Positions 1 through 64,000 of a DNA stretch of 64,000 bases are shown piece by piece. The stretch is taken from the IMG/VR virus record IMGVR_UViG_3300029983_000020, positions 1-64,000 of that record; one strand, written 5' to 3'. The stretch is from a virus. The notes beneath the pieces were generated by a model that was not told the DNA's origin, searched no databases, and was given only the letters and a program-made list of their open reading frames with translations. Each line of letters opens with the position of its first letter. The first letter of the stretch is position 1. The translations under genes were made by a program, and so were the position numbers.

Positions 1-685
1 TAATAAGAGTCCAAACTTCTTCAAAAGATTTAACTCGTGTTTTATTGCCGAAACATAATATCATCACTTCTGCTGGGTCATCAGTTAAAAATTCTTCATC
101 AATTATTTTTGCAGTTTTTATATAGCCTTTTTTTCCTATATGGGATTTTGTAACTTTAACAATTCCTTCATTTAAACGATAGGCTAGCATTGAATAAGAT
201 TGTAAAATTCCCGAAGAATCTTTAATAAGTTTTTTATAAGATTCAGAAACAATAGCCATAATTAATGAACCAAGATACATTGCTTTGTATTTAGATTCAC
301 CAGCAGCCGGAGAATAATATGCAAACTCAGACCATTTTAGATTATTAGTAAGCATTAAATCTACTTGGGCAAATCCTAATGTTGAATCACCGCATATCGG
401 GATTTCTATTGAAATTTGATCAAAGCCTGACATTTTATAAGTCTTATACCCCAATTCAGTAAATATAAAATCAATTGTACCCACCGTAATATAAGAGCTT
501 TCAATAAGAATATCAAGATCACCATACATTTCTCCTTCTGCTTTCTTACAATAAGAACCAGCAGGGATAAAAGATCTTTTATCCAAATATAATTTATTTA
601 TAAGAATATCTGATATAAAACCAAATGTGCCTATTAGTTCAGTCTTTGTTAGCCTTCGGCTATTTGAAATTGCTTTTCCACTCAT
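1..685 (-). CDS. DNA polymerase beta-type nucleotidyltransferase, partial (C-terminus outside window)
   Basis: About 228 N-terminal residues are visible, read leftward from an ATG; the gene runs off the left edge. I see AGSY, then GDLDIL eleven residues later, and a further acidic strand AQVDLML. That is the GS-x-DxD...D metal-binding layout of the polymerase-beta nucleotidyltransferase superfamily (poly(A) polymerase, CCA-adding enzymes and antibiotic adenylyltransferases share it). The substrate cannot be told from this fragment. It lies 4 bp behind the stop of the HxGH nucleotidyltransferase, so the two are probably co-transcribed from the TATATTTG box near 1330. An RNA- or nucleotide-modifying role is an inference. 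Confidence 0.6.
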   Translation of the reverse strand, partial: MSGKAISNSRRLTKTELIGTFGFISDILINKLYLDKRSFIPAGSYCKKAEGEMYGDLDILIESSYITVGTIDFIFTELGYKTYKMSGFDQISIEIPICGDSTLGFAQVDLMLTNNLKWSEFAYYSPAAGESKYKAMYLGSLIMAIVSESYKKLIKDSSGILQSYSMLAYRLNEGIVKVTKSHIGKKGYIKTAKIIDEEFLTDDPAEVMILCFGNKTRVKSFEEVWTLI

Positions 686-689
686 TATT

Positions 690-1298
690 TTAGTTTTGAA
701 TTTCTTTATCGAAAGTAGTTACACATGATGTTAAAAGATTAAATAATGCTCCTATAACTTCTTCATCATTAAATGTTAGTTGTTCTGTTGCATAATTTGT
801 ATAAAAATTTTCATAATCATTATTAAGAACATCTTGACGAAGTATTGAAGCTGAAATAGGTTTCCCATTATTTCCATCCGTTCTATCTATGTAAATAGCC
901 GGCTTTACATCTACAGGAAATTCTATAACATTAACACCTTCAGGAAGAGGGTATTTTTTAGATGCATAATCGTTGACAAATTTATTAACTCTTTTGTAAT
1001 CTTCTCCTTTTTTAGAGCAACCCATTGCATATGTACCCTTTTCGGCTTTATCTATGAAATGATAAGCAGCCAACACAGGAGATATTTCGTTTACTGCTTT
1101 CACAATAACCTTTGGATAACCCTTTAATACGAGCTCAATAATTTGAATTGCTTGTGATTGATCAAGGCCATCACGAACACTTGGTCCCACAAGAAGAATA
1201 ACTTTTTCCACATCAGGATTACTGACATATTTATTAATCATGTCTAAGTGACCCATATGCAAGGGTTTGAACCCGCCCGGTATTAAAATTGTTATCAT
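690..1298 (-). CDS. Cytidylyltransferase-family nucleotidyltransferase, NMN adenylyltransferase-like
   Basis: The 202-residue protein opens with a beta strand and GGFKPLHMGH (residues 8-17), the T/HxGH signature of the HIGH-superfamily nucleotidyltransferases. Near the C-terminal side ISASILR (148-154) matches the ISSTxxR-type motif that binds ATP phosphates in NMN and nicotinate-mononucleotide adenylyltransferases. Length and motif spacing fit a single-domain NadM/NadD-like enzyme joining NMN and ATP to give NAD. Phosphopantetheine adenylyltransferase or a glycerol-phosphate cytidylyltransferase are alternatives I cannot exclude. It is the first gene after a host-type promoter box and precedes a second nucleotidyltransferase by 4 bp. 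If it makes NAD, it would support the PARP encoded at 42115-43389. Confidence 0.65.
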   Translation of the reverse strand: MITILIPGGFKPLHMGHLDMINKYVSNPDVEKVILLVGPSVRDGLDQSQAIQIIELVLKGYPKVIVKAVNEISPVLAAYHFIDKAEKGTYAMGCSKKGEDYKRVNKFVNDYASKKYPLPEGVNVIEFPVDVKPAIYIDRTDGNNGKPISASILRQDVLNNDYENFYTNYATEQLTFNDEEVIGALFNLLTSCVTTFDKEIQN

Positions 1299-1324
1299 GT
1301 AAATTGATTTTTAGTGTATATGTG

Positions 1325-1332
1325 CAAATATA
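1325..1332 (-). promoter_or_regulatory. Host-type promoter -7 box (TATATTTG)
   Basis: On the minus strand TATATTTG matches the Bacteroidota primary-sigma -7 consensus TAnnTTTG. It lies 26 bp upstream of the nucleotidyltransferase start at 1298. No clear -33 TTTG is visible at the usual spacing. The same octamer recurs upstream of other accessory genes on this strand. Confidence 0.45.
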
Positions 1333-1372
1333 ACTAAAGTTTTTGAAAGAAAAAATAAATATGCACAATATT

Positions 1373-1699
1373 TTACTGAGATTTTGAATATTTTACAGCT
1401 TGCAATCCAAGTTCAGTATAAACCAAACCATCTTCTGTAATTTCCATAAATTTATTCGCGATATATGCTTTTAATATTTCAGTAGCAATTTCTTTAGTTT
1501 CTTTAATACAGTCAGATATTTCTTTATCTGTCAAAACTCTTACTCTTCCATCTAATTCTCTTTCATTTAAATGATTCTTGATGCTTGAAATAAGTAAATT
1601 ACGAGTCATAAAGGGTACTACAAACATACTATCGAATTCGCCATTGTTAATTCTTTGACTGATTTTATTCAGGAAAACTTCATTATTAATATTCTTCAT
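1373..1699 (-). CDS. Hypothetical protein, 108 aa
   Basis: I do not recognise this family. The protein is largely helical and charged (many Lys, Glu, Asn) with no membrane segment, signal peptide or cysteine pattern. The C-terminal third (GLVYTELGLQAVKYSKS) looks like the wing and last helix of a small winged-helix protein, which is only a weak impression. It starts at an ATG preceded by AT-rich DNA that carries two copies of a 16-bp repeat and a 63-bp element duplicated elsewhere in the window, so its expression is probably specially controlled. A small DNA-binding regulator would fit the position but is unproven. Confidence 0.55.
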   Translation of the reverse strand: MKNINNEVFLNKISQRINNGEFDSMFVVPFMTRNLLISSIKNHLNERELDGRVRVLTDKEISDCIKETKEIATEILKAYIANKFMEITEDGLVYTELGLQAVKYSKSQ

Positions 1700-1722
1700 T
1701 TTAAGTATAATTTTTAATTTAT

Positions 1723-1760
1723 TTTAACAAAACTTTAATTAATATTTAACAAAACTTTAA
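1723..1760 (-). repeat. 16-bp direct repeat pair, operator-like
   Basis: TTTAACAAAACTTTAA occurs exactly at 1723-1738 and again at 1745-1760, a 22-bp period or about two helical turns. The pair sits just upstream (minus strand) of the 108-aa gene. The spacing suits binding of a protein to one face of the helix; no protein is identified. Confidence 0.5.
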
Positions 1761-1802
1761 CATTTTTGTGTGAAACTTTTTTGAGGTGTTCCATATAATT
1801 AG
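1740..1802 (-). promoter_or_regulatory. Conserved 63-bp intergenic element, copy A
   Basis: Read on the minus strand, this stretch aligns without gaps to 53897-53959 on the plus strand, 48 of 63 positions identical by hand count. Shared blocks include TATGG, AAAAAGTTTCACA and TGTTAAAGTT followed by TGTTAAA. Both copies lie in non-coding DNA upstream of a gene. A promoter or operator for a phage-specific factor is the simplest reading. The remainder of the 1700-1864 gap shows no gene. Confidence 0.5.
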
Positions 1803-1864
1803 TATCTAAGGCTCAAGGAAATGTTATATCTTTCGTGAGTGGCTATTTTTGATTTATTGTCTGT

Positions 1865-2851
1865 TTATTTGTCTAAATATGCATTCATTTCGATTCCGTC
1901 TCGCGGGCACTGTTCAAGTTTCTCTTTGATTTGTAAGGTTTTTATTCGCATTTGGTGTTGTTTAAGATTTCCTGCATCAAAAGTCTTTCCACAATGTTCA
2001 CATTCATACTTTTGCCTGTTTAAAGCGCCTATTCGCATATTTTCTTTTGCTTGTTCAGTTTTGGCCGGTTTTTTAGCTTTACGTAATTTTTGTTTTTTTA
2101 TATTATTTCTTTTATCAGCTTCTATTTTTCCATATTTTTCAACCCATATATCATATGCACACTTATTAAACATACCATTGTTCTTCCCTGATGAATTTTT
2201 ACTTTGTTTATTTCTATATTCTTCAGTTTGATAATTAATTTTATCTCTATTTTTGGCGCTTATCTGCATTTTAAATATAGATTCTTCAGAATGCTTTTTA
2301 TGATATCTTCCGTTTTTATCTCCGGATATTAAATAACCCTTCCCATACATCGAATTTTTTTCTCCTTTTCCACACTCTCTGTCTTTTCGTGTTTGTATAA
2401 TTTTTTGTATTTCTTCAACACTTTTAATTCGACTTAATTTTTTCTTGTGATCTTCAGTTAAATGCTTTCCACGGTGAGCATTTCCTATTTTTATTTTAGT
2501 TTCATCTGAAACTGCTCTTAAAACATATAATTCTCTTAAATACGCATAATCTCGAGCAGTGACTGTATATGTACGATCATGATTTGAATTTTTTGTATAA
2601 CACATCCAATGAAAGGCATAAACTAATTTAATATTTTCATAATAAATATACGTCAATAATTTATGGCACATGAAATGTTCTTTAGGAACTAATAAAACTA
2701 AATTTTCTTTATTATTATCTCCTCCTATACATTTTGGAAGTATATGATGATTTTCATAATATATAAAATCATCATGATTTTTATGTAATTTAATTCTATT
2801 TTCAGATTTAGCTTTTTGAATAATAGTATTATAGATTTTTAGATGATTCAT
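1865..2851 (-). CDS. HNH homing endonuclease with NUMOD3 repeats and C-terminal zinc finger
   Basis: The N-terminal HNH core reads NHHILPKCIGG (residues 34-44), then N50 and H59-H63, matching the beta-beta-alpha-metal nuclease of phage homing endonucleases. The middle has several short NUMOD3-like DNA-binding repeats (HRGKHLTEDHKKKLS, GEKNSMYGKG, SGKNNGMFNK). The C-terminal part has a classical CxxC...H finger (YECEHCGKTFDAGNLKQHQ). At 328 residues it is full length. Its ATG overlaps the stop of the RuvC-like gene by 4 bp, so it is translated behind that gene. Such enzymes cut a homologous phage genome and are copied into it. A free-standing HEG inserted at a gene boundary is the natural reading; no intron or intein is visible. 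Confidence 0.88.
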   Translation of the reverse strand: MNHLKIYNTIIQKAKSENRIKLHKNHDDFIYYENHHILPKCIGGDNNKENLVLLVPKEHFMCHKLLTYIYYENIKLVYAFHWMCYTKNSNHDRTYTVTARDYAYLRELYVLRAVSDETKIKIGNAHRGKHLTEDHKKKLSRIKSVEEIQKIIQTRKDRECGKGEKNSMYGKGYLISGDKNGRYHKKHSEESIFKMQISAKNRDKINYQTEEYRNKQSKNSSGKNNGMFNKCAYDIWVEKYGKIEADKRNNIKKQKLRKAKKPAKTEQAKENMRIGALNRQKYECEHCGKTFDAGNLKQHQMRIKTLQIKEKLEQCPRDGIEMNAYLDK

Positions 2852-3504
2852 AGTATATTTAATTGATTATTTTCTTTAGCTATAAATGTTTCTATGACCC
2901 AAAAAGCGTCTACAAAATCATCTATCCCCATTATCCAATTATTCTTTTTTCCACTTTGAAATTCAGATGGCGAATTTATGAGTGATTCTCTGAATTCACA
3001 TTCTGGCCCATTAACAATAAATGATTGAATCATCTCTGGTTTTCCCATTCCCTTTTTTGCACATCCGGCCACGCTCTTTATCGTTATAGGAGAATATGTA
3101 AACATTCTATCTAAAGAAACAAATTTTGATAAGTAATGCATTAACATATACTTATAGGCTCCTAATTGAATCACGTGAGCTCCTGAGGAGGCATAAGAGA
3201 GACCTTCAAACACTATATAAGGATTACTATTAAGGTAAATTTTCAGTGACTCCTGAATCAATTCCGATAAATATTGTGCATTTTTAACTCCATATCGCAT
3301 AAGATCAGAAACATCAGTTCCTTTTTCCTTATCATCTTCTCGATTAAATAAAGTTACACCAGAGTTGTTATATAAATCAAACATTTTTAGTTTCATACCA
3401 TAGGGCCATCCAAAAAATTGCCAAGTAGGTAAAAATGGGAAATCTGTGGTGTAAATCGCAGCCGCGGGTTTATTGATTGAAAAATCAAAGCCAATTATAG
3501 TCAT
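2848..3504 (-). CDS. RuvC-like (RNase H fold) Holliday junction resolvase-type nuclease
   Basis: The 218-residue protein starts MTIIGFDFSINKPA, the first strand of a RuvC/RNase H fold with catalytic Asp7. A second acidic residue follows in VFEGLSY (Glu100), and DDFVDAFW (Asp195, 196 and 199) supplies the C-terminal acidic pair. A basic stretch KKGMGK (150-155) lies before the last motif, as in DNA-binding RuvC relatives. In a phage the expected role is resolving branched DNA before packaging, analogous to T4 endonuclease VII though from a different fold. It follows a small glycine-rich gene by 17 bp and overlaps the HNH gene. A crossover nuclease acting on other branched DNA is the main alternative. 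Confidence 0.75.
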   Translation of the reverse strand: MTIIGFDFSINKPAAAIYTTDFPFLPTWQFFGWPYGMKLKMFDLYNNSGVTLFNREDDKEKGTDVSDLMRYGVKNAQYLSELIQESLKIYLNSNPYIVFEGLSYASSGAHVIQLGAYKYMLMHYLSKFVSLDRMFTYSPITIKSVAGCAKKGMGKPEMIQSFIVNGPECEFRESLINSPSEFQSGKKNNWIMGIDDFVDAFWVIETFIAKENNQLNIL

Positions 3505-3521
3505 CCAATAAAGTTTAAAAA

Positions 3522-3848
3522 TTATTTTCCTAATGCAACTCCCATTGCTGTTGATACGAGGCGACTCGTAAGTAATTTACCAAGTGGACCATCTTTATTA
3601 ATTCCCAGTACATTACAGATAGCATTTCCTATGGCAGGACCTACAAGTGCACCAACCGTGCCCCCGACTAGTGCTCCAAATAGACCCTCGTCAATCTGCT
3701 CACCCTTTTGAAGTTTTTCAACTAATACATTATAAACATGTTCTGCCTCTATAATTTGGTCAGGAGTGAGATCTTTTATTTGTTCTGATTCAAATATTTT
3801 TGAAGTATTTGCATATTTCAAATCATAATATGTAGGAAAGTCTGTCAT
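3522..3848 (-). CDS. Small glycine-zipper protein, 108 aa
   Basis: The N-terminal half is polar and helical. The second half (residues 58-108) is a glycine/alanine-rich hydrophobic stretch with GxxxG-type spacing (GALVGGTVGALVGPAIG and AMGVALGK), typical of glycine-zipper segments that pack closely or insert into membranes. No signal peptide or lipobox precedes it. It is the first gene after a strong late-type motif at 3855-3870, so it is probably made late and may be a minor virion or membrane-active protein. The function is not known to me. Confidence 0.6.
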   Translation of the reverse strand: MTDFPTYYDLKYANTSKIFESEQIKDLTPDQIIEAEHVYNVLVEKLQKGEQIDEGLFGALVGGTVGALVGPAIGNAICNVLGINKDGPLGKLLTSRLVSTAMGVALGK

Positions 3849-3854
3849 TATAGT

Positions 3855-3870
3855 GTTTGTTTTATATATC
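3855..3870 (-). promoter_or_regulatory. Late-type promoter motif (GATATATAAAACAAAC)
   Basis: On the minus strand this matches the recurring motif G/A-ATATATAAAAYAAA seen before virion genes here. It ends 6 bp before the ATG at 3848, so the mRNA leader would be only a few bases. The core TATATAAA resembles the T4 late promoter TATAAATA. Confidence 0.55.
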
Positions 3871-4997
3871 TATCTTTTTAGTACTGAATCGTATACTTTA
3901 GATAATTTTTCAGCTTGACAACTCCAAGTATGATTGTCACAAATTTTAATACCAGCATCTATATATTTTTGTTTATCTTCTTGTGAAAGATTAATCAATT
4001 TTTGGAAAGCTAATTCAATGCTATTTACTGTAGTTCCACAATTAATTGCATAATCTTCAGTTAAAAAATCTCCCATTCCATTAACAAACGATGACAATAA
4101 AATTGATTTACTAGCCAATGCTTCTAATGCCACAATGCCAAAGGGCTCATGTATTGAAGGAATTATTATAGCATCTGCTGTCATCAACCAGTCAATTTTT
4201 TCCTGACCATATTTAGCACCAACAAAATAAGCATTTTCTGTTTTGTTGCAAAAATCTACCATTGCATCAAATAATTCACTATTTCCCCCGCTTGTAGTTC
4301 CTATGAAAATTAGATCAATTTCATTTGGAATTTTACACTGAATAAGAGTTTGTATGTTTTTCATTTCAGCATATCTTCCTATATATACAAGTTTGATTGG
4401 ATTATCTCCTGGCAACTTAACTTTTGTTTTGCTTACCCATTCATTAGAGTTAATTCCATTATGAATTATAGTAGTTTTTGGTAATAAAATAAATGGAAAT
4501 AATTTTGCGTAACTTTCTGAAACTTGAATTATTGCGTTAGCTTCAATTAACCCGCTAATTTCAATAGCGCATGCCATCTGATATGATAAAACTTGTAAAT
4601 AATGCGGATGTTCTATTTGTTTTTCAATTGATAATTGCATCGTAACTACTAAAGGAATGTTATAGTGTTGAGCGATTATTCTACCAGCCCAAAATGCACT
4701 CCAATCAAACGCATGAACAATATCGGGTTTATCAGATAATGACAATGCTTTTTCAATAAATAATGATTGATTTAAATAAGTTAATGAAAATGGCTCAGGA
4801 TTTCCATCCAAGGTGTTCATTTTCATTACAGGATAATAATGATAATTTCGATTTCTAAATTCTTCTGAATTTGCGGAACCGATTACGTTAAAAACATAAT
4901 TAGGTGGAAAGACGTCAAGCATATTTCTTGCTTGTTCGCCCATTCCACCCATAGGTTTTTTTAACTCATCAGGAATTAAAATTAAAATATTATTCAT
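3870..4997 (-). CDS. GT-B glycosyltransferase, family 4-like
   Basis: The 375-residue protein has the two-domain GT-B layout. The N-terminal donor-side loop reads KPMGGMGEQARNM (14-26), like the GGxG loop of starch/glycogen synthases and GT4 enzymes, and HAFDWSAFWAG follows (95-105). The C-terminal domain begins near IKLVYIGRY (201) and carries HEPFGIVALEA with the conserved E-x7-E pair (Glu284, Glu292) that binds the nucleotide sugar. No signal peptide or membrane span is present, so it acts in the cytoplasm. Its ATG overlaps the stop of the upstream virion-like gene by 8 bp, which implies coupled translation. Possible acceptors are virion proteins, phage DNA bases or a host glycan; the sequence does not decide. 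Confidence 0.85.
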   Translation of the reverse strand: MNNILILIPDELKKPMGGMGEQARNMLDVFPPNYVFNVIGSANSEEFRNRNYHYYPVMKMNTLDGNPEPFSLTYLNQSLFIEKALSLSDKPDIVHAFDWSAFWAGRIIAQHYNIPLVVTMQLSIEKQIEHPHYLQVLSYQMACAIEISGLIEANAIIQVSESYAKLFPFILLPKTTIIHNGINSNEWVSKTKVKLPGDNPIKLVYIGRYAEMKNIQTLIQCKIPNEIDLIFIGTTSGGNSELFDAMVDFCNKTENAYFVGAKYGQEKIDWLMTADAIIIPSIHEPFGIVALEALASKSILLSSFVNGMGDFLTEDYAINCGTTVNSIELAFQKLINLSQEDKQKYIDAGIKICDNHTWSCQAEKLSKVYDSVLKR

Positions 4998-5817
4998 AAA
5001 TAGCTACTTTAAAACCTAACGAAGCATTAGGAGTAGAGTCCACATTTTTAAGCGCTATATTTAGAATAGTAGAACTATCTAGTTGTGTTAACCATGCTGA
5101 TTCACACTGAACCTTTTTATCTAATCCTAAGAATCCTGTATTTAATGCTCCATACCATCCAACCAATACTCCTGCTCCAATATTTTCATATGAAGATATG
5201 CCTCTTACTAAATAAGAATTTGTGTTATATTGCTCAGCATTTCCAGAACTTATCCACCATTCTCTAGCAGTTTTTAAATAATTTGAAGTAACTCTTAACA
5301 TATTTGTTGGCACAACAAATGAATTATTTGGCAATTGAATTAATGTGTTAATACAAAAATTATATTGTCCGGCTATTGTTAAACCATCTTGAAGTGCTGG
5401 CAAATCATTATTTCTTCCAATAAAGATTCTTGATATTAGTGATATGCTTGAATCCATAGCAGTTGAACTAAAAAACCCTATTAAAGCATTTGTTTTATTA
5501 TGCAAAGAACCTAAATCTACAGTTACAAGAGATCTTACACCTGCAGCAATAGATGGGATATTTCCCGAAGCTATTTTAATAGATGGATCTAAAAATACAC
5601 CTCTAATCTGATTAACGGAAGCTGTTTTATTAGTGGATGCTTGTACAATTGCTATACTACAAGTACCATCCAAATATTCAGCTTTTGGAGTTACTGTCGG
5701 ATCAATTGCCGGAAAATAATTTGCCAATTGATTACTTAAATTTAACACTAAATCAGCTACCATTTTTGCTGGGTCTGAATCATTGTAAATTACTGGAGGT
5801 GGAATAAATTGATTCAT
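4990..5817 (-). CDS. Putative virion or tail-fibre accessory protein, 275 aa
   Basis: I do not recognise this family. The protein is Asn/Ser/Ile-rich, lacks cysteine patterns and membrane segments, and appears beta-rich over residues 50-275, like other structural proteins in this block. The first 40 residues are proline-containing and then helical (NQFIPPPVIYNDSDPAKMVADLVL), suggesting an attachment segment followed by a beta-sandwich. It is preceded by a late-type motif and overlaps the glycosyltransferase gene by 8 bp. That pairing raises the possibility that it is the glycosyltransferase acceptor or partner, which is inference only. Confidence 0.6.
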   Translation of the reverse strand: MNQFIPPPVIYNDSDPAKMVADLVLNLSNQLANYFPAIDPTVTPKAEYLDGTCSIAIVQASTNKTASVNQIRGVFLDPSIKIASGNIPSIAAGVRSLVTVDLGSLHNKTNALIGFFSSTAMDSSISLISRIFIGRNNDLPALQDGLTIAGQYNFCINTLIQLPNNSFVVPTNMLRVTSNYLKTAREWWISSGNAEQYNTNSYLVRGISSYENIGAGVLVGWYGALNTGFLGLDKKVQCESAWLTQLDSSTILNIALKNVDSTPNASLGFKVAIYE

Positions 5818-5850
5818 AAATTCAAGTTATTTTAATTCTTAAACATTTTA

Positions 5851-5867
5851 TTTTTCTATATATATTC
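5851..5867 (-). promoter_or_regulatory. Late-type promoter motif, variant
   Basis: On the minus strand GAATATATATAGAAAAA resembles the late motif with one extra TA step. It ends 33 bp before the ATG at 5817, further than in the other cases. Confidence 0.4.
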
Positions 5868-5893
5868 ACTTATGCTTTCTTATAATGTATATT

Positions 5894-6445
5894 TTAATTA
5901 GTTAATCTACGCGAAATTTTATATCTATTATATAATAAATTTAAAGAAAATGTATTGAATTCAGCAGCAACTGTAGAGTAACTAATTGGTAACTGTGATA
6001 ATAAAGTAGGAACTATTTTCTGAAATTCAAATGTCATTAATTCGAATCCATGATGATCAAGAAAACTTACATACATTGATGGCCAAAATGGTTGTTTAAT
6101 ACCATATTGTTGAAATAATTCTATTTGGTCAAATAGCATCCAATACGTTATAAACCCTTCAGTTAATTTAAATGTAATTGTAATATTTTTGTCAAGCATT
6201 GGCTCAAGTTCTTTTCCTCCACGATATTTTATATTAAACATTGTCTGAGGTTGATTAACAGGAGTAAGCACGACTTCAGGAAATGTAAGAGATTGAACAG
6301 TTGCATTAAAATAATCTTCAAGGGATAAATATTGAAGTTTTAATCTTTTAACTACAGGTGTCCAACGCTCTCTTATTTCAGGATAGAAAAAATCCTGCGG
6401 AAAATAAATTGTGAATTGATTTAATTTTGCATTTAAAATACTCAT
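5894..6445 (-). CDS. Tail-tube-like (gp19 family) structural protein, 183 aa
   Basis: Length (183 aa against 163 for T4 gp19) and the alternating strand pattern fit the tail-tube fold shared by gp19, gp48/gp54-type proteins and Hcp. There is an N-terminal strand near QFTIYFPQDFF, a central ITITFKLTEGFITYW segment followed by a helix (MLFDQIELFQQYG), and closing strands MYVSFLDHHGFELMTFEF and FNTFSLNLLYNRYKI. This is a pattern judgement without an alignment. It could be the main tube, a tube initiator or a baseplate-tube adaptor. It lies inside the minus-strand virion block, 15 bp behind the 591-aa gene, and is probably co-transcribed with it. Confidence 0.5.
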   Translation of the reverse strand: MSILNAKLNQFTIYFPQDFFYPEIRERWTPVVKRLKLQYLSLEDYFNATVQSLTFPEVVLTPVNQPQTMFNIKYRGGKELEPMLDKNITITFKLTEGFITYWMLFDQIELFQQYGIKQPFWPSMYVSFLDHHGFELMTFEFQKIVPTLLSQLPISYSTVAAEFNTFSLNLLYNRYKISRRLTN

Positions 6446-6460
6446 TGTTAATTATTTATA

Positions 6461-8236
6461 TTATTCAATAGAAGATGAAGCAACCGCAGCATTTAATGAA
6501 TTGACTTGTGCCTGTAATTCAGCTATTTTAGCTTGTAAATCCGTAGCTGTAAACATAGTACTATAATTAGAAATAACTGCTTGTAAGTTTGTCATGTCAT
6601 AATATGTTCCTTGATAGAATGTATATTCACTTCCATTAGGATTTTTTACTATAATAGAATATACGTTATTTGCTTGTATTTTTAATGTTGATAATTGATT
6701 CTCTGTAAGTTTAAATTCAATTTCACCAATAGTGGTATTCATATTAGTTGAATATGTTGGGCCTACTTCAATTTTAGAATTATCATCAAGAATAAATGAC
6801 AACGCATAATTAAAAGCACCTGATAAATCAACATTAACTTTATCACCATTTGTACTAACTCTTTCAAATTTAAATTTATATATAGAATCAGTCGCTTTTA
6901 AAAATAATGGGCCAGCTCCATTAGGAAAAACTTCATTAAAAGCATTCATAACAACTGTAACTGTATCATAAAACACTTTTACATATTTTATTTTTTCCAA
7001 ACCACTACCAGTTAAAATATTTGGTTTTTCGGCATCAAGTTTGTTAAATACTTTATAAGGAATGATATTTTCTACGTTAATTCTTGAAAACTTTAATCCA
7101 TATTTTTTAGGATCAGTAGATGAAAATGATGCCTTTCTAATAATTTGAGTTCCATCCATTCTATTATTTAGTCTGCATACATATTGAATAGAATATGAAG
7201 CAGCTATATCAGAATTGATTAAAATTGGGCGTAAAAAATTAGGATTTGAAAAATTTTCATCCTGAGTAAATGCATATTTTTGAGTAAGAATAGAAGCGCC
7301 CGGTATTTGTTCATATACAGAAATTTCATGAATAACAACCCATTTGTTTGCACCTGTTCCATAAGTATCTGTAAATTCTTGAAAATTATCATTAGGATTA
7401 TTAGAAGTATAAAGTGGAATTCTTCCAGATTCTATATCTCCCATATAATTTCCAATAATCAAATTATTCCAAGTAGCATAAAATTCAATGTAATCACCTG
7501 CAGTAGATTCAGCAATATATGCATTGAAGTTATCTGCGTTACTTTGAACTGGAAGCTGCAAACTTGTGTTTTCACTAAGAATGTAGTAATTTTCTACAAT
7601 ATCATATATTGTGCTATATGTAATGTGAACATCACTTAAATTTTTAATGCTAAGAACAGTTTCAATATCTTTGCTTAATGATTTGTTTCCCAACGCTTGA
7701 ACTGATGGAATAGATAACTCTAAATATTTATCATAGAATTTATTTCCAAGAAACAATGTATTTGATGCAAACTTGATAACATTTCCATCAACTATTTGAG
7801 GTTGTTTTGCATACGTAAAATTAGCTAAATCAATTAATTTACCTGTAGAAGTTTCTGCTTGAAATTGTAACAAAAATCCACCGACGTCACTAAAATTATA
7901 ACCAGAAACTATATGTACTTTTATTTTATCAAGAGGATATGATGTAGTAGTAAGAGCTGTTGACGCTTCCCAAAATAATGGGTATGTCGATTCATAACTT
8001 ACTGGGTCAAAAAACCACGTGGCTCTATTAACATCAGCTTGTATTGAATTAAGAGGTAGTACATTATGTGTAGTGCTTAACGCCGTTGAACCCTCATGAA
8101 AATATGTAGTATTAAAACTAGCATCTCCTACAACCATTGGCAGAGTTAACGCAGTTTCCACACCATCTCTATTAAACTCATATTCCAAGAGTAAAAATTC
8201 TGATAACGCGACGTATTTTGAAATATTATTAGCCAT
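6461..8236 (-). CDS. Large structural protein, probable baseplate or fibre component, 591 aa
   Basis: The protein is Asn/Thr/Ser-rich and beta-rich throughout, with no enzymatic motif or signal peptide. Its last 25 residues form a heptad-like coiled coil (TDLQAKIAELQAQVNSLNAA), a common trimerisation device in tail fibres. The opening NISKYVALSEFLLLEYEFN is helical and hydrophobic and could be the docking segment. It sits between the coiled-coil membrane protein and the tail-tube-like gene with 15-16 bp gaps, consistent with one transcript. I cannot name a specific T4 counterpart. Confidence 0.6.
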   Translation of the reverse strand: MANNISKYVALSEFLLLEYEFNRDGVETALTLPMVVGDASFNTTYFHEGSTALSTTHNVLPLNSIQADVNRATWFFDPVSYESTYPLFWEASTALTTTSYPLDKIKVHIVSGYNFSDVGGFLLQFQAETSTGKLIDLANFTYAKQPQIVDGNVIKFASNTLFLGNKFYDKYLELSIPSVQALGNKSLSKDIETVLSIKNLSDVHITYSTIYDIVENYYILSENTSLQLPVQSNADNFNAYIAESTAGDYIEFYATWNNLIIGNYMGDIESGRIPLYTSNNPNDNFQEFTDTYGTGANKWVVIHEISVYEQIPGASILTQKYAFTQDENFSNPNFLRPILINSDIAASYSIQYVCRLNNRMDGTQIIRKASFSSTDPKKYGLKFSRINVENIIPYKVFNKLDAEKPNILTGSGLEKIKYVKVFYDTVTVVMNAFNEVFPNGAGPLFLKATDSIYKFKFERVSTNGDKVNVDLSGAFNYALSFILDDNSKIEVGPTYSTNMNTTIGEIEFKLTENQLSTLKIQANNVYSIIVKNPNGSEYTFYQGTYYDMTNLQAVISNYSTMFTATDLQAKIAELQAQVNSLNAAVASSSIE

Positions 8237-8252
8237 TATATAAATTTATTTT

Positions 8253-9098
8253 TTAGAAACTATAAATGTTCCATGATAAAACAGGCCCTATTACAAGTCC
8301 GTATCCTCCTTTAGTTACATTAAATCCTGCAGCAGTACCCAAGCCTATACTAAAGCCCTGGAACCAATGTTTCTTTTTCATTAAATCTTTGAAAAATGGA
8401 TTAGAGCTCGGGTCAATAAGAACTCCAGATAATTGTTCAACTGTAAATCCGGGATATTTACTTTGTATGAATATTCTTAATTTATCTTTTTCTACTTTTT
8501 GTCCCCATGTGATATCTATTTGAGTAACTCTTTTAGTAAGTTCTGTATCTACGTGTTTAAGAATAAGAGGATTCTTTTTAAGAATTTTTATAGTTGTCTT
8601 TCCTGTAAAAATATCAAAATTTGTTAAATCATACTTGAATGGCAATGTCCATTCAGCAACAAATGTATTTGAATCTACTTTAACTAGTTCACCTATTATT
8701 TTATCTTTTTCTACAAGATATTTACGAAGAGTATTAGTGTCTTGTATTAATTGAATCACGGCATTATTTAATGAAATAACTTTTCCAGATTGCTCTTTTA
8801 CTTTTGCATACAAGTCTTTATTAAGATTTTTTAAATCTTTTTCTGTTGATACATATCCTGCTATAGAAGTTTGTAAAGCTCCACTTTTTAATCTCTCATT
8901 TTTAAGAGAGTCTGTAAGAGCAATTTGATTTTGGTTGCTTATAGCTTCTTTACGTTGAAATTCATTTATTCTTGAATGTTGAATAAGCATATAAATAATT
9001 AAGCCAATTACTACTATTGCTAGAAAAAGCTGTGTTTTTACAAAAGCCCATACTTTTTGCGCGTTTGAAACAGTTACTACATTTTTTAATGTTATCAT
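8253..9098 (-). CDS. Membrane-anchored coiled-coil protein, possible spanin-like
   Basis: Residues 22-40 form one hydrophobic span (QLFLAIVVIGLIIYMLIQ) after a basic N-terminus, then a long charged coiled coil runs to about residue 130. A small beta domain follows, and the last 35 residues are glycine-rich with alternating hydrophobics (GFSIGLGTAAGFNVTKG... ending NIYSF), reminiscent of an outer-membrane strand pattern. A single span plus periplasmic coiled coil plus outer-membrane-facing end is what a one-gene spanin needs, so a role in disrupting the outer membrane at lysis is reasonable. It lies among virion genes, so a structural role is also possible. No lipobox is present. Confidence 0.55.
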   Translation of the reverse strand: MITLKNVVTVSNAQKVWAFVKTQLFLAIVVIGLIIYMLIQHSRINEFQRKEAISNQNQIALTDSLKNERLKSGALQTSIAGYVSTEKDLKNLNKDLYAKVKEQSGKVISLNNAVIQLIQDTNTLRKYLVEKDKIIGELVKVDSNTFVAEWTLPFKYDLTNFDIFTGKTTIKILKKNPLILKHVDTELTKRVTQIDITWGQKVEKDKLRIFIQSKYPGFTVEQLSGVLIDPSSNPFFKDLMKKKHWFQGFSIGLGTAAGFNVTKGGYGLVIGPVLSWNIYSF

Positions 9099-9114
9099 GA
9101 TATTTTTATTTTAG

Positions 9115-11025
9115 TTAAGCAGGATTAGGATAAAATTCCACATCTACTTCTGTAATTAAAGGTGCTCCTATTACATAGATCTGTGGTCCAGAATTATAAT
9201 TTACATTAATTGTAGCTTTAATATCTGCTTGTCCTTGTCCTCCTGGAATAGGTGATGTTACCCAATCTACATTACTTTCTAAAGTAAAACGTAGTGGAAA
9301 ACTACTATATGGCGTTGATATTGATTGAGCATATTTATGTTTAGTACTTAATATTGCGCCCGGATTTAATTCATTAGATTCTGATGTCCAAGCAGATGTT
9401 GATAATAAAGTGCCTGTTTTTGTTCGTATTACTAATGATACGTATGGATTCTCTACAGAACCTCCAGGAACTTGAAAATTTGCAGCGTTAAAATCTATTG
9501 AAGTAATAACATCAACCGTAGTTGTTAACGGAAGATTATATAAACTTATATCATATACGACAATTTGTTTTTTATAACTTGTACCATCAGATGTGATTGT
9601 ATTTGTAATAAGAAATGCTCCTGCAGTAACATCAGTTATATCTCCTTGTTGGATTATTGAAACATCTAAATAATGTCCAGCATAGGGATAAATTCTCATT
9701 ACTCCAAGTCTTGGTCTGCCTGTATTTTCTTCAGCCCCAACAAAAATTGAACCGTCACATCCTGAAATACCTAATCCTGTAGTATATGAAATGATGCTCA
9801 TAGCTGAATCTGGGTTAGTTATTAAAGTAGGTGGGTACCAAAGTATATTAGAATTAACATCGAAACCGAATCCAGGCCCAACACAAGCATCTCTTGACAT
9901 AGGTGCATACACAGGTTCGACAGACAGAGTGCCCGAAAATATTGTGCCATATTCCGAATTTCTACTCCAGCCATTTTTAAATAGCTTCATATAAAATTCA
10001 TATGGATGTTGATCAGTATTACATAATCCATTAATAGATATTGTTCCCACAGGTTCGACATTTGAAAATACCAGTGGTTTAACAATTGAAGCATCTAAAC
10101 GATAAGTATTTCCATTAAAAGCAAGTACTTTTTCATAAAAATGTAATTCACCTTGTACACTTGAATCATTTGTAAAATCAGAAAGATTCCAAGATATTTC
10201 ACAATCATTCATATTTGTCACTCCATTAAATGATGGCGGCGCTCCTTCAAAATTTGAATCAAATAATGAATTGGCATTTATTTCATGATTTGTTAAAATT
10301 GCTCCATCAGGAGTATTAGGAGTAAATGTGTTAATCCCATATTGTTTAGTTATAATCATAGATGAAACGTCAAATATTAAATTTGTGTCTCTTATTACTC
10401 CAAGATTATCAACATTTCCAATTCTAAAATTTGAGCTAGCTTCTTCATATACAATTGCTAATGCGTCTTTGTAATTTGTACTACCAATTGTATATGTAGT
10501 AAATGCATTTATATCACCGACTTGTTTGATGTTGGTAAATTCGATTCTAGTAAAATTAATAGGAGGTATTCCATAGATATCATCCGGGGAACTTGTATAA
10601 TCAACAGATCCTGAAGCAGTGTGAACATTATCTATAATGTATTTTTGCCCTATATTACTATTGAAATAACGAGCATATCCTTCACTTGATGAAGCACCAA
10701 GTGGAACAAAAAATCCTCCGAGATTTATGTTAGCATACTTGTATTCATAAGTATCAGTTTCTGAATTTATTTCATATACTTTGCCTTCAGCATCTATGAA
10801 CAAATCGCCCGTAACATAAAGTCTTCCATCTGGTAGAGGCAAATTCCCTAATATCCATAAATCAGTATTATTAATTATTCTATCAACAATTCTTGGGTCA
10901 TTAATTGGGTCAATGCCTTCAAAATTTGTAAAGTACATTGATAAGCCTTGAAGCCCATCGATACCCTTAACGCCTTTTGATCCAAAGCCGGGCTTTCCTG
11001 GTGCATATTTTAATTTATCATTCAT
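9115..11025 (-). CDS. Collagen-like-headed virion protein, 636 aa (paralogue of the 359-aa protein)
   Basis: The N-terminus carries a short Gly-rich collagen-like stretch (PGFGSKGVKGIDGLQG, residues 10-25) followed by SMYFTNFEGI and a block YVTGDLFIDAEGKVYEI. The same order and wording occur in the gene at 11056-12135, so the two arose by duplication; similarity extends to about residue 330. The remaining C-terminal half is a beta-rich region without a match in the shorter copy. The protein is probably a trimeric fibre or whisker attached through the collagen-like head. It has its own late-type motif 7 bp upstream of the ATG. Confidence 0.65.
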   Translation of the reverse strand: MNDKLKYAPGKPGFGSKGVKGIDGLQGLSMYFTNFEGIDPINDPRIVDRIINNTDLWILGNLPLPDGRLYVTGDLFIDAEGKVYEINSETDTYEYKYANINLGGFFVPLGASSSEGYARYFNSNIGQKYIIDNVHTASGSVDYTSSPDDIYGIPPINFTRIEFTNIKQVGDINAFTTYTIGSTNYKDALAIVYEEASSNFRIGNVDNLGVIRDTNLIFDVSSMIITKQYGINTFTPNTPDGAILTNHEINANSLFDSNFEGAPPSFNGVTNMNDCEISWNLSDFTNDSSVQGELHFYEKVLAFNGNTYRLDASIVKPLVFSNVEPVGTISINGLCNTDQHPYEFYMKLFKNGWSRNSEYGTIFSGTLSVEPVYAPMSRDACVGPGFGFDVNSNILWYPPTLITNPDSAMSIISYTTGLGISGCDGSIFVGAEENTGRPRLGVMRIYPYAGHYLDVSIIQQGDITDVTAGAFLITNTITSDGTSYKKQIVVYDISLYNLPLTTTVDVITSIDFNAANFQVPGGSVENPYVSLVIRTKTGTLLSTSAWTSESNELNPGAILSTKHKYAQSISTPYSSFPLRFTLESNVDWVTSPIPGGQGQADIKATINVNYNSGPQIYVIGAPLITEVDVEFYPNPA

Positions 11026-11032
11026 GAATCTT

Positions 11033-11049
11033 CTTTATTTATATATTTA
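11033..11049 (-). promoter_or_regulatory. Late-type promoter motif (AAATATATAAATAAAGA)
   Basis: On the minus strand the core TATATAAA-TAAA lies between the stop of the 359-aa gene and the ATG of the 636-aa gene at 11025. It matches the late motif with T for the usual A/C at one position. Confidence 0.5.
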
Positions 11050-11055
11050 CGCATT

Positions 11056-12135
11056 TTATAATGATATTCGAGTTGAAATATCTGATGAACGCTCCCATCC
11101 GTCTTGTTTAACCATCATGTGATAGTTGTATCGTTGCCCTATTTTAAGGCCATCAAATGTAACATATCCTGTCGGTTCTACATTATGTAGTATTATTGAC
11201 GATCCTTCTGAAACATCTAATAAATTATAAACTTTTACAGTAGATGAGTCTTTTGAAAAATATAAATCACCTGATACTCCCGACCCAGATGCAAAATCAG
11301 CCAATGTCCAATATACATTAATTTTATGAGCTAATGAAGATGAACTATAAAAACTTAAAGGCTTGGCATTAAAAGATGGATCATTGAATAGAGTAATAGG
11401 GTTAATTTCTCGATTTGTCAAGATATTTCCATCTGGTGTATTTAGTCCAAAATTATGAGGTCTATTATGAATCACTAATGATGCATCTAATGTCAAACTA
11501 GTGTTACGTATAGTGTCTAGAAAATCTACATTGCCAATTCTAAATGATTCAGTATTAACATCATATACTATTGCTAATGATTGATTATCATCTACAAATT
11601 TATTCTCCGCTGTAGAGTATAATGAAAAGGCGTTTTTAGAATTTTCAGATATGTCACAATATTCTATTCTCGTAAATTCCTTTAAAGGCACTCCATAAAT
11701 AGTTTTGCCTGTTACATAATCATTAGGAGTTAACATTCTTACATTATCGATTAAATATCCCTCACTTGGATTATTGATGTTATAATATCTTCCGAAACCA
11801 TCTGGAGTATCAGTAAGCCATTCAAAGAAATCTACCTTTGAGAATTTGCCAACAGTGGGTGAAAATGTAAATGTCTCAGCATCTATAGTAAAAATGTCTC
11901 CTTTGGCGTCTACTAATAAATCACCTGTTACATAAGTTTTGCCTAAAGGTAATGATGTTTGAGGAGGAGCACTACTCCATAAGACGTAATTATTTTCTAT
12001 AGCATTTTCTATATTAGCCATATTAAATATTGCATCAAAATCTGTAAAATACATAGACATTCCTTGAAAGCCGTCAGATCCACTAGCACCCTTAGCACCA
12101 TATCCTATTAATCCTGCTGAGTATTGATATTTCAT
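11056..12135 (-). CDS. Collagen-like-headed virion protein, 359 aa (paralogue of the 636-aa protein)
   Basis: It opens with IGYGAKGASGSDGFQGMSMY and then YVTGDLLVDAKGDIFTI, matching the head of the neighbouring 636-aa protein in order and spacing. Further shared landmarks are NTPDGNILTNREIN and YDVNTESFRIGNVDFL (NTPDGAILTNHEIN and FRIGNVDNL in the paralogue). It ends about where the paralogue begins its unique C-terminal half. The protein is Ser/Asp/Asn-rich and beta-rich, with no catalytic motif. It is separated from the upstream 1556-aa gene by only 6 bp, indicating one transcript. A short trimeric fibre is the likely role. Confidence 0.65.
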   Translation of the reverse strand: MKYQYSAGLIGYGAKGASGSDGFQGMSMYFTDFDAIFNMANIENAIENNYVLWSSAPPQTSLPLGKTYVTGDLLVDAKGDIFTIDAETFTFSPTVGKFSKVDFFEWLTDTPDGFGRYYNINNPSEGYLIDNVRMLTPNDYVTGKTIYGVPLKEFTRIEYCDISENSKNAFSLYSTAENKFVDDNQSLAIVYDVNTESFRIGNVDFLDTIRNTSLTLDASLVIHNRPHNFGLNTPDGNILTNREINPITLFNDPSFNAKPLSFYSSSSLAHKINVYWTLADFASGSGVSGDLYFSKDSSTVKVYNLLDVSEGSSIILHNVEPTGYVTFDGLKIGQRYNYHMMVKQDGWERSSDISTRISL

Positions 12136-12141
12136 GTGTTA

Positions 12142-15100
12142 TTATTTTTCTGTTAAAGTTAATGATGCAAAATATGAAAAATTTCCAGATTTTGGGATAT
12201 CTATGTTATACAAATATTCATTATTAACATAAGATAACTGACCATTAAAATTTTGTTTACTAAGAGCAAAATCACTATCATTAACTAAATGTAATAAAGT
12301 GCCATCAAACGGCTTGATATAATACTTCAAAACAATTTTTGGTTGGCTAATATTATAATATCCCAGTATCGTAGTTTTTATGTAATTAGAAATGGCGATA
12401 TTTGAATTATTGAAACTTGCCCAATTTGATATAAACATAGAGTTAGTTTTAAACAATGATAATATTGCTCTTGATATATTAAGTGATATTAGTATATTCG
12501 AGTTGGTTGATGTATATGATGCTGTAGTTATGTCCCATTTTTCTAATGTAATATCATTTGGTAATTTAGGAAGTTTAGAACCAAAGAAAGATGATAATTC
12601 ATTAGCACTTTCATAGCCATTTACTAACAAATTATCCTTTGTGTAATAATTAGCATCCCATTGTGATTTAAATACATTGTAATTCGGAACAAACGATATA
12701 GCGTTTCCGGCTGATACATCAGTACCTGATACAGTAGTAACTACTTTATTATACCAAAGTTGCGGAATATTATTATATGCTCTTAAATTTGTATTGCTAA
12801 ATGTAAAATCCTTTTCTACAGTATTGATTAAAGCTGCGTTTTCATTCGATTTAAATTCTAAAATATTGTTAAATTTTGGCTTAAACCAACCATTATATGT
12901 TGTCATACTTGCGTATGTTCTTGGCTGATTAATTGATACAGAAAGCGGGTTAACTACACTGCCAAAGCTTAAACTTGTAATTATTTCATCACCTCTTAAA
13001 ATATAATACATTATATATGATCTTGATGTTTGAAGCAAGTATTGTAATGTATTATAATTTGTAGTGTTATTAACATACATGTTAGTATTTTCATTGTATT
13101 TATATCCCGAATTTACGACATAATCTCCGAATGTATTCGCGTTTTGCTTATATTCATAATCAATGTATTGTGCAAATGTCTCAAAAGATCTTGTATTATC
13201 AAGCAAAAAAACATCTCCGATAATAGTGTTTTCGCCAAAAGCATGAAATGTAGATTTAAATAAATTAAGATTGTTATTGAATTGAGCATAAGGTCTTGTC
13301 ATACTTGTGAAGTATGATGAAGGCATTCCATATACAGACTCTAAAGTCTTTTGAATAGTAGAGTTATTGACAATAAAGGGCGTCTTCACAAATGAATATT
13401 CTGGAGGGGTACCCTTTCCTGTAATAAATCCATAATCGTCTCCGTCTAATAAACCCTTGCCTGGTAAAAATGACGAATACCTCATAGAATAATTGAGCTC
13501 ATCATTGCCTTGATACCAAACCATTAGAATAGTTTTTGTATTTTCGTTAACGATAAAATCTATCGGTCTATTTGAATTTTTATTTTTTGAAGGAGTCGAT
13601 ATAAATGAAAATTTAAATCTATTATAATTTTTAATGTCAATTCCAGTAGATGCTATACTTTCAACTCTAATTGAAAGACTTAATCCAAGTAAAATAACAT
13701 CAATACTATTTTTATATGCGTTGTAATAACAAATTGATGATCTAGATTTAGTAGATTCTATGTTGTAATTTGTGTATATTAATTTTGAGAAATAATCATT
13801 GTATGGATTAGCCAACATAGCTTCTTTTATAGTTGAATATGTAGAACCATCTTCGATTACATCATTTACATCATAAAATATATAATCTTCCCATGATCTT
13901 CCGCCCGGAGATAAATACTTAAATGAAGGATATGAAATTTCTTGATTATACGCAGTTGTTGTAGGAATAAAATTGGTGCTTCCATTTACGAATAATCTTA
14001 ATGGATTGTTCCTGGCGTCATTTCCAAGACCTACCCATTTAGAGATTAAAGGAACTATTAAACCGTGTTTTAGAAGTGAACTCGAATCATAGTAATTACC
14101 GAGAGATACATCAGAGTTACCGTTAGATACATCATAATTATATGAACCATCTAATACAGCGTAAGTTATAAATGTCGGTGTAGTGGCGGCCAAAATTAAA
14201 CTAGCATCAAAGGTATTCATTAAAGAACCTGCCGAATATCCTGTATAATAATCCTTTTGATATGCTATTCCATCTCCTTGACTAATGACAAATGAGCCTT
14301 TAACTGTCATAGCCACAGATGAATCTGCACCTACAAACATACTATATGTACTTATATCATTTTGCCTACTATAACTATACTCATTAGTTACTCCCAATAC
14401 CGGATCATTAACAGTAAAATCAATATCTTTTACTTGATTTATTCCCATTAATGAAATGTTTACAGGATATATGTTATAAGCATTAAACAAATCACGTAGT
14501 AATAAAATTTCATCAGATGTCATTATTAATACATTATCTTCTAAACTAAATGGGTCTTGAACATACTGATATGTGTTAACTCCTACTTTGAAATTAACAA
14601 TACTTTTATACCAGCCAGCAAGATTTTGATATAATGTAGGTGTTTCAAATTTATCAAGAATATTGTTTATAGCTGCCACGCTATAAAAATTATTCAATCC
14701 TCTATTTAAGAATGAAACTGAAATACTTTGACGGTTTCCAAAAAATTCAAAATCTATTGGCCCATAAGTTGAATCATATTCGATAGTTAATAAATCTGAT
14801 AGGATAGGTGTAAATCTGCCAAAGAATGTTATGTCACTTGCTAAAGCTGCATTATTAAAGCCTGATAAACTGTCATTTAGATCATTTAACGTAGATGCAG
14901 TGATTCGTTGAAATACCCATCTATCATCAAAATTAGCGTTTTCATTTAAAATCAAAGATAACCAATCATTTCCTCGAATTCCGACATAAAATTGGCTTGT
15001 TTCATATTTCGTGAATCTTTCGAATGCCTTTTCAATTTCCCTTAATTGGAATTGTATGTCACCATTTACATTAAAGAATGTTCTGTAAACTATGGGTCTT

Positions 15101-16812
15101 CCGTTTGATGAATCCGTTACAGAACAATTTGGAACACATTTATAACTACTAGCATCTATGCCATAAACTTCCCATATTGTGTTTGATGTTTTATTGATAA
15201 TTCTTAGGTGTTCTCCCTGTTCTAATGCGGTATTAAGGGTAAAACTTATAAATGGATTACCATTATTTTTTATAACTGGTGAACTAAAAATATTTTGATT
15301 AGGCTTATTTACATATTCATTAAATGTAGTCCCATCAACCTGGGCATTATTCGTAAAACGTTTTAATTGAACATCATCATTAACAACGAATAGTCTTGTT
15401 TTGAATTCATCTGCTATCGTTCCGTCAACATTAAAAATTTCTGAATTTAAAAATAAACTACTGTCCTTCCCATCCATTGATAAAATAGATACTGGAGAAC
15501 TTTCATTTTCAGCATAATAAGCTATCTTGTATAAAATATTTTCGGTTAAATAAAGTCCGAAGTAACGGTTCATTGAATATAAACTAACATCTTCATCACT
15601 AAAAATGAAATTCATGTTAATTAAATTAGGGCATAACAAGTTATTTCTTTCAAATCCTTGAGATACAAATGCATTTAAATCTGTAAAATTATCGGCGGCT
15701 TGATTAAAGAAATATGTAGTTTCTGAACGACCCGTCATGACTCCTTTATCGACTGCCATGCCATACCAAGTATTTGGGTCAGATTCGATTTGAGCTGGGT
15801 CTGTTAATGATAAGAAAACCGGTGCTTGTAATTTTACAACGTCGTTAAGATGTGTTGTCAAATATTTTCCAAGTGGAGCTTCGGATTTCATACTCCAGCT
15901 TCGTATGATATTGCTATCTTCTAAATATTTAAACACTAAATTGCTTAACGAATCGGTTGTATACGTCTCAGGATTATAAACACCACTTAATCTAAAAGCA
16001 GCAAAATAATCTGGAAGTTTTGAATTAATCCAAAGTGGAGCAAGTATGCCATTATCTTCAGCATATAATTCATCTTCTAATAATTTAGCACCATAATTAT
16101 ATGTAGTGTCATATTGATCTGATAAATTTGTTTTGGGAATACTTATATTAAGAGTATTTTCATCACTTACTCTATACAATTCTCCCAAGGGAAGTGATGA
16201 AAAAGTTCTTCTGATATCACTTGATAGAATGCTATTTGCCGATACTTGTTGTTTTCTATATTTCTTATTTGATAATATGTCAGAAATTTTAAATGTATCA
16301 AGATACATATTTTCGCTAGTATCTACATTCAAAGTTATATTTCCAGTGAATTTGGGATTAGAACGTATCAACATATAAGAAGCTTCATCATCTATAAGAG
16401 CATCATCTATAGGGTACGTGTTTATGTTTCCTTTTTCTATAATGTATGGTCTGTTTAATACATTAATTACTCCTTGTTCTTGATATGATGAAAAATCAGA
16501 CACATCATAAATATCAAATCTTAATATTTGGTCGAAATTATAATTCAACGGGTTATAAATATGAAAACACGCTGGGTCTAGTGTAGCATTTAAATGTACA
16601 CAAAATTCTGGTGTAGGATTAAGAGGATCGTAACTTCTAATATCTAATCCGTTAACATACAATGTTCCTGGTGCTGGTAATTCAGCATATGTCGTATTAG
16701 GAATTATCCAGAAGTCTTCTCCAGGAGCTCCATCATACGTATATTGCAAAAATGCCTCAGGATTTTTAGAAGTTAAGACTACTGTATTATTGAAATTTTT
16801 AATAAAACCCAT
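12142..16812 (-). CDS. Giant virion structural protein, 1556 aa
   Basis: No motif identifies a specific function. The protein is uniformly beta-rich, with abundant Asn, Tyr, Ser and Asp, few Cys, and no signal peptide or membrane span. The N-terminal 200 residues look compact (GTLYVNGLDIRSYDPLN, YMLIRSNPKFTGNITLNVD). The bulk has no obvious internal repeat and the C-terminus ends in strands. It is the longest gene of the minus-strand virion block, with 11- and 6-bp gaps to its neighbours. Size and position suggest a baseplate-peripheral or long-fibre component; a tape measure is unlikely because helical content is low. Confidence 0.6.
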   Translation of the reverse strand: MGFIKNFNNTVVLTSKNPEAFLQYTYDGAPGEDFWIIPNTTYAELPAPGTLYVNGLDIRSYDPLNPTPEFCVHLNATLDPACFHIYNPLNYNFDQILRFDIYDVSDFSSYQEQGVINVLNRPYIIEKGNINTYPIDDALIDDEASYMLIRSNPKFTGNITLNVDTSENMYLDTFKISDILSNKKYRKQQVSANSILSSDIRRTFSSLPLGELYRVSDENTLNISIPKTNLSDQYDTTYNYGAKLLEDELYAEDNGILAPLWINSKLPDYFAAFRLSGVYNPETYTTDSLSNLVFKYLEDSNIIRSWSMKSEAPLGKYLTTHLNDVVKLQAPVFLSLTDPAQIESDPNTWYGMAVDKGVMTGRSETTYFFNQAADNFTDLNAFVSQGFERNNLLCPNLINMNFIFSDEDVSLYSMNRYFGLYLTENILYKIAYYAENESSPVSILSMDGKDSSLFLNSEIFNVDGTIADEFKTRLFVVNDDVQLKRFTNNAQVDGTTFNEYVNKPNQNIFSSPVIKNNGNPFISFTLNTALEQGEHLRIINKTSNTIWEVYGIDASSYKCVPNCSVTDSSNGRPIVYRTFFNVNGDIQFQLREIEKAFERFTKYETSQFYVGIRGNDWLSLILNENANFDDRWVFQRITASTLNDLNDSLSGFNNAALASDITFFGRFTPILSDLLTIEYDSTYGPIDFEFFGNRQSISVSFLNRGLNNFYSVAAINNILDKFETPTLYQNLAGWYKSIVNFKVGVNTYQYVQDPFSLEDNVLIMTSDEILLLRDLFNAYNIYPVNISLMGINQVKDIDFTVNDPVLGVTNEYSYSRQNDISTYSMFVGADSSVAMTVKGSFVISQGDGIAYQKDYYTGYSAGSLMNTFDASLILAATTPTFITYAVLDGSYNYDVSNGNSDVSLGNYYDSSSLLKHGLIVPLISKWVGLGNDARNNPLRLFVNGSTNFIPTTTAYNQEISYPSFKYLSPGGRSWEDYIFYDVNDVIEDGSTYSTIKEAMLANPYNDYFSKLIYTNYNIESTKSRSSICYYNAYKNSIDVILLGLSLSIRVESIASTGIDIKNYNRFKFSFISTPSKNKNSNRPIDFIVNENTKTILMVWYQGNDELNYSMRYSSFLPGKGLLDGDDYGFITGKGTPPEYSFVKTPFIVNNSTIQKTLESVYGMPSSYFTSMTRPYAQFNNNLNLFKSTFHAFGENTIIGDVFLLDNTRSFETFAQYIDYEYKQNANTFGDYVVNSGYKYNENTNMYVNNTTNYNTLQYLLQTSRSYIMYYILRGDEIITSLSFGSVVNPLSVSINQPRTYASMTTYNGWFKPKFNNILEFKSNENAALINTVEKDFTFSNTNLRAYNNIPQLWYNKVVTTVSGTDVSAGNAISFVPNYNVFKSQWDANYYTKDNLLVNGYESANELSSFFGSKLPKLPNDITLEKWDITTASYTSTNSNILISLNISRAILSLFKTNSMFISNWASFNNSNIAISNYIKTTILGYYNISQPKIVLKYYIKPFDGTLLHLVNDSDFALSKQNFNGQLSYVNNEYLYNIDIPKSGNFSYFASLTLTEK

Positions 16813-16823
16813 TTCTAATTTTT

Positions 16824-19121
16824 TTAAATTATTATGTCGGCAACAAATCTTTCATATACAGATGGATCTGCATTTACCATTGCTTGTAAAAGTTGTTGAA
16901 GTGTTCCAGTTATTTGCCCATAAGTACTAACAGCTCCTGTGGGTTTAGCTACTGTAATAAAACTATAAGCTGCTATATTATCTATCTGAGATTGTAAATC
17001 TGTTGTTTTGACATTATTAATTACACCTGCGGAATTCTTTGATTTAAGGTCAAACGCTAAATTAGCAGCTTGATGTTTGAAATATGTACCTGTTCCCGAA
17101 TTTGGGTTAGGAACACTGTCTGCCAAGTGAGTGGGAACTCCGGCGGAAGACATAGTTTCATCTAATTTAAGTGTAGTTGCTTCAGCTGCAGCGTCTGCCA
17201 AAATATTTGAAATTTGATTAGAGCCTTCAATGTTTGCAGGAAAATCTATAATTACTGTTGGTGACCATTCAGATTTTACTGGATTTGTTGGCCAACCGGC
17301 TTCACTTAAAGAACGAATTTTTATTTCAACCTTTTCACCCTTAGATATTGCAATGTCTATTTGATTTATGTTATTTACATCACCATCTCCTATATTTTCT
17401 GCTTTCCAAACATATGTGTTTGATGAAACGTCAAATACTTTTTCTTTAACTTTAGTAGATTTTATTTCCCAATCAGTATAAGTTCCTCTTACTGCTTGTC
17501 CAGTACTTGCATCAGTATAAATGTAAGTATTTAAAGCTACTCCAGTATTATCGAGTTTTAAATATCTATATGCATATTCAAATTGAATAATTTCCTGTGC
17601 TGGAGAACCCTTTGGATTAGGAATTGGAAAAAATCCACGAATTCTATATATTGCATCAGATGTAACTGCAGAATTTTCATATGCTACTGTAGCTAATGAT
17701 CTAACCAAAGATTGGTATTCTATAGTTTTCTTTGAAAGATCGTTAATATTTGCAGTTATTTTTGCATTTAAATCTGACCTTGAGCCAACATCTGTAAGTT
17801 CGGTTAATTGTGCTTTTTGTTGCGATATGGTATTTTTTAAACTATTAATAATAGTTTTTGTGGATTCTATTTGAGTTTGTGTATTTTTAATAGATTCAGT
17901 ATCTAGCGCAGCGTTCATTTGAGTATTCAATTGTTTAACTGCAAAATTAGAAGCCGAGAAAACAGGAGCATCTGGAGTTACACCAAAGTATGCAGGAATG
18001 TATTTTTCCTTTGCTTGACCCTCTAATTGTCTTCCAAAATCCGAAACATATTTTTTATAATATTCATCTAGATTCATTGTGCTATTTGTTAACACAAGAT
18101 TATTTGAATAAAATGGAATGCCATAACTCCAATTGTCTCCTATGATATTAAAATCATCATTAACACCCTTTAAGAAAATAACATTGCATTCATCATATCC
18201 TACAGGAATATCTAATAACTTAGTAGAAAAAGGAGCATTGTAAATTTCAAATGTGTTGTTAATCGTAGGATGGTCTGCTCCAACTGAAGGAATTACATGA
18301 ATTCGTTTTTCATTAACTTGGATATCATCTATTTTCCATATTGAATTTGCATAACGTAAAGTATCTCCAATTGAAAGTTGATTATTTTTAACCGTAGGAG
18401 AATCTGATGTCACTCCATAATTCATTGTATCAAGATAATACCACTCTTTTGATGCTAATGTTTGTTTATTTGTTATTACAAAATATCCAGTATAAGGTTC
18501 AGTATATAAAGGAAGCTCTACTAAATCTTCATCTTCCCAAAATTTCTTATGATTCTCATTAAGATATGTAATAGTTTCATAATATGTTCTATCAAAAGGA
18601 TATACGTTATCTAAAAACCATTGGGTTTCATTATCATCAAAGTTATCAAATATAACTCTTTTAGCAACTGCTCTATCTGAACGATCATCTATTTTTCCTT
18701 TTAAATCAAATGTGACAATAAGTTGCGGAAACATCATCGATTCAAAAAACCAATTACTACGAGTTTTAAATTTGGTAGGAGGAAGAACACCCGATATTAT
18801 TCCTGGAGAAATAGCAACAGGTTGAGTTAGTATTTGACGATAAGTTCCATCATTTAAAAGAACAAGGCCCTCACCTTTTACAAAAACATCAACTGTTTGA
18901 TTTGTCGCGTTAACTTTGTTAATCATACTATTGTAAGATGGAAAAGAATACGTTACTGTAGATGCGTCTCCTGTAATAGGATTCATTTGTTCTACTGATA
19001 AAGTTACTGTATCATCTTGAGTTGTTATGCTTTTATTAAGTGCAATAACATTTGATAAAGCAATGTTCACTTGATTTGCAAGCAAATCAACTGTTTCTGT
19101 AAATGAATTTACGTTTGACAT
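16824..19121 (-). CDS. Baseplate or fibre protein with coiled coil and fibronectin III-like domain, 765 aa
   Basis: Residues about 395-465 form a coiled coil (ESIKNTQTQIESTKTIIN and following). Residues about 500-640 read like a fibronectin type III module, with YRYLKLDNTGVALNTYIY and the typical IRSLSEAGWPTNPVKSEWS closing strands. The last 130 residues are helical and end in a small domain (VYERFVADIII). Fibronectin-like domains are common in phage host-interaction and tail-tip proteins. It is co-oriented with the 900- and 1556-aa genes with gaps of 11-19 bp, so it is part of the same late transcript. No enzymatic residues are visible. Confidence 0.65.
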   Translation of the reverse strand: MSNVNSFTETVDLLANQVNIALSNVIALNKSITTQDDTVTLSVEQMNPITGDASTVTYSFPSYNSMINKVNATNQTVDVFVKGEGLVLLNDGTYRQILTQPVAISPGIISGVLPPTKFKTRSNWFFESMMFPQLIVTFDLKGKIDDRSDRAVAKRVIFDNFDDNETQWFLDNVYPFDRTYYETITYLNENHKKFWEDEDLVELPLYTEPYTGYFVITNKQTLASKEWYYLDTMNYGVTSDSPTVKNNQLSIGDTLRYANSIWKIDDIQVNEKRIHVIPSVGADHPTINNTFEIYNAPFSTKLLDIPVGYDECNVIFLKGVNDDFNIIGDNWSYGIPFYSNNLVLTNSTMNLDEYYKKYVSDFGRQLEGQAKEKYIPAYFGVTPDAPVFSASNFAVKQLNTQMNAALDTESIKNTQTQIESTKTIINSLKNTISQQKAQLTELTDVGSRSDLNAKITANINDLSKKTIEYQSLVRSLATVAYENSAVTSDAIYRIRGFFPIPNPKGSPAQEIIQFEYAYRYLKLDNTGVALNTYIYTDASTGQAVRGTYTDWEIKSTKVKEKVFDVSSNTYVWKAENIGDGDVNNINQIDIAISKGEKVEIKIRSLSEAGWPTNPVKSEWSPTVIIDFPANIEGSNQISNILADAAAEATTLKLDETMSSAGVPTHLADSVPNPNSGTGTYFKHQAANLAFDLKSKNSAGVINNVKTTDLQSQIDNIAAYSFITVAKPTGAVSTYGQITGTLQQLLQAMVNADPSVYERFVADIII

Positions 19122-19140
19122 ATAATATTTTTGTTATTTT

Positions 19141-21843
19141 TTATAAAGTTGGGTCATTCCATAATGATCCTGTTTTGTATCCTATACTTCCATCTGGGTA
19201 AAATTTAAACATTACCTTTGTTCCATATCTTAAGACTAACGCATGCCCAGTACAAGGTTCGAATACCCATGTATCTGTTCCAAATGATCCTGAAAATTGA
19301 GGATTAACAAGAGGTGCTTTTGCCGAATCTAATTGTTGAATAGAAGAATCTATGTTAGCTAAAGACGCATTCATTATGCCTATAGAAGAATTCATTGATC
19401 TGGAAATCGTATTTAAATTTCCGACGCTAACTTCAATAAGTCCTATAGAAACATTCATTTTATTAGATTGTGTATTAATGTTTCCGATACTAGCTTCAAT
19501 GGATATAATTGAAGCTAAAGAAGCATCCTTAGAATAATAAAGTTGTCCCGTGGATGGATTTAAATGAACGACGTAATTAGATGCAAATGGCACGATTCCT
19601 CCCATGAAAATTGCATTTGTAGATGCCATTCCAATAAAAATTTGACCATAAGAAGCCGCCCCCATATTTCCGTGACCTGCTTCAATATGAACATCACCAC
19701 CACCACCGGCTGTATTACTTCCAGCTTGTAAAATTAAATTACCTCCTGCTCCCGCAGCAGCATAATCTCCTGCAGTTATCTGCAGTTTAACTCCATAATT
19801 TCCAGCAGGTTTAAGAACATTCGATGAAAAAGTTAATCCTGCTTCTGATGAAATTGTGCCATCTGTATTAGCAGTAACAATATAATTATCTGTATGCCCA
19901 CCAGTCCAAGTTATTCCAGCTGGTCCTCCACCACCTGATGGAGCTAGTGCATATGTTAATTTTTTTGTTGTCGGATCATAATAAACTGTGTATCCGGTTG
20001 AAGCATTTTTTATATCTCCGAAAAATACATTATTCGATGTGTCTATTTTTAATCCGTAACTTGAATTTCCTGTAAAGAAATTTATTTCCCTGAAATTTGT
20101 CGAACTTCCTAATTGAAGAGGCGAACCATAACCGAGTAGCACATTTCCAGAAGCATCTTTTATAGAGTTTTCTATAATAATTTCTTTTGTTTTAAGTGTT
20201 TTGTCCATTTGAATAGGATATTGCGGAGTATTTGTAAAAAACCCCACATTTCCGTCCTTCATATAAATAGAAGATTCTACTAATGGGTCACTTCCTGCTG
20301 AAAACATAGTAATTACATTTTCAGTCCCTTGAATTTCTTTAGTTACATTATTAACTACAGTTGTTAGACTAGCTACTTGATTAATTAAATTAGTTTGATT
20401 GCTAGTTATATCTAAATACTGTTCTGTTATATAAGATAATGTTCCTGTTTGCCCGTTTAGAATTGCAAGTGTTTTACTTAGACTATCAAATACTTGAGTA
20501 AAATCATCAATAACTAATTGAGATGATGATGCATTATCTACTATAATAGCTGCTGTATCATCCAACATGTAATCAGATTTTACATTAAGTCTAAATGAAT
20601 AAGATGTGCCGAAACCTGAAGGACCACTTTGCAATTTAGTAATAGATGGAATGGATATTTCGGAAATAGGGTAATCTGAAGTATTTCCGCTTGGCGCATC
20701 TAAAAATAAAACGCCTAAAAGATTTGTTGCTAAAATTGTGTCTAACGCTTTATTATAAACAGAATAATAAATAAGTACTGCATTAAAATCAAATTGATCA
20801 TCCTCTGCATATTTAATTGCTAAAGAATCAAATGAGAAATTAGAATCAGTATCTTTAAAAATTGATTTAAGCTTATTAATATCATATTCAATTGCCAAGC
20901 AATCGACCTTTGAACGTAAGAATTCAATATCTACTGTGTCATATTTTAATTTGACATTATATATTCCAGAAGAAAGATAAGCATCAGTATCAGTATAATA
21001 ATTATTGTCACTTGTTAATGGGAGACCTTCTGCAGTCCACCACCAACCAGTCGTATAAGATCCTACGCTATTATCATATTTCATTGCATTTGCTCCGACA
21101 GCAGTGCTAGAATCTGCTAAATCATAATATGCCTTATAATCTAAACCGTCTGGGTGAGGTTGTAAATAAGTTTCTCTACCTAAAATATTCGTATTTCCAT
21201 TTAAAATAGACATTCCATGATGATAATTATCATCAATTAATTGTTTGAAATATACGGGTGTTTGACCAAATGATGTAGGTACTAAAACGTAAGTTTCATT
21301 ATATGTCCCAAACGTGTTAGTTCTTACGGACCCGGCGCTTATTTGCCCAATACATTTTACAATAGAGTTATATCCAGATGATGAATCTGTATCATTTTCT
21401 TCTTTCCAATAAGTTCCTGCTGATGTATCAAATTTATTCCATCTAATAGCGCCTGTTTCTTTTAGCCATTTCCAAAATACTCTTTCAGTGACAGTATTTG
21501 ATAAAGCTGGATTATATGTTGTTTGAGCTAATAAATTTGTTTCGAGATTTAACGCATAATTTTGAAAACTTTCAGCAATAATAACTCGTCCATCTTTTAT
21601 ACTTCCGCTATTTAGAAATGACTCATATGCTCCTGGGATAGCAAGAACATTAAATCTATTTTGTTGAATATTATCTGGTGGTACGTCAATTGCTGGAACA
21701 TTTAATAACGCGTAATGAGACATTTTCACAACATTATTTCTTTCATTAATGTTCAATCCAATGTCTTCAAGAGCTGAAGAAAATGTATAAATCGTGCCTC
21801 CTTGGGTACGCATTCTTTTAACAAATGGTGTTATTGTTGCCAT
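19141..21843 (-). CDS. Tail fibre-like protein with glycine-rich motif, 900 aa
   Basis: The first half is beta-rich with short helices. Near residue 700 is the glycine-rich stretch GAGGNLILQAGSNTAGGGGD followed by VHIEAGHGNMG, a repeat style widespread in phage tail fibres. After it come four tandem heptad-like repeats of the form SIG/SVG-N-I/L-N (residues about 780-840), a likely trimeric coiled coil leading to a short C-terminal tip (FYPDGSIGYKTGSLW). It reads like a fibre with a stalk and terminal knob. It follows the 208-aa gene by 22 bp on one transcript. The receptor is unknown. Confidence 0.7.
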   Translation of the reverse strand: MATITPFVKRMRTQGGTIYTFSSALEDIGLNINERNNVVKMSHYALLNVPAIDVPPDNIQQNRFNVLAIPGAYESFLNSGSIKDGRVIIAESFQNYALNLETNLLAQTTYNPALSNTVTERVFWKWLKETGAIRWNKFDTSAGTYWKEENDTDSSSGYNSIVKCIGQISAGSVRTNTFGTYNETYVLVPTSFGQTPVYFKQLIDDNYHHGMSILNGNTNILGRETYLQPHPDGLDYKAYYDLADSSTAVGANAMKYDNSVGSYTTGWWWTAEGLPLTSDNNYYTDTDAYLSSGIYNVKLKYDTVDIEFLRSKVDCLAIEYDINKLKSIFKDTDSNFSFDSLAIKYAEDDQFDFNAVLIYYSVYNKALDTILATNLLGVLFLDAPSGNTSDYPISEISIPSITKLQSGPSGFGTSYSFRLNVKSDYMLDDTAAIIVDNASSSQLVIDDFTQVFDSLSKTLAILNGQTGTLSYITEQYLDITSNQTNLINQVASLTTVVNNVTKEIQGTENVITMFSAGSDPLVESSIYMKDGNVGFFTNTPQYPIQMDKTLKTKEIIIENSIKDASGNVLLGYGSPLQLGSSTNFREINFFTGNSSYGLKIDTSNNVFFGDIKNASTGYTVYYDPTTKKLTYALAPSGGGGPAGITWTGGHTDNYIVTANTDGTISSEAGLTFSSNVLKPAGNYGVKLQITAGDYAAAGAGGNLILQAGSNTAGGGGDVHIEAGHGNMGAASYGQIFIGMASTNAIFMGGIVPFASNYVVHLNPSTGQLYYSKDASLASIISIEASIGNINTQSNKMNVSIGLIEVSVGNLNTISRSMNSSIGIMNASLANIDSSIQQLDSAKAPLVNPQFSGSFGTDTWVFEPCTGHALVLRYGTKVMFKFYPDGSIGYKTGSLWNDPTL

Positions 21844-21865
21844 GTTTTATTGTAATTTAATTTTA

Positions 21866-22492
21866 TTATGCTATGGTTTGTATTAATCCAAACGCTGATT
21901 CTTTTACTTTCCAAGTTGTTCCATATGATGCATCGTATGCAACTGCAATAAATTTTGCCCATCCTAAATTTTGGTCAGCAACGGCAGTTGAGTAATAATA
22001 GCCTAAAAGAGGATTTATCAAAATTTGATATGCATACGATGGATTAGAATTACTTGGGTCAAAAATAACTTGAAATTCTTGTCCCATTTTTGTACTCTTA
22101 AATGCATATCCAAATGAATTATCTAACTTATAATACGGTTTTAATACATCTACATAACGAAATTGCGCATTTTCTAATGTACCTACTATAGAAGCATCCC
22201 TTGTAGAAGCATCAGGCCCTATAAATGTATTATAGTAATCTTGATCTATAGTATTGACATTTTCATATAAATTTGTCCATTGCTTTTTAACAGTTAAGTT
22301 ATCGGCAATTAAGTTTACAAATTCGCCTGTTCCTGCCTTTACTCTACCAGGAGTATTTACAGGAGCTATTACTACTCTTCCAGTTTCATCATAAATAACA
22401 TCTAAATATCGTTTAAATACTTTATTATTATAGTCATAAATGTATGGAAATTCTGGAATAAGTGTAGTTAAATAAAGATTTTTCAAGTCCAT
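21866..22492 (-). CDS. Virion-associated hypothetical protein, 208 aa
   Basis: I do not recognise a family. The protein begins with a hydrophobic helix (LYLTTLIPEFPYIYDY) and then alternates strands and loops; VNTPGRVKAGTGEFVNLIAD is the most distinctive stretch, a wording typical of phage fibre attachment regions. It is the promoter-proximal gene of the minus-strand virion block, 8 bp after a strong late-type motif, and precedes a fibre-like gene. A chaperone, collar or fibre-base protein are all possible. Confidence 0.55.
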   Translation of the reverse strand: MDLKNLYLTTLIPEFPYIYDYNNKVFKRYLDVIYDETGRVVIAPVNTPGRVKAGTGEFVNLIADNLTVKKQWTNLYENVNTIDQDYYNTFIGPDASTRDASIVGTLENAQFRYVDVLKPYYKLDNSFGYAFKSTKMGQEFQVIFDPSNSNPSYAYQILINPLLGYYYSTAVADQNLGWAKFIAVAYDASYGTTWKVKESAFGLIQTIA

Positions 22493-22500
22493 ATTATTTG

Positions 22501-22516
22501 TTTTGTTTTATATATC
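22501..22516 (-). promoter_or_regulatory. Late-type promoter motif (GATATATAAAACAAAA) heading the left virion block
   Basis: On the minus strand this is one of the best matches to the late consensus. It ends 8 bp before the ATG at 22492 and is positioned to drive the leftward virion operon. The 155-bp divergent gap also holds a weaker GATATATAA on the plus strand at 22578-22586, about 60 bp before the S1-domain gene. Confidence 0.6.
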
Positions 22517-22647
22517 TTTAATTTTTTTACAGCGGTTTTTTGATGCAAAATTGTTCTAAATATGAGAATTCAAGTATGATATATAATCTATAAATTAAAC
22601 AAATTTACTTTAATTAATCATTTATTTACTTAATAACAAAAATAACT

Positions 22648-23865
22648 ATGAACTTAACACATGCTGAAGAATTCGATTGGAACATGTATGCAGATGGATA
22701 CACGGGTGCAAACCGCTTGCTGCAAAACAAAACAATCAGGACATCCGAAAAGGATAAAGTTTTTTCCAGAGAGCCATATGCTCAAGAATTATTAAACATT
22801 TTTACTGGTCATAAATCTGAAGTAGTAAGAAAAGATTTAACTCAAGGTGATGTTGTAAAAATTGCGGACATTTACAATATTCACGGAAATCTCATCGATA
22901 TTGAATTGGTTGGTGGCCTTACAGTTACTGTCGATTTAGCAAGAGAGAAGAAATTCTTACAAATTTTTGGTTACACATCACCAATAGAATTTATTAACGT
23001 TGTCCGTAATAAAGAAATTTTAAAAGAATTTCTTGGAAAAGGTTTAAATGCCTATATTATAGAAGCGACTCCTTCAGTAAAAATTTCATTATGGCAAGGA
23101 CATCTCAAATCTGTTAGAGATGAATTTATGGAAGAGATTAAAAATCCGTCAAAAGCTTACACTGCTAAAATTGTAGAAGCTAATAAGGGTGGATTCTTCG
23201 TAGAAGTACAAGGAATTGATGCATTTATGCCAGGTTCACTTGCAGCTCCTAATAAAATTATTGATTTCCAATCATATATTGGTAAAGAAATAATTGTTAT
23301 GATTGAAGACTTTTTAAAAGAGATGAATTCGTTTATCGTTTCTCATAAAAAATATCTTACTCATATTCTTCCAAGTAAAATTCAAGAATTGGACTTATCT
23401 ATACAACATGAGGGTATCGTTACTGGTTGTTCTAAATACGGGATATTTATTGAATTTGGAGAAATTTTTACAGCATTATTGCATGTTTCAAAAATGAGTA
23501 CTGAAATTAAAGCTTTATTCAATGAAAGACAAGTTTTAGCTGGAGATAAAATTAAATTTTACATTTCCGAAATTACAAAGGATAATCGTATAATCGCAAC
23601 TACTGAAAGCCCTGAAGAAAAACTTCATAAGATTCAATCATTTATTTTAAATTCAAAGGATGCAATTCTTGAATCTTCAATAGCGGCAATAATGAATTTT
23701 GGAGTAATTGTAAATCTTGGAGAAATAAACGGACTCATACCAATTAGAGAATTTAAAAAGAATAAAATAATGATAAATAATTTCATTATCGGAGAAAAAC
23801 TAAATGTTTTATTTGACGAATTTAAAGATGACCGCATAATTTTTATGCTTCCATCTAAAAAATAA
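22648..23865 (+). CDS. Ribosomal protein S1-like RNA-binding protein
   Basis: The 405-residue protein has several S1 (OB-fold) repeats: one near 65-110, one at about 168-235 (YTAKIVEANKGGFFVEVQGI), one at 250-318 (HEGIVTGCSKYGIFIEFGE, then LLHVSKMS) and one at 330-402 (IAAIMNFGVIVNLGEINGL). The G-(F/I)-F-V/I-x-V/F and final VS-like strands are the standard S1 RNA-binding surface. The first 60 residues are unlike bacterial S1 and may bind the ribosome or another protein. Cellular S1 delivers mRNA to the 30S subunit. In a host with little Shine-Dalgarno use, a phage version could favour phage mRNAs, which is inference. It is transcribed alone, ahead of a strong terminator. Confidence 0.85.
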   Translation: MNLTHAEEFDWNMYADGYTGANRLLQNKTIRTSEKDKVFSREPYAQELLNIFTGHKSEVVRKDLTQGDVVKIADIYNIHGNLIDIELVGGLTVTVDLAREKKFLQIFGYTSPIEFINVVRNKEILKEFLGKGLNAYIIEATPSVKISLWQGHLKSVRDEFMEEIKNPSKAYTAKIVEANKGGFFVEVQGIDAFMPGSLAAPNKIIDFQSYIGKEIIVMIEDFLKEMNSFIVSHKKYLTHILPSKIQELDLSIQHEGIVTGCSKYGIFIEFGEIFTALLHVSKMSTEIKALFNERQVLAGDKIKFYISEITKDNRIIATTESPEEKLHKIQSFILNSKDAILESSIAAIMNFGVIVNLGEINGLIPIREFKKNKIMINNFIIGEKLNVLFDEFKDDRIIFMLPSKK

Positions 23866-23895
23866 TCATCACTGCAATTTGCTACACCAACAATC

Positions 23896-23926
23896 AAAAG
23901 GAGCTCTATGTTTTTAGGCTCCTTTT
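23896..23926 (+). terminator. Rho-independent terminator after the S1-like gene
   Basis: AAAAGGAGC at 23896-23904 pairs perfectly with GCTCCTTTT at 23918-23926, giving a 9-bp stem with a 13-base loop and a T-rich 3' arm. The late promoter for the next gene starts 5 bp later. Confidence 0.85.
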
Positions 23927-23931
23927 GTCGT

Positions 23932-23947
23932 GAATATATAGAATAAA
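23932..23947 (+). promoter_or_regulatory. Late-type promoter motif (GAATATATAGAATAAA)
   Basis: It matches the late consensus with one substitution and lies 8 bp before the ATG at 23956. It directly follows the terminator hairpin, forming a compact terminator-promoter-start cassette that is repeated at 25311 and 32875. Confidence 0.6.
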
Positions 23948-23955
23948 TCATAAAT

Positions 23956-25293
23956 ATGGATCTTACTCAATTTAGGTGTGCGGGTGTTTATGGAATGATT
24001 CCGAAAAGAGAAGGAACTATGTGGTATCCAGAGGGAACAGTTTTTATAAACCCTGATATTCCACCCACTCCTCCCCCTTATCTTACTCTCAGATTAACCT
24101 TTGATAATAGTGTGAATATGCCTATTGCCGACATAAATTCTTTAAATGATTGGAATGTGTATTTAAATTTACCTGCATATGGTACGGAATTCACTAATCT
24201 TAATATAGCATTCCCGGGCGTAGATGTACAATACGGTTCATTATATAATCAATATGTATTGTCAAATCCTAAAGGATTCGTAAAATCTGGATGGAGAGTA
24301 TTAACTGAAATAGATTGGGCCTTTTTGATGTTAGGCGGCGGTGGCGCTCCCGTAGCAGGTTTAACGTTGAAAGAATCGGGTACAGATTATTGGACAGGTC
24401 CAAACACTGATGCTTCTAATGGATTCGGATTTAATGCTCGTGGAACTGGCCAAGTAATGTCAGGAGTATTTGCAAATATAAAGAATTCAGCTATATATTG
24501 GGCTGCCGGTATTAATTTCGAAAGAGTAGCTGAAATTGATGCAAATTATGAAGTGGCTTACATGACCGACAGTTTTTTATACATTGATGCTTCACAGGGC
24601 CATGCCGTTAGAATAAGAAAAAATACAACAACTTTATTAAATGGAGAAACTGGAACTTATATACAAAATGACGGGGTTATTTTACCCACAATATGTATAA
24701 ATGGAATTGAATATCTTGCTTGTGATCTTATTGAAAGCAAATACAATGATAATTCTTCGATTACATTAGTAAGTAATATGCCATCGTGGAACAGTGCCAC
24801 TGAAGCCATGTGTTATTATGCTTTTAATATCGATAATGCATATTTAAATCAATGTATAACAGAATTGTCCGGTGGAAATTTAACTGATTTTATTGTTACA
24901 GACACGAGTAGTTTAATGATTGTAGAAAATATTAATTTATTTACAGATCTTATAGGAGTTTTGTTAACAAATAATCGACCACTTACAGAAATTCCTATTT
25001 TAAGCGGATTGTCTAATTTAAAAAATTTATACATAGATTATCTTCCCAATATAAGTAACGGTATGGTTGATGTCACTGATTTAGTATCATTAGAAAAACT
25101 TGAAATGCAAGCAAGCCTCTTTGATCAGACTGATTTAGATTCAACTCTTGCCACATTAACTAGTGGCGGCATATCAAGATTTAGTCATTTAAATGAAGTT
25201 GATTTACGAGTTTTAAATGGAATTGTTCCCACCCCCTCAGTTAAATCAGATTTCATAGCAGCATATCCGACAGTGGTTTTAAAAACAAATTAA
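23956..25293 (+). CDS. FISUMP-domain protein with leucine-rich-like C-terminus
   Basis: Residues 92-235 are a FISUMP (Fib_succ_major) domain: YGSLYNQY, then a GWRVLTEIDW-type segment, LKESGTDYWTGPNTDASNGFGF, and closing AVRIRK. A second FISUMP segment (TICINGIEYLACDL) follows rather than precedes it. From about residue 305 irregular leucine-rich-like repeats run to the end (LTEIPILSGLSNLKNLYID, LVSLEKLEMQ). FISUMP domains are typical of Bacteroidota and Fibrobacter surface proteins and have a C-type-lectin-like fold, so host-surface binding is plausible. The gene is a single-cistron unit between two terminators. No reverse transcriptase is near, so nothing shows diversification. Confidence 0.75.
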   Translation: MDLTQFRCAGVYGMIPKREGTMWYPEGTVFINPDIPPTPPPYLTLRLTFDNSVNMPIADINSLNDWNVYLNLPAYGTEFTNLNIAFPGVDVQYGSLYNQYVLSNPKGFVKSGWRVLTEIDWAFLMLGGGGAPVAGLTLKESGTDYWTGPNTDASNGFGFNARGTGQVMSGVFANIKNSAIYWAAGINFERVAEIDANYEVAYMTDSFLYIDASQGHAVRIRKNTTTLLNGETGTYIQNDGVILPTICINGIEYLACDLIESKYNDNSSITLVSNMPSWNSATEAMCYYAFNIDNAYLNQCITELSGGNLTDFIVTDTSSLMIVENINLFTDLIGVLLTNNRPLTEIPILSGLSNLKNLYIDYLPNISNGMVDVTDLVSLEKLEMQASLFDQTDLDSTLATLTSGGISRFSHLNEVDLRVLNGIVPTPSVKSDFIAAYPTVVLKTN

Positions 25294-25310
25294 AATTTTT
25301 TACTTAAGTA

Positions 25311-25333
25311 GAAGGAGCTTCAGGCTCCTTTTG
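25311..25333 (+). terminator. Rho-independent terminator after the FISUMP gene
   Basis: AAGGAGC at 25312-25318 pairs with GCTCCTT at 25324-25330 around a 5-base loop, followed by TTG. The 3' arm and following bases are nearly identical to those of the terminator at 23896-23926, implying duplication of the whole cassette. Confidence 0.8.
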
Positions 25334-25337
25334 CCGT

Positions 25338-25353
25338 GAATATATAAAACAAA
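25338..25353 (+). promoter_or_regulatory. Late-type promoter motif (GAATATATAAAACAAA)
   Basis: This is the best plus-strand match to the late consensus. It lies 7 bp before the ATG at 25361 and 4 bp after the preceding terminator. Confidence 0.65.
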
Positions 25354-25360
25354 CATATAA

Positions 25361-26776
25361 ATGAGACATGCAAAGCACTACAGCATTCTTGAAGTTTTGA
25401 ATTTCTCGGATGTTGGATTAATTTTTCAATTTTATTGTACAAAAGATGCAAATTTTATTGTAGATGATTTATCACGCTTAACAGGAAAAAATGTTATTCT
25501 TACAAATGAAAATCATTATGACCCATCTTTTGCAAATGCTATACTTTTAAAAGAGTATAACGCAACCCGTGCTCGATATAATTTCCATATTGCTCCTCAG
25601 AATTATCATTCAATCATACCTATATTAAATGAAGTCTCTGGATGGCTTTCCAGTAACTGTGAGACTACTTTGGATACGCAGTTAAAGGTATCTTTATCCT
25701 TTGATAATCATCACTTAGATACACTTAAAAGCATTTCTAATATGCAACCAAGTAGAATGGTTTTAAAATTTGATGAGAATTTTGTTTATCAAAGATTTCC
25801 AAATCAAAAGGGCTCTCCCTATGCTTTATCTGTTAAAACTCTTGCGCCTATCACTTATTATGTAAATGAGTCAGGAATAGAAAAAAATATAAGCATGATT
25901 TTAAACACTCCTTATTCCAAATTTTATGGAATAGATTTTTCAAAATATACTCAAGGAATTTTGGAATGTAATTACATTGGAGGAAAAGATTATGCATCAA
26001 AACCCGCCGATATAAAAACTATTTTAGAATATTTTATTGTAAAAGCATATCAAAGTATTAATGAAGAAGATACTACTGAATTCGAAAGATATGAATTATC
26101 AAGACTAACTGAAAATTTTGATAATATGCAAATGGCTTATTACGATCCAGACATATTTTTGAAAGAATTCGCTAAACTAAAAGTATTTGTTGATTTAAAG
26201 GCTTCTGTTCAAACATTGAAAACGTATTGGAACAACGTTAGAGGGCCACTGTTTGAAATGATAGTAGGCGGAGGATTAAGAGAAGGACAATTTAATTATG
26301 ATACCGAGTTAGGAAGATTTCAATTACGAAAAGGAACACTTTATAGTAGCATGACAAAGAACGTGGATTTGGTTTCGTGTAATTTATCAGGTGTATATGA
26401 AAATTGCACATTTACAAGTTGTCAAGTTATTAAGGCACGTTTGTATAACGCAAAAGTTATAAGTAACAACAAAATTTCTGAATCATATCTTGGAGGAGTT
26501 ACTGCAAATAGTGGTAATGAAATTATAGATTCATTTGTTGAAAACAATGAAGAAATGGTAAATTGCAAAATCACAAATAGTGTGGTTAAATTTGCTACTC
26601 TTGGAAAAAATCTTAAAGTAGATGAATCAAGTACAATAGTTGTTATGAATACTCCACTTCCAAAGAAAACTGAAGCAGTGAATATTGAAAAAATAAGAGA
26701 TTATACGTTTATAAAAAACATGAAACAATCCGTAGACACCGGTTTTCAAAATTTATATATTAGAAAAAAAATGTAA
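25361..26776 (+). CDS. Hypothetical protein with pentapeptide-like C-terminal region, 471 aa
   Basis: The N-terminal 130 residues contain a mixed alpha/beta domain. The middle is helical. Residues about 325-400 read as irregular short beta turns (VDLVSCNLSGVYENCTFTSC, NKISESYLGG) like pentapeptide-repeat or small beta-helix proteins. No catalytic residues or membrane segments are seen. Its stop codon shares one base with the next ATG (TAATG), so the 190-aa protein is translationally coupled to it. It heads the operon that includes the gp13-like neck gene, so a head-tail joining or late assembly role is a reasonable guess. Confidence 0.6.
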   Translation: MRHAKHYSILEVLNFSDVGLIFQFYCTKDANFIVDDLSRLTGKNVILTNENHYDPSFANAILLKEYNATRARYNFHIAPQNYHSIIPILNEVSGWLSSNCETTLDTQLKVSLSFDNHHLDTLKSISNMQPSRMVLKFDENFVYQRFPNQKGSPYALSVKTLAPITYYVNESGIEKNISMILNTPYSKFYGIDFSKYTQGILECNYIGGKDYASKPADIKTILEYFIVKAYQSINEEDTTEFERYELSRLTENFDNMQMAYYDPDIFLKEFAKLKVFVDLKASVQTLKTYWNNVRGPLFEMIVGGGLREGQFNYDTELGRFQLRKGTLYSSMTKNVDLVSCNLSGVYENCTFTSCQVIKARLYNAKVISNNKISESYLGGVTANSGNEIIDSFVENNEEMVNCKITNSVVKFATLGKNLKVDESSTIVVMNTPLPKKTEAVNIEKIRDYTFIKNMKQSVDTGFQNLYIRKKM

Positions 26777-27348
26777 TGAAAGCAAGATTTGTATATGAGA
26801 GCTTGAGTATTGATCAGCTTCATCGAAACAATCGATCAAAAATCGATCTTATGGAAGTTGACAAAGCCTACCACTGGATGACAGAGGGTAAGTTCTTCGA
26901 TGCGTGTTACTCTGACTTTGAAGGTAACTCAGGAAAGTATTGTTTAAAGAAAGGCGTAATGCCTCCTTTGCCTACACCTAAGTATGAAATAGGATACGAA
27001 AGTGAGAACAATACATGTCTAACAGTCGATCCAACATACTTTGATCCATGTTTCAACGAAGACGGTATATGTGTTGTCCTTGACATGAAAAAGCTTATAG
27101 CTAACAATAAGATAGAAGAAGACCTCACAGACAATGGAGAGGCTGAGTTTCGGACAAAGCCTATAAAGAACTGGCCTAATTACATCATTGAGATTAACAT
27201 ACTCGAAAAAACATATTTGAGGGGTGGTGGTTGGGAAGAATTTCGTTTCAGACCGATAAAAGACTGGCTCCCAGAAGAATTAAATTCAAAGGTAGTTACT
27301 TTTAAAAACAAACGAGAGTTACAAAGAATGAGAATGCAAAATAACTAA
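26776..27348 (+). CDS. Hypothetical protein, 190 aa, more GC-rich than its neighbours
   Basis: Unknown family. It is charged, with conserved-looking aromatic stretches (DKAYHWMTEGKFFDACYSDF, GGGWEEFRFRPIKDW) and four cysteines that do not form an obvious zinc knuckle. By eye it is clearly richer in G and C than the flanking genes, with different codon choices, suggesting a separate origin. The N-terminus MKARFVYESLSID resembles the short leader that begins the modular protein downstream (KLFESPD). It overlaps the previous stop by one base and is followed 4 bp later by the gp13-like gene, so all three share a transcript. Confidence 0.6.
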   Translation: MKARFVYESLSIDQLHRNNRSKIDLMEVDKAYHWMTEGKFFDACYSDFEGNSGKYCLKKGVMPPLPTPKYEIGYESENNTCLTVDPTYFDPCFNEDGICVVLDMKKLIANNKIEEDLTDNGEAEFRTKPIKNWPNYIIEINILEKTYLRGGGWEEFRFRPIKDWLPEELNSKVVTFKNKRELQRMRMQNN

Positions 27349-27352
27349 AAGG

Positions 27353-28087
27353 ATGCTAAAAGAAGAATTTATTGAATATGTAAATGGAGAAATAACGGCA
27401 AGTTGCAGTATACCATTTTCAGTTCCACCAAAGGAATTAGAACGTATTATGAAAATTGAATCTGAATGGATGTACAGAGAATATCGTGACGCAGTTCAAG
27501 ATGGTTGGTATGTGCTTGATAAAAGATATTATAACACGCCTCAATGGAAAGCTACGAGGACGTATCAGTTGCCTGATTGTGTAATGGCCATAAAATTATG
27601 TATTGAAATGACTTCTGGCCAGAGAGTTTTTGGTATTCATGACCCCGATATGTCATTTGATAGATTAATGGCAGCTGACCTTTATCTTACTCCTCTTTCT
27701 TCTGACCAAATTGCGTATAGAACAATTCAATGGAGTTTTTGGGATTTAGCAAAGCAATTTAATTTAAAAGATATTCAGCATCATTTTAGTATCAATACAA
27801 AACGTTTAATTATAACTGGTAGAGACCCTGCTGAATCTCTTTGGCTTACTACACAGAATAAAATTCCAATTGAAGATTTATATGATGACCCTGTATTTAT
27901 AAAATGGGTCATAGCAAAAGCTAAAATTCAATTAGCTAGAATAATCGGTACATTTAATTATACTCTTATTGGAGGAATTCAAATTAATTACGCTGATATT
28001 CGTGCAGAAGGCCAAGCAGAATTAACCGAGCTAAAAGATAAGATAAAAACTGATAACGCTGCTGACTGGTTTCTTCTTTTTAATTAA
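27353..28087 (+). CDS. 13: Neck protein, T4 gp13-like head-tail adaptor
   Basis: The 244-residue protein has a helical N-terminus (PPKELERIMKIESEWMYREY) and a C-terminal signature. There FIKWVIAKAKIQLARIIG, then YTLIGGIQINYADI and a charged helix with a Trp-containing end, parallel T4 gp13: WVKDWATALAKELNGQIL, LPGGVTI, then a helix. The loop ITGRDPAESLWLTT is also adaptor-like. gp13 and gp14 form the neck rings that seal the filled head and accept the tail. The protein is shorter than T4 gp13 (309 aa). The partner gp14-like gene is 31 kb away at 59196, not adjacent as in T4. Confidence 0.7.
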   Translation: MLKEEFIEYVNGEITASCSIPFSVPPKELERIMKIESEWMYREYRDAVQDGWYVLDKRYYNTPQWKATRTYQLPDCVMAIKLCIEMTSGQRVFGIHDPDMSFDRLMAADLYLTPLSSDQIAYRTIQWSFWDLAKQFNLKDIQHHFSINTKRLIITGRDPAESLWLTTQNKIPIEDLYDDPVFIKWVIAKAKIQLARIIGTFNYTLIGGIQINYADIRAEGQAELTELKDKIKTDNAADWFLLFN

Positions 28088-28102
28088 AAAATAAATTTAT
28101 AA

Positions 28103-31100
28103 ATGCAAAAACTTTTTGAATCTCCTGATGGAATAAATGGTCTTCGATGGAATTCCTCTGACTCTAGATGTTTTGGAGTGTATGATGGAAAATTGTTAAT
28201 TTCTGATAAACCCGTGTCTCATGAGGATTTGAAATTTGAAGAAAACTTAAAAGACATACGAAAAAATGGGTTAACCTTCAACAGGCACACATTTGAATAT
28301 GCTGGAAGATTGTGGTTATCCGGGAAAGTAATTTCTTTTTGGGAATATCCTGATAGAGATATGCTTAAAAAACTTATATCAGAAATTGAACAGTATTTCG
28401 ATATTAATATATGGGATAATCCTGAATGGAAAATAGAAATTATAGTCGATAAGTACAATAATATTCAAAAAGGTTATAAAGACGAAGTTAAAGTTATTCA
28501 TAAATTAATACCTATAAAATCATATTTAGCTAGCAAAAATCAATCTGAAGAAGATTTTAATAAAGAACATACTACATCTCCAATGAATAAATCTGAAAAA
28601 GAAGTTACGACTGGTTTTGGGTCAAAACATCCAAAGTCCGAAGAACGTTTTAAAACTAAAATGCAAGCACCATTTGAGTCATACTATCCAAGATTAAATG
28701 AATCACCAGATAACTGTGCGTTACCGCCTAATGCGAAATGTGCAGAAGATGGCGAACAAGAATTATCATTTAGAAATAGTGAAGCTTTGTCATTTGGATA
28801 TTATAAAAATAAATTTTATATAAGTGATCCTGGCGGAAAACATTATGAAATTGAAACTAAACAGGGGCATCAAACCCGCATAGATTATAAATTTGCTGGC
28901 AGAATATGGACTAATCATAAAATACTTTCATTTTGGGACTATCCTTCAAAAACTGAATTTCAACAGTTTGCAAGAGATTTAAAAAAACATACTACTAGTC
29001 CCGGAACTCCTGGAATCGATATATTAAATGACCCTGATTATTTAGTAGAGATTGTCCGCAATGATGAAGATGAAAAAATCTTAGATGGACAAGCATGGTA
29101 CAGCAACGAAACACATACTGATCTTATATCACCTAAAGATTATATGGGAAGCGATGAAAGATCAAAAGAAGAAATTGAAAAACAGCATGTTATTTCGCCG
29201 TTATTAAAAAAACAAAAAGAGGTGCCTACTGGTTTTGGGTCAAAACATCCAAAAGCTGAGGAACGTTTTAAAACTAAAATACAAGCCCCATTTGAAAATG
29301 TGGAAGAAAAACATTATCCACGATTATTTGAAAATCCTAATGCAATTTATGACACAGAAACTGGTAAAACTGCTATGTACAATAAAGATGCAATGCCATT
29401 CTGGTATATGGGTGACATAATGCACGTTGGCGGTATTGGGTCAACTCATGACACTAGACTCAATTATGCTGGTAGATTATTTTTCACGCAAAAAATCATA
29501 ACATTTTGGCATTTTCCAGAAAATAAAGCAGTGCTAAATAAAGTGTTAAGTGATATTGAAAAACGTTTAAATAAAACTGGAAAAAGAGATATTAATTTTA
29601 AAAGAGATGGTTGGAAAATTGAAATTCCTGCCGATGACATTTTTCAAAAAATGAAAAATGGAGATAGTAGCAATGATAAAAATTGGGGTAACTGGTCGCC
29701 ATCTGTAACTGAGCAAAAATTTATCGATATTGACGATTATAACGGTGAATACGAACGATCCACAGATGAACTTAAACAGGATCATGTCATATCTCCCCTT
29801 CTTAAAAAGTATAAAATTGTACCTATTGGCGTAGGTTCAAAACATATAAATGTTGAACAAAAATTTAAAGAAAAAATGCAAGCTCCATTTGAATCGTACT
29901 ATCCAAGATTAAATGAATCACCGGATATTATAAATGTAGATGGCAAATTTTATCAATACAACGAAAAAATTACGATACCCTTTTCTGTTACAGTAAACGA
30001 TAATAAAATTGTTGATGTGAAGGTAGGTGCATGTGCAAAATCACACGGAGACGCAAAAATACAATATAATTCCAGAATTAATTTTTATCAACAATATCAT
30101 GGTAGGCTTTATACTACACCTAAAGTAATTACTTTTTGGAAATATCCGGAAAAATCAGATATGGTTATAATTATACGCATGATTGAAAATAAAATAAAGA
30201 AGAAAATATTTGGAAATAACTGGCGTTTAGAATTTTATAATTTTGATATCGAAAATGAAAATAATAGCACATTTGTTTCTATTGATGAATATCTTAAAAA
30301 TGATATGAAATCTGAAGATGTTTCAGATAAAGAATATCAGGAACACTTAAAATCACCTTTATTAAAAAAACAAAAAACCGTGCCAATTGGTTTTGGCTCT
30401 AAACATCCCGAAGCTGAACAGAAATTTAAGGAAAAAATGAATGCTCCTTTTGAGTCATATTACCCACATTTAAACGAATCCCCAGATGAGATATCGGCTG
30501 GTAAATATAAAGGAATGGATTGGTATATGTCAGCCAATAACGCATTTGGCTATGTAAAAGGGAAATTTGTAATTACTCCAAATGAAGGAAAACACCTCGA
30601 TATGGAACCGGGTTCTAGACGTTCAATTGGATATCCAGGAAGAATTTGGCCAGAACTAAAAATTATTTCATTTTGGACATACCCGCCAAACAAAAAGGAA
30701 TTTAAAAAAGTTATAGATGATTTAATTGAGGCTACTAATATCAATATATGGAATGATCCTGCTTGGAAAGTTGAAATAATTAAAAATAAAAAAACTGGAA
30801 AAGAAATTGACGGATTAGAAAATTTTGAAGAAGGCTTAACTTATGGTGCCTGGGCTGAGTCTTGGAAAGCAAAGTCATCTATTGTGAATGTGAAGAATTA
30901 CACTGGAAGCGAAGATCAATCTGAAGAAGCTCAGAATAAAGAACATGTCATTTCACCTTTATTAAAAAATCAAAAAGAAGTTCCGGCTGGTTTTGGTTCT
31001 AAACATCCTAAAGCAGAAGAACGTGCCAAACAAAAAAGAGACAACCCCTTTGAAAATAAAGAAGAAGATTTTTATCCTACTTTACATGAAAGTGATTTAA

Positions 31101-32851
31101 AAGATGCTTACCTTGAAAGAAAATTCGGAATTAAAAGAGAAGAACATGAAATTCCTGTCTTCAAAAAAGACATAGTCGCTATAGTTAAAGATGATATGCT
31201 AAAAGAAATTCCTATCTTCAAAAATCCAAAAAATCTAAATGACTATGACAAGGATGTCCGTGCTATAGCAGATGAAAATGGAAACTTATATGTTGCATTT
31301 CAAAATAGATTATTTAACCATGGCGCAATGGGCAATGCATTAATGGATGCTGAAGAAATTAAAACAAAGAAATATAATGAACTTGCAAGAACGTCGTCAT
31401 CTGCAAGCGGTGTATATGACGATCAAAAGCATTTCTTGTTATTAGAACGAATGGGAAGTAGTAATACTTTTATAGGAAGTGATGTATTTGAATGGGTTGG
31501 AGGAGAAACTGAACGTATGATTAAAAAACTTAAGACTAAAAATCCTCAATTCAAATATAAGCTTCCAGAATTTGAAGAAGATTATGATGAAATTGATGAA
31601 AGTTTAACATTTTATCCTCGATTAAATGAGTCTCCTGATGAAGTATGGACACCAGCAGCTAAACTTGCAGGTGATAATTTATCATACAATAATTCAGATG
31701 CATATGCTTTTAAATATTCTTATGGTGAATTCTTCATAGGAAAGGCGAGGGGCACCCATAGCGACCTTCGTTGGAATCAACCTTCCGATGATGGGCATGG
31801 CATACACGATAATGAATATTATGAAGGTAGAATATGGACTAAACATAAAGTTATATCATTCTGGACATATCCTCCTATTGAAATTTTTAAGATTATTATT
31901 AAAAGTTTAGAAGATCGATTAAGTATAAAAATATTTGCTGATCCAAAATGGCTTGTTGAAGTTGTAAAACAGAATGGCGAAATATGTACAGATACATATG
32001 ATAAGACTGGAAATGATATTTGGAATACAATCGATGACGACGGTTTTGGCGTAACGGAGTTAGAATATTACACTGTCGAATTTATCCATCCGAAAGATTA
32101 TATTGGAAGCAAAGATCATTCAGAACGGGTTCAGCATGAATTATCTCCTTTGCTTAAAAAATCAAAAGAAGTTCCGGCTGGTTTTGGTTCTAAACATCCA
32201 GAAGCTGAACATCAATTTAAGAAAAAAATGGGGGCTCCATTTGAAAGTTCAGAAGAAGATGAATATCCTCGTTTATTCGAAGCTCGCTTAAAGAAAAATT
32301 ATGATATTCAGAAAAGTGAACAACACTTAACACCTGATATTTTGACACAAGAGCTTCAAAATCTTCTTAACAATAAAGAATTTCTTCAGTGGGCAGGAGT
32401 TATTACGATGAATGATCCGAATTATACGCCATCAAAAGAAGAATTAATTGACGGATATTGTGAATTAATTGTTGGATATATTTTCTTAAAATATCCTGCA
32501 GCAAAAGAAGATGGCTTTAGTTATGAGCATATTTACTTTACTAAACCGCATAATTATTATCAAGAGAACCCGCACACATATATTACTTATAATAACATGT
32601 ATTATGATGGGTATAATGTTAATGGAGTAGATAAAATATGGAAACTTAAATTCATGGAAAAATTCGTGACAGACGAAGCAAAAGCAGGAAAATATGATAA
32701 TCAAAATGGCTTTATTTCAAGTGATATCTTTATTTTACCTGCACACTTTCAGCATATAGGTGGCAGATATGATAAGTATACTTTGCCGCCAGTTATAAAA
32801 CGTTCTGTAAGAATGCATATTCCGAAAGTCTGTGGAATAGACATGTGGTAA
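28103..32851 (+). CDS. Eight-module repeat protein, probable polyprotein with LxE processing sites
   Basis: The 1582-residue protein is built of eight modules of 180-217 residues. Six are copies of one domain (AGRxW...KVISFWxYP, then SPLLKKQKEVPTGFGSKHP near the end). The sixth and eighth modules are unrelated to that domain. Every module after the first begins with an aromatic-YP-x-L-x-E sequence (YYPRLNE, HYPRLFE, YYPHLNE, FYPTLHE), with Glu at residues 200, 410, 605, 792, 996, 1176 and 1393; the protein itself starts MQKLFESPD, so its own LFE falls at residue 6. L/I-x-E is the cleavage rule of the T4 prohead protease gp21. I infer a precursor of several internal head proteins. A plain tandem-repeat structural protein is the alternative. 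No membrane segment or enzyme motif is visible. Confidence 0.7.
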   Translation: MQKLFESPDGINGLRWNSSDSRCFGVYDGKLLISDKPVSHEDLKFEENLKDIRKNGLTFNRHTFEYAGRLWLSGKVISFWEYPDRDMLKKLISEIEQYFDINIWDNPEWKIEIIVDKYNNIQKGYKDEVKVIHKLIPIKSYLASKNQSEEDFNKEHTTSPMNKSEKEVTTGFGSKHPKSEERFKTKMQAPFESYYPRLNESPDNCALPPNAKCAEDGEQELSFRNSEALSFGYYKNKFYISDPGGKHYEIETKQGHQTRIDYKFAGRIWTNHKILSFWDYPSKTEFQQFARDLKKHTTSPGTPGIDILNDPDYLVEIVRNDEDEKILDGQAWYSNETHTDLISPKDYMGSDERSKEEIEKQHVISPLLKKQKEVPTGFGSKHPKAEERFKTKIQAPFENVEEKHYPRLFENPNAIYDTETGKTAMYNKDAMPFWYMGDIMHVGGIGSTHDTRLNYAGRLFFTQKIITFWHFPENKAVLNKVLSDIEKRLNKTGKRDINFKRDGWKIEIPADDIFQKMKNGDSSNDKNWGNWSPSVTEQKFIDIDDYNGEYERSTDELKQDHVISPLLKKYKIVPIGVGSKHINVEQKFKEKMQAPFESYYPRLNESPDIINVDGKFYQYNEKITIPFSVTVNDNKIVDVKVGACAKSHGDAKIQYNSRINFYQQYHGRLYTTPKVITFWKYPEKSDMVIIIRMIENKIKKKIFGNNWRLEFYNFDIENENNSTFVSIDEYLKNDMKSEDVSDKEYQEHLKSPLLKKQKTVPIGFGSKHPEAEQKFKEKMNAPFESYYPHLNESPDEISAGKYKGMDWYMSANNAFGYVKGKFVITPNEGKHLDMEPGSRRSIGYPGRIWPELKIISFWTYPPNKKEFKKVIDDLIEATNINIWNDPAWKVEIIKNKKTGKEIDGLENFEEGLTYGAWAESWKAKSSIVNVKNYTGSEDQSEEAQNKEHVISPLLKNQKEVPAGFGSKHPKAEERAKQKRDNPFENKEEDFYPTLHESDLKDAYLERKFGIKREEHEIPVFKKDIVAIVKDDMLKEIPIFKNPKNLNDYDKDVRAIADENGNLYVAFQNRLFNHGAMGNALMDAEEIKTKKYNELARTSSSASGVYDDQKHFLLLERMGSSNTFIGSDVFEWVGGETERMIKKLKTKNPQFKYKLPEFEEDYDEIDESLTFYPRLNESPDEVWTPAAKLAGDNLSYNNSDAYAFKYSYGEFFIGKARGTHSDLRWNQPSDDGHGIHDNEYYEGRIWTKHKVISFWTYPPIEIFKIIIKSLEDRLSIKIFADPKWLVEVVKQNGEICTDTYDKTGNDIWNTIDDDGFGVTELEYYTVEFIHPKDYIGSKDHSERVQHELSPLLKKSKEVPAGFGSKHPEAEHQFKKKMGAPFESSEEDEYPRLFEARLKKNYDIQKSEQHLTPDILTQELQNLLNNKEFLQWAGVITMNDPNYTPSKEELIDGYCELIVGYIFLKYPAAKEDGFSYEHIYFTKPHNYYQENPHTYITYNNMYYDGYNVNGVDKIWKLKFMEKFVTDEAKAGKYDNQNGFISSDIFILPAHFQHIGGRYDKYTLPPVIKRSVRMHIPKVCGIDMW

Positions 32852-32874
32852 AATTAATTTTTAATATACAATAC

Positions 32875-32905
32875 AAGGAGGCAAATTTGCCTCCTTTTGT
32901 TTTTG
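32875..32905 (+). terminator. Rho-independent terminator after the modular protein gene
   Basis: Positions 32875-32896 form a perfect 22-bp palindrome (AAGGAGGCAAA and its complement), followed by a T-rich tract. The late motif for the gp25-like gene starts 3 bp later. Confidence 0.85.
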
Positions 32906-32908
32906 GAA

Positions 32909-32923
32909 GATATATAAATAAAA
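32909..32923 (+). promoter_or_regulatory. Late-type promoter motif (GATATATAAATAAAA)
   Basis: Core TATATAAA at 32911-32918, 14 bp before the ATG at 32933, immediately behind the terminator. It heads the baseplate operon gp25-gp6-gp7-like. Confidence 0.6.
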
Positions 32924-32932
32924 TCACTTTAT

Positions 32933-33295
32933 ATGATACGCGACATTTATACACGAAATCCCGAAGACCCTAATTATGTTTATGGTGTTTTAGAGCATTC
33001 AGACGTCGTTGAATCAATTATAACGAAAATAAAAATGATATTAGGCACCAGTGCCGGTCAAGTATTTGGTGATTTAGGATTCGGAATTGGCATAGAAGAT
33101 TTGATATTTGAAACAAAAATCAATAAAAAAGATTTAGAAGAAAAGATACAAATACAATTTGACCGTTATATTTCAGAAACATCTGATTACAAAATAACTG
33201 CTTCAGTCTCATTTGGAAAAGCTGATGGATACGATTATGCTGTAATAGATATTTATATTTCAGGCGAAAAAATTATAGGAATGCTTATAAAATAA
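32933..33295 (+). CDS. 25: Baseplate wedge protein, gp25/GpW family
   Basis: The 120-residue protein has the gp25-like layout: a helix containing HSDVVESIITKIKMILGT, the loop GQVFGDLGFGIGIEDLIFE matching the RPFDPEFGCDLSDQLFE region of T4 gp25, then a helix and three strands ending IIGMLIK. Length is close to T4 gp25 (132 aa). gp25 joins the sheath to the wedge and helps start sheath polymerisation. It is followed 11 bp later by the gp6-like gene, the usual order in contractile-tail phages, which strengthens the call. Confidence 0.85.
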   Translation: MIRDIYTRNPEDPNYVYGVLEHSDVVESIITKIKMILGTSAGQVFGDLGFGIGIEDLIFETKINKKDLEEKIQIQFDRYISETSDYKITASVSFGKADGYDYAVIDIYISGEKIIGMLIK

Positions 33296-33306
33296 TATAA
33301 TAAAAA

Positions 33307-35202
33307 ATGGAAATTTTTGATACCACGCGTGTTAGATTCTCAGAACTTTATCAAGATGCGTTAACGTTTATTAAAGAAAGTTATGGAGATCTCGGACAAT
33401 ATTTTTCATTGGCCTCACCAATGGGACAACTCTTACAGATTATTCTTGGATATGGACGTATGATATTGTTTTACAATGAAGATTCAATTACTGAATTAAA
33501 CATTGGAACAGCTACTCGTCCTGCAAATATAAAAGGACTTATAACTCTTACAGGACATAATCCATCAAGAGCAATATCAGCCCGGGGCACTTTAATTTTT
33601 AACTATAATGGAACTAAATTGCCACAAGGAATGCAAACAATTGCAATTCCAAATTATACTCAGATAACAAATAATCAAAATGGCTTAACATACACTATAG
33701 TTTTACCAGGCGAAGAATTGCTTTTCAACTTAACGAATATAGTTAATCAAGTTGAAGCAAACATACTTCAAGGAAAATTAGAATATCAACAGGCAACTGG
33801 AACAGGAGACCCTCTTCAATCATTTAATTTTCAAAATAAAAAGGGCGCATTCATTGATAATTATTATGTTAATGTATTTGTTAATGGAGAGAAATGGAGC
33901 ACTGTAGATTCTATTATAGATATGACATTTGACCAAAAGGCTGTCATGGTAAAAACTGGGCAAACTGGCGGAATAGATTTATTTTTTGGAAATGGTTACA
34001 ATGGAGCAGTTGCGCCCATGGGCTCAACGATTTTGGTTGAATATCTTATAACGGATGGTGAGTCAGGAAATTTAAGCGCAATGGCAAATAACTTAAACAA
34101 TAGTTGGAGTTTTGCTTCTACTGGTTATCTTCCCAATAATGAACAAATTGATTTAAACAAATATTTATCAGCCTCTATTAAACACGAAATCATGTTTGGA
34201 GCTCCTGAAGAACCTCTTTATTTGTCACGTTTATTAGGACCTAAAGTTTCAAGAAGTTTCGTTCTTGCTAATGAAAATAATTACATTTATTTTTTACGAA
34301 AATTAAATATTTTTACAATTATAGATGCTATTCCAGGGTTTGCTACATTTGAGGATAAATTTGTTCTTGATAAATACACTCAATTCAAAAATCAACAAGA
34401 ACAACTAACATCCGAGTATCGTACACTATCAGCTACTTTTGGAGTTGATTCAACTCAAGCTGCTGCGAAAAAAGTTCAACTAGATAATGTAACTTCTCAA
34501 GTTAATTATTATCAAACTCGAGTAGAAGATCAGAAAAAAGATGATAACACAGTTTATTTATTTTTAGTACCGGATGTAACAAAAAGAATATCTGCAAATG
34601 ATAATTATTTCACTTGCCCGCTATCTTCATTTATCTTAACGAATACAGAAAAACTTGCAATATTGGATTTAATCGAGCAAAGTGGCCAACGAATTTTAAC
34701 CGTGGATAATGTAATTTTAGATTTAATGTTTCCTAAATTTACATTAAATATGTCACTTATATTGTGGGAGGGCACATCATATGATACAGTTAGACAATCA
34801 ATAATTTCAATTACATCGGATTATTTCTTAAAAAATACAAGAAGAGACAGAATTCCAGTTTCAGATTTGATTAAAATTATCGAAGGTGTAGATGGGGTAG
34901 ATTCTGTTAATGTTTGGTTTGATGCTGACAAAAATAATTTAAACATTTATAAAACATTTTATGGGATAGACGATTATGGTGATATCATTCTAGAAAGATA
35001 TGTAAAAGATGCATTTGGTAATGATGTAGCTGTAAAAGATTTATACCCATTAATAAGAGGAAATTTTGAAAATGCCCAAGGAACTTTTTATGAAGATAGC
35101 TTAGTAAAAAATAAATTATCAAATTTAAATATACAAGTTAGAGGGTATACAAGAAAAAATCTTAACTCAGAACACAACGCAGCTATTTTAAATAATTTAT
35201 AA
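33307..35202 (+). CDS. 6: Baseplate wedge protein, gp6/baseplate J family
   Basis: At 631 residues it is close to T4 gp6 (660). It sits directly behind gp25, and baseplate J-like features are visible. The N-terminal helical region leads to ATRPANIKGLITLTGHNPSRA. A strand-rich centre contains YYVNVFVNGEKWSTV and IDLFFGNGYNGAVAPMGSTI. A helical insertion lies near residues 355-410. The C-terminal section IPVSDLIKIIEGVDGVDSVN is a standard ending of J-like proteins. In T4 two gp6 copies per wedge form the inner ring that controls sheath contraction. It ends 1 bp before the start of the small gene that follows. Confidence 0.85.
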   Translation: MEIFDTTRVRFSELYQDALTFIKESYGDLGQYFSLASPMGQLLQIILGYGRMILFYNEDSITELNIGTATRPANIKGLITLTGHNPSRAISARGTLIFNYNGTKLPQGMQTIAIPNYTQITNNQNGLTYTIVLPGEELLFNLTNIVNQVEANILQGKLEYQQATGTGDPLQSFNFQNKKGAFIDNYYVNVFVNGEKWSTVDSIIDMTFDQKAVMVKTGQTGGIDLFFGNGYNGAVAPMGSTILVEYLITDGESGNLSAMANNLNNSWSFASTGYLPNNEQIDLNKYLSASIKHEIMFGAPEEPLYLSRLLGPKVSRSFVLANENNYIYFLRKLNIFTIIDAIPGFATFEDKFVLDKYTQFKNQQEQLTSEYRTLSATFGVDSTQAAAKKVQLDNVTSQVNYYQTRVEDQKKDDNTVYLFLVPDVTKRISANDNYFTCPLSSFILTNTEKLAILDLIEQSGQRILTVDNVILDLMFPKFTLNMSLILWEGTSYDTVRQSIISITSDYFLKNTRRDRIPVSDLIKIIEGVDGVDSVNVWFDADKNNLNIYKTFYGIDDYGDIILERYVKDAFGNDVAVKDLYPLIRGNFENAQGTFYEDSLVKNKLSNLNIQVRGYTRKNLNSEHNAAILNNL

Positions 35203-35203
35203 A

Positions 35204-35476
35204 ATGGACACTAGCACAAGAAGAAAACGATATACGATAAGGCCCTCATATTATTATGCTGCAAAGCATTTTAATGATGTATTTCTCAATATGGGATTTG
35301 ATTACAAGGGTCAACTTATTAAAAAGGGAAGTTCACCAGAACTTCATGCAAATCCATTAAATGAATCTTTATTTAGCACTCTCGATTCAATGCTTTATTT
35401 TTTAATTGAGCACACTAAAACCGTTAAAAAATGGTTTTCAATTGCGCACTCAAAGGATAGCCTTAATATAAATTAA
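35204..35476 (+). CDS. Small baseplate-operon protein, 90 aa
   Basis: Unknown family. It has a basic N-terminus (TRRKRYTIRPSYYYAAKHF) and a helical second half containing LFSTLDSMLYFLIEHTKTVK. No signal peptide is present. It is sandwiched between the gp6-like and gp7-like genes with 1- and 3-bp gaps, so it is made with them and is probably a small wedge component or assembly factor. Confidence 0.6.
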   Translation: MDTSTRRKRYTIRPSYYYAAKHFNDVFLNMGFDYKGQLIKKGSSPELHANPLNESLFSTLDSMLYFLIEHTKTVKKWFSIAHSKDSLNIN

Positions 35477-35479
35477 ACT

Positions 35480-38400
35480 ATGAATATTCAGAATTGGAAA
35501 TTATTTGACGCAAAAGGCTCAAATATAAATTGGACTCCAAGCCCTATATTACCTCTCGTTATTACTTCTCCTACTGGAAAAGATGCCGCAGGTTATTTAA
35601 TAACAAATTCAAGCACTTTAGTAGAAGGTGTTTGCATAACTAATGGTGGAGTCTTATATGATAATGACGATGTAACTCTTGCATATGATTATGCATATGA
35701 GGGAGTTGTTACGCCTTTTGATGCTTCAATTATCTATAAAGCTATTCCTATTTTTGGCTCGGCATATCCTTTAGTGAATTACGTCGATATTTCTACTAAC
35801 ATGGTTTACACAAACAGTATAAGCGAAATAGTTTTAGATATTTCTTCTTATGTAGAAACTAATAAATACGGAACTTTATATAATTTCTTTGCAGCAACAG
35901 ACCCTAGTTTAATAGCAAATACTGGATGGCAAGTTCCTTTAGAAACAGATGTTCAAACGTTGAGTCTATATTTAGGAGGAGTGTCCACTTCAACAAATTA
36001 CGGAGCAGTTGGTGGTAGATTAAAAGAAACAGGAAATACTTACTGGAATGCTAACATAGGAGCAATAAATGACACTAATTTTTCAATGCGTGGAGGCGGA
36101 ACAAGAAGTCCTCTTGATGGTTCATTTTCCGAAAAAAATATCAATGGTTATTTCTGGACAACTACAATATCATCAAGCACAAATGCATTAGCAGCACACT
36201 GTAGTAATTCAGGAACTACACTTTATAAAGATAATGAATTAAAAACTAGAGCATACTCTATAAAATTACGAAAAACTACTCCAAGTGCTGCAGATTTATT
36301 AAAAGCTGATGGAGAAGAATGTGACCCATATATTGGTAATAATGGCAAGACATACAGGACTGTAAAAATAGGAACACAAGTATGGCTAGCTGATATGCTA
36401 AACGAAACCTTGTTTAGAGATGGCTCACAAATTAAAATAGTCACTGATGCTTCCGAGTGGACTCACATGGGAAATCATGCATATTGCTTTTATGACAATG
36501 ATATTAACAATGCATTTGTAGATGTTTCAATATATAATGATTTTTCAAAAAGCTTTGTTTATCCTTCAGTTACTTTTGCTGCAGCTGTTTTTCTTAAACC
36601 AGTTTCACAGGGGCTTGTTGAAACTGAGCAAATATATATTTTTGAACAAGATCTTGAACAATATATAAGACCTTATGATGTAGATAACAATTTAATTTAT
36701 TTTGAATTTATTGGGGATGATAATGAAATTCAATTCTTTGATGTAGATGAAGATAAAGTAGAAATCACATGGTCAAGTGTTGTAGGATTTGATCTATCAA
36801 CTATAGTATTAGATACTCCTATTCAGCTTAACATTGGATTTAAATCTGATTATGAAGGAGTATTTGAGCGCACCATTAGAGTTTATCACTTAATAGACGG
36901 TGTACTTTATATACTTGGAGAAATCGTTGTTAATGCTGAAGCAATTGGTGAAGATGAACGATTCAGAACTCTTTTAACTAATTTTGGATTACCTGACCCA
37001 AAAGACATGAAAGATGTGTTTAAAGAAACTGACATCAATGAAGATTTGCCAGATTGGGAAATCTTGAATTACAAGTCAAAACAAATGATTCTTGAACATG
37101 ATAAAATCATGCCATTTGTGGGCACATACAAAGGATTAATAAATGCTATTAAATGGTTAGGATATGATGATATTTTTATAAAGGAATGGTTTTTGAATGT
37201 AAAAGATCATACAAAATTAGCAATTTTAGTTTCTTATGATGCAAAAGATAGAACGCAAACAATGCTTCAATTTAATGCAGAACAAAGAAAAACTCTTAAA
37301 AAACTAAATCAGTTATCTCTTCATTATTGTATTACAAGAGAAACCGGAACCATCGATGAATGGGGAACTCCAGAAACAGAAAATTGTTATACATATAATT
37401 TAAAGGAAGTGTTTGTTAAACTCTTAGGGCTTAAAAAATGGCTTGAACTAAATATCATTGGAATCAATTGTCGCATAACTGATTTAACTGGAGAAGGAGT
37501 TTATTTTGAAAGAGTTCAAAATCTTATTTATGAAACTGATAATATTGGGTACAATTATAGTGTAGAACAAACTTTGACACCTTATAGTCCTGATGAAACA
37601 TCAGAATTAATTACGGGAGATGCTAGCATAAGACTAACATTTTTAGAATTATCAAGAACTCGAGTAATGGATTTGCCATATAGGTTTAAAGATATGGCCG
37701 AGTTTGCATGGAATCCTAAAGATCCTTGTGTTAACAAATATTATGAATTAGATTCATCTTCTTATTTAGCAGACCCAAGTAGTTTTTTATTAGTTGGCGC
37801 GACATTCCAATATCCATTTGTAAATATTTCAGATATCGCTTGGAAACTTTCTCTTGAAAATAAAAACGCCGCAGTTGTAGGAAATACATTAGTAACAAAT
37901 CCTTTATTCATTTTAGATAATGATATAAGATTTTATGACATTTTTGATTCATCATCTGTGTTTCATAATTCTTCCACTAATTTAACGGTGATGTTAGAAA
38001 AAGCTTATTTAAGAGACCCTTCTATAGATGAATGGACAAATTCAATTGCTTATTCAATTTATCCAATGACTGATACAAGCTCTGGAAATTATGCATTAGA
38101 ATCTTCCACAGGCGTTATAAATTATTTTGATGATTATGTTACATTTACACCAGATGCTTCTGGAAGACTCCAGTATGCGATAGATTTGAATTATAGGGTA
38201 CCTTTATTAAGCATGAAATATTTCAGCTCAACAACTGTGGATGGCTCTACGTACAATTTTAGTGATAAAGAGTATTATTTAGATATTCTAGATGGAAAAA
38301 TTGCAATGAATGCAAAAAATGTGTTAGGTTCTCAGGATAATACAGTATCTTATATTAATTGGAATTATGACACAAGTTTAATTGAGCAAAAAATAACTTC

Positions 38401-40828
38401 AAATATAATAGTTACATCTCCAAGAATGGAACTTTGGAGAGTTGACCCAAGTATCTATTATTGGGCAGATCCATCAGGATTGACTGGTGGCAATGTAAAT
38501 TCATTGGCAGTTGATAACAGTATTTATATTATGCACGTTAATCATATTGGAGATTATAACGTGGAACTATATGCATGGGATGGATATAACACATTATTTC
38601 ATAATATTGCGAAAGAAACTTACCCAGTATTTATTAAAGCTCCTACTATTTACACTCTCATTGACCAATCTTGTAATACGACATGTGCAAGTACATTTAT
38701 GACTGGCGGTAGGGATTCATTTCCTTCTAAAATTGTTAATTTAGTTGATTATTCTCTTTATTTATCTGATAAATTATTTGCTATCGATACTCCTATTGGC
38801 AGAATTGAAGTAGGTTTTCTATTAGATTCGTTTAGCACAAATTTATCCATATTCAATTCAATAAATCCTTTAGATATAAATCTTAATTATTTCGATATCA
38901 AATATCTGAACGGCTTAATTTATATTGTGATTATAGGCAATGAAGTTACTGTAAGTACAGCAGGGTTTGATTCTACCTCGATAGATATGATTGACGGCAC
39001 ATATTATGCGACTGGATTATATGAAGTTAATACACTTGTTTCACAACATCCTTATCCTATTTATGATAGACCAATACCTTTAGAGGGATTAACATTGAAT
39101 ATTGATAGTGATGGTAATCCTTTTATTAAAGTTCCATCAATTACATATTTTCAAGATGTTCCAAGGCCAAATTCGATTAATAAATTTTATAATTTAACAG
39201 AACGAATCAAAACTATAGGAGCTTCTCAAGTAATCGTAGATTGTGATTATCAATCATTTAATTCAGGGGACACTATTGCTTTAGTATCATTTGATAAAGG
39301 AAAATATTCACTTACTAGTGAAAACATTTATGAGGTTTCTACTGCTACAGGTTCACCTAATGATAGAACTCTTACATTAAGTACTCCTGTTTCTGAAGTT
39401 ATTGATATTTCAACCGATGTATATGCTATAAATCAAACTTTAAGAGGTGTATTTAATTACGGAAATGTAAGTGATAATTTTGTAGCTGATATTTCAGGTT
39501 ACATATTTTCAGTTGGTCAGAATGTAGCAATTATTGTTACTCATACAAATGGATATGATTGGGGCAGTACGTACACGGTCATTGATATTTCAGGAAACAC
39601 CCATACTTTTGATAAATCTTTACCTGATTTTTTCTTAAATCCAACGTATTACACGTTAGAAGCAAAACACGCATTTACAACATATTCTGAAATGCAAATG
39701 ACAACTATTTCAGCTACAGAAGTTGTGAATGAATTTAACATATACATGGGTGATTCTGCATGTCAAGAATACTATCTCGATAATACATTTACGATGGTGA
39801 ACATTTTATTTGATCAAGATATTCCTAATCAACAATGGTATAGCGCTTCAGATAATTTAATACATTCAAATTTTTACTATTACACTGAACCTATTGTGGT
39901 AGACATAAGCACGCTAGTAATTCTTAGAGCAATCTACGACCCGTCAACTTATTTATTAAATCAAAAAAATATATGGGAAGTGATTAATCATGATTCAAGC
40001 ACAATACTTTTTAAAGTATTTAATGAATCTGTTCCTTATATTTTTGATACGCCTGGGATATATGATATTGAATGTATGGCGTATGATAGTTTCGGAAATG
40101 CAATTACTAAAAAATATGAGGGGCTTCTTCAAGTAAATGATGTCGAAACAATTATTATTCCGCCTGTTCCAGTTCCAACTCCTATTAAATATGGAGCTTT
40201 ATATAATTGGTATACAGGAACCGATATTAAAAATATTGCACCTTCTGGATGGAAAGTTCCTTCAAAATCTGATTTAGAAATATTAGTTGCATACTTAGGT
40301 GGGGATACTGTTGCTGGTGGCAAAATAAAAGAAACTGGCACAACTTGGTGGGATGCGCCAAATACTGGAGCAACTAACGAAGCTTTACTTAATGTAAAGG
40401 GTTCTGGCGGTAGGGCAGGATTAACTGGTGGATTTGGAGATGGCGATAGAGAAATGGGAATTTCGTCGGGATTTTGGAGTAGTGACTTATATCCAGGTTA
40501 CGGTGAATTGAACGCTTGGTGCGTAGTTTGTGATGCATATTCTTCTGCACTTACACTTATAGTTAACTCAAAAAGAGATGGAATGCCTATTAGATTAATT
40601 AAAGAATCGACTAGTTTAATTAATGGCCAATCTGGCACAATGGTAAGTAATGATGGAAAAGTTATCAGAACGATATGTATAGGTACACAGGAATACACGG
40701 CGGATAATATTATTGATATTACATTTAAAACTGGAGACCCAGTTAAACTTGTAACGGATAATACTGAATGGAGTAATATGGGAGATCACGCATATTGTTT
40801 CTATGGAAATGACCCTACTAACGGATAA
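35480..40828 (+). CDS. Giant baseplate wedge protein, gp7-position, with two FISUMP domains
   Basis: This 1782-residue protein occupies the gp7 place after gp25 and gp6. A FISUMP domain spans about 130-350 (YGTLYNFF, GWQVPLETD, YWNANIGA, then TYRTVKIGTQVWLADML). Residues about 500-740 look like a wedge core (EDERFRTLLTNFGLPD, PFVGTYKGLINAIKWLGYDD). Beta-sandwich-like stretches follow to 1550. A second FISUMP covers 1570-1782 (YGALYNWY, GWKVPSKSDL, TICIGTQEYTAD). The protein stops at AYCFYGNDPTNG, where a FISUMP repeat would normally run on into another YGALYNWY, so the repeat register is permuted or cut. FISUMP parts probably point outward and touch the host; the core presumably binds the wedge. 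Confidence 0.7.
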   Translation: MNIQNWKLFDAKGSNINWTPSPILPLVITSPTGKDAAGYLITNSSTLVEGVCITNGGVLYDNDDVTLAYDYAYEGVVTPFDASIIYKAIPIFGSAYPLVNYVDISTNMVYTNSISEIVLDISSYVETNKYGTLYNFFAATDPSLIANTGWQVPLETDVQTLSLYLGGVSTSTNYGAVGGRLKETGNTYWNANIGAINDTNFSMRGGGTRSPLDGSFSEKNINGYFWTTTISSSTNALAAHCSNSGTTLYKDNELKTRAYSIKLRKTTPSAADLLKADGEECDPYIGNNGKTYRTVKIGTQVWLADMLNETLFRDGSQIKIVTDASEWTHMGNHAYCFYDNDINNAFVDVSIYNDFSKSFVYPSVTFAAAVFLKPVSQGLVETEQIYIFEQDLEQYIRPYDVDNNLIYFEFIGDDNEIQFFDVDEDKVEITWSSVVGFDLSTIVLDTPIQLNIGFKSDYEGVFERTIRVYHLIDGVLYILGEIVVNAEAIGEDERFRTLLTNFGLPDPKDMKDVFKETDINEDLPDWEILNYKSKQMILEHDKIMPFVGTYKGLINAIKWLGYDDIFIKEWFLNVKDHTKLAILVSYDAKDRTQTMLQFNAEQRKTLKKLNQLSLHYCITRETGTIDEWGTPETENCYTYNLKEVFVKLLGLKKWLELNIIGINCRITDLTGEGVYFERVQNLIYETDNIGYNYSVEQTLTPYSPDETSELITGDASIRLTFLELSRTRVMDLPYRFKDMAEFAWNPKDPCVNKYYELDSSSYLADPSSFLLVGATFQYPFVNISDIAWKLSLENKNAAVVGNTLVTNPLFILDNDIRFYDIFDSSSVFHNSSTNLTVMLEKAYLRDPSIDEWTNSIAYSIYPMTDTSSGNYALESSTGVINYFDDYVTFTPDASGRLQYAIDLNYRVPLLSMKYFSSTTVDGSTYNFSDKEYYLDILDGKIAMNAKNVLGSQDNTVSYINWNYDTSLIEQKITSNIIVTSPRMELWRVDPSIYYWADPSGLTGGNVNSLAVDNSIYIMHVNHIGDYNVELYAWDGYNTLFHNIAKETYPVFIKAPTIYTLIDQSCNTTCASTFMTGGRDSFPSKIVNLVDYSLYLSDKLFAIDTPIGRIEVGFLLDSFSTNLSIFNSINPLDINLNYFDIKYLNGLIYIVIIGNEVTVSTAGFDSTSIDMIDGTYYATGLYEVNTLVSQHPYPIYDRPIPLEGLTLNIDSDGNPFIKVPSITYFQDVPRPNSINKFYNLTERIKTIGASQVIVDCDYQSFNSGDTIALVSFDKGKYSLTSENIYEVSTATGSPNDRTLTLSTPVSEVIDISTDVYAINQTLRGVFNYGNVSDNFVADISGYIFSVGQNVAIIVTHTNGYDWGSTYTVIDISGNTHTFDKSLPDFFLNPTYYTLEAKHAFTTYSEMQMTTISATEVVNEFNIYMGDSACQEYYLDNTFTMVNILFDQDIPNQQWYSASDNLIHSNFYYYTEPIVVDISTLVILRAIYDPSTYLLNQKNIWEVINHDSSTILFKVFNESVPYIFDTPGIYDIECMAYDSFGNAITKKYEGLLQVNDVETIIIPPVPVPTPIKYGALYNWYTGTDIKNIAPSGWKVPSKSDLEILVAYLGGDTVAGGKIKETGTTWWDAPNTGATNEALLNVKGSGGRAGLTGGFGDGDREMGISSGFWSSDLYPGYGELNAWCVVCDAYSSALTLIVNSKRDGMPIRLIKESTSLINGQSGTMVSNDGKVIRTICIGTQEYTADNIIDITFKTGDPVKLVTDNTEWSNMGDHAYCFYGNDPTNG

Positions 40829-40847
40829 CACAATAACACAATAACAC

Positions 40848-40875
40848 AAAAGAACCCAAAATTTTGGGTCCTTTA
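40848..40875 (+). terminator. Bidirectional terminator between convergent operons
   Basis: ACCCAAAA (40854-40861) pairs with TTTTGGGT (40862-40869). After one mismatch the pairing continues with AAAG (40849-40852) and CTTT (40871-40874). A-rich and T-rich arms on both sides let it work for the plus-strand baseplate operon and the minus-strand PARP operon. Confidence 0.8.
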
Positions 40876-40900
40876 AAATATATTTTCAATGGCTTATGGT

Positions 40901-42052
40901 TTATAAGGCACTGACCTTATAGTTATTAAAAGCTTTCTTTACAGTGTATTCATTTGGATTAGCAATTTTACTTCCATCTGGAAGAAATGCATTATGGAAA
41001 GTAGTAGGATATGTGTAGAAATATGTACCTAAGTTGCTGGTTTTGTCAACAATCTGATTTTGCAATTCAAACTGTGAACCATCATCAAATTTGAAACGTA
41101 TTCTGTTGTAGCCTATAGAACCGCCTTCAACCGATGTAGTAAATTTCTTTCCAAGTTCAGTAATAAATCCACCAAGCTTGTTATACATTTTCATTTGCCA
41201 AGACTTAATAGTTTCTTCGCTTACGCGTTTTGCTCTTATCTTTGCTTTTGTATCATAATCCGGAATAAGTACGTATTTTATTACGTAATTAGTACTCATT
41301 TGTTGTTTAACGAAACCTGATAGTGAAGCAAAGAATTGACGATTTTTTCTTTCAAATTGATCTTTATCATTAGTTCCATCAGGGAAAAGTTCTTTAAATC
41401 TATCACAAAGCCTAATCATCCAGTTATATTCTTTTTCTTCAATAAATTTTCTGAAGTTTTCAGCAATTTCATCAATTGATTTTTTGATTTCTGGATTAAC
41501 AGCTCCTTTAATTTTAAGTAATTCTCTGGCTTGTTTCTGTTCTTTGGTAGGATTTAAAATTTCTTTTATTTCCGCAGTTTTGCATGCCAATTCATACCAA
41601 GTCATTATGTTCGGGTAATATTTGTCAACAAAAGCTTGTTGGAATTTTTTTGGTGAGGATTTCTCAATCTCTTCAACTTTTCTCTTTACTTCATATAAGC
41701 CATATACGTGGAAGAAATGAACTGCTCTTAAGAAGGGGTCTGCATGATTTTTATCAGTAGCTTCGTAAACTGAATCGTAGCCCATTTTCTTGGCTATTTT
41801 TTCAAGATCATTTGAATAATCTCTTTCTACATCTCTGTTTCTGTAATCGTAATATTTCGTTACTGCTCCATCAAGATCATTAATTAACCGGGTGAATTCT
41901 TTACGATCCATATTAGGTTCATCTTCATCAAAACTTTCAATTTTACCAAGATGATCTAAAAGCTTTATTTTGCCGGCTTTCATTTTCGTTGTAGAAGCTA
42001 CCAATTCTTCGATAGTTGGCGTGATTGAATCAGATACAGTTTTTGCGTTCAT
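40901..42052 (-). CDS. Hypothetical protein encoded with the PARP, 383 aa
   Basis: No recognised family. The protein is highly charged and mostly helical through residue 270 (many Lys/Glu, for example VKRKVEEIEKSSPKKFQQ). It then has a small beta domain (GGSIGYNRIRFKFDDGSQFE, TYFYTYPTTFHNAF) and ends FNNYKVSAL. It follows the PARP gene by 62 bp on the same strand and has a weaker promoter box of its own. The composition suggests a soluble cytoplasmic protein. A PARP substrate, regulator or DNA-binding partner is possible from context alone. The gene ends 25 bp before the shared terminator. Confidence 0.65.
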   Translation of the reverse strand: MNAKTVSDSITPTIEELVASTTKMKAGKIKLLDHLGKIESFDEDEPNMDRKEFTRLINDLDGAVTKYYDYRNRDVERDYSNDLEKIAKKMGYDSVYEATDKNHADPFLRAVHFFHVYGLYEVKRKVEEIEKSSPKKFQQAFVDKYYPNIMTWYELACKTAEIKEILNPTKEQKQARELLKIKGAVNPEIKKSIDEIAENFRKFIEEKEYNWMIRLCDRFKELFPDGTNDKDQFERKNRQFFASLSGFVKQQMSTNYVIKYVLIPDYDTKAKIRAKRVSEETIKSWQMKMYNKLGGFITELGKKFTTSVEGGSIGYNRIRFKFDDGSQFELQNQIVDKTSNLGTYFYTYPTTFHNAFLPDGSKIANPNEYTVKKAFNNYKVSAL

Positions 42053-42075
42053 AAACTTTAGTTATTTTGATAGTG

Positions 42076-42083
42076 TAAAGGTA
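42076..42083 (-). promoter_or_regulatory. Possible host-type -7 box (TACCTTTA)
   Basis: On the minus strand TACCTTTA matches TAnnTTTG except for the last base and lies 23 bp before the ATG at 42052. It may give the 383-aa gene transcription in addition to read-through from the PARP promoter. Confidence 0.35.
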
Positions 42084-42114
42084 ATATATTTATCTGATAA
42101 TAAAAAATTTATTT

Positions 42115-43389
42115 TTAAGATATTTCAATTATGTATGCAATTGTGCATTTTTCTGATTTATAAAGTATAAATTCATCGTTTCTTAAATCAAATCCTCCAT
42201 GAGCGTATACTGAATCATAACCATCTTTTTGCACTTTTGTGTGACTCAATGATTTACAATCTGAAGTATGATGATGAATATCTTTTTGTTTTCCGACGTT
42301 ACACTTAAATAAAGCAATGAAACCTGTATCTTGACTTCCACTTGTCCAATAAGCTCCTTTTGTTGACGTATATCCTATTGCTTTTTGCATTTTATTTGCA
42401 AAATATAATCCATCTCCGAACATACTGCCTGTGTGTATTGCTCCTACTGGCCTGATCAATAAACTATTTTGAAGTATATGAAACCAATTCTGATTACGCG
42501 AACCATGAAAAAGCATTTGTTCCTTTGATGATCGAAGTTCTTTGAAGTGATTATCGTATTTATCTGCTGATGCTTTATGGATTACTTTGAAAATATTTTT
42601 TATACGTTTAGCATTTTCTCCAGCTAATGTTTTAACGAACTCAACTTCTTTTCCAGTTATGTGTTCAACAGTGAGACCCATTTGTTCAAGAAGTGATTTT
42701 TGTTCAGTAACAGTAACCATTGACGATTCACTTTGATTTTTTAATTTAACCTGTGAAGCCATTACGTCTAAAGTTGATTGTTCATTTCTGATCATCTTTT
42801 GAACGTATTCAATATTTTCTGTTGTAGATAACGAATCAACTAAATGATAAGATACCTTTTTCATTTTTCGTGGAATGATACGATAAAGTTCTAAAAGATC
42901 ATTATTAACGTCTTTAACGTTTCCATCTTTGACAATTTTTAATGATACTCTTCCTAAAATTAATTGAGCTTCATCTACCATTCGTTGAGTTACATTCTCA
43001 ACCGATACTGAGTAATTTTCTTTTACTGAAATACTTGCGAATCTTTGTAAGTCGATCATTAACTTACGAACCGCAGCGTTCAATATCATTGCTGTAGGGT
43101 CTTCACCTTTATTCCCGGCTGAAGGGTCTTTTAAAATTTCTTCATATAAATGAGTAACGTCCTTGTAACCTTTTTTATCACCCGTCTTATGCTCATAGAA
43201 TTTTTCCCAATCTTTCATCGGGTAAATCTTTTTTTGCCCAGCAGAAACATCAATTGCAAGTTCTCCTTTTATCCTACCCCATTGAGCTTCCCATTCTGTT
43301 GAATTAAGTTTAGTCATGATGTAGAATTTGTTGTTGTTACCATCACTTGAAATACATACTAATTTTATAATATTTCTATTGTTGTTCAT
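42115..43389 (-). CDS. WGR-domain poly(ADP-ribose) polymerase (PARP)
   Basis: Three PARP regions occur in order (numbering from the chosen start, 424 aa). A WGR domain near 5-85 carries EAQWGRIKG, W37-G38-R39. A helical regulatory domain covers about 100-235 and includes LLELYRIIPRKM. A catalytic domain runs from about 260 to the end. The H-Y-E triad is intact: His295 in MLFHGSR, Tyr329 in GDGLYFAN and Glu406 in NDEFILY. A catalytic Glu is the hallmark of enzymes that build ADP-ribose chains from NAD. Known WGR PARPs are activated by DNA breaks. T4 ADP-ribosyltransferases Alt and ModA/B belong to the different R-S-E group. I chose the ATG at 43389 because a TTG seven codons upstream overlaps the TATATTTG box. 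Confidence 0.92.
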   Translation of the reverse strand: MNNNRNIIKLVCISSDGNNNKFYIMTKLNSTEWEAQWGRIKGELAIDVSAGQKKIYPMKDWEKFYEHKTGDKKGYKDVTHLYEEILKDPSAGNKGEDPTAMILNAAVRKLMIDLQRFASISVKENYSVSVENVTQRMVDEAQLILGRVSLKIVKDGNVKDVNNDLLELYRIIPRKMKKVSYHLVDSLSTTENIEYVQKMIRNEQSTLDVMASQVKLKNQSESSMVTVTEQKSLLEQMGLTVEHITGKEVEFVKTLAGENAKRIKNIFKVIHKASADKYDNHFKELRSSKEQMLFHGSRNQNWFHILQNSLLIRPVGAIHTGSMFGDGLYFANKMQKAIGYTSTKGAYWTSGSQDTGFIALFKCNVGKQKDIHHHTSDCKSLSHTKVQKDGYDSVYAHGGFDLRNDEFILYKSEKCTIAYIIEIS

Positions 43390-43407
43390 GTCTATTATTT
43401 TAGAATG

Positions 43408-43415
43408 CAAATATA
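43408..43415 (-). promoter_or_regulatory. Host-type promoter -7 box (TATATTTG) of the PARP operon
   Basis: On the minus strand a perfect TAnnTTTG box ends 18 bp before the PARP ATG, giving a leader of about 10-15 bases. It suggests transcription by unmodified host RNA polymerase and hence early expression. Confidence 0.55.
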
Positions 43416-43474
43416 TAACTATTTTCTGAAATAAAAATATTTATTAATTTGTTATTATTTTTTACTGTTATATG

Positions 43475-43490
43475 GATATATAAATAAAAA
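43475..43490 (+). promoter_or_regulatory. Late-type promoter motif (GATATATAAATAAAAA) before a GIY-YIG remnant
   Basis: A strong match to the late motif, 2 bp before an ATG at 43493 that opens only a 26-codon frame. It is probably a leftover promoter of a deleted gene. Confidence 0.5.
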
Positions 43491-43492
43491 CG

Positions 43493-43573
43493 ATGAAACA
43501 ATTTTATACTTATGAACTAATTAATTCTATAACAAATGAGGTTATTTATGTAGGTAAATATCGTTCTCTGTGA
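43493..43573 (+). pseudogene. Truncated GIY-YIG endonuclease remnant, 26 codons
   Basis: The frame encodes MKQFYTYELINSITNEVIYV followed by GKYRSL and a stop. Y-x-Y-E-L followed by V-I-Y-V-G-K is the start of a GIY-YIG nuclease (YTYELINS...YVGKG form), but the catalytic Arg and Glu regions are missing. With a late-type motif directly ahead and no continuation in any plus frame, it looks like the scar of a lost homing endonuclease. It overlaps the end of a small minus-strand frame by 28 bp. Confidence 0.55.
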
Positions 43574-43683
43574 GTTATACAAGCGAGCAGTTTTGCTCTA
43601 AGATTTTCATAAAGTATTTTCTTGTATTCATAGCCTGTAATTTTTGACAAGCGTTCTTCCATTGATATTGCTTTATCTTCCAT
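43546..43683 (-). CDS. Possible small protein, 45 aa
   Basis: An ATG frame 12 bp behind the stop of the zinc-ribbon gene encodes a helical, charged peptide (MEDKAISMEERLSKITGYEY and on). Its last ten codons are antisense to the GIY-YIG remnant, so its present end may have been created by that insertion or deletion. Coding status is uncertain; no family is recognised. Confidence 0.35.
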   Translation of the reverse strand: MEDKAISMEERLSKITGYEYKKILYENLRAKLLACITHRERYLPT

Positions 43684-43695
43684 TTAAAAATATTT

Positions 43696-44307
43696 TTATG
43701 ATGATGAGTATTCCCAATTTCCGCATTTGAGGCATGTGTATGTAACTCCTCTTTCAACCATTCTTTTTCCACAACAGTAACTTCCTGAACCTTCATCTTC
43801 ATCAAGCTCATCGAACTCAATTGTATCGGGTTCGTAATCGCCGGGAAGTGAAGGCATCCATTCGGAATCATTGATGAATTCAGAAGGTGGGGGTAACTCA
43901 TCTTCAAGTTTCAGTCCAGCTTGAAATTTTATATTGATGGTTTCTTGTTTGTCGAGGAACTTTTGGAGTTCATCTTTGTTGACAGTTGAAGGTTTGTTTG
44001 AACGAGGGTTCTCAACGAGTTTGAACCACTCACTGTGTCCGACATTGTACCCCATTTTCAAACACAAAGGATAACTTCGGCCCGTGAGCTCGATAGGAAT
44101 GTGAATCTCAGCGCCACTCATTCTGGCGTCAGGATCACCGGGGCGTCCGATGAGGTAAGGGTCTCTAACGACTTCATACACTCCGTTGTAAGCGAAGTAG
44201 CTTGAACCTCGTTTACAAATGAGTTGAATAATGTCACCCTTCTTTACGTCGGTCTTGTTCTTTGCTCGTTTGTAGAGCTTTCCGTTGTACTTTATGATTC
44301 CTTTCAT
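43696..44307 (-). CDS. Zinc-ribbon protein with basic SH3-like N-terminus, 203 aa
   Basis: The N-terminal 80 residues form a small beta barrel-like region rich in Lys (YNGKLYKRAKNKTDVKKGD). A linker and an acidic stretch (DTIEFDELDEDEG) lead to a C-terminal zinc ribbon (YCCGKRMVERGVTYTCLKCG: CCGK...CLKCG). The gene is visibly richer in G and C than the virion genes. I chose the ATG at 44307: ten codons earlier lies only a TTG inside a promoter-like box. TATATTTA ends 4 bp before this ATG, so the mRNA may be leaderless. The role is unknown; zinc ribbons of this kind often bind nucleic acid. Confidence 0.65.
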   Translation of the reverse strand: MKGIIKYNGKLYKRAKNKTDVKKGDIIQLICKRGSSYFAYNGVYEVVRDPYLIGRPGDPDARMSGAEIHIPIELTGRSYPLCLKMGYNVGHSEWFKLVENPRSNKPSTVNKDELQKFLDKQETINIKFQAGLKLEDELPPPSEFINDSEWMPSLPGDYEPDTIEFDELDEDEGSGSYCCGKRMVERGVTYTCLKCGNWEYSSS

Positions 44308-44311
44308 GGTG

Positions 44312-44319
44312 TAAATATA
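44312..44319 (-). promoter_or_regulatory. Host-type -7 box (TATATTTA), leaderless context
   Basis: On the minus strand TATATTTA is followed by four bases and the ATG at 44307. Transcription would start at or next to the start codon. Confidence 0.4.
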
Positions 44320-44343
44320 AAACAAAAGCGTGATCAAAAAAAA

Positions 44344-44508
44344 TTATTTCAATAAACTCAGGTGATCGATGATGATAACATCTGGACCCGGATTCTTACG
44401 GATTATTTTTCCTTGAGCATCTATTGTAAAGTTCTTCTCTACATAATCCTCTATTTCTTCAAGGCTATGCTCAAATGAGTGTTCAAAAAGTGTTTTGCTA
44501 AGTTCCAT
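44344..44508 (-). CDS. Small acidic protein, 54 aa
   Basis: It starts at an ATG 6 bp behind the lipoprotein stop, so it is probably the second gene of that transcript. The sequence is helical at first (FEHSFEHSLEEIEDYVEKNF) and ends GPDVIIIDHLSLLK. The VIIIDHLSLL stretch resembles the Walker B strand of DnaB-type helicases, but a protein this short cannot be a helicase; the similarity may be chance. No other family clue. Confidence 0.5.
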   Translation of the reverse strand: MELSKTLFEHSFEHSLEEIEDYVEKNFTIDAQGKIIRKNPGPDVIIIDHLSLLK

Positions 44509-44514
44509 TTTGAT

Positions 44515-44796
44515 TTACTTTATAGTTTTTCCTTTTCCTGTAAACTTACAGAAATCGATAGTATCGTTTATTTGAAACTTTCCAGTAGAGTCACGAAACT
44601 TGAAATTACTAGAAGATAGGAAGTCCATGCGTGTCATATTCCAGTTGCCACGGCCGTAATAATTAGAATATACCGGATCAGCAGAAACCTCTATCTCAGT
44701 TATAGTCATATATTTTGAGTTGTCTATGGGCGAGTAACTACATGCACTCAAGCCCACTATGATCATTAAGGTGATCAGCCATAGAGTTGTTTTCAT
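44515..44796 (-). CDS. Small lipoprotein, 93 aa
   Basis: From the ATG at 44796 the protein starts MKTTLWLITLMIIVGLSACS, a basic N-terminus, hydrophobic core and lipobox LSAC with the lipidated Cys at residue 19. The mature part is about 75 residues, with SYSPIDNSKYMTITEIEVSA and strands ending CKFTGKGKTIK. A TTG six codons upstream was rejected because it lies within the TATATTTG box. Phage lipoproteins of this size can block superinfection or act in lysis; nothing here decides. It is likely made early. Confidence 0.75.
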   Translation of the reverse strand: MKTTLWLITLMIIVGLSACSYSPIDNSKYMTITEIEVSADPVYSNYYGRGNWNMTRMDFLSSSNFKFRDSTGKFQINDTIDFCKFTGKGKTIK

Positions 44797-44800
44797 AATG

Positions 44801-44808
44801 CAAATATA
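44801..44808 (-). promoter_or_regulatory. Host-type promoter -7 box (TATATTTG), leaderless context
   Basis: On the minus strand the box is followed by only four bases before the lipoprotein ATG, so the transcript should begin at or beside the AUG. Confidence 0.5.
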
Positions 44809-44843
44809 AAACAAATGCCCGACCGAAAAAAATTTATTTTCAG

Positions 44844-44866
44844 AAAGTTTGCTCGCATAAAACTTT
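44844..44866 (-). terminator. Weak terminator hairpin after the 278-aa gene
   Basis: AAAGTTT and AAACTTT form a 7-bp AT-rich stem with a 9-base loop; on the minus strand a T-run appears about 12 bp further on. It is weaker than the other terminators in the window. Confidence 0.3.
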
Positions 44867-44886
44867 AATAGCTTTTTATCAAAAAA

Positions 44887-45723
44887 TTATATTGGAATTG
44901 GAGGCTGTAACGGAAATCCAAATGTTTTTGCTCCCGTAGGGACAAAATCTTTATATAAAAATAATAGCCACTGAACATTTGTAGGTTTAAGCATCTCATA
45001 TTTGGGAAATGTATCTTTAGTAACCGTGAATAAACTTGATGCAGATAACACTTTTTTAAGAGATGAGTAATTAACTGTGGAAGTTTTGATACGTAAATCA
45101 TGTGCAGACTTAGGAAGCATCATATCTTCACTTGTTAATGACGCTTTATCAATTAAATTATCAATTACTGCTGGGTTAACATTGTCTTCTAAGTTATCAG
45201 CAATTTTTATAATTGGCTTAGGATTTTTTGCAGTTATTCCAAAATTTGCAGTATAAGGTTTAATAGATATGGGTAATGTTAAAATAATTTTATCTAAATC
45301 ATCTATCATTTCATTGATGGTAGCTATTTTTTTATCTATAAGTTTTTCTTCTAGATAAATTGATTCTAATCCAGATATTCCAGATACAGATTTATCCCCT
45401 CTTTCTACACTTCTAAGAGCTTGATATTTTTTAGTAAGAGCCCATATATCCAGTTTTGTAGTTAAAAGATTTTTTTCCTCAGTTACAATTGGAGAAATGA
45501 TAGGAGTTGTGGCAACTTGTGAAGTTAATGGCTTTATAATTAAAGGATTAAGTTCAATCTTTTTTTCGGTGGGAATATTATTAAGATACTCCCATACTAT
45601 TGTTACGCCAGGAATTGGTATGAAAGGAAGCACATCATATGTGTATATTCCCACATCTTCCCAATTCATATCAAGGTCTTCCCAGTTGATATTGATTTCG
45701 TCCCAATTATATTTAAAGCTCAT
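44887..45723 (-). CDS. Hypothetical, possibly virion-associated protein, 278 aa
   Basis: Unknown family. It opens with an unusual acidic, Trp-rich repeat (NWDEININWEDLDMNWEDVG), then a hydrophobic proline-containing stretch (LPFIPIPGVTIVWEYL). A mainly helical body follows, and it ends in a proline-rich tail (FGFPLQPPIPI). There is no signal peptide. It is divergent from the 299-aa repeat gene, sharing a 55-bp AT-rich gap with TATATATAA sequence in both directions. Its orientation groups it with the accessory island, but its Asn/Ile-rich AT composition is like that of the virion genes. Confidence 0.55.
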   Translation of the reverse strand: MSFKYNWDEININWEDLDMNWEDVGIYTYDVLPFIPIPGVTIVWEYLNNIPTEKKIELNPLIIKPLTSQVATTPIISPIVTEEKNLLTTKLDIWALTKKYQALRSVERGDKSVSGISGLESIYLEEKLIDKKIATINEMIDDLDKIILTLPISIKPYTANFGITAKNPKPIIKIADNLEDNVNPAVIDNLIDKASLTSEDMMLPKSAHDLRIKTSTVNYSSLKKVLSASSLFTVTKDTFPKYEMLKPTNVQWLLFLYKDFVPTGAKTFGFPLQPPIPI

Positions 45724-45750
45724 AATCTTGTATTAAACTTTTAGTTATAA

Positions 45751-45765
45751 TATATATAACATAAA
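45751..45765 (+). promoter_or_regulatory. Weak late-type motif in divergent gap
   Basis: TATATATAACATAAA ends 13 bp before the ATG at 45779. The alternating AT tract is nearly symmetrical and could also serve the minus-strand gene at 45723. Confidence 0.35.
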
Positions 45766-45778
45766 ACTAAGGCGAGAT

Positions 45779-46678
45779 ATGACGTATGATTTAACGGGGA
45801 ATAAGGTATCACTTACATATAAAAATTTATTACAATATCGCGACGGAAGTTTTTATGATGGAGCTGGAAATGCTGTACCTATAGGCGATGTTTCAACTGC
45901 TCCAAGTGATGTTACAAAAGCATATGTGGATAGTTCATTTGCTCTTAGAGACATTTCAATTGCATATTTATCTGTAAAGTTGAATGCATCCATAAATAGT
46001 TTAAGAATTTATAATGATGGTTCAATAAGTGCCAGAGATATTTCTATTGCTTATATTTCAGGAAAACTAAACGCATCTATAAATAGTTTAAGAATTTATG
46101 TTGATGGCTCGCTTTCTTCTAGAGATAGTTCAATTTCATATCTTTTTAACAATTCTTTAACAAAATCATATGTTGACAGTTCAATAAATGCTAGAGATAT
46201 ATCTATTAATTATCTTTCTGGCAAATTAAATTCATCTATTAACGAATTAAAAATATATACTGACGGATCCTTATTAACGAGAGACGGGTCAATAACATAT
46301 CTTTTTCATAACAAGTTAGATTCTTCAACTGCTGTTTCAAAAATATATGTAGATGGTTCTCTTTCTTCTAGAGATGCTTCAATTTCTTATCTTTTTGGAA
46401 AATTAGATTCGTCAGGCGCAAGTGCAGCTCTTGACCCATCTATTGATTATGAAACATACACCCCAAGAATTTCAGATGTATCTTTTTATTATGACATTAG
46501 TGGAAATGTATCAAGTATAATATCACTATCAGCTCTTGGGCAAAAAACTACAAATTTCATATATAACACAATAGGAGACGTTTCTTCAATTTCGATAAAT
46601 AATTACGGATTTAATCAAAGAAATATAACATTCGATACAGATATCGATGGCAACATATTAAGTGTACACATAAAATAA
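45779..46678 (+). CDS. Repeat-containing fibre-stalk protein, 299 aa
   Basis: Residues about 50-210 are a tandem array of units of about 31-34 residues. Each alternates RDxSIxYLxxKL-type helices with SLRIYxDGSLS-type turns (RDISIAYISGKLNASIN, LRIYVDGSLSSRDSSISYLF). This is typical of a trimeric coiled-coil stalk broken by short beta turns. The C-terminal 80 residues are a beta module (DVSFYYDISGNVSSIISL). By my count 20 of its 27 Asp residues have Ser two positions later. It heads the right-hand fibre operon, 12 bp ahead of the 1846-aa gene. A fibre base or connector is likely. Confidence 0.6.
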   Translation: MTYDLTGNKVSLTYKNLLQYRDGSFYDGAGNAVPIGDVSTAPSDVTKAYVDSSFALRDISIAYLSVKLNASINSLRIYNDGSISARDISIAYISGKLNASINSLRIYVDGSLSSRDSSISYLFNNSLTKSYVDSSINARDISINYLSGKLNSSINELKIYTDGSLLTRDGSITYLFHNKLDSSTAVSKIYVDGSLSSRDASISYLFGKLDSSGASAALDPSIDYETYTPRISDVSFYYDISGNVSSIISLSALGQKTTNFIYNTIGDVSSISINNYGFNQRNITFDTDIDGNILSVHIK

Positions 46679-46690
46679 AAATTAAATGAA

Positions 46691-49600
46691 ATGGCAATAC
46701 AAACAGTGCCTATAAGTGTAAATGCTGATAATATAATGACTCCACGGTTTATTGCTGTACCTAAACTTTCAACCGCCAGTACAGCGGGTTGTATAATTTC
46801 TATACCTACTATGCCATCTGCAACAACGGATATTGCGATGCCGACATATACAGCATGGACAGATGTTGCTTATGGAAATGAAATATTACTTGCAGTATCC
46901 AGTTCTACAGGAAATGGAACTAGTACTATAGCAGCATCTTCAGCAAATGGAGGTAATAATTGGGGTTTACGAACTTTACCCGTAGATGCAAGTTGGGGAG
47001 GTATAGCTTTTGGAAATGGACAATTCGTAGCTGTCATTGACGGAAGTACTACAGCTGCAAGAACATTAGATGGTATGAATTGGCAAGTTGTGAATCTTGA
47101 AAGAAGCGCAAAATATAATGCTATTGCTTATGGTAATGGTAATTTTATAACTTTGGGGTGGAATTCATCAACTGCCCAAATATCTACCGATGGCTCTAAT
47201 TGGTCTTATCGAGCAATGCCTGCATCTAGAAATTGGGCAAGTTTAGCATATGATTCATGCCTTAATATTTGGGCGGCGGTAGCTTCAAATACAAATAAAG
47301 GTGCATATTCATATGATGGTTCTTTATGGATTGAAACGACCATGACAAAAGATACATCATGGAATTCAATTGCTAGTAATAATAGAGGAAAATTTGTAGC
47401 TGTAACGAATGCCCTCGATGCTTCAGCAGCATATTCATTAAATGGAATAGATTGGTTAAATACAAATACTTTACAATCAGCAGCAGGAAGATGGAAAACG
47501 GTAGCATATGGTGAAAATTATGATCCACTATTTGGTGGTAGATGGGTAGCTTTATCAACTAGCACAAAACCTTCATGGTCAGAAGATGGAATCACGTGGA
47601 CCGCTTTTGGAGGGTTTAGTAGTGCAAAGGAATATTCAAAAATTATTCCGACATATATTCCTTGGAGATCGAATGATACGTTAGTTATAAATAATAACGC
47701 TACTGTTACAGTAAATACTGATCAAGATAAATTCTGGTCAGGTATCACCATAAATAGTGGAACATTAAATATTGTTAATACCTCTACAAATGTTATACGA
47801 TTTACTACAGGCCGAACTTCTGCACAAGCTCGGCAAGAAATTAGACCAACAAGTGGTCAGGGAATTATCACAGTAAAAGGAGGATGGATTGATTTAAGTA
47901 CAGGAACTGGATTTCCAAATCAGCAAATTACTACGCCATATACTGATTGGGTTCCGGCGATTTGGGTAGAAACTGGGCAAGATACATCTATATTCGAAAT
48001 TTGGTTAAATGTTACTGGAGCTTATGGTGGAACTGTTCCAAAATTTGTTGAAGGATTGTCAGCCGTAAACAATGGAGTCCGAGGAAATTTCTTTGTACAA
48101 CAACCTTCACCAGATCAAGATAATCTGCTTCTTATAAATAATGTGTCAACTAATATTCAGTCTCGTACAATTCTTTTAGATACATCAAAAATTTTTACAG
48201 GTGCACATATTACATCAAAATCTAATACTGCTATACCATCAAATACTGTAATTGAAAAAATTATTAATAGCTCTACTGCAACATTAAATACTCCATGCGT
48301 GGCGGGTATAGGACAGGTTGATGTTTCAATATATAATCCGTATAGCGCGCAACTAACTAATATTATACAGTTTGGTGATGGTGTATTTGGAAATGTTATT
48401 CCATTAGGTGCAAAAGTTAGAATACCGAATATCATGCTTACGTCAGATATACCAGTAGATTTAATGACAAATTCAGCCTCGTTATCAATGTATATTAATA
48501 TGATTAATGGCGGTAGTATAAATTTAGATACATGTTTAATAGATGAAGCGTTATTAGATTATACACAATCTCAAACTATTAATATAAAAAATGTAGGAGT
48601 TTGGAATCTGCCAACATTAACTGAATGCTATAATGTCAATATAAAAAATTATGGAATGAGTTTAATGCCGGCTAGAAGAAATTATTCTCCTACTTTAGGT
48701 GGATATGATCGGGCTGGTCGCGATAATTTACGAAACATATTTACAACTGCTACATTTCTTCATAATATGAATATTGATAATTTAGTGGGAGTCGTGAATT
48801 CAATGGCGAGTGCCACAGGCACACTGACAGCGCCATATGGTTTGTTTGAAGTGGGATATTCAAATAATTTGAATATAAAAAATGTAAGACTTTATAAATT
48901 ACAAAATTATATAGCAGGACAATGTGGAATTTTATTGAATCAATATGTAAACGATTCAGTATTTGAAAATATAGAAACTTATGGATTGATGCCATTAACA
49001 GCAATATTATCATCTAATAATACATTTAAAAATTTGACATACTCGCATGATATGCGTAATATGACAATGGGCTATTCTGCAGGACAACGTATAGGATATG
49101 ACCCAATTACTGATAAAGAATTAGTAGATAATACGCCTTATTATTTTAAAGTTAGAAATTTTTTTACGAGAAGTAGAGATGCATATTGGGATAGTTCAGA
49201 ATTTTCAGCCACACCATTTTTAGCTGACAGATTATTTCCAGAATGGTTTTCAGCATATTGTTCTGCATCAAAAAGTGTAGTATTTGGTTGGCCACAAAGA
49301 AATCCATCAGCTACTACTCCCGCATTTGAAATTTATAAAGGCGATGTTAGAGGTTTTACTAAAAATTCGTCTACAAAAGTATTTAGTAGTAATTCTCCAT
49401 CAGTTGCCCAGTGGACATATACACTTGCTAAACCTACTATGACAGCAGCAGCAGGCAGAACTTTAGTGTTTGATGCATCACATGGAATAACTGCATCGAC
49501 TGGATCCTTTATTACTGACGGCTATAAAATCAATGATAAACTTATAGTAACGGGAACTAATCTTAATAATAGAAATTACACATTATCTAATGTTTCGACA

Positions 49601-52231
49601 TTAAAACTAACTGTTGTAGAGCCCACTTTACTAGAAACCGCATATTCTTCGCTCGCAACATTAACGGCAGTACACTCTCAAAATAAAATGCTAATAACTG
49701 CATCACCAAGCAGACCAATAACATTTCTAGCTACTCATCAAATAAATAGTTCTGTAGGAGATTTTTTAAATCAAGATGGATATCAAATAGGTGATGTAAT
49801 AGAAATTACAGGTTGTACTAATCCTATAAATAATGGAACTAAAACTATTTCATCTATATCTGCACTTCAAATAGCAGTAACCGAACCTATAGTAACTGAA
49901 GCAACCTATACTTCATCTGCAACTATAACTGGAAAGCCAATAAATGACGGCTCAACTTATTATTTTGTACTTAGGAAATATGATTCTTCAATCAATGGAA
50001 CGATGACGTATCATGATAGCACAGAACAAGAGGTATATGTACATGACCCGAATCAAATTTCAACAAATAGAATTTTACAAAATAATACATTTCAAACTAC
50101 ATGGACTGCATCAAATATTATAATTACTGCAGATCAAGCGCCATCGCCAGTACTTATAATGAATAATGTTACTTCAGACGCAGATCTTTTAGTTGCAAAT
50201 GCTTCTATGGGAAATATTTCACAAAGATTTGGAACAGCAATAGATGCATCATATACATTTTCCTGTTATATTGCGGGCGAGCCTCTCAATGATGTGAGCA
50301 TTACAAATGGAGTTATTATGTTAACTGGCGTCGGAAATTCTTCTACAAATTTCACTGTTAATTCATCGTTTGGAAGATTTAGCACTACATTTAGGGCGGA
50401 TGCTTCATCACTTTTAGCGTCAATTTATATAAAAGAGAATAGAGGAAGACTTTTAGTTGCTGGATCTATGGCAAATTTAGGAGATATCGCTGATCCGCCA
50501 ATTCCGACCGGTGTTTCTCCGGTAACAAACATTAATAGCACAAGATATCCTATTATAATGAAACCTTATTGCAGATCATATGGTGATGAAACATCTAATT
50601 CTGGAATCGAAGTTAGATATCATGCAACTGTTCCAACTGGTACTTTGTGGACTGAAGTATATTGTAGTTCAACAAAAGGATTTTCGCCATCGTTACTAAA
50701 TAGAGTTGTTAATATAACTAATGCGGGATATCATCCTGGTATCATTAATTTATATAACAATAGTCAATATAATGTAATAAATGGAGTTGATCAACTTAAT
50801 AAAGCCAATGCTGTAACTTACGGAATAATTTTTAATACTGGTGTAACAAATAATAGGATATTAAACGTTAACACATTTTTAAATTATTCTTTAATTTTAA
50901 ATTATTTTTACTTAAATATTGGGTCAAATAATAATTTTGTTCATAATTTAAATATCGGTGGATATCCAAATTTTCTTGGGGTATCTCCAGTATATATGGC
51001 AGCAAATACATCTGATACCTTAACATTACAAAATATCCGAATCAATAACTCTGATAATCCAATTGCTAGTAATACATTAAATACAATTATAAAAGGAATG
51101 TCGGGTGGAAATGCAACGCCAATAGGAACATCAACAATACAATCTTATCAATTAGGGTCAGCTATAGATGGGATGGCCACTTCATATATAGCCGTATATG
51201 ACTCTATTTTCAATGAGCTTTATTGGAACTCATCAACAGGAGCACTTCATATTAATTTTACTGCATCTATAAAAGATCCAGCTCCTTATAATCTTTTGAG
51301 TTCATCCTCACAATTTGCAAATGGAAGACTTTATTTACAGAACCCAAGTGATGGAATAATTTATACATGGCCACATAAAATATATGGAGTTTCTGGATTT
51401 AGGTGTGTTCCTAAAACATACTTACAAGATGGCTCAATTTCTACTGTAATGATGCCTTATAAATTAAATGGTTTAGATTTAGGAACTACTAATGATTTAC
51501 TTGAAGGATTAAATTTAATGTATGATATTGATAAAGGCCCAGGATATACAGGATTCAGAACTTGTACTTCTTCTAATATGTTAGCTGAAACTCTATCAGC
51601 AAGCACCGGATTTAATTTGAAACTTAAAATAGAAGCTGTCAAGTTCATGGAATATGGAGCTAAAACTAATCCTTTTGTTATAGGTGAAACTATTAAAGGC
51701 GTAAATTCCTCAGCGACTGCCATAGTAAGTAATGTATTTGAGGTATCAGTGGGTTCATTAGTTGGAACAATATGGGTATCAGATGCATCGGGATCATTTC
51801 AAATGCTTGAGAATATAACAAGGCTGGATGGCAGTTTAAGAGCTACGAACGTATCAACAAATATATTTGCGTTAGGCCCTTCATTCACTTCATATATTGA
51901 TGGTGCTCAATTTTATACTTATATCGATCCATCAATACTTTATTCATCTCAAACTATTAATCTTTCAATAATAGTAAAGGATGAAAATGATGTGCCAATT
52001 CCTGGTGCATATACATACATTGATGATGCATCATCTACAATTCCTTATATTTTAAACACTTCTACTAATGGTTTAGGTGTAGCAACTGTAGTTTATGATG
52101 GTGACCCCGTTACGAATTCAGTATGGCGCGTTAGAAAATATGGGTATAAACCATATAATCGATACATAAATATTGAAAGTATCGATATAGCTTTGCCAGT
52201 TACTCTTATAAGTGACCTTCAGACGAACTAA
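46691..52231 (+). CDS. Giant tail fibre: beta-propeller-like head, beta-helix body, 1846 aa
   Basis: Residues about 50-325 contain five BNR/sialidase-style repeats, each ending in a DG-x-x-W turn (LDGMNWQVV, TDGSNWSYR, YDGSLWIET, LNGIDWLNT, EDGITWTAF) and spaced 40-60 residues apart, suggesting a beta propeller. From about 340 the sequence turns into strand-turn repeats typical of a right-handed beta helix (ITINSGTLNIVN, VINGV...). The C-terminal 90 residues look like a carboxypeptidase-regulatory-like beta sandwich (INLSIIVKDENDVPIPGAYT). A fibre that binds, and perhaps cleaves, a surface glycan fits; no catalytic residues can be assigned. The start is the ATG 12 bp after the previous gene. 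Confidence 0.65.
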   Translation: MAIQTVPISVNADNIMTPRFIAVPKLSTASTAGCIISIPTMPSATTDIAMPTYTAWTDVAYGNEILLAVSSSTGNGTSTIAASSANGGNNWGLRTLPVDASWGGIAFGNGQFVAVIDGSTTAARTLDGMNWQVVNLERSAKYNAIAYGNGNFITLGWNSSTAQISTDGSNWSYRAMPASRNWASLAYDSCLNIWAAVASNTNKGAYSYDGSLWIETTMTKDTSWNSIASNNRGKFVAVTNALDASAAYSLNGIDWLNTNTLQSAAGRWKTVAYGENYDPLFGGRWVALSTSTKPSWSEDGITWTAFGGFSSAKEYSKIIPTYIPWRSNDTLVINNNATVTVNTDQDKFWSGITINSGTLNIVNTSTNVIRFTTGRTSAQARQEIRPTSGQGIITVKGGWIDLSTGTGFPNQQITTPYTDWVPAIWVETGQDTSIFEIWLNVTGAYGGTVPKFVEGLSAVNNGVRGNFFVQQPSPDQDNLLLINNVSTNIQSRTILLDTSKIFTGAHITSKSNTAIPSNTVIEKIINSSTATLNTPCVAGIGQVDVSIYNPYSAQLTNIIQFGDGVFGNVIPLGAKVRIPNIMLTSDIPVDLMTNSASLSMYINMINGGSINLDTCLIDEALLDYTQSQTINIKNVGVWNLPTLTECYNVNIKNYGMSLMPARRNYSPTLGGYDRAGRDNLRNIFTTATFLHNMNIDNLVGVVNSMASATGTLTAPYGLFEVGYSNNLNIKNVRLYKLQNYIAGQCGILLNQYVNDSVFENIETYGLMPLTAILSSNNTFKNLTYSHDMRNMTMGYSAGQRIGYDPITDKELVDNTPYYFKVRNFFTRSRDAYWDSSEFSATPFLADRLFPEWFSAYCSASKSVVFGWPQRNPSATTPAFEIYKGDVRGFTKNSSTKVFSSNSPSVAQWTYTLAKPTMTAAAGRTLVFDASHGITASTGSFITDGYKINDKLIVTGTNLNNRNYTLSNVSTLKLTVVEPTLLETAYSSLATLTAVHSQNKMLITASPSRPITFLATHQINSSVGDFLNQDGYQIGDVIEITGCTNPINNGTKTISSISALQIAVTEPIVTEATYTSSATITGKPINDGSTYYFVLRKYDSSINGTMTYHDSTEQEVYVHDPNQISTNRILQNNTFQTTWTASNIIITADQAPSPVLIMNNVTSDADLLVANASMGNISQRFGTAIDASYTFSCYIAGEPLNDVSITNGVIMLTGVGNSSTNFTVNSSFGRFSTTFRADASSLLASIYIKENRGRLLVAGSMANLGDIADPPIPTGVSPVTNINSTRYPIIMKPYCRSYGDETSNSGIEVRYHATVPTGTLWTEVYCSSTKGFSPSLLNRVVNITNAGYHPGIINLYNNSQYNVINGVDQLNKANAVTYGIIFNTGVTNNRILNVNTFLNYSLILNYFYLNIGSNNNFVHNLNIGGYPNFLGVSPVYMAANTSDTLTLQNIRINNSDNPIASNTLNTIIKGMSGGNATPIGTSTIQSYQLGSAIDGMATSYIAVYDSIFNELYWNSSTGALHINFTASIKDPAPYNLLSSSSQFANGRLYLQNPSDGIIYTWPHKIYGVSGFRCVPKTYLQDGSISTVMMPYKLNGLDLGTTNDLLEGLNLMYDIDKGPGYTGFRTCTSSNMLAETLSASTGFNLKLKIEAVKFMEYGAKTNPFVIGETIKGVNSSATAIVSNVFEVSVGSLVGTIWVSDASGSFQMLENITRLDGSLRATNVSTNIFALGPSFTSYIDGAQFYTYIDPSILYSSQTINLSIIVKDENDVPIPGAYTYIDDASSTIPYILNTSTNGLGVATVVYDGDPVTNSVWRVRKYGYKPYNRYINIESIDIALPVTLISDLQTN

Positions 52232-52246
52232 ATATATAAAATAAAT
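52231..52246 (+). promoter_or_regulatory. Late-type promoter motif (AATATATAAAATAAAT)
   Basis: It starts at the last base of the stop codon of the 1846-aa fibre gene and ends 4 bp before the ATG at 52251. A good match to the late consensus. Confidence 0.5.
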
Positions 52247-52250
52247 CATT

Positions 52251-52706
52251 ATGATCAGAAGTGACATATCAATAAATTGGCTATCATCCCCAAGACTTAT
52301 AACAATAGCATCACCATCAGTTTCTATTGTTATGCAGGATCTTTATGATACTTTAAGAAATGCTGAAACTACGAATATGGATAAACCTATTATTGTAAGT
52401 GGTTCAGGAAAAGAACCACTTGGGAACGGAGTTTATGTTGGATTAACTGTGTCACTTTTAAATGCTCAATTAGCTTTTGAAAATAGACCGGGTCCGAGTT
52501 TTATACAATGCACTGCAAATGGAGGTAATCTTGTAGCGTTTGATAGTAGTTCTAACTCAATGTCACCAATTTATACTACATCGTATACTCAAATTATTTT
52601 GGCAGCATCATCGTCTGCTACATTACAAGAATTAACCACAGTTCAATTTTCAGGTATTGCAAATGAAGTTCTTAAAAAATTAATACCTTTCTTGTTTGCT
52701 AAATAA
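52251..52706 (+). CDS. Stand-alone phage tail-associated module, 151 aa
   Basis: The sequence reads like a module I associate with many tail fibre and baseplate-tip proteins. It has SPRLITIASPSVSIVMQDLYDT at the start, then SGKEPLGNGVYVGLTVSLLNAQLAFE, CTANGGNLVAFD, and a closing SYTQIILAASSSAT. Here the module is a separate gene rather than a domain of a long protein. It probably assembles onto the neighbouring fibres as an adaptor. The family function is not characterised as far as I know. It follows a late-type motif and precedes the 336-aa gene by 28 bp. Confidence 0.6.
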   Translation: MIRSDISINWLSSPRLITIASPSVSIVMQDLYDTLRNAETTNMDKPIIVSGSGKEPLGNGVYVGLTVSLLNAQLAFENRPGPSFIQCTANGGNLVAFDSSSNSMSPIYTTSYTQIILAASSSATLQELTTVQFSGIANEVLKKLIPFLFAK

Positions 52707-52734
52707 CGAATAAATAATAAAATAAAGATTTTTC

Positions 52735-53745
52735 ATGCAATATGTTTTTCCAGATCGTCGTACATACATAACAGCCATTGAATTTAGAAATATGTCTCCA
52801 ATTCAAAATGTGGAGCGTATGCGGTCATTTAGAGAAGAAGAATTAGTTGGAACTTTTATAAAAAAAGAATTTAAATGGTCCTTTGATAATCTTATCTGGA
52901 ACAATTGGCAAACTTTTAATCAAGTAAATTTAGCAGCAATAAGTTTTCAAGATTATGAAAACTTTTACATTCATATAAAATATTCTCGTTCATCTGCAAT
53001 CTCAGGTAATATTGGAAATATATTATTAACCTATGATTCAAATAAGGCCACTCCAAGCTCATCGATTATCGACGCAGACTTATTGCAAGGTGAAAATGGA
53101 TTATATTATATCAATAATGCGAATCATTTTGGGCCTTCTCATTCCATTAAAATAGAGAATCTATTAGATTCGTCAGGAGCTATTTATGAAGGACGTTTAG
53201 ATACTTCAGTAGATACTACATTTTATTTAAAAGAAATAAAGGGTTCCGGAAACGTTACTATTTCAAGTGATGCTAATAGTGTTATTCTTGGATTTAATGG
53301 TACTATAATTGATGCATCTATAGAGATTTTAGCTGAACAAATAAATGATTTATCTACTAATAAGCTTGACGCAGTTACAAGCACCTTAGCAGGAGAGCAT
53401 TCAATATATTCTACAGAGGCAAATAATATTGCATATATTAAAGAATTGATAGCTGGTCTTGGAACTACAATAGATTCAGATGCTTCAACAATTACAATTT
53501 CAGTTACAGATGCTTCATATTATGCAAGTAAATATTCTGGAACATTTGATGGAACTATTCAATCTAATTATTCTATTCCTGCTACTAGACATTTACTTGG
53601 TACAGGCCCATTACAAATAGCAGTTTATGAATTTAACGAACAGATTTACACGGGCGTTTCAATATATGGGAATGGTGATGTATCATTATCATGGGGATTA
53701 AATACAATATTAGATACATCATGTAAATATGTAATCACAGGATAA
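52735..53745 (+). CDS. Fibre-base/structural protein, 336 aa
   Basis: The first 110 residues are a beta-rich domain of fibre-docking style (RTYITAIEFRNMSPIQNVER, FKWSFDNLIWNNWQTFNQ, NFYIHIKYSRSS). Two segments of similar wording follow (YLKEIKGSGNVTISSDANSV and YIKELIAGLGTTIDSDASTI), which look like an internal duplication. The C-terminal 80 residues form a small beta domain (YSIPATRHLLGTGPLQIAVYE). It is followed by the longest non-coding gap of the window. It is probably a fibre hinge or adaptor. Confidence 0.6.
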   Translation: MQYVFPDRRTYITAIEFRNMSPIQNVERMRSFREEELVGTFIKKEFKWSFDNLIWNNWQTFNQVNLAAISFQDYENFYIHIKYSRSSAISGNIGNILLTYDSNKATPSSSIIDADLLQGENGLYYINNANHFGPSHSIKIENLLDSSGAIYEGRLDTSVDTTFYLKEIKGSGNVTISSDANSVILGFNGTIIDASIEILAEQINDLSTNKLDAVTSTLAGEHSIYSTEANNIAYIKELIAGLGTTIDSDASTITISVTDASYYASKYSGTFDGTIQSNYSIPATRHLLGTGPLQIAVYEFNEQIYTGVSIYGNGDVSLSWGLNTILDTSCKYVITG

Positions 53746-53768
53746 AAAAGAAGTATTTTAACGAATCA

Positions 53769-53798
53769 GAAGCTGTTTGGATTATGCTAGACAGCTTC
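53769..53798 (+). other. Stem-loop with 8-bp perfect stem
   Basis: GAAGCTGT at 53769-53776 pairs exactly with ACAGCTTC at 53791-53798 around a 14-base loop. The right arm is part of the direct repeat at 53788. There is no T-run, so it is not an ordinary terminator. Confidence 0.45.
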
Positions 53799-53829
53799 GA
53801 GGAGTTTCCAGCAGGTAGACAGCTTCGAG
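53788..53829 (+). repeat. 14-bp direct repeat with 28-bp period
   Basis: TAGACAGCTTCGAG occurs at 53788-53801 and 53816-53829, exactly 28 bp apart, and each copy continues similarly (GAGTT/CAGTT). The intervening DNA is not repeated. No third full copy is visible. Confidence 0.5.
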
Positions 53830-53896
53830 CAGTTCAGATCAGCTTTCAAACAGCGGTATCAGACTAGAGTAATAGATTTCCTGGAGAACTAGATAT

Positions 53897-53959
53897 CTAT
53901 TTTTATGGTACTCACATAAAAAGTTTCACATTTAAGTGTTAAAGTTGTGTTAAAGTTTA
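53897..53959 (+). promoter_or_regulatory. Conserved 63-bp intergenic element, copy B
   Basis: It aligns gap-free with 1740-1802 (minus strand), 48 of 63 identical by hand count. It contains AAAAAGTTTCACA and two copies of GTGTTAAAGTT 11 bp apart (one helical turn). It lies 100 bp before the 1613-aa fibre gene. See copy A. Confidence 0.5.
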
Positions 53960-54059
53960 AAACTTCTATAATGAATCAACATCATATTAAAAAGAAGATA
54001 AATATATTACAGCAATAAACTTTTCTGGACAGTGAAAGAAAAATAATATATATCAATTA

Positions 54060-57000
54060 ATGGCAAACGAATTTAAAATTAAAACCGGTCTAATTTTAGG
54101 CCCTCCTGCTACATCACAACCTGTAATTAGCATTCAAAATTCATCTACTTCAATAACTGCAAATGCATCAACTTTTTTAGTATCTGCAAATGCTATACAT
54201 GAGTATGTCAGTCCTATTTTTGATAAAGATTTTTCTCAAGATTCTTCAATATTTTCTATAAATGCTTCAATATTTGCTATAGAATCATCCCTTGGTGATT
54301 ATGTAAACAAATCAGGAGATATAATGTCAGGAAATCTTCAGATAAATGCAAGTTTATTTGCAAATGATATTCATACAGACATTTTACATTTAAATACATC
54401 TCCTACTGTAGGTTCTTTTGAACCTGGCAAAATCTTTTATGATGTGCCAAGCAAAACAATATCTGCAATGATTGATAATGATGTCACTATGCAGATTGGG
54501 CAGGAAGAACTTGTACTTGTTTATAACGGCACTGGTGTAGTGATTCCCAATGGAAAAATGGTTTACGCTAATGGAGCAAATGGCGATATGCCTACAATAG
54601 CTCTTGCAAAAGCAGATTCGTTATTAACGGCATTGCCAATTGGTATGACTACTCAATCCATTCCTAATGGACAAAGTGGTCTTGTTACTAATAGAGGTAT
54701 CGTACATTTCGTAGACACAAGCTCATATACACCTGGGAATTATTTATATTTAAGCCCATATATCGCGGGCGCGGTTACTGAAATTGCTCCTACTGATACG
54801 GATCATTATTTAGTTATATGCGGAAGAACTCTTATTAATGCAAGCATAGGTAGTGTATATGTAAGACAAATCCTTAATAATCGTCTTACCGACCTTACAG
54901 ATGTTGCAATTAATAGCCCAGTTACTGATCAAGTTCTTCGTTTCAATGGAACTGAATGGGTTAATGGAGCTCAATTGGCAGTAAGTGCAGGGAGTGGAGT
55001 AACATTTTTCTTGGATGAATCATATGTCCTTCCTCCAGGAACTGGCCCTCAAACACTTCCACTTCATGTATTATCAAAAACCCCTATAACGACTACAGAG
55101 ATAATAGATAGTGTATCAGTCAATAATACAACTAAATTGATTGATATGTATATGTACAATACTTCTTTAGGAGGTACGCAAATAGATGCAGGTAAATGGG
55201 AATTTAATAATTATTGTTATGTTTCTTCAGATACAAGTATTTCTACAATTCCTGTTACTGTTCGTAATGTAGAAGCCGGGTCTGGAGCCGTTAGCATAAT
55301 AGGTTCAGGAACTTCTAGAACTGCAATATCAACAGATGCTCCTTTTGCAATAGAAAAAATAACGAATATAGCAGATAGAGAGTTTACAAGTGATACAGGG
55401 TTTTGGCAATTGTCATTTAGTTCTATAAGTGATGGTAGTCTAAATATATCAGGTTTGGGAGATGTAAGTAAGAATAATTTATTAACAATAGGTAAAACTT
55501 ATATTATAACATATACCATTTTAAAAATAGACGCCATCTTTCTTCAGTTTGCATGTTTAGTGGGTAATACCTTTGGAGAAATTGTAACTAGTGCGGGTAC
55601 TTATACTGACACTATTGTCTGTAATGGTAACACAAATTTTTGGTTTAGAATTATCTTTGGTGTGCCGTCTAATAGCGTAATTATTGACAATGTTTCTATA
55701 AAGGAATTAAATACAGATTTTGGAAATGCCGATATGACACTAGCTGGCCTTTTGCAAACTCCAAAAGCTATATTTAAAATATCAAATGTAATCGATAGTT
55801 CTTCTGCAACAGTCGAAACTCTTTCAACATATACAAATGAATCTTCAGTAGGATACAATCTTCATAAATTTTTATTTAATGCGATACCTGCTCCGATTGT
55901 AAATACAACTGTGGGTTTAACTACAACACTTACAGTTCAACCTGCATTTCCAATTCAATCCCCTAATAAATTATCAGTAGGTTATTACGCTCGTAGCACT
56001 GGAGATGTGTCGATTTATCTTTATCATAATGGAACTGATCATTATACAAATTTTGTAACTCCATTAGCTATTAGGCATAATGATTTATCGGGTATTCAAG
56101 GTGGAAGTGGTTCTGGAATTTATCACTTAGATTTAATAAAATATAATATAGTACAAAATACATTAGGAGTAAACACAGGTGACCAAAATTTAAGTGGATT
56201 AGTGCCTTACACGGGTGCAACAACAGATGTTGATTTAGGAATTCGTAATTTAACTATAGATACAAGCACATTATTTGTAAACTCATCTACTCATCAAGTT
56301 GGGATAGGCACAACTACACCAATAACTAAATTAACTGTAAATGGAAGCATCGGTATTTTAGGAAACGGGGGCATTGATATGTATAATACTGCCGGCTCTC
56401 TTACGGGAAGACTAACTAATAATGCTGATAGATTTAATTTCTATGGATATTGGAGCACTGCATTTTCTGACTATTTAGGTGAAATCATGAGACTTCAGGC
56501 AGGCAAAGTCGGTATTGGAACAATATCTCCGTCTGAAGCTCTTCATGTTGTTGGCAACGGCCAATTTAATGAAACATATCCGTATATCAATTTAAAACCT
56601 ACAGCATGGTCATTACCATTTTATTTTCAATCTGGCACATCAGAATTGGCTACTGCTTCAAGTAGTGACTATACTGTATTTTTAAATCCGGCCGGCAAAG
56701 GTTTCTCGTTTAATCAACAAGGTGCGCCTCGTATACTTATTTCTCCAAGTACAGGATATGTTGGAATCGGTACTTCATCACCTCAAGAAAAATTAGATGT
56801 AAGTGGAAATATTCAATCATCTCTTAAAATTAATGCAGGAAAATTCGGATTATATGCAGGCCTTGGTGTATATTCATCCGATGTAGACTTACCTATAATT
56901 GCTGGTAATAATGCAAGTTCAATATCAAATATAATATTTAAGACTAATAATGGCGGATCAGTTACTGAAAAGATGAGAATTGACTCGTCAGGAAATATTC

Positions 57001-58901
57001 TCATTTCTCCACTCTCATATTCATCTGAACTTGTAGTAGGACCTTCAATGCAATTTTCAGGAACTGGATTACGTATTGGAACTGCCAGAAGATTAAATTA
57101 TATAGAACCTTTAATATCACTAAGATTATCAGGCGTTGATGGTGCAGATACATTTAAAACTCCTTATGCAATGACAGGAGGAGGAAGTGGATATTCTGGT
57201 CTTCATTTAAAATACAACGGTGATGTAGCATTTTACGCTGCAAAAGGTGATGTAAGTGTAAATCAGATTGTCACACCCCCCACGAGATTATTCATTGATG
57301 GTAGTTTCGGATATGTAGGGATCGGCACTGGCACTCCAACAGCTACATTACATATAGTAAGTGACACTGGTGGTGGCAATAGTGGCATTAAACTTACTAT
57401 GAATGCACCATCCAATTACGGTTCAATAGATTTTCAAACTTCAAGTGGAGTAATAGGACAATTTGTAACAACTGGACATACTTTCACTAATCAAAGTTTT
57501 AAGCCCGATTCAGTATATTTAACTAATTCATATATTGATGGGCATATTGGTTTTGCTTCTTTCGGGGCAAACGGTTATATAAAGTTTCTTACAGGAGGTT
57601 TAGCAGATGCTAATGAAAGATTACGTATTACAAATACTGGCAACGTTGGTGTCGGAACATTAAATCCCTCTACTAAATTTCATGTCTTTGGAGTTATTTC
57701 TGCATCTGGTGGGGATTCCTCTATGTGGAATACTGCATATAATTTATCAATACTTAATCCAAGTGATAACATATTTCAATGGGATGTATCTAAAAGATTA
57801 TATGCTCCTTATCCAGCTAAAAAAACAACTGATCCTGGAATTGCATATTTTTATTCTGCGGGTCTTGACCCATCTTTTCATGGTACACTTAAATTAGATG
57901 GTATTTTATCAGCAACACAATTTTCATCATATACTGAATCAACTAATGCATTTTATGGAAAAACTATCTCCGGTTTTGGACTTTATGGTGAAGCTACTGT
58001 TGCCGGAACTGGTGTTTATGGCAAAAGTATATCTGGGACAGGTGTAGAAGGATTTTCATCATCAAGTTTTGGAGTAAAAGGACAAAGCTCATCATATTAT
58101 GGAATTTATGGAATATCTGGAACTGGAGTAGGTGTTTTAGCAACAAGTACATCTGCTGAAGGTTTATCAGTAGGAACAAACCCAGCAACTACTGATGTCG
58201 CACATAAAGCGGCAATATTTCAACGTGCTACCTCAAATCTTCCAGCAAATGGAATAGGCCAATATATTTCATTTGAATGTGAAGTATCTGCTAGTTATAT
58301 ACCCGAAGTTGCTAAATTTGGACAAGTGATGATTGATGTATCACGATTTGGATTTGTTTCAGGATTCGAATGGTCATTAGCAAATTCAGCAGTTATTACA
58401 AGAAAAATGGCGCTATCAGGTACTGGAAAATTAACTCTTGATGGATATGGGAGCGGCAATCAAACTGGTGTATCAACAAGATCATTAAATGTTGATGGAA
58501 GTGGAAATATTATTGAAGTTGGAGTACAAGTGGTTGGGCAAACATATAACATTAAGATTATTGATGATGTAACAGTTTTACAAATAGGAGATTCTCAATT
58601 AATATTTTGTATTCCTGATAATGTAAATAATTTTAAACTAACTACTTGCGCAGCATATGTAACAACATGTTCTTCAAGCGGACTTCCAACAATAAAATTT
58701 AGGAATATAACAAAGGCAACTTCATTTTTAACAACGCCTTTAACAATTGATGCTAGTGAATACACAAGTTTCACTGCAGCAACACCAGTAGTTATAAACG
58801 CTTCAACAAATACAATTAACACAGGCGATTTAATTGCAATAGACGTATCAACTGCAGGTTCTGGAGCTAAAGGATTGGGTGTAATTTTAACATTTAGTTA
58901 A
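54060..58901 (+). CDS. Long tail fibre with GIGTxxP repeats and conserved C-terminal beta domain, 1613 aa
   Basis: The start MANEFKIKTGLIL is a typical fibre docking sequence. The middle contains the module VTFFLDESYVLPPGTGPQ. From residue 745 on, five repeats of the form VGIGTxxPxxxLxVxG occur (GIGTTTPITKLTVNG, GIGTISPSEALHVVG, GIGTSSPQEKLDVSG, GIGTGTPTATLHIVS, GVGTLNPSTKFHVFG), each starting a fibre segment. Near 1300 come Gly/Ser repeats (GFGLYGEAT, GTGVYGKSI). The last 115 residues (LQIGDSQLIFCIPDNVN to KGLGVILTFS) are a beta sandwich found widely at phage fibre ends, presumably the receptor-binding tip. No S74 autoprotease is present. Confidence 0.8.
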   Translation: MANEFKIKTGLILGPPATSQPVISIQNSSTSITANASTFLVSANAIHEYVSPIFDKDFSQDSSIFSINASIFAIESSLGDYVNKSGDIMSGNLQINASLFANDIHTDILHLNTSPTVGSFEPGKIFYDVPSKTISAMIDNDVTMQIGQEELVLVYNGTGVVIPNGKMVYANGANGDMPTIALAKADSLLTALPIGMTTQSIPNGQSGLVTNRGIVHFVDTSSYTPGNYLYLSPYIAGAVTEIAPTDTDHYLVICGRTLINASIGSVYVRQILNNRLTDLTDVAINSPVTDQVLRFNGTEWVNGAQLAVSAGSGVTFFLDESYVLPPGTGPQTLPLHVLSKTPITTTEIIDSVSVNNTTKLIDMYMYNTSLGGTQIDAGKWEFNNYCYVSSDTSISTIPVTVRNVEAGSGAVSIIGSGTSRTAISTDAPFAIEKITNIADREFTSDTGFWQLSFSSISDGSLNISGLGDVSKNNLLTIGKTYIITYTILKIDAIFLQFACLVGNTFGEIVTSAGTYTDTIVCNGNTNFWFRIIFGVPSNSVIIDNVSIKELNTDFGNADMTLAGLLQTPKAIFKISNVIDSSSATVETLSTYTNESSVGYNLHKFLFNAIPAPIVNTTVGLTTTLTVQPAFPIQSPNKLSVGYYARSTGDVSIYLYHNGTDHYTNFVTPLAIRHNDLSGIQGGSGSGIYHLDLIKYNIVQNTLGVNTGDQNLSGLVPYTGATTDVDLGIRNLTIDTSTLFVNSSTHQVGIGTTTPITKLTVNGSIGILGNGGIDMYNTAGSLTGRLTNNADRFNFYGYWSTAFSDYLGEIMRLQAGKVGIGTISPSEALHVVGNGQFNETYPYINLKPTAWSLPFYFQSGTSELATASSSDYTVFLNPAGKGFSFNQQGAPRILISPSTGYVGIGTSSPQEKLDVSGNIQSSLKINAGKFGLYAGLGVYSSDVDLPIIAGNNASSISNIIFKTNNGGSVTEKMRIDSSGNILISPLSYSSELVVGPSMQFSGTGLRIGTARRLNYIEPLISLRLSGVDGADTFKTPYAMTGGGSGYSGLHLKYNGDVAFYAAKGDVSVNQIVTPPTRLFIDGSFGYVGIGTGTPTATLHIVSDTGGGNSGIKLTMNAPSNYGSIDFQTSSGVIGQFVTTGHTFTNQSFKPDSVYLTNSYIDGHIGFASFGANGYIKFLTGGLADANERLRITNTGNVGVGTLNPSTKFHVFGVISASGGDSSMWNTAYNLSILNPSDNIFQWDVSKRLYAPYPAKKTTDPGIAYFYSAGLDPSFHGTLKLDGILSATQFSSYTESTNAFYGKTISGFGLYGEATVAGTGVYGKSISGTGVEGFSSSSFGVKGQSSSYYGIYGISGTGVGVLATSTSAEGLSVGTNPATTDVAHKAAIFQRATSNLPANGIGQYISFECEVSASYIPEVAKFGQVMIDVSRFGFVSGFEWSLANSAVITRKMALSGTGKLTLDGYGSGNQTGVSTRSLNVDGSGNIIEVGVQVVGQTYNIKIIDDVTVLQIGDSQLIFCIPDNVNNFKLTTCAAYVTTCSSSGLPTIKFRNITKATSFLTTPLTIDASEYTSFTAATPVVINASTNTINTGDLIAIDVSTAGSGAKGLGVILTFS

Positions 58902-58902
58902 C

Positions 58903-59154
58903 ATGCGAATAATTAAAAATATAACTCGAGGCTATTATAATTGGCTTAGATACATTTTCAATAAAAAATATAGAGTAAAAATAAAAGAACTGGCATCTAA
59001 ACGCATAAAAATTTGTGAATCTTGTCAGTTCTTTTTTAAATACTCAAGAAATTGTATGTTGTGTGGATGCTTTTGTGACATAAAAGTTAAATCTGATTTT
59101 AAATTAGATCACAATGAGATAAGTATTGACGGTTGCCCAGAAAGAAAATGGTAA
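58903..59154 (+). CDS. Small cysteine-rich zinc-ribbon protein, 83 aa
   Basis: A basic helical N-terminus (NITRGYYNWLRYIFNKKYR) is followed by a CxxC pair (KICESCQFF), then CMLCGCFC and a final GCPERKW, enough Cys for one or two zinc sites. The arrangement is common in small proteins encoded next to tail genes of Bacteroidota phages. It begins 1 bp after the stop of the long fibre, so it is translated with it. A fibre assembly factor or a nucleic-acid binder are both possible. Confidence 0.65.
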   Translation: MRIIKNITRGYYNWLRYIFNKKYRVKIKELASKRIKICESCQFFFKYSRNCMLCGCFCDIKVKSDFKLDHNEISIDGCPERKW

Positions 59155-59170
59155 AGCGACCAATACATAT

Positions 59171-59186
59171 GAATATATAAAATAAA
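59171..59186 (+). promoter_or_regulatory. Late-type promoter motif (GAATATATAAAATAAA)
   Basis: A consensus match ending 9 bp before the gp14-like ATG at 59196. It heads the neck/packaging cluster. Confidence 0.6.
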
Positions 59187-59195
59187 TTACATTAA

Positions 59196-60902
59196 ATGGC
59201 AGACTGCCCTGTTAATAAAGATAATCTTTCTGCTGCTAATCCAGCTTTAAGCGCTCCCACATCATCCATAATAAATAATGATGCAAAGGGAATTGCTGGT
59301 GGTTTAGGAAGTGGAGCTTCGTCTTTTTTCGATATTAATAAAATTGTTACTGCTGCACAACAATACACGGCACTTAATGGTCTTGCGAATGAATTATTTG
59401 GCTATGGTGTTAAATGGTTCCGTGCAGTTCCTCAACAACGTTCAAAAGATGTCATATTTCAAGAGTATACATTATCTAATGTAGATGAATGCCCTATTGA
59501 TATAAAAGTAATTATTGCTGCTGGCAATATGCCAGATAGTAAATACACATACGATTTAATGGGTCTGGAATATGAAGTCCCTCTAGAATTTCAAATTGAC
59601 AAATTTTACTGGGAAAGTAAAGTTGGATTTGGAACAGCTCCTCAAAAACTTGATGTAGTTTATTTTCCAATTGAAAACAAATTATATGAAGTTGAATCTA
59701 CTTATTTATTTAGAGGATTCATGGGTCAAGAAACTTCATGGAAAATTAACTTGAAAAAATACCAACCAAAATCTTCAAGAAGAGAAAGTGTTGCTTTGCA
59801 AGAAACTATTGACAATTATACTGTTAGTGTCGAAGAAATTTTTGGAACATCAATTAGCAATGATATAAAGAAACTTGTAGATGATACACAATTTAGTCAA
59901 TTCAATGGAACATCAAAGGATAAATTTAAAAAGATAGATACTGAGTTGAAAACTATAACGCAGGAAATTAGCATCTATGGCACTGTTGTTGCTCAATCAT
60001 TTTATGATATGGCATCTCCGGTTTGGTATGATGCTGTAACATATAATGAAAGTGATCTTATAAATACTACATCTGATAGAAGTTTAACTGCATGGATACA
60101 GCCAAGAACTCCTGTATCTGCTCCAAAAATATACAATGTTACTTCAATTACTCCTATTTTGTCAATTGACCCGCCTCACGGAAAATCTAATTACTCAATT
60201 GTAATTGATACTAATCAAGGCTATGATGCCATTGAATTGAATAGTGCAGTCATTATTTCACGTCCAGGTGCTCTTAATTTATACGCAAAAATTATAGAAA
60301 TTGGAACAAACCCGCTAATTCTTTATTGCTTAATAAATCCGTTTGTAATTGAAGATTTAAATGCTATTAAAACTGATTGGACTACACAAATTGGCTATAA
60401 ATTATATGTCAATGAGCCGATTTCTATTTTAGATGGTATTAATGACTTTGGCGATCACGTACTTTCAGTTAACATATATGCTAATCAATACATTGCCATA
60501 AATTACGGGCACGCTTATTCTAATGATGATGCTTATGTCATTAGAATGGACGATAAAATATTAGACAATGAATGGTATGCATTTGTAATAAATATTGGAA
60601 ATAGTTGGAAACAATATAGTGTATATGTTTGGAAAAAACATGAGACTGATAAGAATGAAAAACTACAAAATGTTTATTATGAAACACTTAGAATGTATCC
60701 AGAAGATATAGCAATTGATAGTTATACGATTAATAAATCTAATGCATATTTAACTAATCTACGATTGTATAACACTACAATCGAAGAAGAAAAACAGGCA
60801 AAAGAACTTCTTTCATACTTTACAAAAGACTCTGATCAAATTATCATTAGTGATAACTGTGATCAAATAATGAAAATTCCGTACATAAACAAATCGAGAT
60901 AA
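59196..60902 (+). CDS. 14: Neck protein, T4 gp14-like, with lectin-like C-terminal extension
   Basis: Residues about 65-200 follow T4 gp14 in order: a helix, RAVPQQRSKDVIFQEYTLSN (T4 ...DLIFGEDLKNKF), YDLMGLEYEVPLEFQIDKF (SNFGMQVQDEVTLSIN), then LDVVYFPIENKLYEVE (GDLIYFPMDNSLFEIN) and GQETSWKINLKKYQ. gp14 joins gp13 in the neck rings. T4 gp14 has 256 residues; this protein has 568. The extra C-terminal half reads as a concanavalin-like beta sandwich (LTAWIQPRTP, EWYAFVINIGNSWKQYSVYV, AYLTNLRLYNTTIEEE). That extension may decorate the neck, like whisker or collar proteins. The genes for gp16 and gp17 follow, as in T4. Confidence 0.75.
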   Translation: MADCPVNKDNLSAANPALSAPTSSIINNDAKGIAGGLGSGASSFFDINKIVTAAQQYTALNGLANELFGYGVKWFRAVPQQRSKDVIFQEYTLSNVDECPIDIKVIIAAGNMPDSKYTYDLMGLEYEVPLEFQIDKFYWESKVGFGTAPQKLDVVYFPIENKLYEVESTYLFRGFMGQETSWKINLKKYQPKSSRRESVALQETIDNYTVSVEEIFGTSISNDIKKLVDDTQFSQFNGTSKDKFKKIDTELKTITQEISIYGTVVAQSFYDMASPVWYDAVTYNESDLINTTSDRSLTAWIQPRTPVSAPKIYNVTSITPILSIDPPHGKSNYSIVIDTNQGYDAIELNSAVIISRPGALNLYAKIIEIGTNPLILYCLINPFVIEDLNAIKTDWTTQIGYKLYVNEPISILDGINDFGDHVLSVNIYANQYIAINYGHAYSNDDAYVIRMDDKILDNEWYAFVINIGNSWKQYSVYVWKKHETDKNEKLQNVYYETLRMYPEDIAIDSYTINKSNAYLTNLRLYNTTIEEEKQAKELLSYFTKDSDQIIISDNCDQIMKIPYINKSR

Positions 60903-60930
60903 CAAGCGAAAGCTTTTAAAATAACAAATT

Positions 60931-61572
60931 ATGAGTATTAAAAAAGATAGAGATGATCTTGAGAAAATGCTAAAAAATTCTCCTCAAGATATCAATGAAA
61001 ACGTTCCTTCTGAAGAACAAATACCCGGATTACAGGGTGAACCTCTTATCGGTGTAAATTTTATAGACCTAAGAGAAGAATGCCAGATAGAAGCGCATAA
61101 AATGATAACAAATGCTATTGCATTTATGATACCACCAGAAATGATGGAATCAAATGAATACATCAAAGATAAAATCAACATGGATGTCATGTCGTTATCA
61201 GGAATGGTGTATCAACTTCGAACTAACGAAGTAGTTCAAAGAACATTATTAGAGCAAATTAATAAAGGCATGGCTCAACCTCGTATGTTTGAGGTGTTTT
61301 CTGGTATGTCAAAAACTATAAGTGAACTAAATAAACAATTGATACAAACAATCGAGGCATTAAAAGAAACTTATAAAGGATTTAAAAATGATGTTAAAGA
61401 AAGACAAACAGAAGCATTAGGACCAGCTTCATCAGGACCCACTGGAATGCTCACAACTGGCGATGGAAGTGTTGTAACTCGAGGTACCAAGGAATTAATC
61501 AATAACATTAAAAAAATAAAAAAGGATCAAGCAATAGATGATGCAAATCTTGTGTCACCTCTTAATATTTAA
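60931..61572 (+). CDS. 16: Small terminase subunit, T4 gp16-like
   Basis: The 213-residue protein lies between gp14-like and gp17-like genes, the T4 position. Its helical centre MFEVFSGMSKTISELNKQLI (matching [20 protein letters not shown] in T4 gp16) forms the central coiled-coil oligomerisation region. The C-terminal tail TGMLTTGDGSVVTRGTKELI resembles [20 protein letters not shown] of gp16. The N-terminus (PGLQGEPLIGVNFIDLREE) is an added acidic arm. Small terminase rings recognise DNA and stimulate the gp17 ATPase. It ends 2 bp before the gp17 gene start. Confidence 0.82.
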   Translation: MSIKKDRDDLEKMLKNSPQDINENVPSEEQIPGLQGEPLIGVNFIDLREECQIEAHKMITNAIAFMIPPEMMESNEYIKDKINMDVMSLSGMVYQLRTNEVVQRTLLEQINKGMAQPRMFEVFSGMSKTISELNKQLIQTIEALKETYKGFKNDVKERQTEALGPASSGPTGMLTTGDGSVVTRGTKELINNIKKIKKDQAIDDANLVSPLNI

Positions 61573-61574
61573 TC

Positions 61575-62099
61575 ATGGAATCCCCTATAGTCTGGACTAG
61601 CATATTAGTTCAACAATCAATGGACAAGTTAAGAATGGGTATACCCACAAACTTGGCGTGTTTTTGGGGGTCAGATATTGAATTAAAAGCACCAGAGCTT
61701 TTAGTTAAATTAACACCAGAGGAAATTGATGAGTTTGATAAATGCTCAAATGACATAATATATTTTGTTGAAAAATATTGTCGTTTTCTTACAGATAAAG
61801 GAAGACGAACAGTTCCTTTGAGATCGTATCAAAAAAGAATTCTCAGAGCATTATCAAAAGAAGAATATAGCGAAACGTTTGAAGATTTAATTCCTTCTAT
61901 TCGTAATATGATCATGATGCAGAGCAGACAAAGTGGAAAATGTTTTTTTGATGGTCTGGTTACATTGCAATGGCCTAATGGAAATATTTATAGAGTCCCA
62001 ATTAATATATTTTATTATATGAAAAAAGGTAAATTGTCCGTAATTGAAAAAATAAAAGTAAAACTTTATATGTGGAAATATATAATTGAAAAAGAATAA
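61575..62099 (+). CDS. 17: Large terminase N-terminal fragment fused to the N-half of a split intein
   Basis: Residues 1-122 are the start of a gp17-type large terminase: CSNDIIYFVEKYCRFL, VPLRSYQKRILRAL, then MIMMQSRQSGK, the Walker A motif of the packaging ATPase (T4: SRQLGKTT). Where Thr should follow, the frame reads CFFDGLVTLQWPNGNIYRVP, an intein block A with nucleophile Cys123, and stops after 52 residues. No block B (TxxH), no C-terminal intein block and no rest of the ATPase follow. The product should rejoin in trans with a C-intein/terminase fragment encoded downstream, with Thr as the +1 residue. Without splicing the ATPase is dead, so splicing is presumably essential. Confidence 0.88.
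   Translation: MESPIVWTSILVQQSMDKLRMGIPTNLACFWGSDIELKAPELLVKLTPEEIDEFDKCSNDIIYFVEKYCRFLTDKGRRTVPLRSYQKRILRALSKEEYSETFEDLIPSIRNMIMMQSRQSGKCFFDGLVTLQWPNGNIYRVPINIFYYMKKGKLSVIEKIKVKLYMWKYIIEKE
61941..62096 (+). mobile_element. N-terminal split-intein segment (52 residues)
   Basis: It begins at Cys123 of the frame. Block A has the C-F-x-x-G-L-V-T-L form. A strand-turn-strand (WPNGNIYRVP) and a basic helix (KKGKLSVIEKIKVKLYMWKY) follow, then a stop codon. At 52 residues it is shorter than the roughly 100-residue canonical N-inteins and lacks the block B Thr-x-x-His, placing it near the atypically split terminase inteins such as AceL-TerL, whose N-part is about 25 residues. Confidence 0.8.
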
Positions 62100-62142
62100 A
62101 ACTTCATAAGTGTGTATGTATATATACTAAAATACTATCATT

Positions 62143-64000
62143 ATGAAATACACATGTTATACTGTCATAAACCAATCACTCAATGAATCTTATTTGACTG
62201 CTGGTCGCGGCATACTTAATTTAAAAAAGTTTCGCATTCAAAATAAATTACTACTTAATAGATTAAAAGAATGTGCTCATGAAGTGCGTATAATACATGT
62301 ATGTGATTCGTTAGATGAAACATTACAGTTTCTTAAAGACAATGAACGAAACTATACCACAGTATTCAGAATTGAGAAAAAAATACCAGTAATTGATAAA
62401 AATGGAAATTCATTATCAGTATATGCTGATGATGAAAGATTTATTTCGGGTGAGTTTAAATCCATTCATAAAGATTATATCATAGTAAAAGATGCATCAA
62501 ACAATAAATCATGTATATCGAGATATTCCGTTGAATATCTCAGCGGTAAATATGTGGGCATAATGAAAAATACTGTATGTGTAAAAAATTTAGATGGTAC
62601 TCATAATAAAATATCAACAAATGACCCTGATTATTTATCGGGGAAATTAAAACACATATCATCTGGAACTGTAGTTGTAAAAGATTCTAATGATGTGAAA
62701 TTTAGAGTTGCTAGTACAGATAAACGAATAGGATCCGAATTATTTTATATCAATTCCGGAAAAACATTTTTGCAATCAATAGATTGCAAACGACAACTAA
62801 ATTTAAATGAAAAATATCAAAAAACTTATTCAGATTTTCCTTTTGTTTTTAGATCGCTTAAAAACGATTTTCTTATTAAAGACTATTGTAAGCATGGTGA
62901 TTTAAAAATACAGAAACGTGAATTTAATTTCATATATAAAAACAGTAATATAAAAATATATTGTCCGAATTGCCGTGAAGAATATTTAAATAATTTAGTA
63001 CAATCTGAAAATCAACATATAGATAATCGTAAAACATTAGAAACTTTATCCCAAAACGGAACCATAACATCTTATTTTAAAGAACAATTTTTAAAAACAT
63101 ATTATCTACAAATTTATTCGTCTATTTTACAATATTCTGCAGATACATTTATCGAGAAATTATTTCAATTTAGAAATAACATAAAAACTTCACCATACTG
63201 TCAATTTAAAGACTGTAAGTGCAAAACTACATTTTCAAAAAGCGCAAAACATTATAATCTTTATTGTGACAAGCATAAATTTACATTTAATACATCTATT
63301 AGTGAAAATGAATTATTTGATTATATCACATCATTATATAAGGGTACTATTATTCGCAATGATAGAAGTATATTAAGTAGGCGAGAACTAGATATTTTTA
63401 TACCCGAATTGAATATAGCTTTCGAATATAATGGTTTATATAATCACTCTGATATATTTAAAGAAAAAAAATATCATTATAATAAATTTAAAGATTGTAA
63501 GAATAAACACATCGATCTCATAACTGTATGGGAGGATGACTGGCATAATAAACGAGATATTGTAAATTCAATTATAAAAAATCGTCTTGGAATAAATAAT
63601 TTTCGAATTGGAGCGCGTAAAACTGAATTACGTGAAGTTGCATTTAATGACGCAAAAGAATTTTTAAACATTAATCATATTCAAGGTAGTTGCGCAGCAT
63701 CTGTTAGATTAGGATTGTATTATGATAACAATCTAATATCATTAATGACATTCGGAAAAAAGAGAATGATAATGAAATATAAATCGTCAAAAGACACATA
63801 TGAAATGATAAGATTTTGTAATAAATTAGGATTTTCTATAAGTGGAGGAGCATCAAAACTTTTTCATTATTTTTTAGCCAATCATAATGTAAAAGAAATA
63901 ATTTCATATTCTGCTTCAGATTATTTCGATGGCAACTTATATTTAAAACTTGGCTTTATACAAAGTAATGATAGCATAGGATACTGGTGGGCAAAGGATG
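62143..64000 (+). CDS. Free-standing EDxHD/Vsr-type homing endonuclease (runs off right edge)
   Basis: An ATG frame stays open for 619 codons to the window end. A region of four exact 32-residue repeats begins at 62389, 62485, 62581 and 62677 (V-K/D-x-x-x-x ... x-YLSGKYVGI form), probably DNA-binding. A CxxC zinc site (YCPNCREEY) and a Cys/His cluster (SPYCQFKDCKCKTT) follow. The nuclease core from 63301 has SENELFDYI, RRELDIFIPELNIAFEYNGL, the YHYNKFKDCKNK helix and VWEDDWHNK, as in the Vsr-fold I-Bth0305I/EDxHD family. A C-terminal domain (FRIGARKTEL, NHIQGSCAASVRLGL, SYSASDYFDGNLYLKLGF) resembles the GNAT-like/Mom-like part often attached to these enzymes. It lies between the intein halves, so it should home into intact terminase genes. 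Confidence 0.88.
   Translation, partial: MKYTCYTVINQSLNESYLTAGRGILNLKKFRIQNKLLLNRLKECAHEVRIIHVCDSLDETLQFLKDNERNYTTVFRIEKKIPVIDKNGNSLSVYADDERFISGEFKSIHKDYIIVKDASNNKSCISRYSVEYLSGKYVGIMKNTVCVKNLDGTHNKISTNDPDYLSGKLKHISSGTVVVKDSNDVKFRVASTDKRIGSELFYINSGKTFLQSIDCKRQLNLNEKYQKTYSDFPFVFRSLKNDFLIKDYCKHGDLKIQKREFNFIYKNSNIKIYCPNCREEYLNNLVQSENQHIDNRKTLETLSQNGTITSYFKEQFLKTYYLQIYSSILQYSADTFIEKLFQFRNNIKTSPYCQFKDCKCKTTFSKSAKHYNLYCDKHKFTFNTSISENELFDYITSLYKGTIIRNDRSILSRRELDIFIPELNIAFEYNGLYNHSDIFKEKKYHYNKFKDCKNKHIDLITVWEDDWHNKRDIVNSIIKNRLGINNFRIGARKTELREVAFNDAKEFLNINHIQGSCAASVRLGLYYDNNLISLMTFGKKRMIMKYKSSKDTYEMIRFCNKLGFSISGGASKLFHYFLANHNVKEIISYSASDYFDGNLYLKLGFIQSNDSIGYWWAKD

Follow-up and report, generated by a model that had tools for sequence, protein, structure and literature searches.

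The PARP gene and its residues

The window analysed here is a stretch of 64,000 nucleotides from a viral fragment of 66,208 bases. At 42115-43389, on the minus strand, it encodes a protein of 424 amino acids with the WGR-helical-catalytic build of a PARP, a call made from the reading frame, Pfam, PHROG, a family profile and a structural model. In the window's list of open reading frames, the gene starts with the ATG at 43389, stops at 42115-42117 and has an intact frame; from the frequency of stop triplets alone, the chance of an open stretch of 424 codons is about 6e-14 per place. Three domains follow one another on the minus strand, with approximate boundaries. The WGR domain (about residues 1-97, including N20, W37, G38, R39 and K68; 43099-43389) was placed by profile and model, the helical or regulatory domain (about residues 98-236; 42682-43098) by the helices of the model and by alignment to PARP1-3, and the catalytic ADP-ribosyltransferase (ART) domain (about residues 237-424; 42118-42681) by PF00644.

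PF00644 (PARP) covers residues 253-423 (E 9e-23) and is the sole Pfam match over the cut-off; the Pfam WGR model, run on the window sequence alone, stays below it (E 0.12), and NCBIfam gives no match. The phage family PHROG 23333, labelled polymerase, matches residues 10-423 (E 5.8e-41). A profile made from the window PARP and 42 relatives reaches further. Among its 43 members Pfam finds WGR in 11 and PARP_reg in four (E up to 0.01 for both). Compared with PARP1 chains (PARP2 chains were compared too), the profile matches with E 1.7e-30 over positions 14-380, from the WGR on; the last stretch, where the catalytic Glu is aligned, is by itself not significant. The structure predicted from the same 43-row alignment (pLDDT 85.4, pTM 0.81) has as its best structural matches PARP1 on a DNA double-strand break. 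Residues 1-424 of the model align to PARP1 548-1006 (Z 26.3, 3.8 Å, 365 residues), and from residue ~100 it aligns to the catalytic fragments of PARP1-3 with Z of about 24-25. Since the profile match, the model and the end-to-end alignment with PARP1 concur, the predicted WGR-helical-ART build is well supported. The arrangement of DNA-break-activated PARPs, which an earlier note had read from the letters of the sequence, is thus upheld. Four traits that mark DNA-dependent (PARP1/2/3-like) PARPs, namely the ART, an H-Y-E triad, the WGR and the helical domain, are present.

By alignment, the triad consists of His295 (codon 42505-42507), Tyr329 (42403-42405) and Glu406 (42172-42174), all read from the minus strand, and the residue numbers given earlier are correct. 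The 87 phage sequences, the window's included, reduce to 70 distinct ones, and the triad is complete in 69 of these, again including the window; the remaining one ends at a contig edge. (This count omits L057, which has a broken frame, and L001, L002 and L013, which carry the window's own protein.) Among bacterial sequences the triad is complete in 78 of 79. The exception, L164 (HYL), matches residues 10-352 only, so its last triad residue is not reliably aligned. The window protein is thus of the H-Y-E and not of the R-S-E type to which T4 Alt and Mod belong. An H-Y-E triad does not prove polymerisation: the triads of PARP3 and PARP4 are also H-Y-E, and PARP4 counts here as a mono-ADP-ribosylating enzyme on the basis of the names of PDB entries. 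In passages of a published account, chain making is credited to PARP1, PARP2 and the tankyrases only, and PARP3 adds single ADP-ribose units (PMC8385414).

In the WGR domain, N20, K21, G38, R39 and K68 show no variation across the 70 phage sequences. The position of W37 is a Tyr in 58 of the 70, and YGR replaces WGR in 70 of the 79 bacterial sequences. We take three further positions in the window protein to be the equivalents of PARP1 Gly863, Lys903 and Tyr907, and all three residues are kept. The position that we presume to be that of PARP1 Ser904, in the nicotinamide pocket, is a Ser in 63 of the 70 phage and in all 79 bacterial sequences. In the window protein it is Ala337 (codon 42379-42381, minus strand, by alignment), so that the Ser expected of a strict PARP is replaced; Ala is found in seven of the 70 phage sequences (the window and six others) and in none of the 79 bacterial ones. 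The NAD-binding residues near GSMFGDGLYF, on which the earlier reading depended, have accordingly fared unevenly: the stretch itself is kept, but this nearby pocket residue is unlike that of most relatives. Ala337 may weaken NAD+ binding, and catalytic activity, judged from the sequence, is likely but not certain. The Tyr of the bacterial YGR is in line with print, where Tyr is given as the commonest residue at the WGR Trp position of bacterial PARPs, in the passages available (PMC5966428).

Relatives, promoter and genomic setting

Homologues in other phages, for which the earlier note had called, are numerous. A tblastn search through 50,697 phage records gave 15 with a match to the window PARP, LR756500 at 40% identity and the others at 24-30%. 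In IMG/VR, 230 of 273 pattern-matched stretches encode a PARP relative, and the best 80 of these 230 were retained. Bacterial genomes scanned with the window protein alone yielded no PARP; scanned with the 43-row alignment, they yielded 79 PARP loci, mostly in Cytophagales and Saprospiraceae, then in Clostridia. (In 18 of the bacterial loci, L121:6202 among them, a gene of 340 amino acids lies near the PARP; by eye, we take it to be WYL-regulator-like.)

A quick tree of 127 rows, made without bootstrap, holds 54 of the 70 phage sequences (90% clusters) and 73 of the 79 bacterial ones, six short, odd or broken bacterial rows being omitted. It places the window PARP (P0001) in a group of 40 phage rows with no bacterial row (SH-aLRT 80), within which it belongs to no strongly supported smaller group. 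A few phage rows are interspersed with bacterial ones, and another six, from named phages, stand apart on long branches. A recent pick-up from a host was considered and rejected on the strength of this phage-only group and of the GC content of the gene (31.9% vs. 31.5% for the window).

The gene is phage-borne, as had been claimed, since virion-like genes lie on the same fragment: three of the nine window proteins scanned in PHROGs carry virion labels (baseplate wedge, head closure and small terminase). The baseplate gene matches 56 IMG/VR loci, two of them identical and 54 at 61-77% identity. Because these relatives sit on contigs of up to 405 kb, the window very probably comes from a large phage. 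Elsewhere in the window (22648-23862) a protein of 405 amino acids has three S1 RNA-binding stretches. Adjoining the PARP cassette is a tail-region protein of 1782 amino acids (35480-40828) that holds three Fib_succ_major stretches. The Fib_succ_major domain is associated with Bacteroidota. The host probably belongs to the Bacteroidota, and the grounds for this are two, the Fib_succ_major stretches and the type of promoter.

That promoter is represented in the window by TATATTTG, a match to the Bacteroidota -7 box, at 43408-43415 on the minus strand, 18 nt before the PARP ATG. There is no TTTG at the -33 place. The consensus is given as TTTG/TANNTTTG, with the -33 part weak in Flavobacterium, in the excerpts seen of PMC6847099. 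In the window as a whole, TTTG-N17-23-TANNTTTG occurs seven times against 5.9 expected, and a -7 box lies within 70 nt upstream of four of 40 genes, with four also in the reversed control and 1.3 in shuffles. The window scan alone is therefore not informative, and the family-wide test is the one that counts. This test took IMG/VR loci only, 44 of 46 representatives (two start too near a contig end), and used the first ATG of each open reading frame as the start. Of the 44 PARPs, 23 have the TANNTTTG box 10-30 nt ahead of their start, compared with a mean of 0.86 and a largest value of 4 in the shuffled control, and TTTG stands 18-20 nt further up in 15 of these 23. Before other genes of the same loci the box is found in 85 of 969 cases, which gives the PARP an odds ratio of 11. 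The host-type promoter proposed earlier thus holds for its -7 box, which recurs in the relatives, but not for the -33 element. From promoter type only, we infer early expression of the PARP.

The PARP has the appearance of an accessory gene in a variable site, because none of 24 backbone relatives was found to have one and the site differs in each of three relatives compared. The 24, out of 54, are mostly fragments, only five exceeding 100 kb, and were searched with a query that does match in the window record. In these three long relatives, what separates the tail gene from the homologue of the window gene at 44887-45723 is different each time: one gene of 101 amino acids in the first, other genes over ~7 kb in the second and over ~2.7 kb in the third. 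That window gene (278 amino acids) resembles in its C-terminal part a piece of a protein of ~1150 amino acids, at the matching place in three relatives. Given the phage-only tree group and a GC content close to the window's, the PARP gene looks old in phages, yet new to the window's backbone, though this is not firm. Against LR756500 (41 kb), only the PARP among 40 window open reading frames matched better than E 0.04.

Two unassigned genes of the minus strand flank the PARP in the list of open reading frames. One (40901-42052, 383 amino acids) lies 62 nt downstream and is possibly co-transcribed with it; it has no match in Pfam (E≤0.05), PHROG (E≤0.01) or PADLOC, and a single-protein scan of IMG/VR matched only the near-identical virus. 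The other (43696-44307, 203 amino acids) lies upstream in the same cassette and has no Pfam match. On the plus strand, comparison of contigs revealed at 43493-43573 the remnant start of an open reading frame, with ~22 codons shared with one in the near-identical contig L001. There, ~1.8 kb extra beside the PARP (about 4006-5833) holds the complete frame of 286 codons, presumably, from its motif, a GIY-YIG homing endonuclease.

Neighbouring ligases and a candidate winged-helix partner

The window's 66-kb fragment holds no ligase, RNA ligase, macrodomain or partner gene that we could find, and the neighbourhood argument therefore rests on relatives, whose identity is 36-44% in most cases. Around the PARPs of 53 clustered phage loci, with clusters identified by scanning one representative each, an ATP-dependent DNA ligase turns up most often (27 loci). 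Next are two families to which no clear role can be given (24 and 23 loci), then an RNA ligase (22), a family of 67 amino acids (19), a T4 RnlA-like ligase (15) and, further down the ranking, an RlaP-type nucleotidyltransferase (10). Beside these, a gene of 186 amino acids lies near the PARPs of 14 loci (L037:13909-14466 and 13 others), and its scanned member matches ~50 residues of T4 Gp23, the major capsid protein.

As large phages often carry ligases anyway, distance was measured rather than mere presence. The DNA ligase scan covered 45 of the 80 IMG/VR contigs and seven of the 15 matching phage records; the scans for RNA ligase, reductase and macrodomain covered 29 of 30 IMG/VR contigs that reach 80 kb and the same seven phage records, L084, whose scores equal those of L083, being omitted. 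Counts are of matches over the curated cut-off (one match below it, in G017, was kept, on a contig shorter than 80 kb). Contigs of 80 kb or more number 36. DNA ligase (PF01068) is present in 24 of them, and in 16 of these 24 its distance from the PARP is no more than 10 kb, where uniform placement would give 3.3; all 16 are on the PARP strand. It is absent over the cut-off from the other 12 contigs, and in eight of the 24 it lies more than 10 kb away. RNA ligase (PF09414) is likewise present in 24 of the 36, with 13 within 10 kb (3.4 expected). Of the two controls on the same contigs, ribonucleotide reductase (PF02867) lies within 10 kb in none of 21 cases (2.0 expected) and the macrodomain in two of 15 (1.7 expected). 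The idea of a linked writer-eraser pair of PARP and macrodomain was dropped for this reason, macrodomains being present in 15 of the 36 contigs and seldom close.

These figures need some discounting. The contigs are related by descent, and in some the PARP is the same (identical or near-identical pairs such as L017/L018, L046/L047, L072/L073 and L078/L079 were kept), so the counts are not independent; shared descent inflates them, and uniform placement is a crude null. A ligase within 10 kb nonetheless occurs in separate branches of the tree, namely the main group of 24 rows, L089 with L071, L044, L091, L082 and L085, although L071, L091, L082 and L085 are on contigs below 80 kb, where closeness means less. 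The distance is also short in phi4:1 (0.9 kb) and LR756511 (0.7 kb), on separate branches again. The reductase control is not clean either, since the anaerobic ribonucleotide reductase falls outside PF02867. A gene annotated as this enzyme lies ~1 kb after the PARP in three Klebsiella phages, 05F01, KP13-16 and FBKp34 (L006, L010 and L012), in which no DNA ligase was found nearby. A reductase match in the L021 record (G007:C1:114536-117580) spans 3 kb with many internal stops, as if split by an intron or insertion.

A second neighbour emerges from bacteria. One protein family is encoded within 4 kb of the PARP, on the same strand, in 40 of the 79 bacterial loci, and in 37 of these 40 it lies within 160 nt after the PARP. 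A first profile of this partner (A3) was built largely from phage genes near PARPs, which made the search with it partly circular. A profile of 17 bacterial partners only (A5) finds the partner once each in 14 of 53 PARP-bearing viral records, the window record not among them, and A3 finds the same 14 at the same places. The viral partner lies within 10 kb of the PARP in 12 of the 14 (2.4 expected), all on the PARP strand. In phi4:1, the partner gp030, whose family is PHROG 33401, comes directly after the PARP gp031, and the ligase gp029 adjoins them; other examples are at L093:9331-9621, L099:3526-4470, L004:9115-9576 and L091:11250-12065. Co-occurrence was followed in 291 genomes of one bacterial order, part of the scan scoring up to 19 candidates per genome. 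The PARP is over the cut-off in 32 genomes and the partner in 38; 29 have both, at most 1 kb apart in 21, while three have the PARP alone and nine the partner alone.

The first 75 residues of the partner are predicted to form a winged helix (best Z 9.8, a level common for such folds), a part for which no Pfam or NCBIfam family comes over the cut-off in the proteins scanned. The long form that was tested has in addition a WGR domain over the cut-off (Pfam E 1e-6), and residues 81-149 of its model align to 2ra8 (Z 11.4, 1.6 Å).

Possible functions and known systems

We infer a role at DNA ends in infection from the neighbouring ligases, the partner with its predicted winged helix and WGR, and the host promoter. 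The reading we favour, one that we would accept and doubt in about equal measure, is that the window PARP is a DNA-end-activated ADP-ribosyltransferase of the PARP2/PARP3 type, which protects or marks breaks in phage DNA. As follows from known PARPs, the WGR would bind 5'-phosphorylated DNA at a nick or break, which would open the helical domain, let NAD+ in and turn on the ART. ADP-ribose would be put on the enzyme itself, on proteins at the DNA end or on the end itself. To judge from the relatives, the phage would express the PARP from a host-type promoter, hence probably early, and breaks in phage DNA would be shielded or marked against host nucleases and then handed to ligation. The window's phage would profit from it only against certain hosts or defences, and not in core replication, as befits an accessory gene at a variable spot. 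There is a biochemical precedent in passages of the literature: PARP1-3 modify phosphorylated DNA ends in vitro, which protects them from phosphatase, and in-vitro assays suggest that PARP3-modified ends are possibly ligase substrates (PMC8385414).

The main rival reading is modification of host proteins. As T4 does with Alt and Mod, the phage would take over its host by ADP-ribosylating RNA polymerase, translation or repair factors, though through another catalytic family, and DNA binding would determine the place or time of action. Besides the T4 precedent, the promoter box suggests early expression, and an action of phage PARPs like that of other phage ARTs has been proposed (PMC7824862, in part of its text). 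The invariance of N20, G38, R39 and K68 in all 70 phage sequences is not obviously needed for modifying proteins alone, however, and the recurrent neighbours of known family, one representative scanned per cluster, are ligases and RNA-repair-type proteins. We hold host take-over to be rather unlikely on balance.

Less likely still, and improbable in our view, is a part in counter-defence or superinfection exclusion, where DNA breakage would lead to use of NAD+, or to ADP-ribose signals, against competing phages or a host NAD+ defence. PARPs do consume NAD+, the gene is accessory and at a variable spot, and phage genes of NAD+ and ADP-ribose metabolism are widely linked with conflict in the passages seen of PMC9503650; but macrodomains are unlinked to the PARP, and PADLOC (E≤0.01) has no match for two partner proteins, two window neighbours or the PARP, whose membership in a defence system was set aside on that result. 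That the gene is a weakened copy kept as a DNA-end binder, with activity lowered by Ala337 and useful work done by the WGR, is very improbable: the rarity of the Ala in phages and its lack in the bacterial sequences would suit it, but the frame is intact, the triad and the Gly863, Lys903 and Tyr907 equivalents are kept, and six other phage PARPs carry the same Ala.

A wider version of the DNA-end reading, tentative and in our judgement doubtful, would make the WGR-PARP and a winged-helix partner that reads or steers it a two-part system of DNA-end ADP-ribosylation, common to phages and Bacteroidota. In large phages the PARP would have become linked with DNA and RNA ligases of the phage and with a host promoter, so that breaks made by defences would be capped, shielded from nucleases and sealed. 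If true, no earlier phage repair system would be known to work by ADP-ribosylation, and prokaryotic PARPs would have their first known partner.

A WGR PARP is not new for phages, whereas the earlier note had presented it as a different mode of modification there. Perina 2014 placed PARPs in Aeromonas phage Aeh1 and Cellulophaga phi4:1 (PMC4245714), the XacN1 enzyme appears in Iyer 2021, with the suggestion that polymers are transferred (PMC7824862), Iyer 2022 ranks the PARP family (PARTs) with the most frequent ARTs of viruses (PMC9503650), and a 2023 review lists the Aeh1 and insect-virus proteins as putative functional PARPs (PMC10789625), all in the passages available; GenBank annotations, too, had it already. 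Passages of the phage PARP papers make no mention of a ligase setting or partner gene, and a search of the open literature, with most subscription papers outside it, found no functional assay of any phage PARP. What is new here is the set of IMG/VR relatives, the ligase setting, the promoter box and the partner gene, the phage PARP itself being known; the setting, promoter and partner are the parts worth following. The gene settings turn a vague idea of phage ADP-ribosylation into a testable one, that of a PARP working with phage ligases against host nucleases, and they supply a candidate co-factor for bacterial PARPs.

Among known systems, T4 Alt, ModA and ModB are phage ADP-ribosyltransferases that use NAD+, as is proposed for the window PARP, but they are of the R-S-E family; they are set apart by description, from the literature. 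They are not known to have a WGR or helical domain. AcrIF11, likened to the window PARP by description only, is a phage-borne ADP-ribosyltransferase whose counter-defence role is CRISPR-specific (PMC12421852). Bacterial PARPs of Bacteroidota and Clostridia, for two of which published studies exist (C. difficile CD160 and Herpetosiphon, as far as the passages go), share the build and the H-Y-E triad, and differ from the window record by the partner near about half of them. Closer in kind are the PARPs of phi4:1 (gp031), XacN1 (BBA65562.1), Klebsiella FBKp34 and Stenotrophomonas RAS14, which align over their full length with the same architecture and triad (the GenBank record of FBKp34 names all three domains), although they are only 24-30% identical and belong to other phage groups with other gene settings. 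The nearest record in the phage collection is the uncultured phage LR756500. Human PARP1, PARP2 and PARP3 (clade 1) differ in having zinc fingers, BRCT or a long N-terminal tail, in an identity of ~20% and in the Ser at position 904, but they share with the window PARP the succession of WGR, helical domain and H-Y-E ART.
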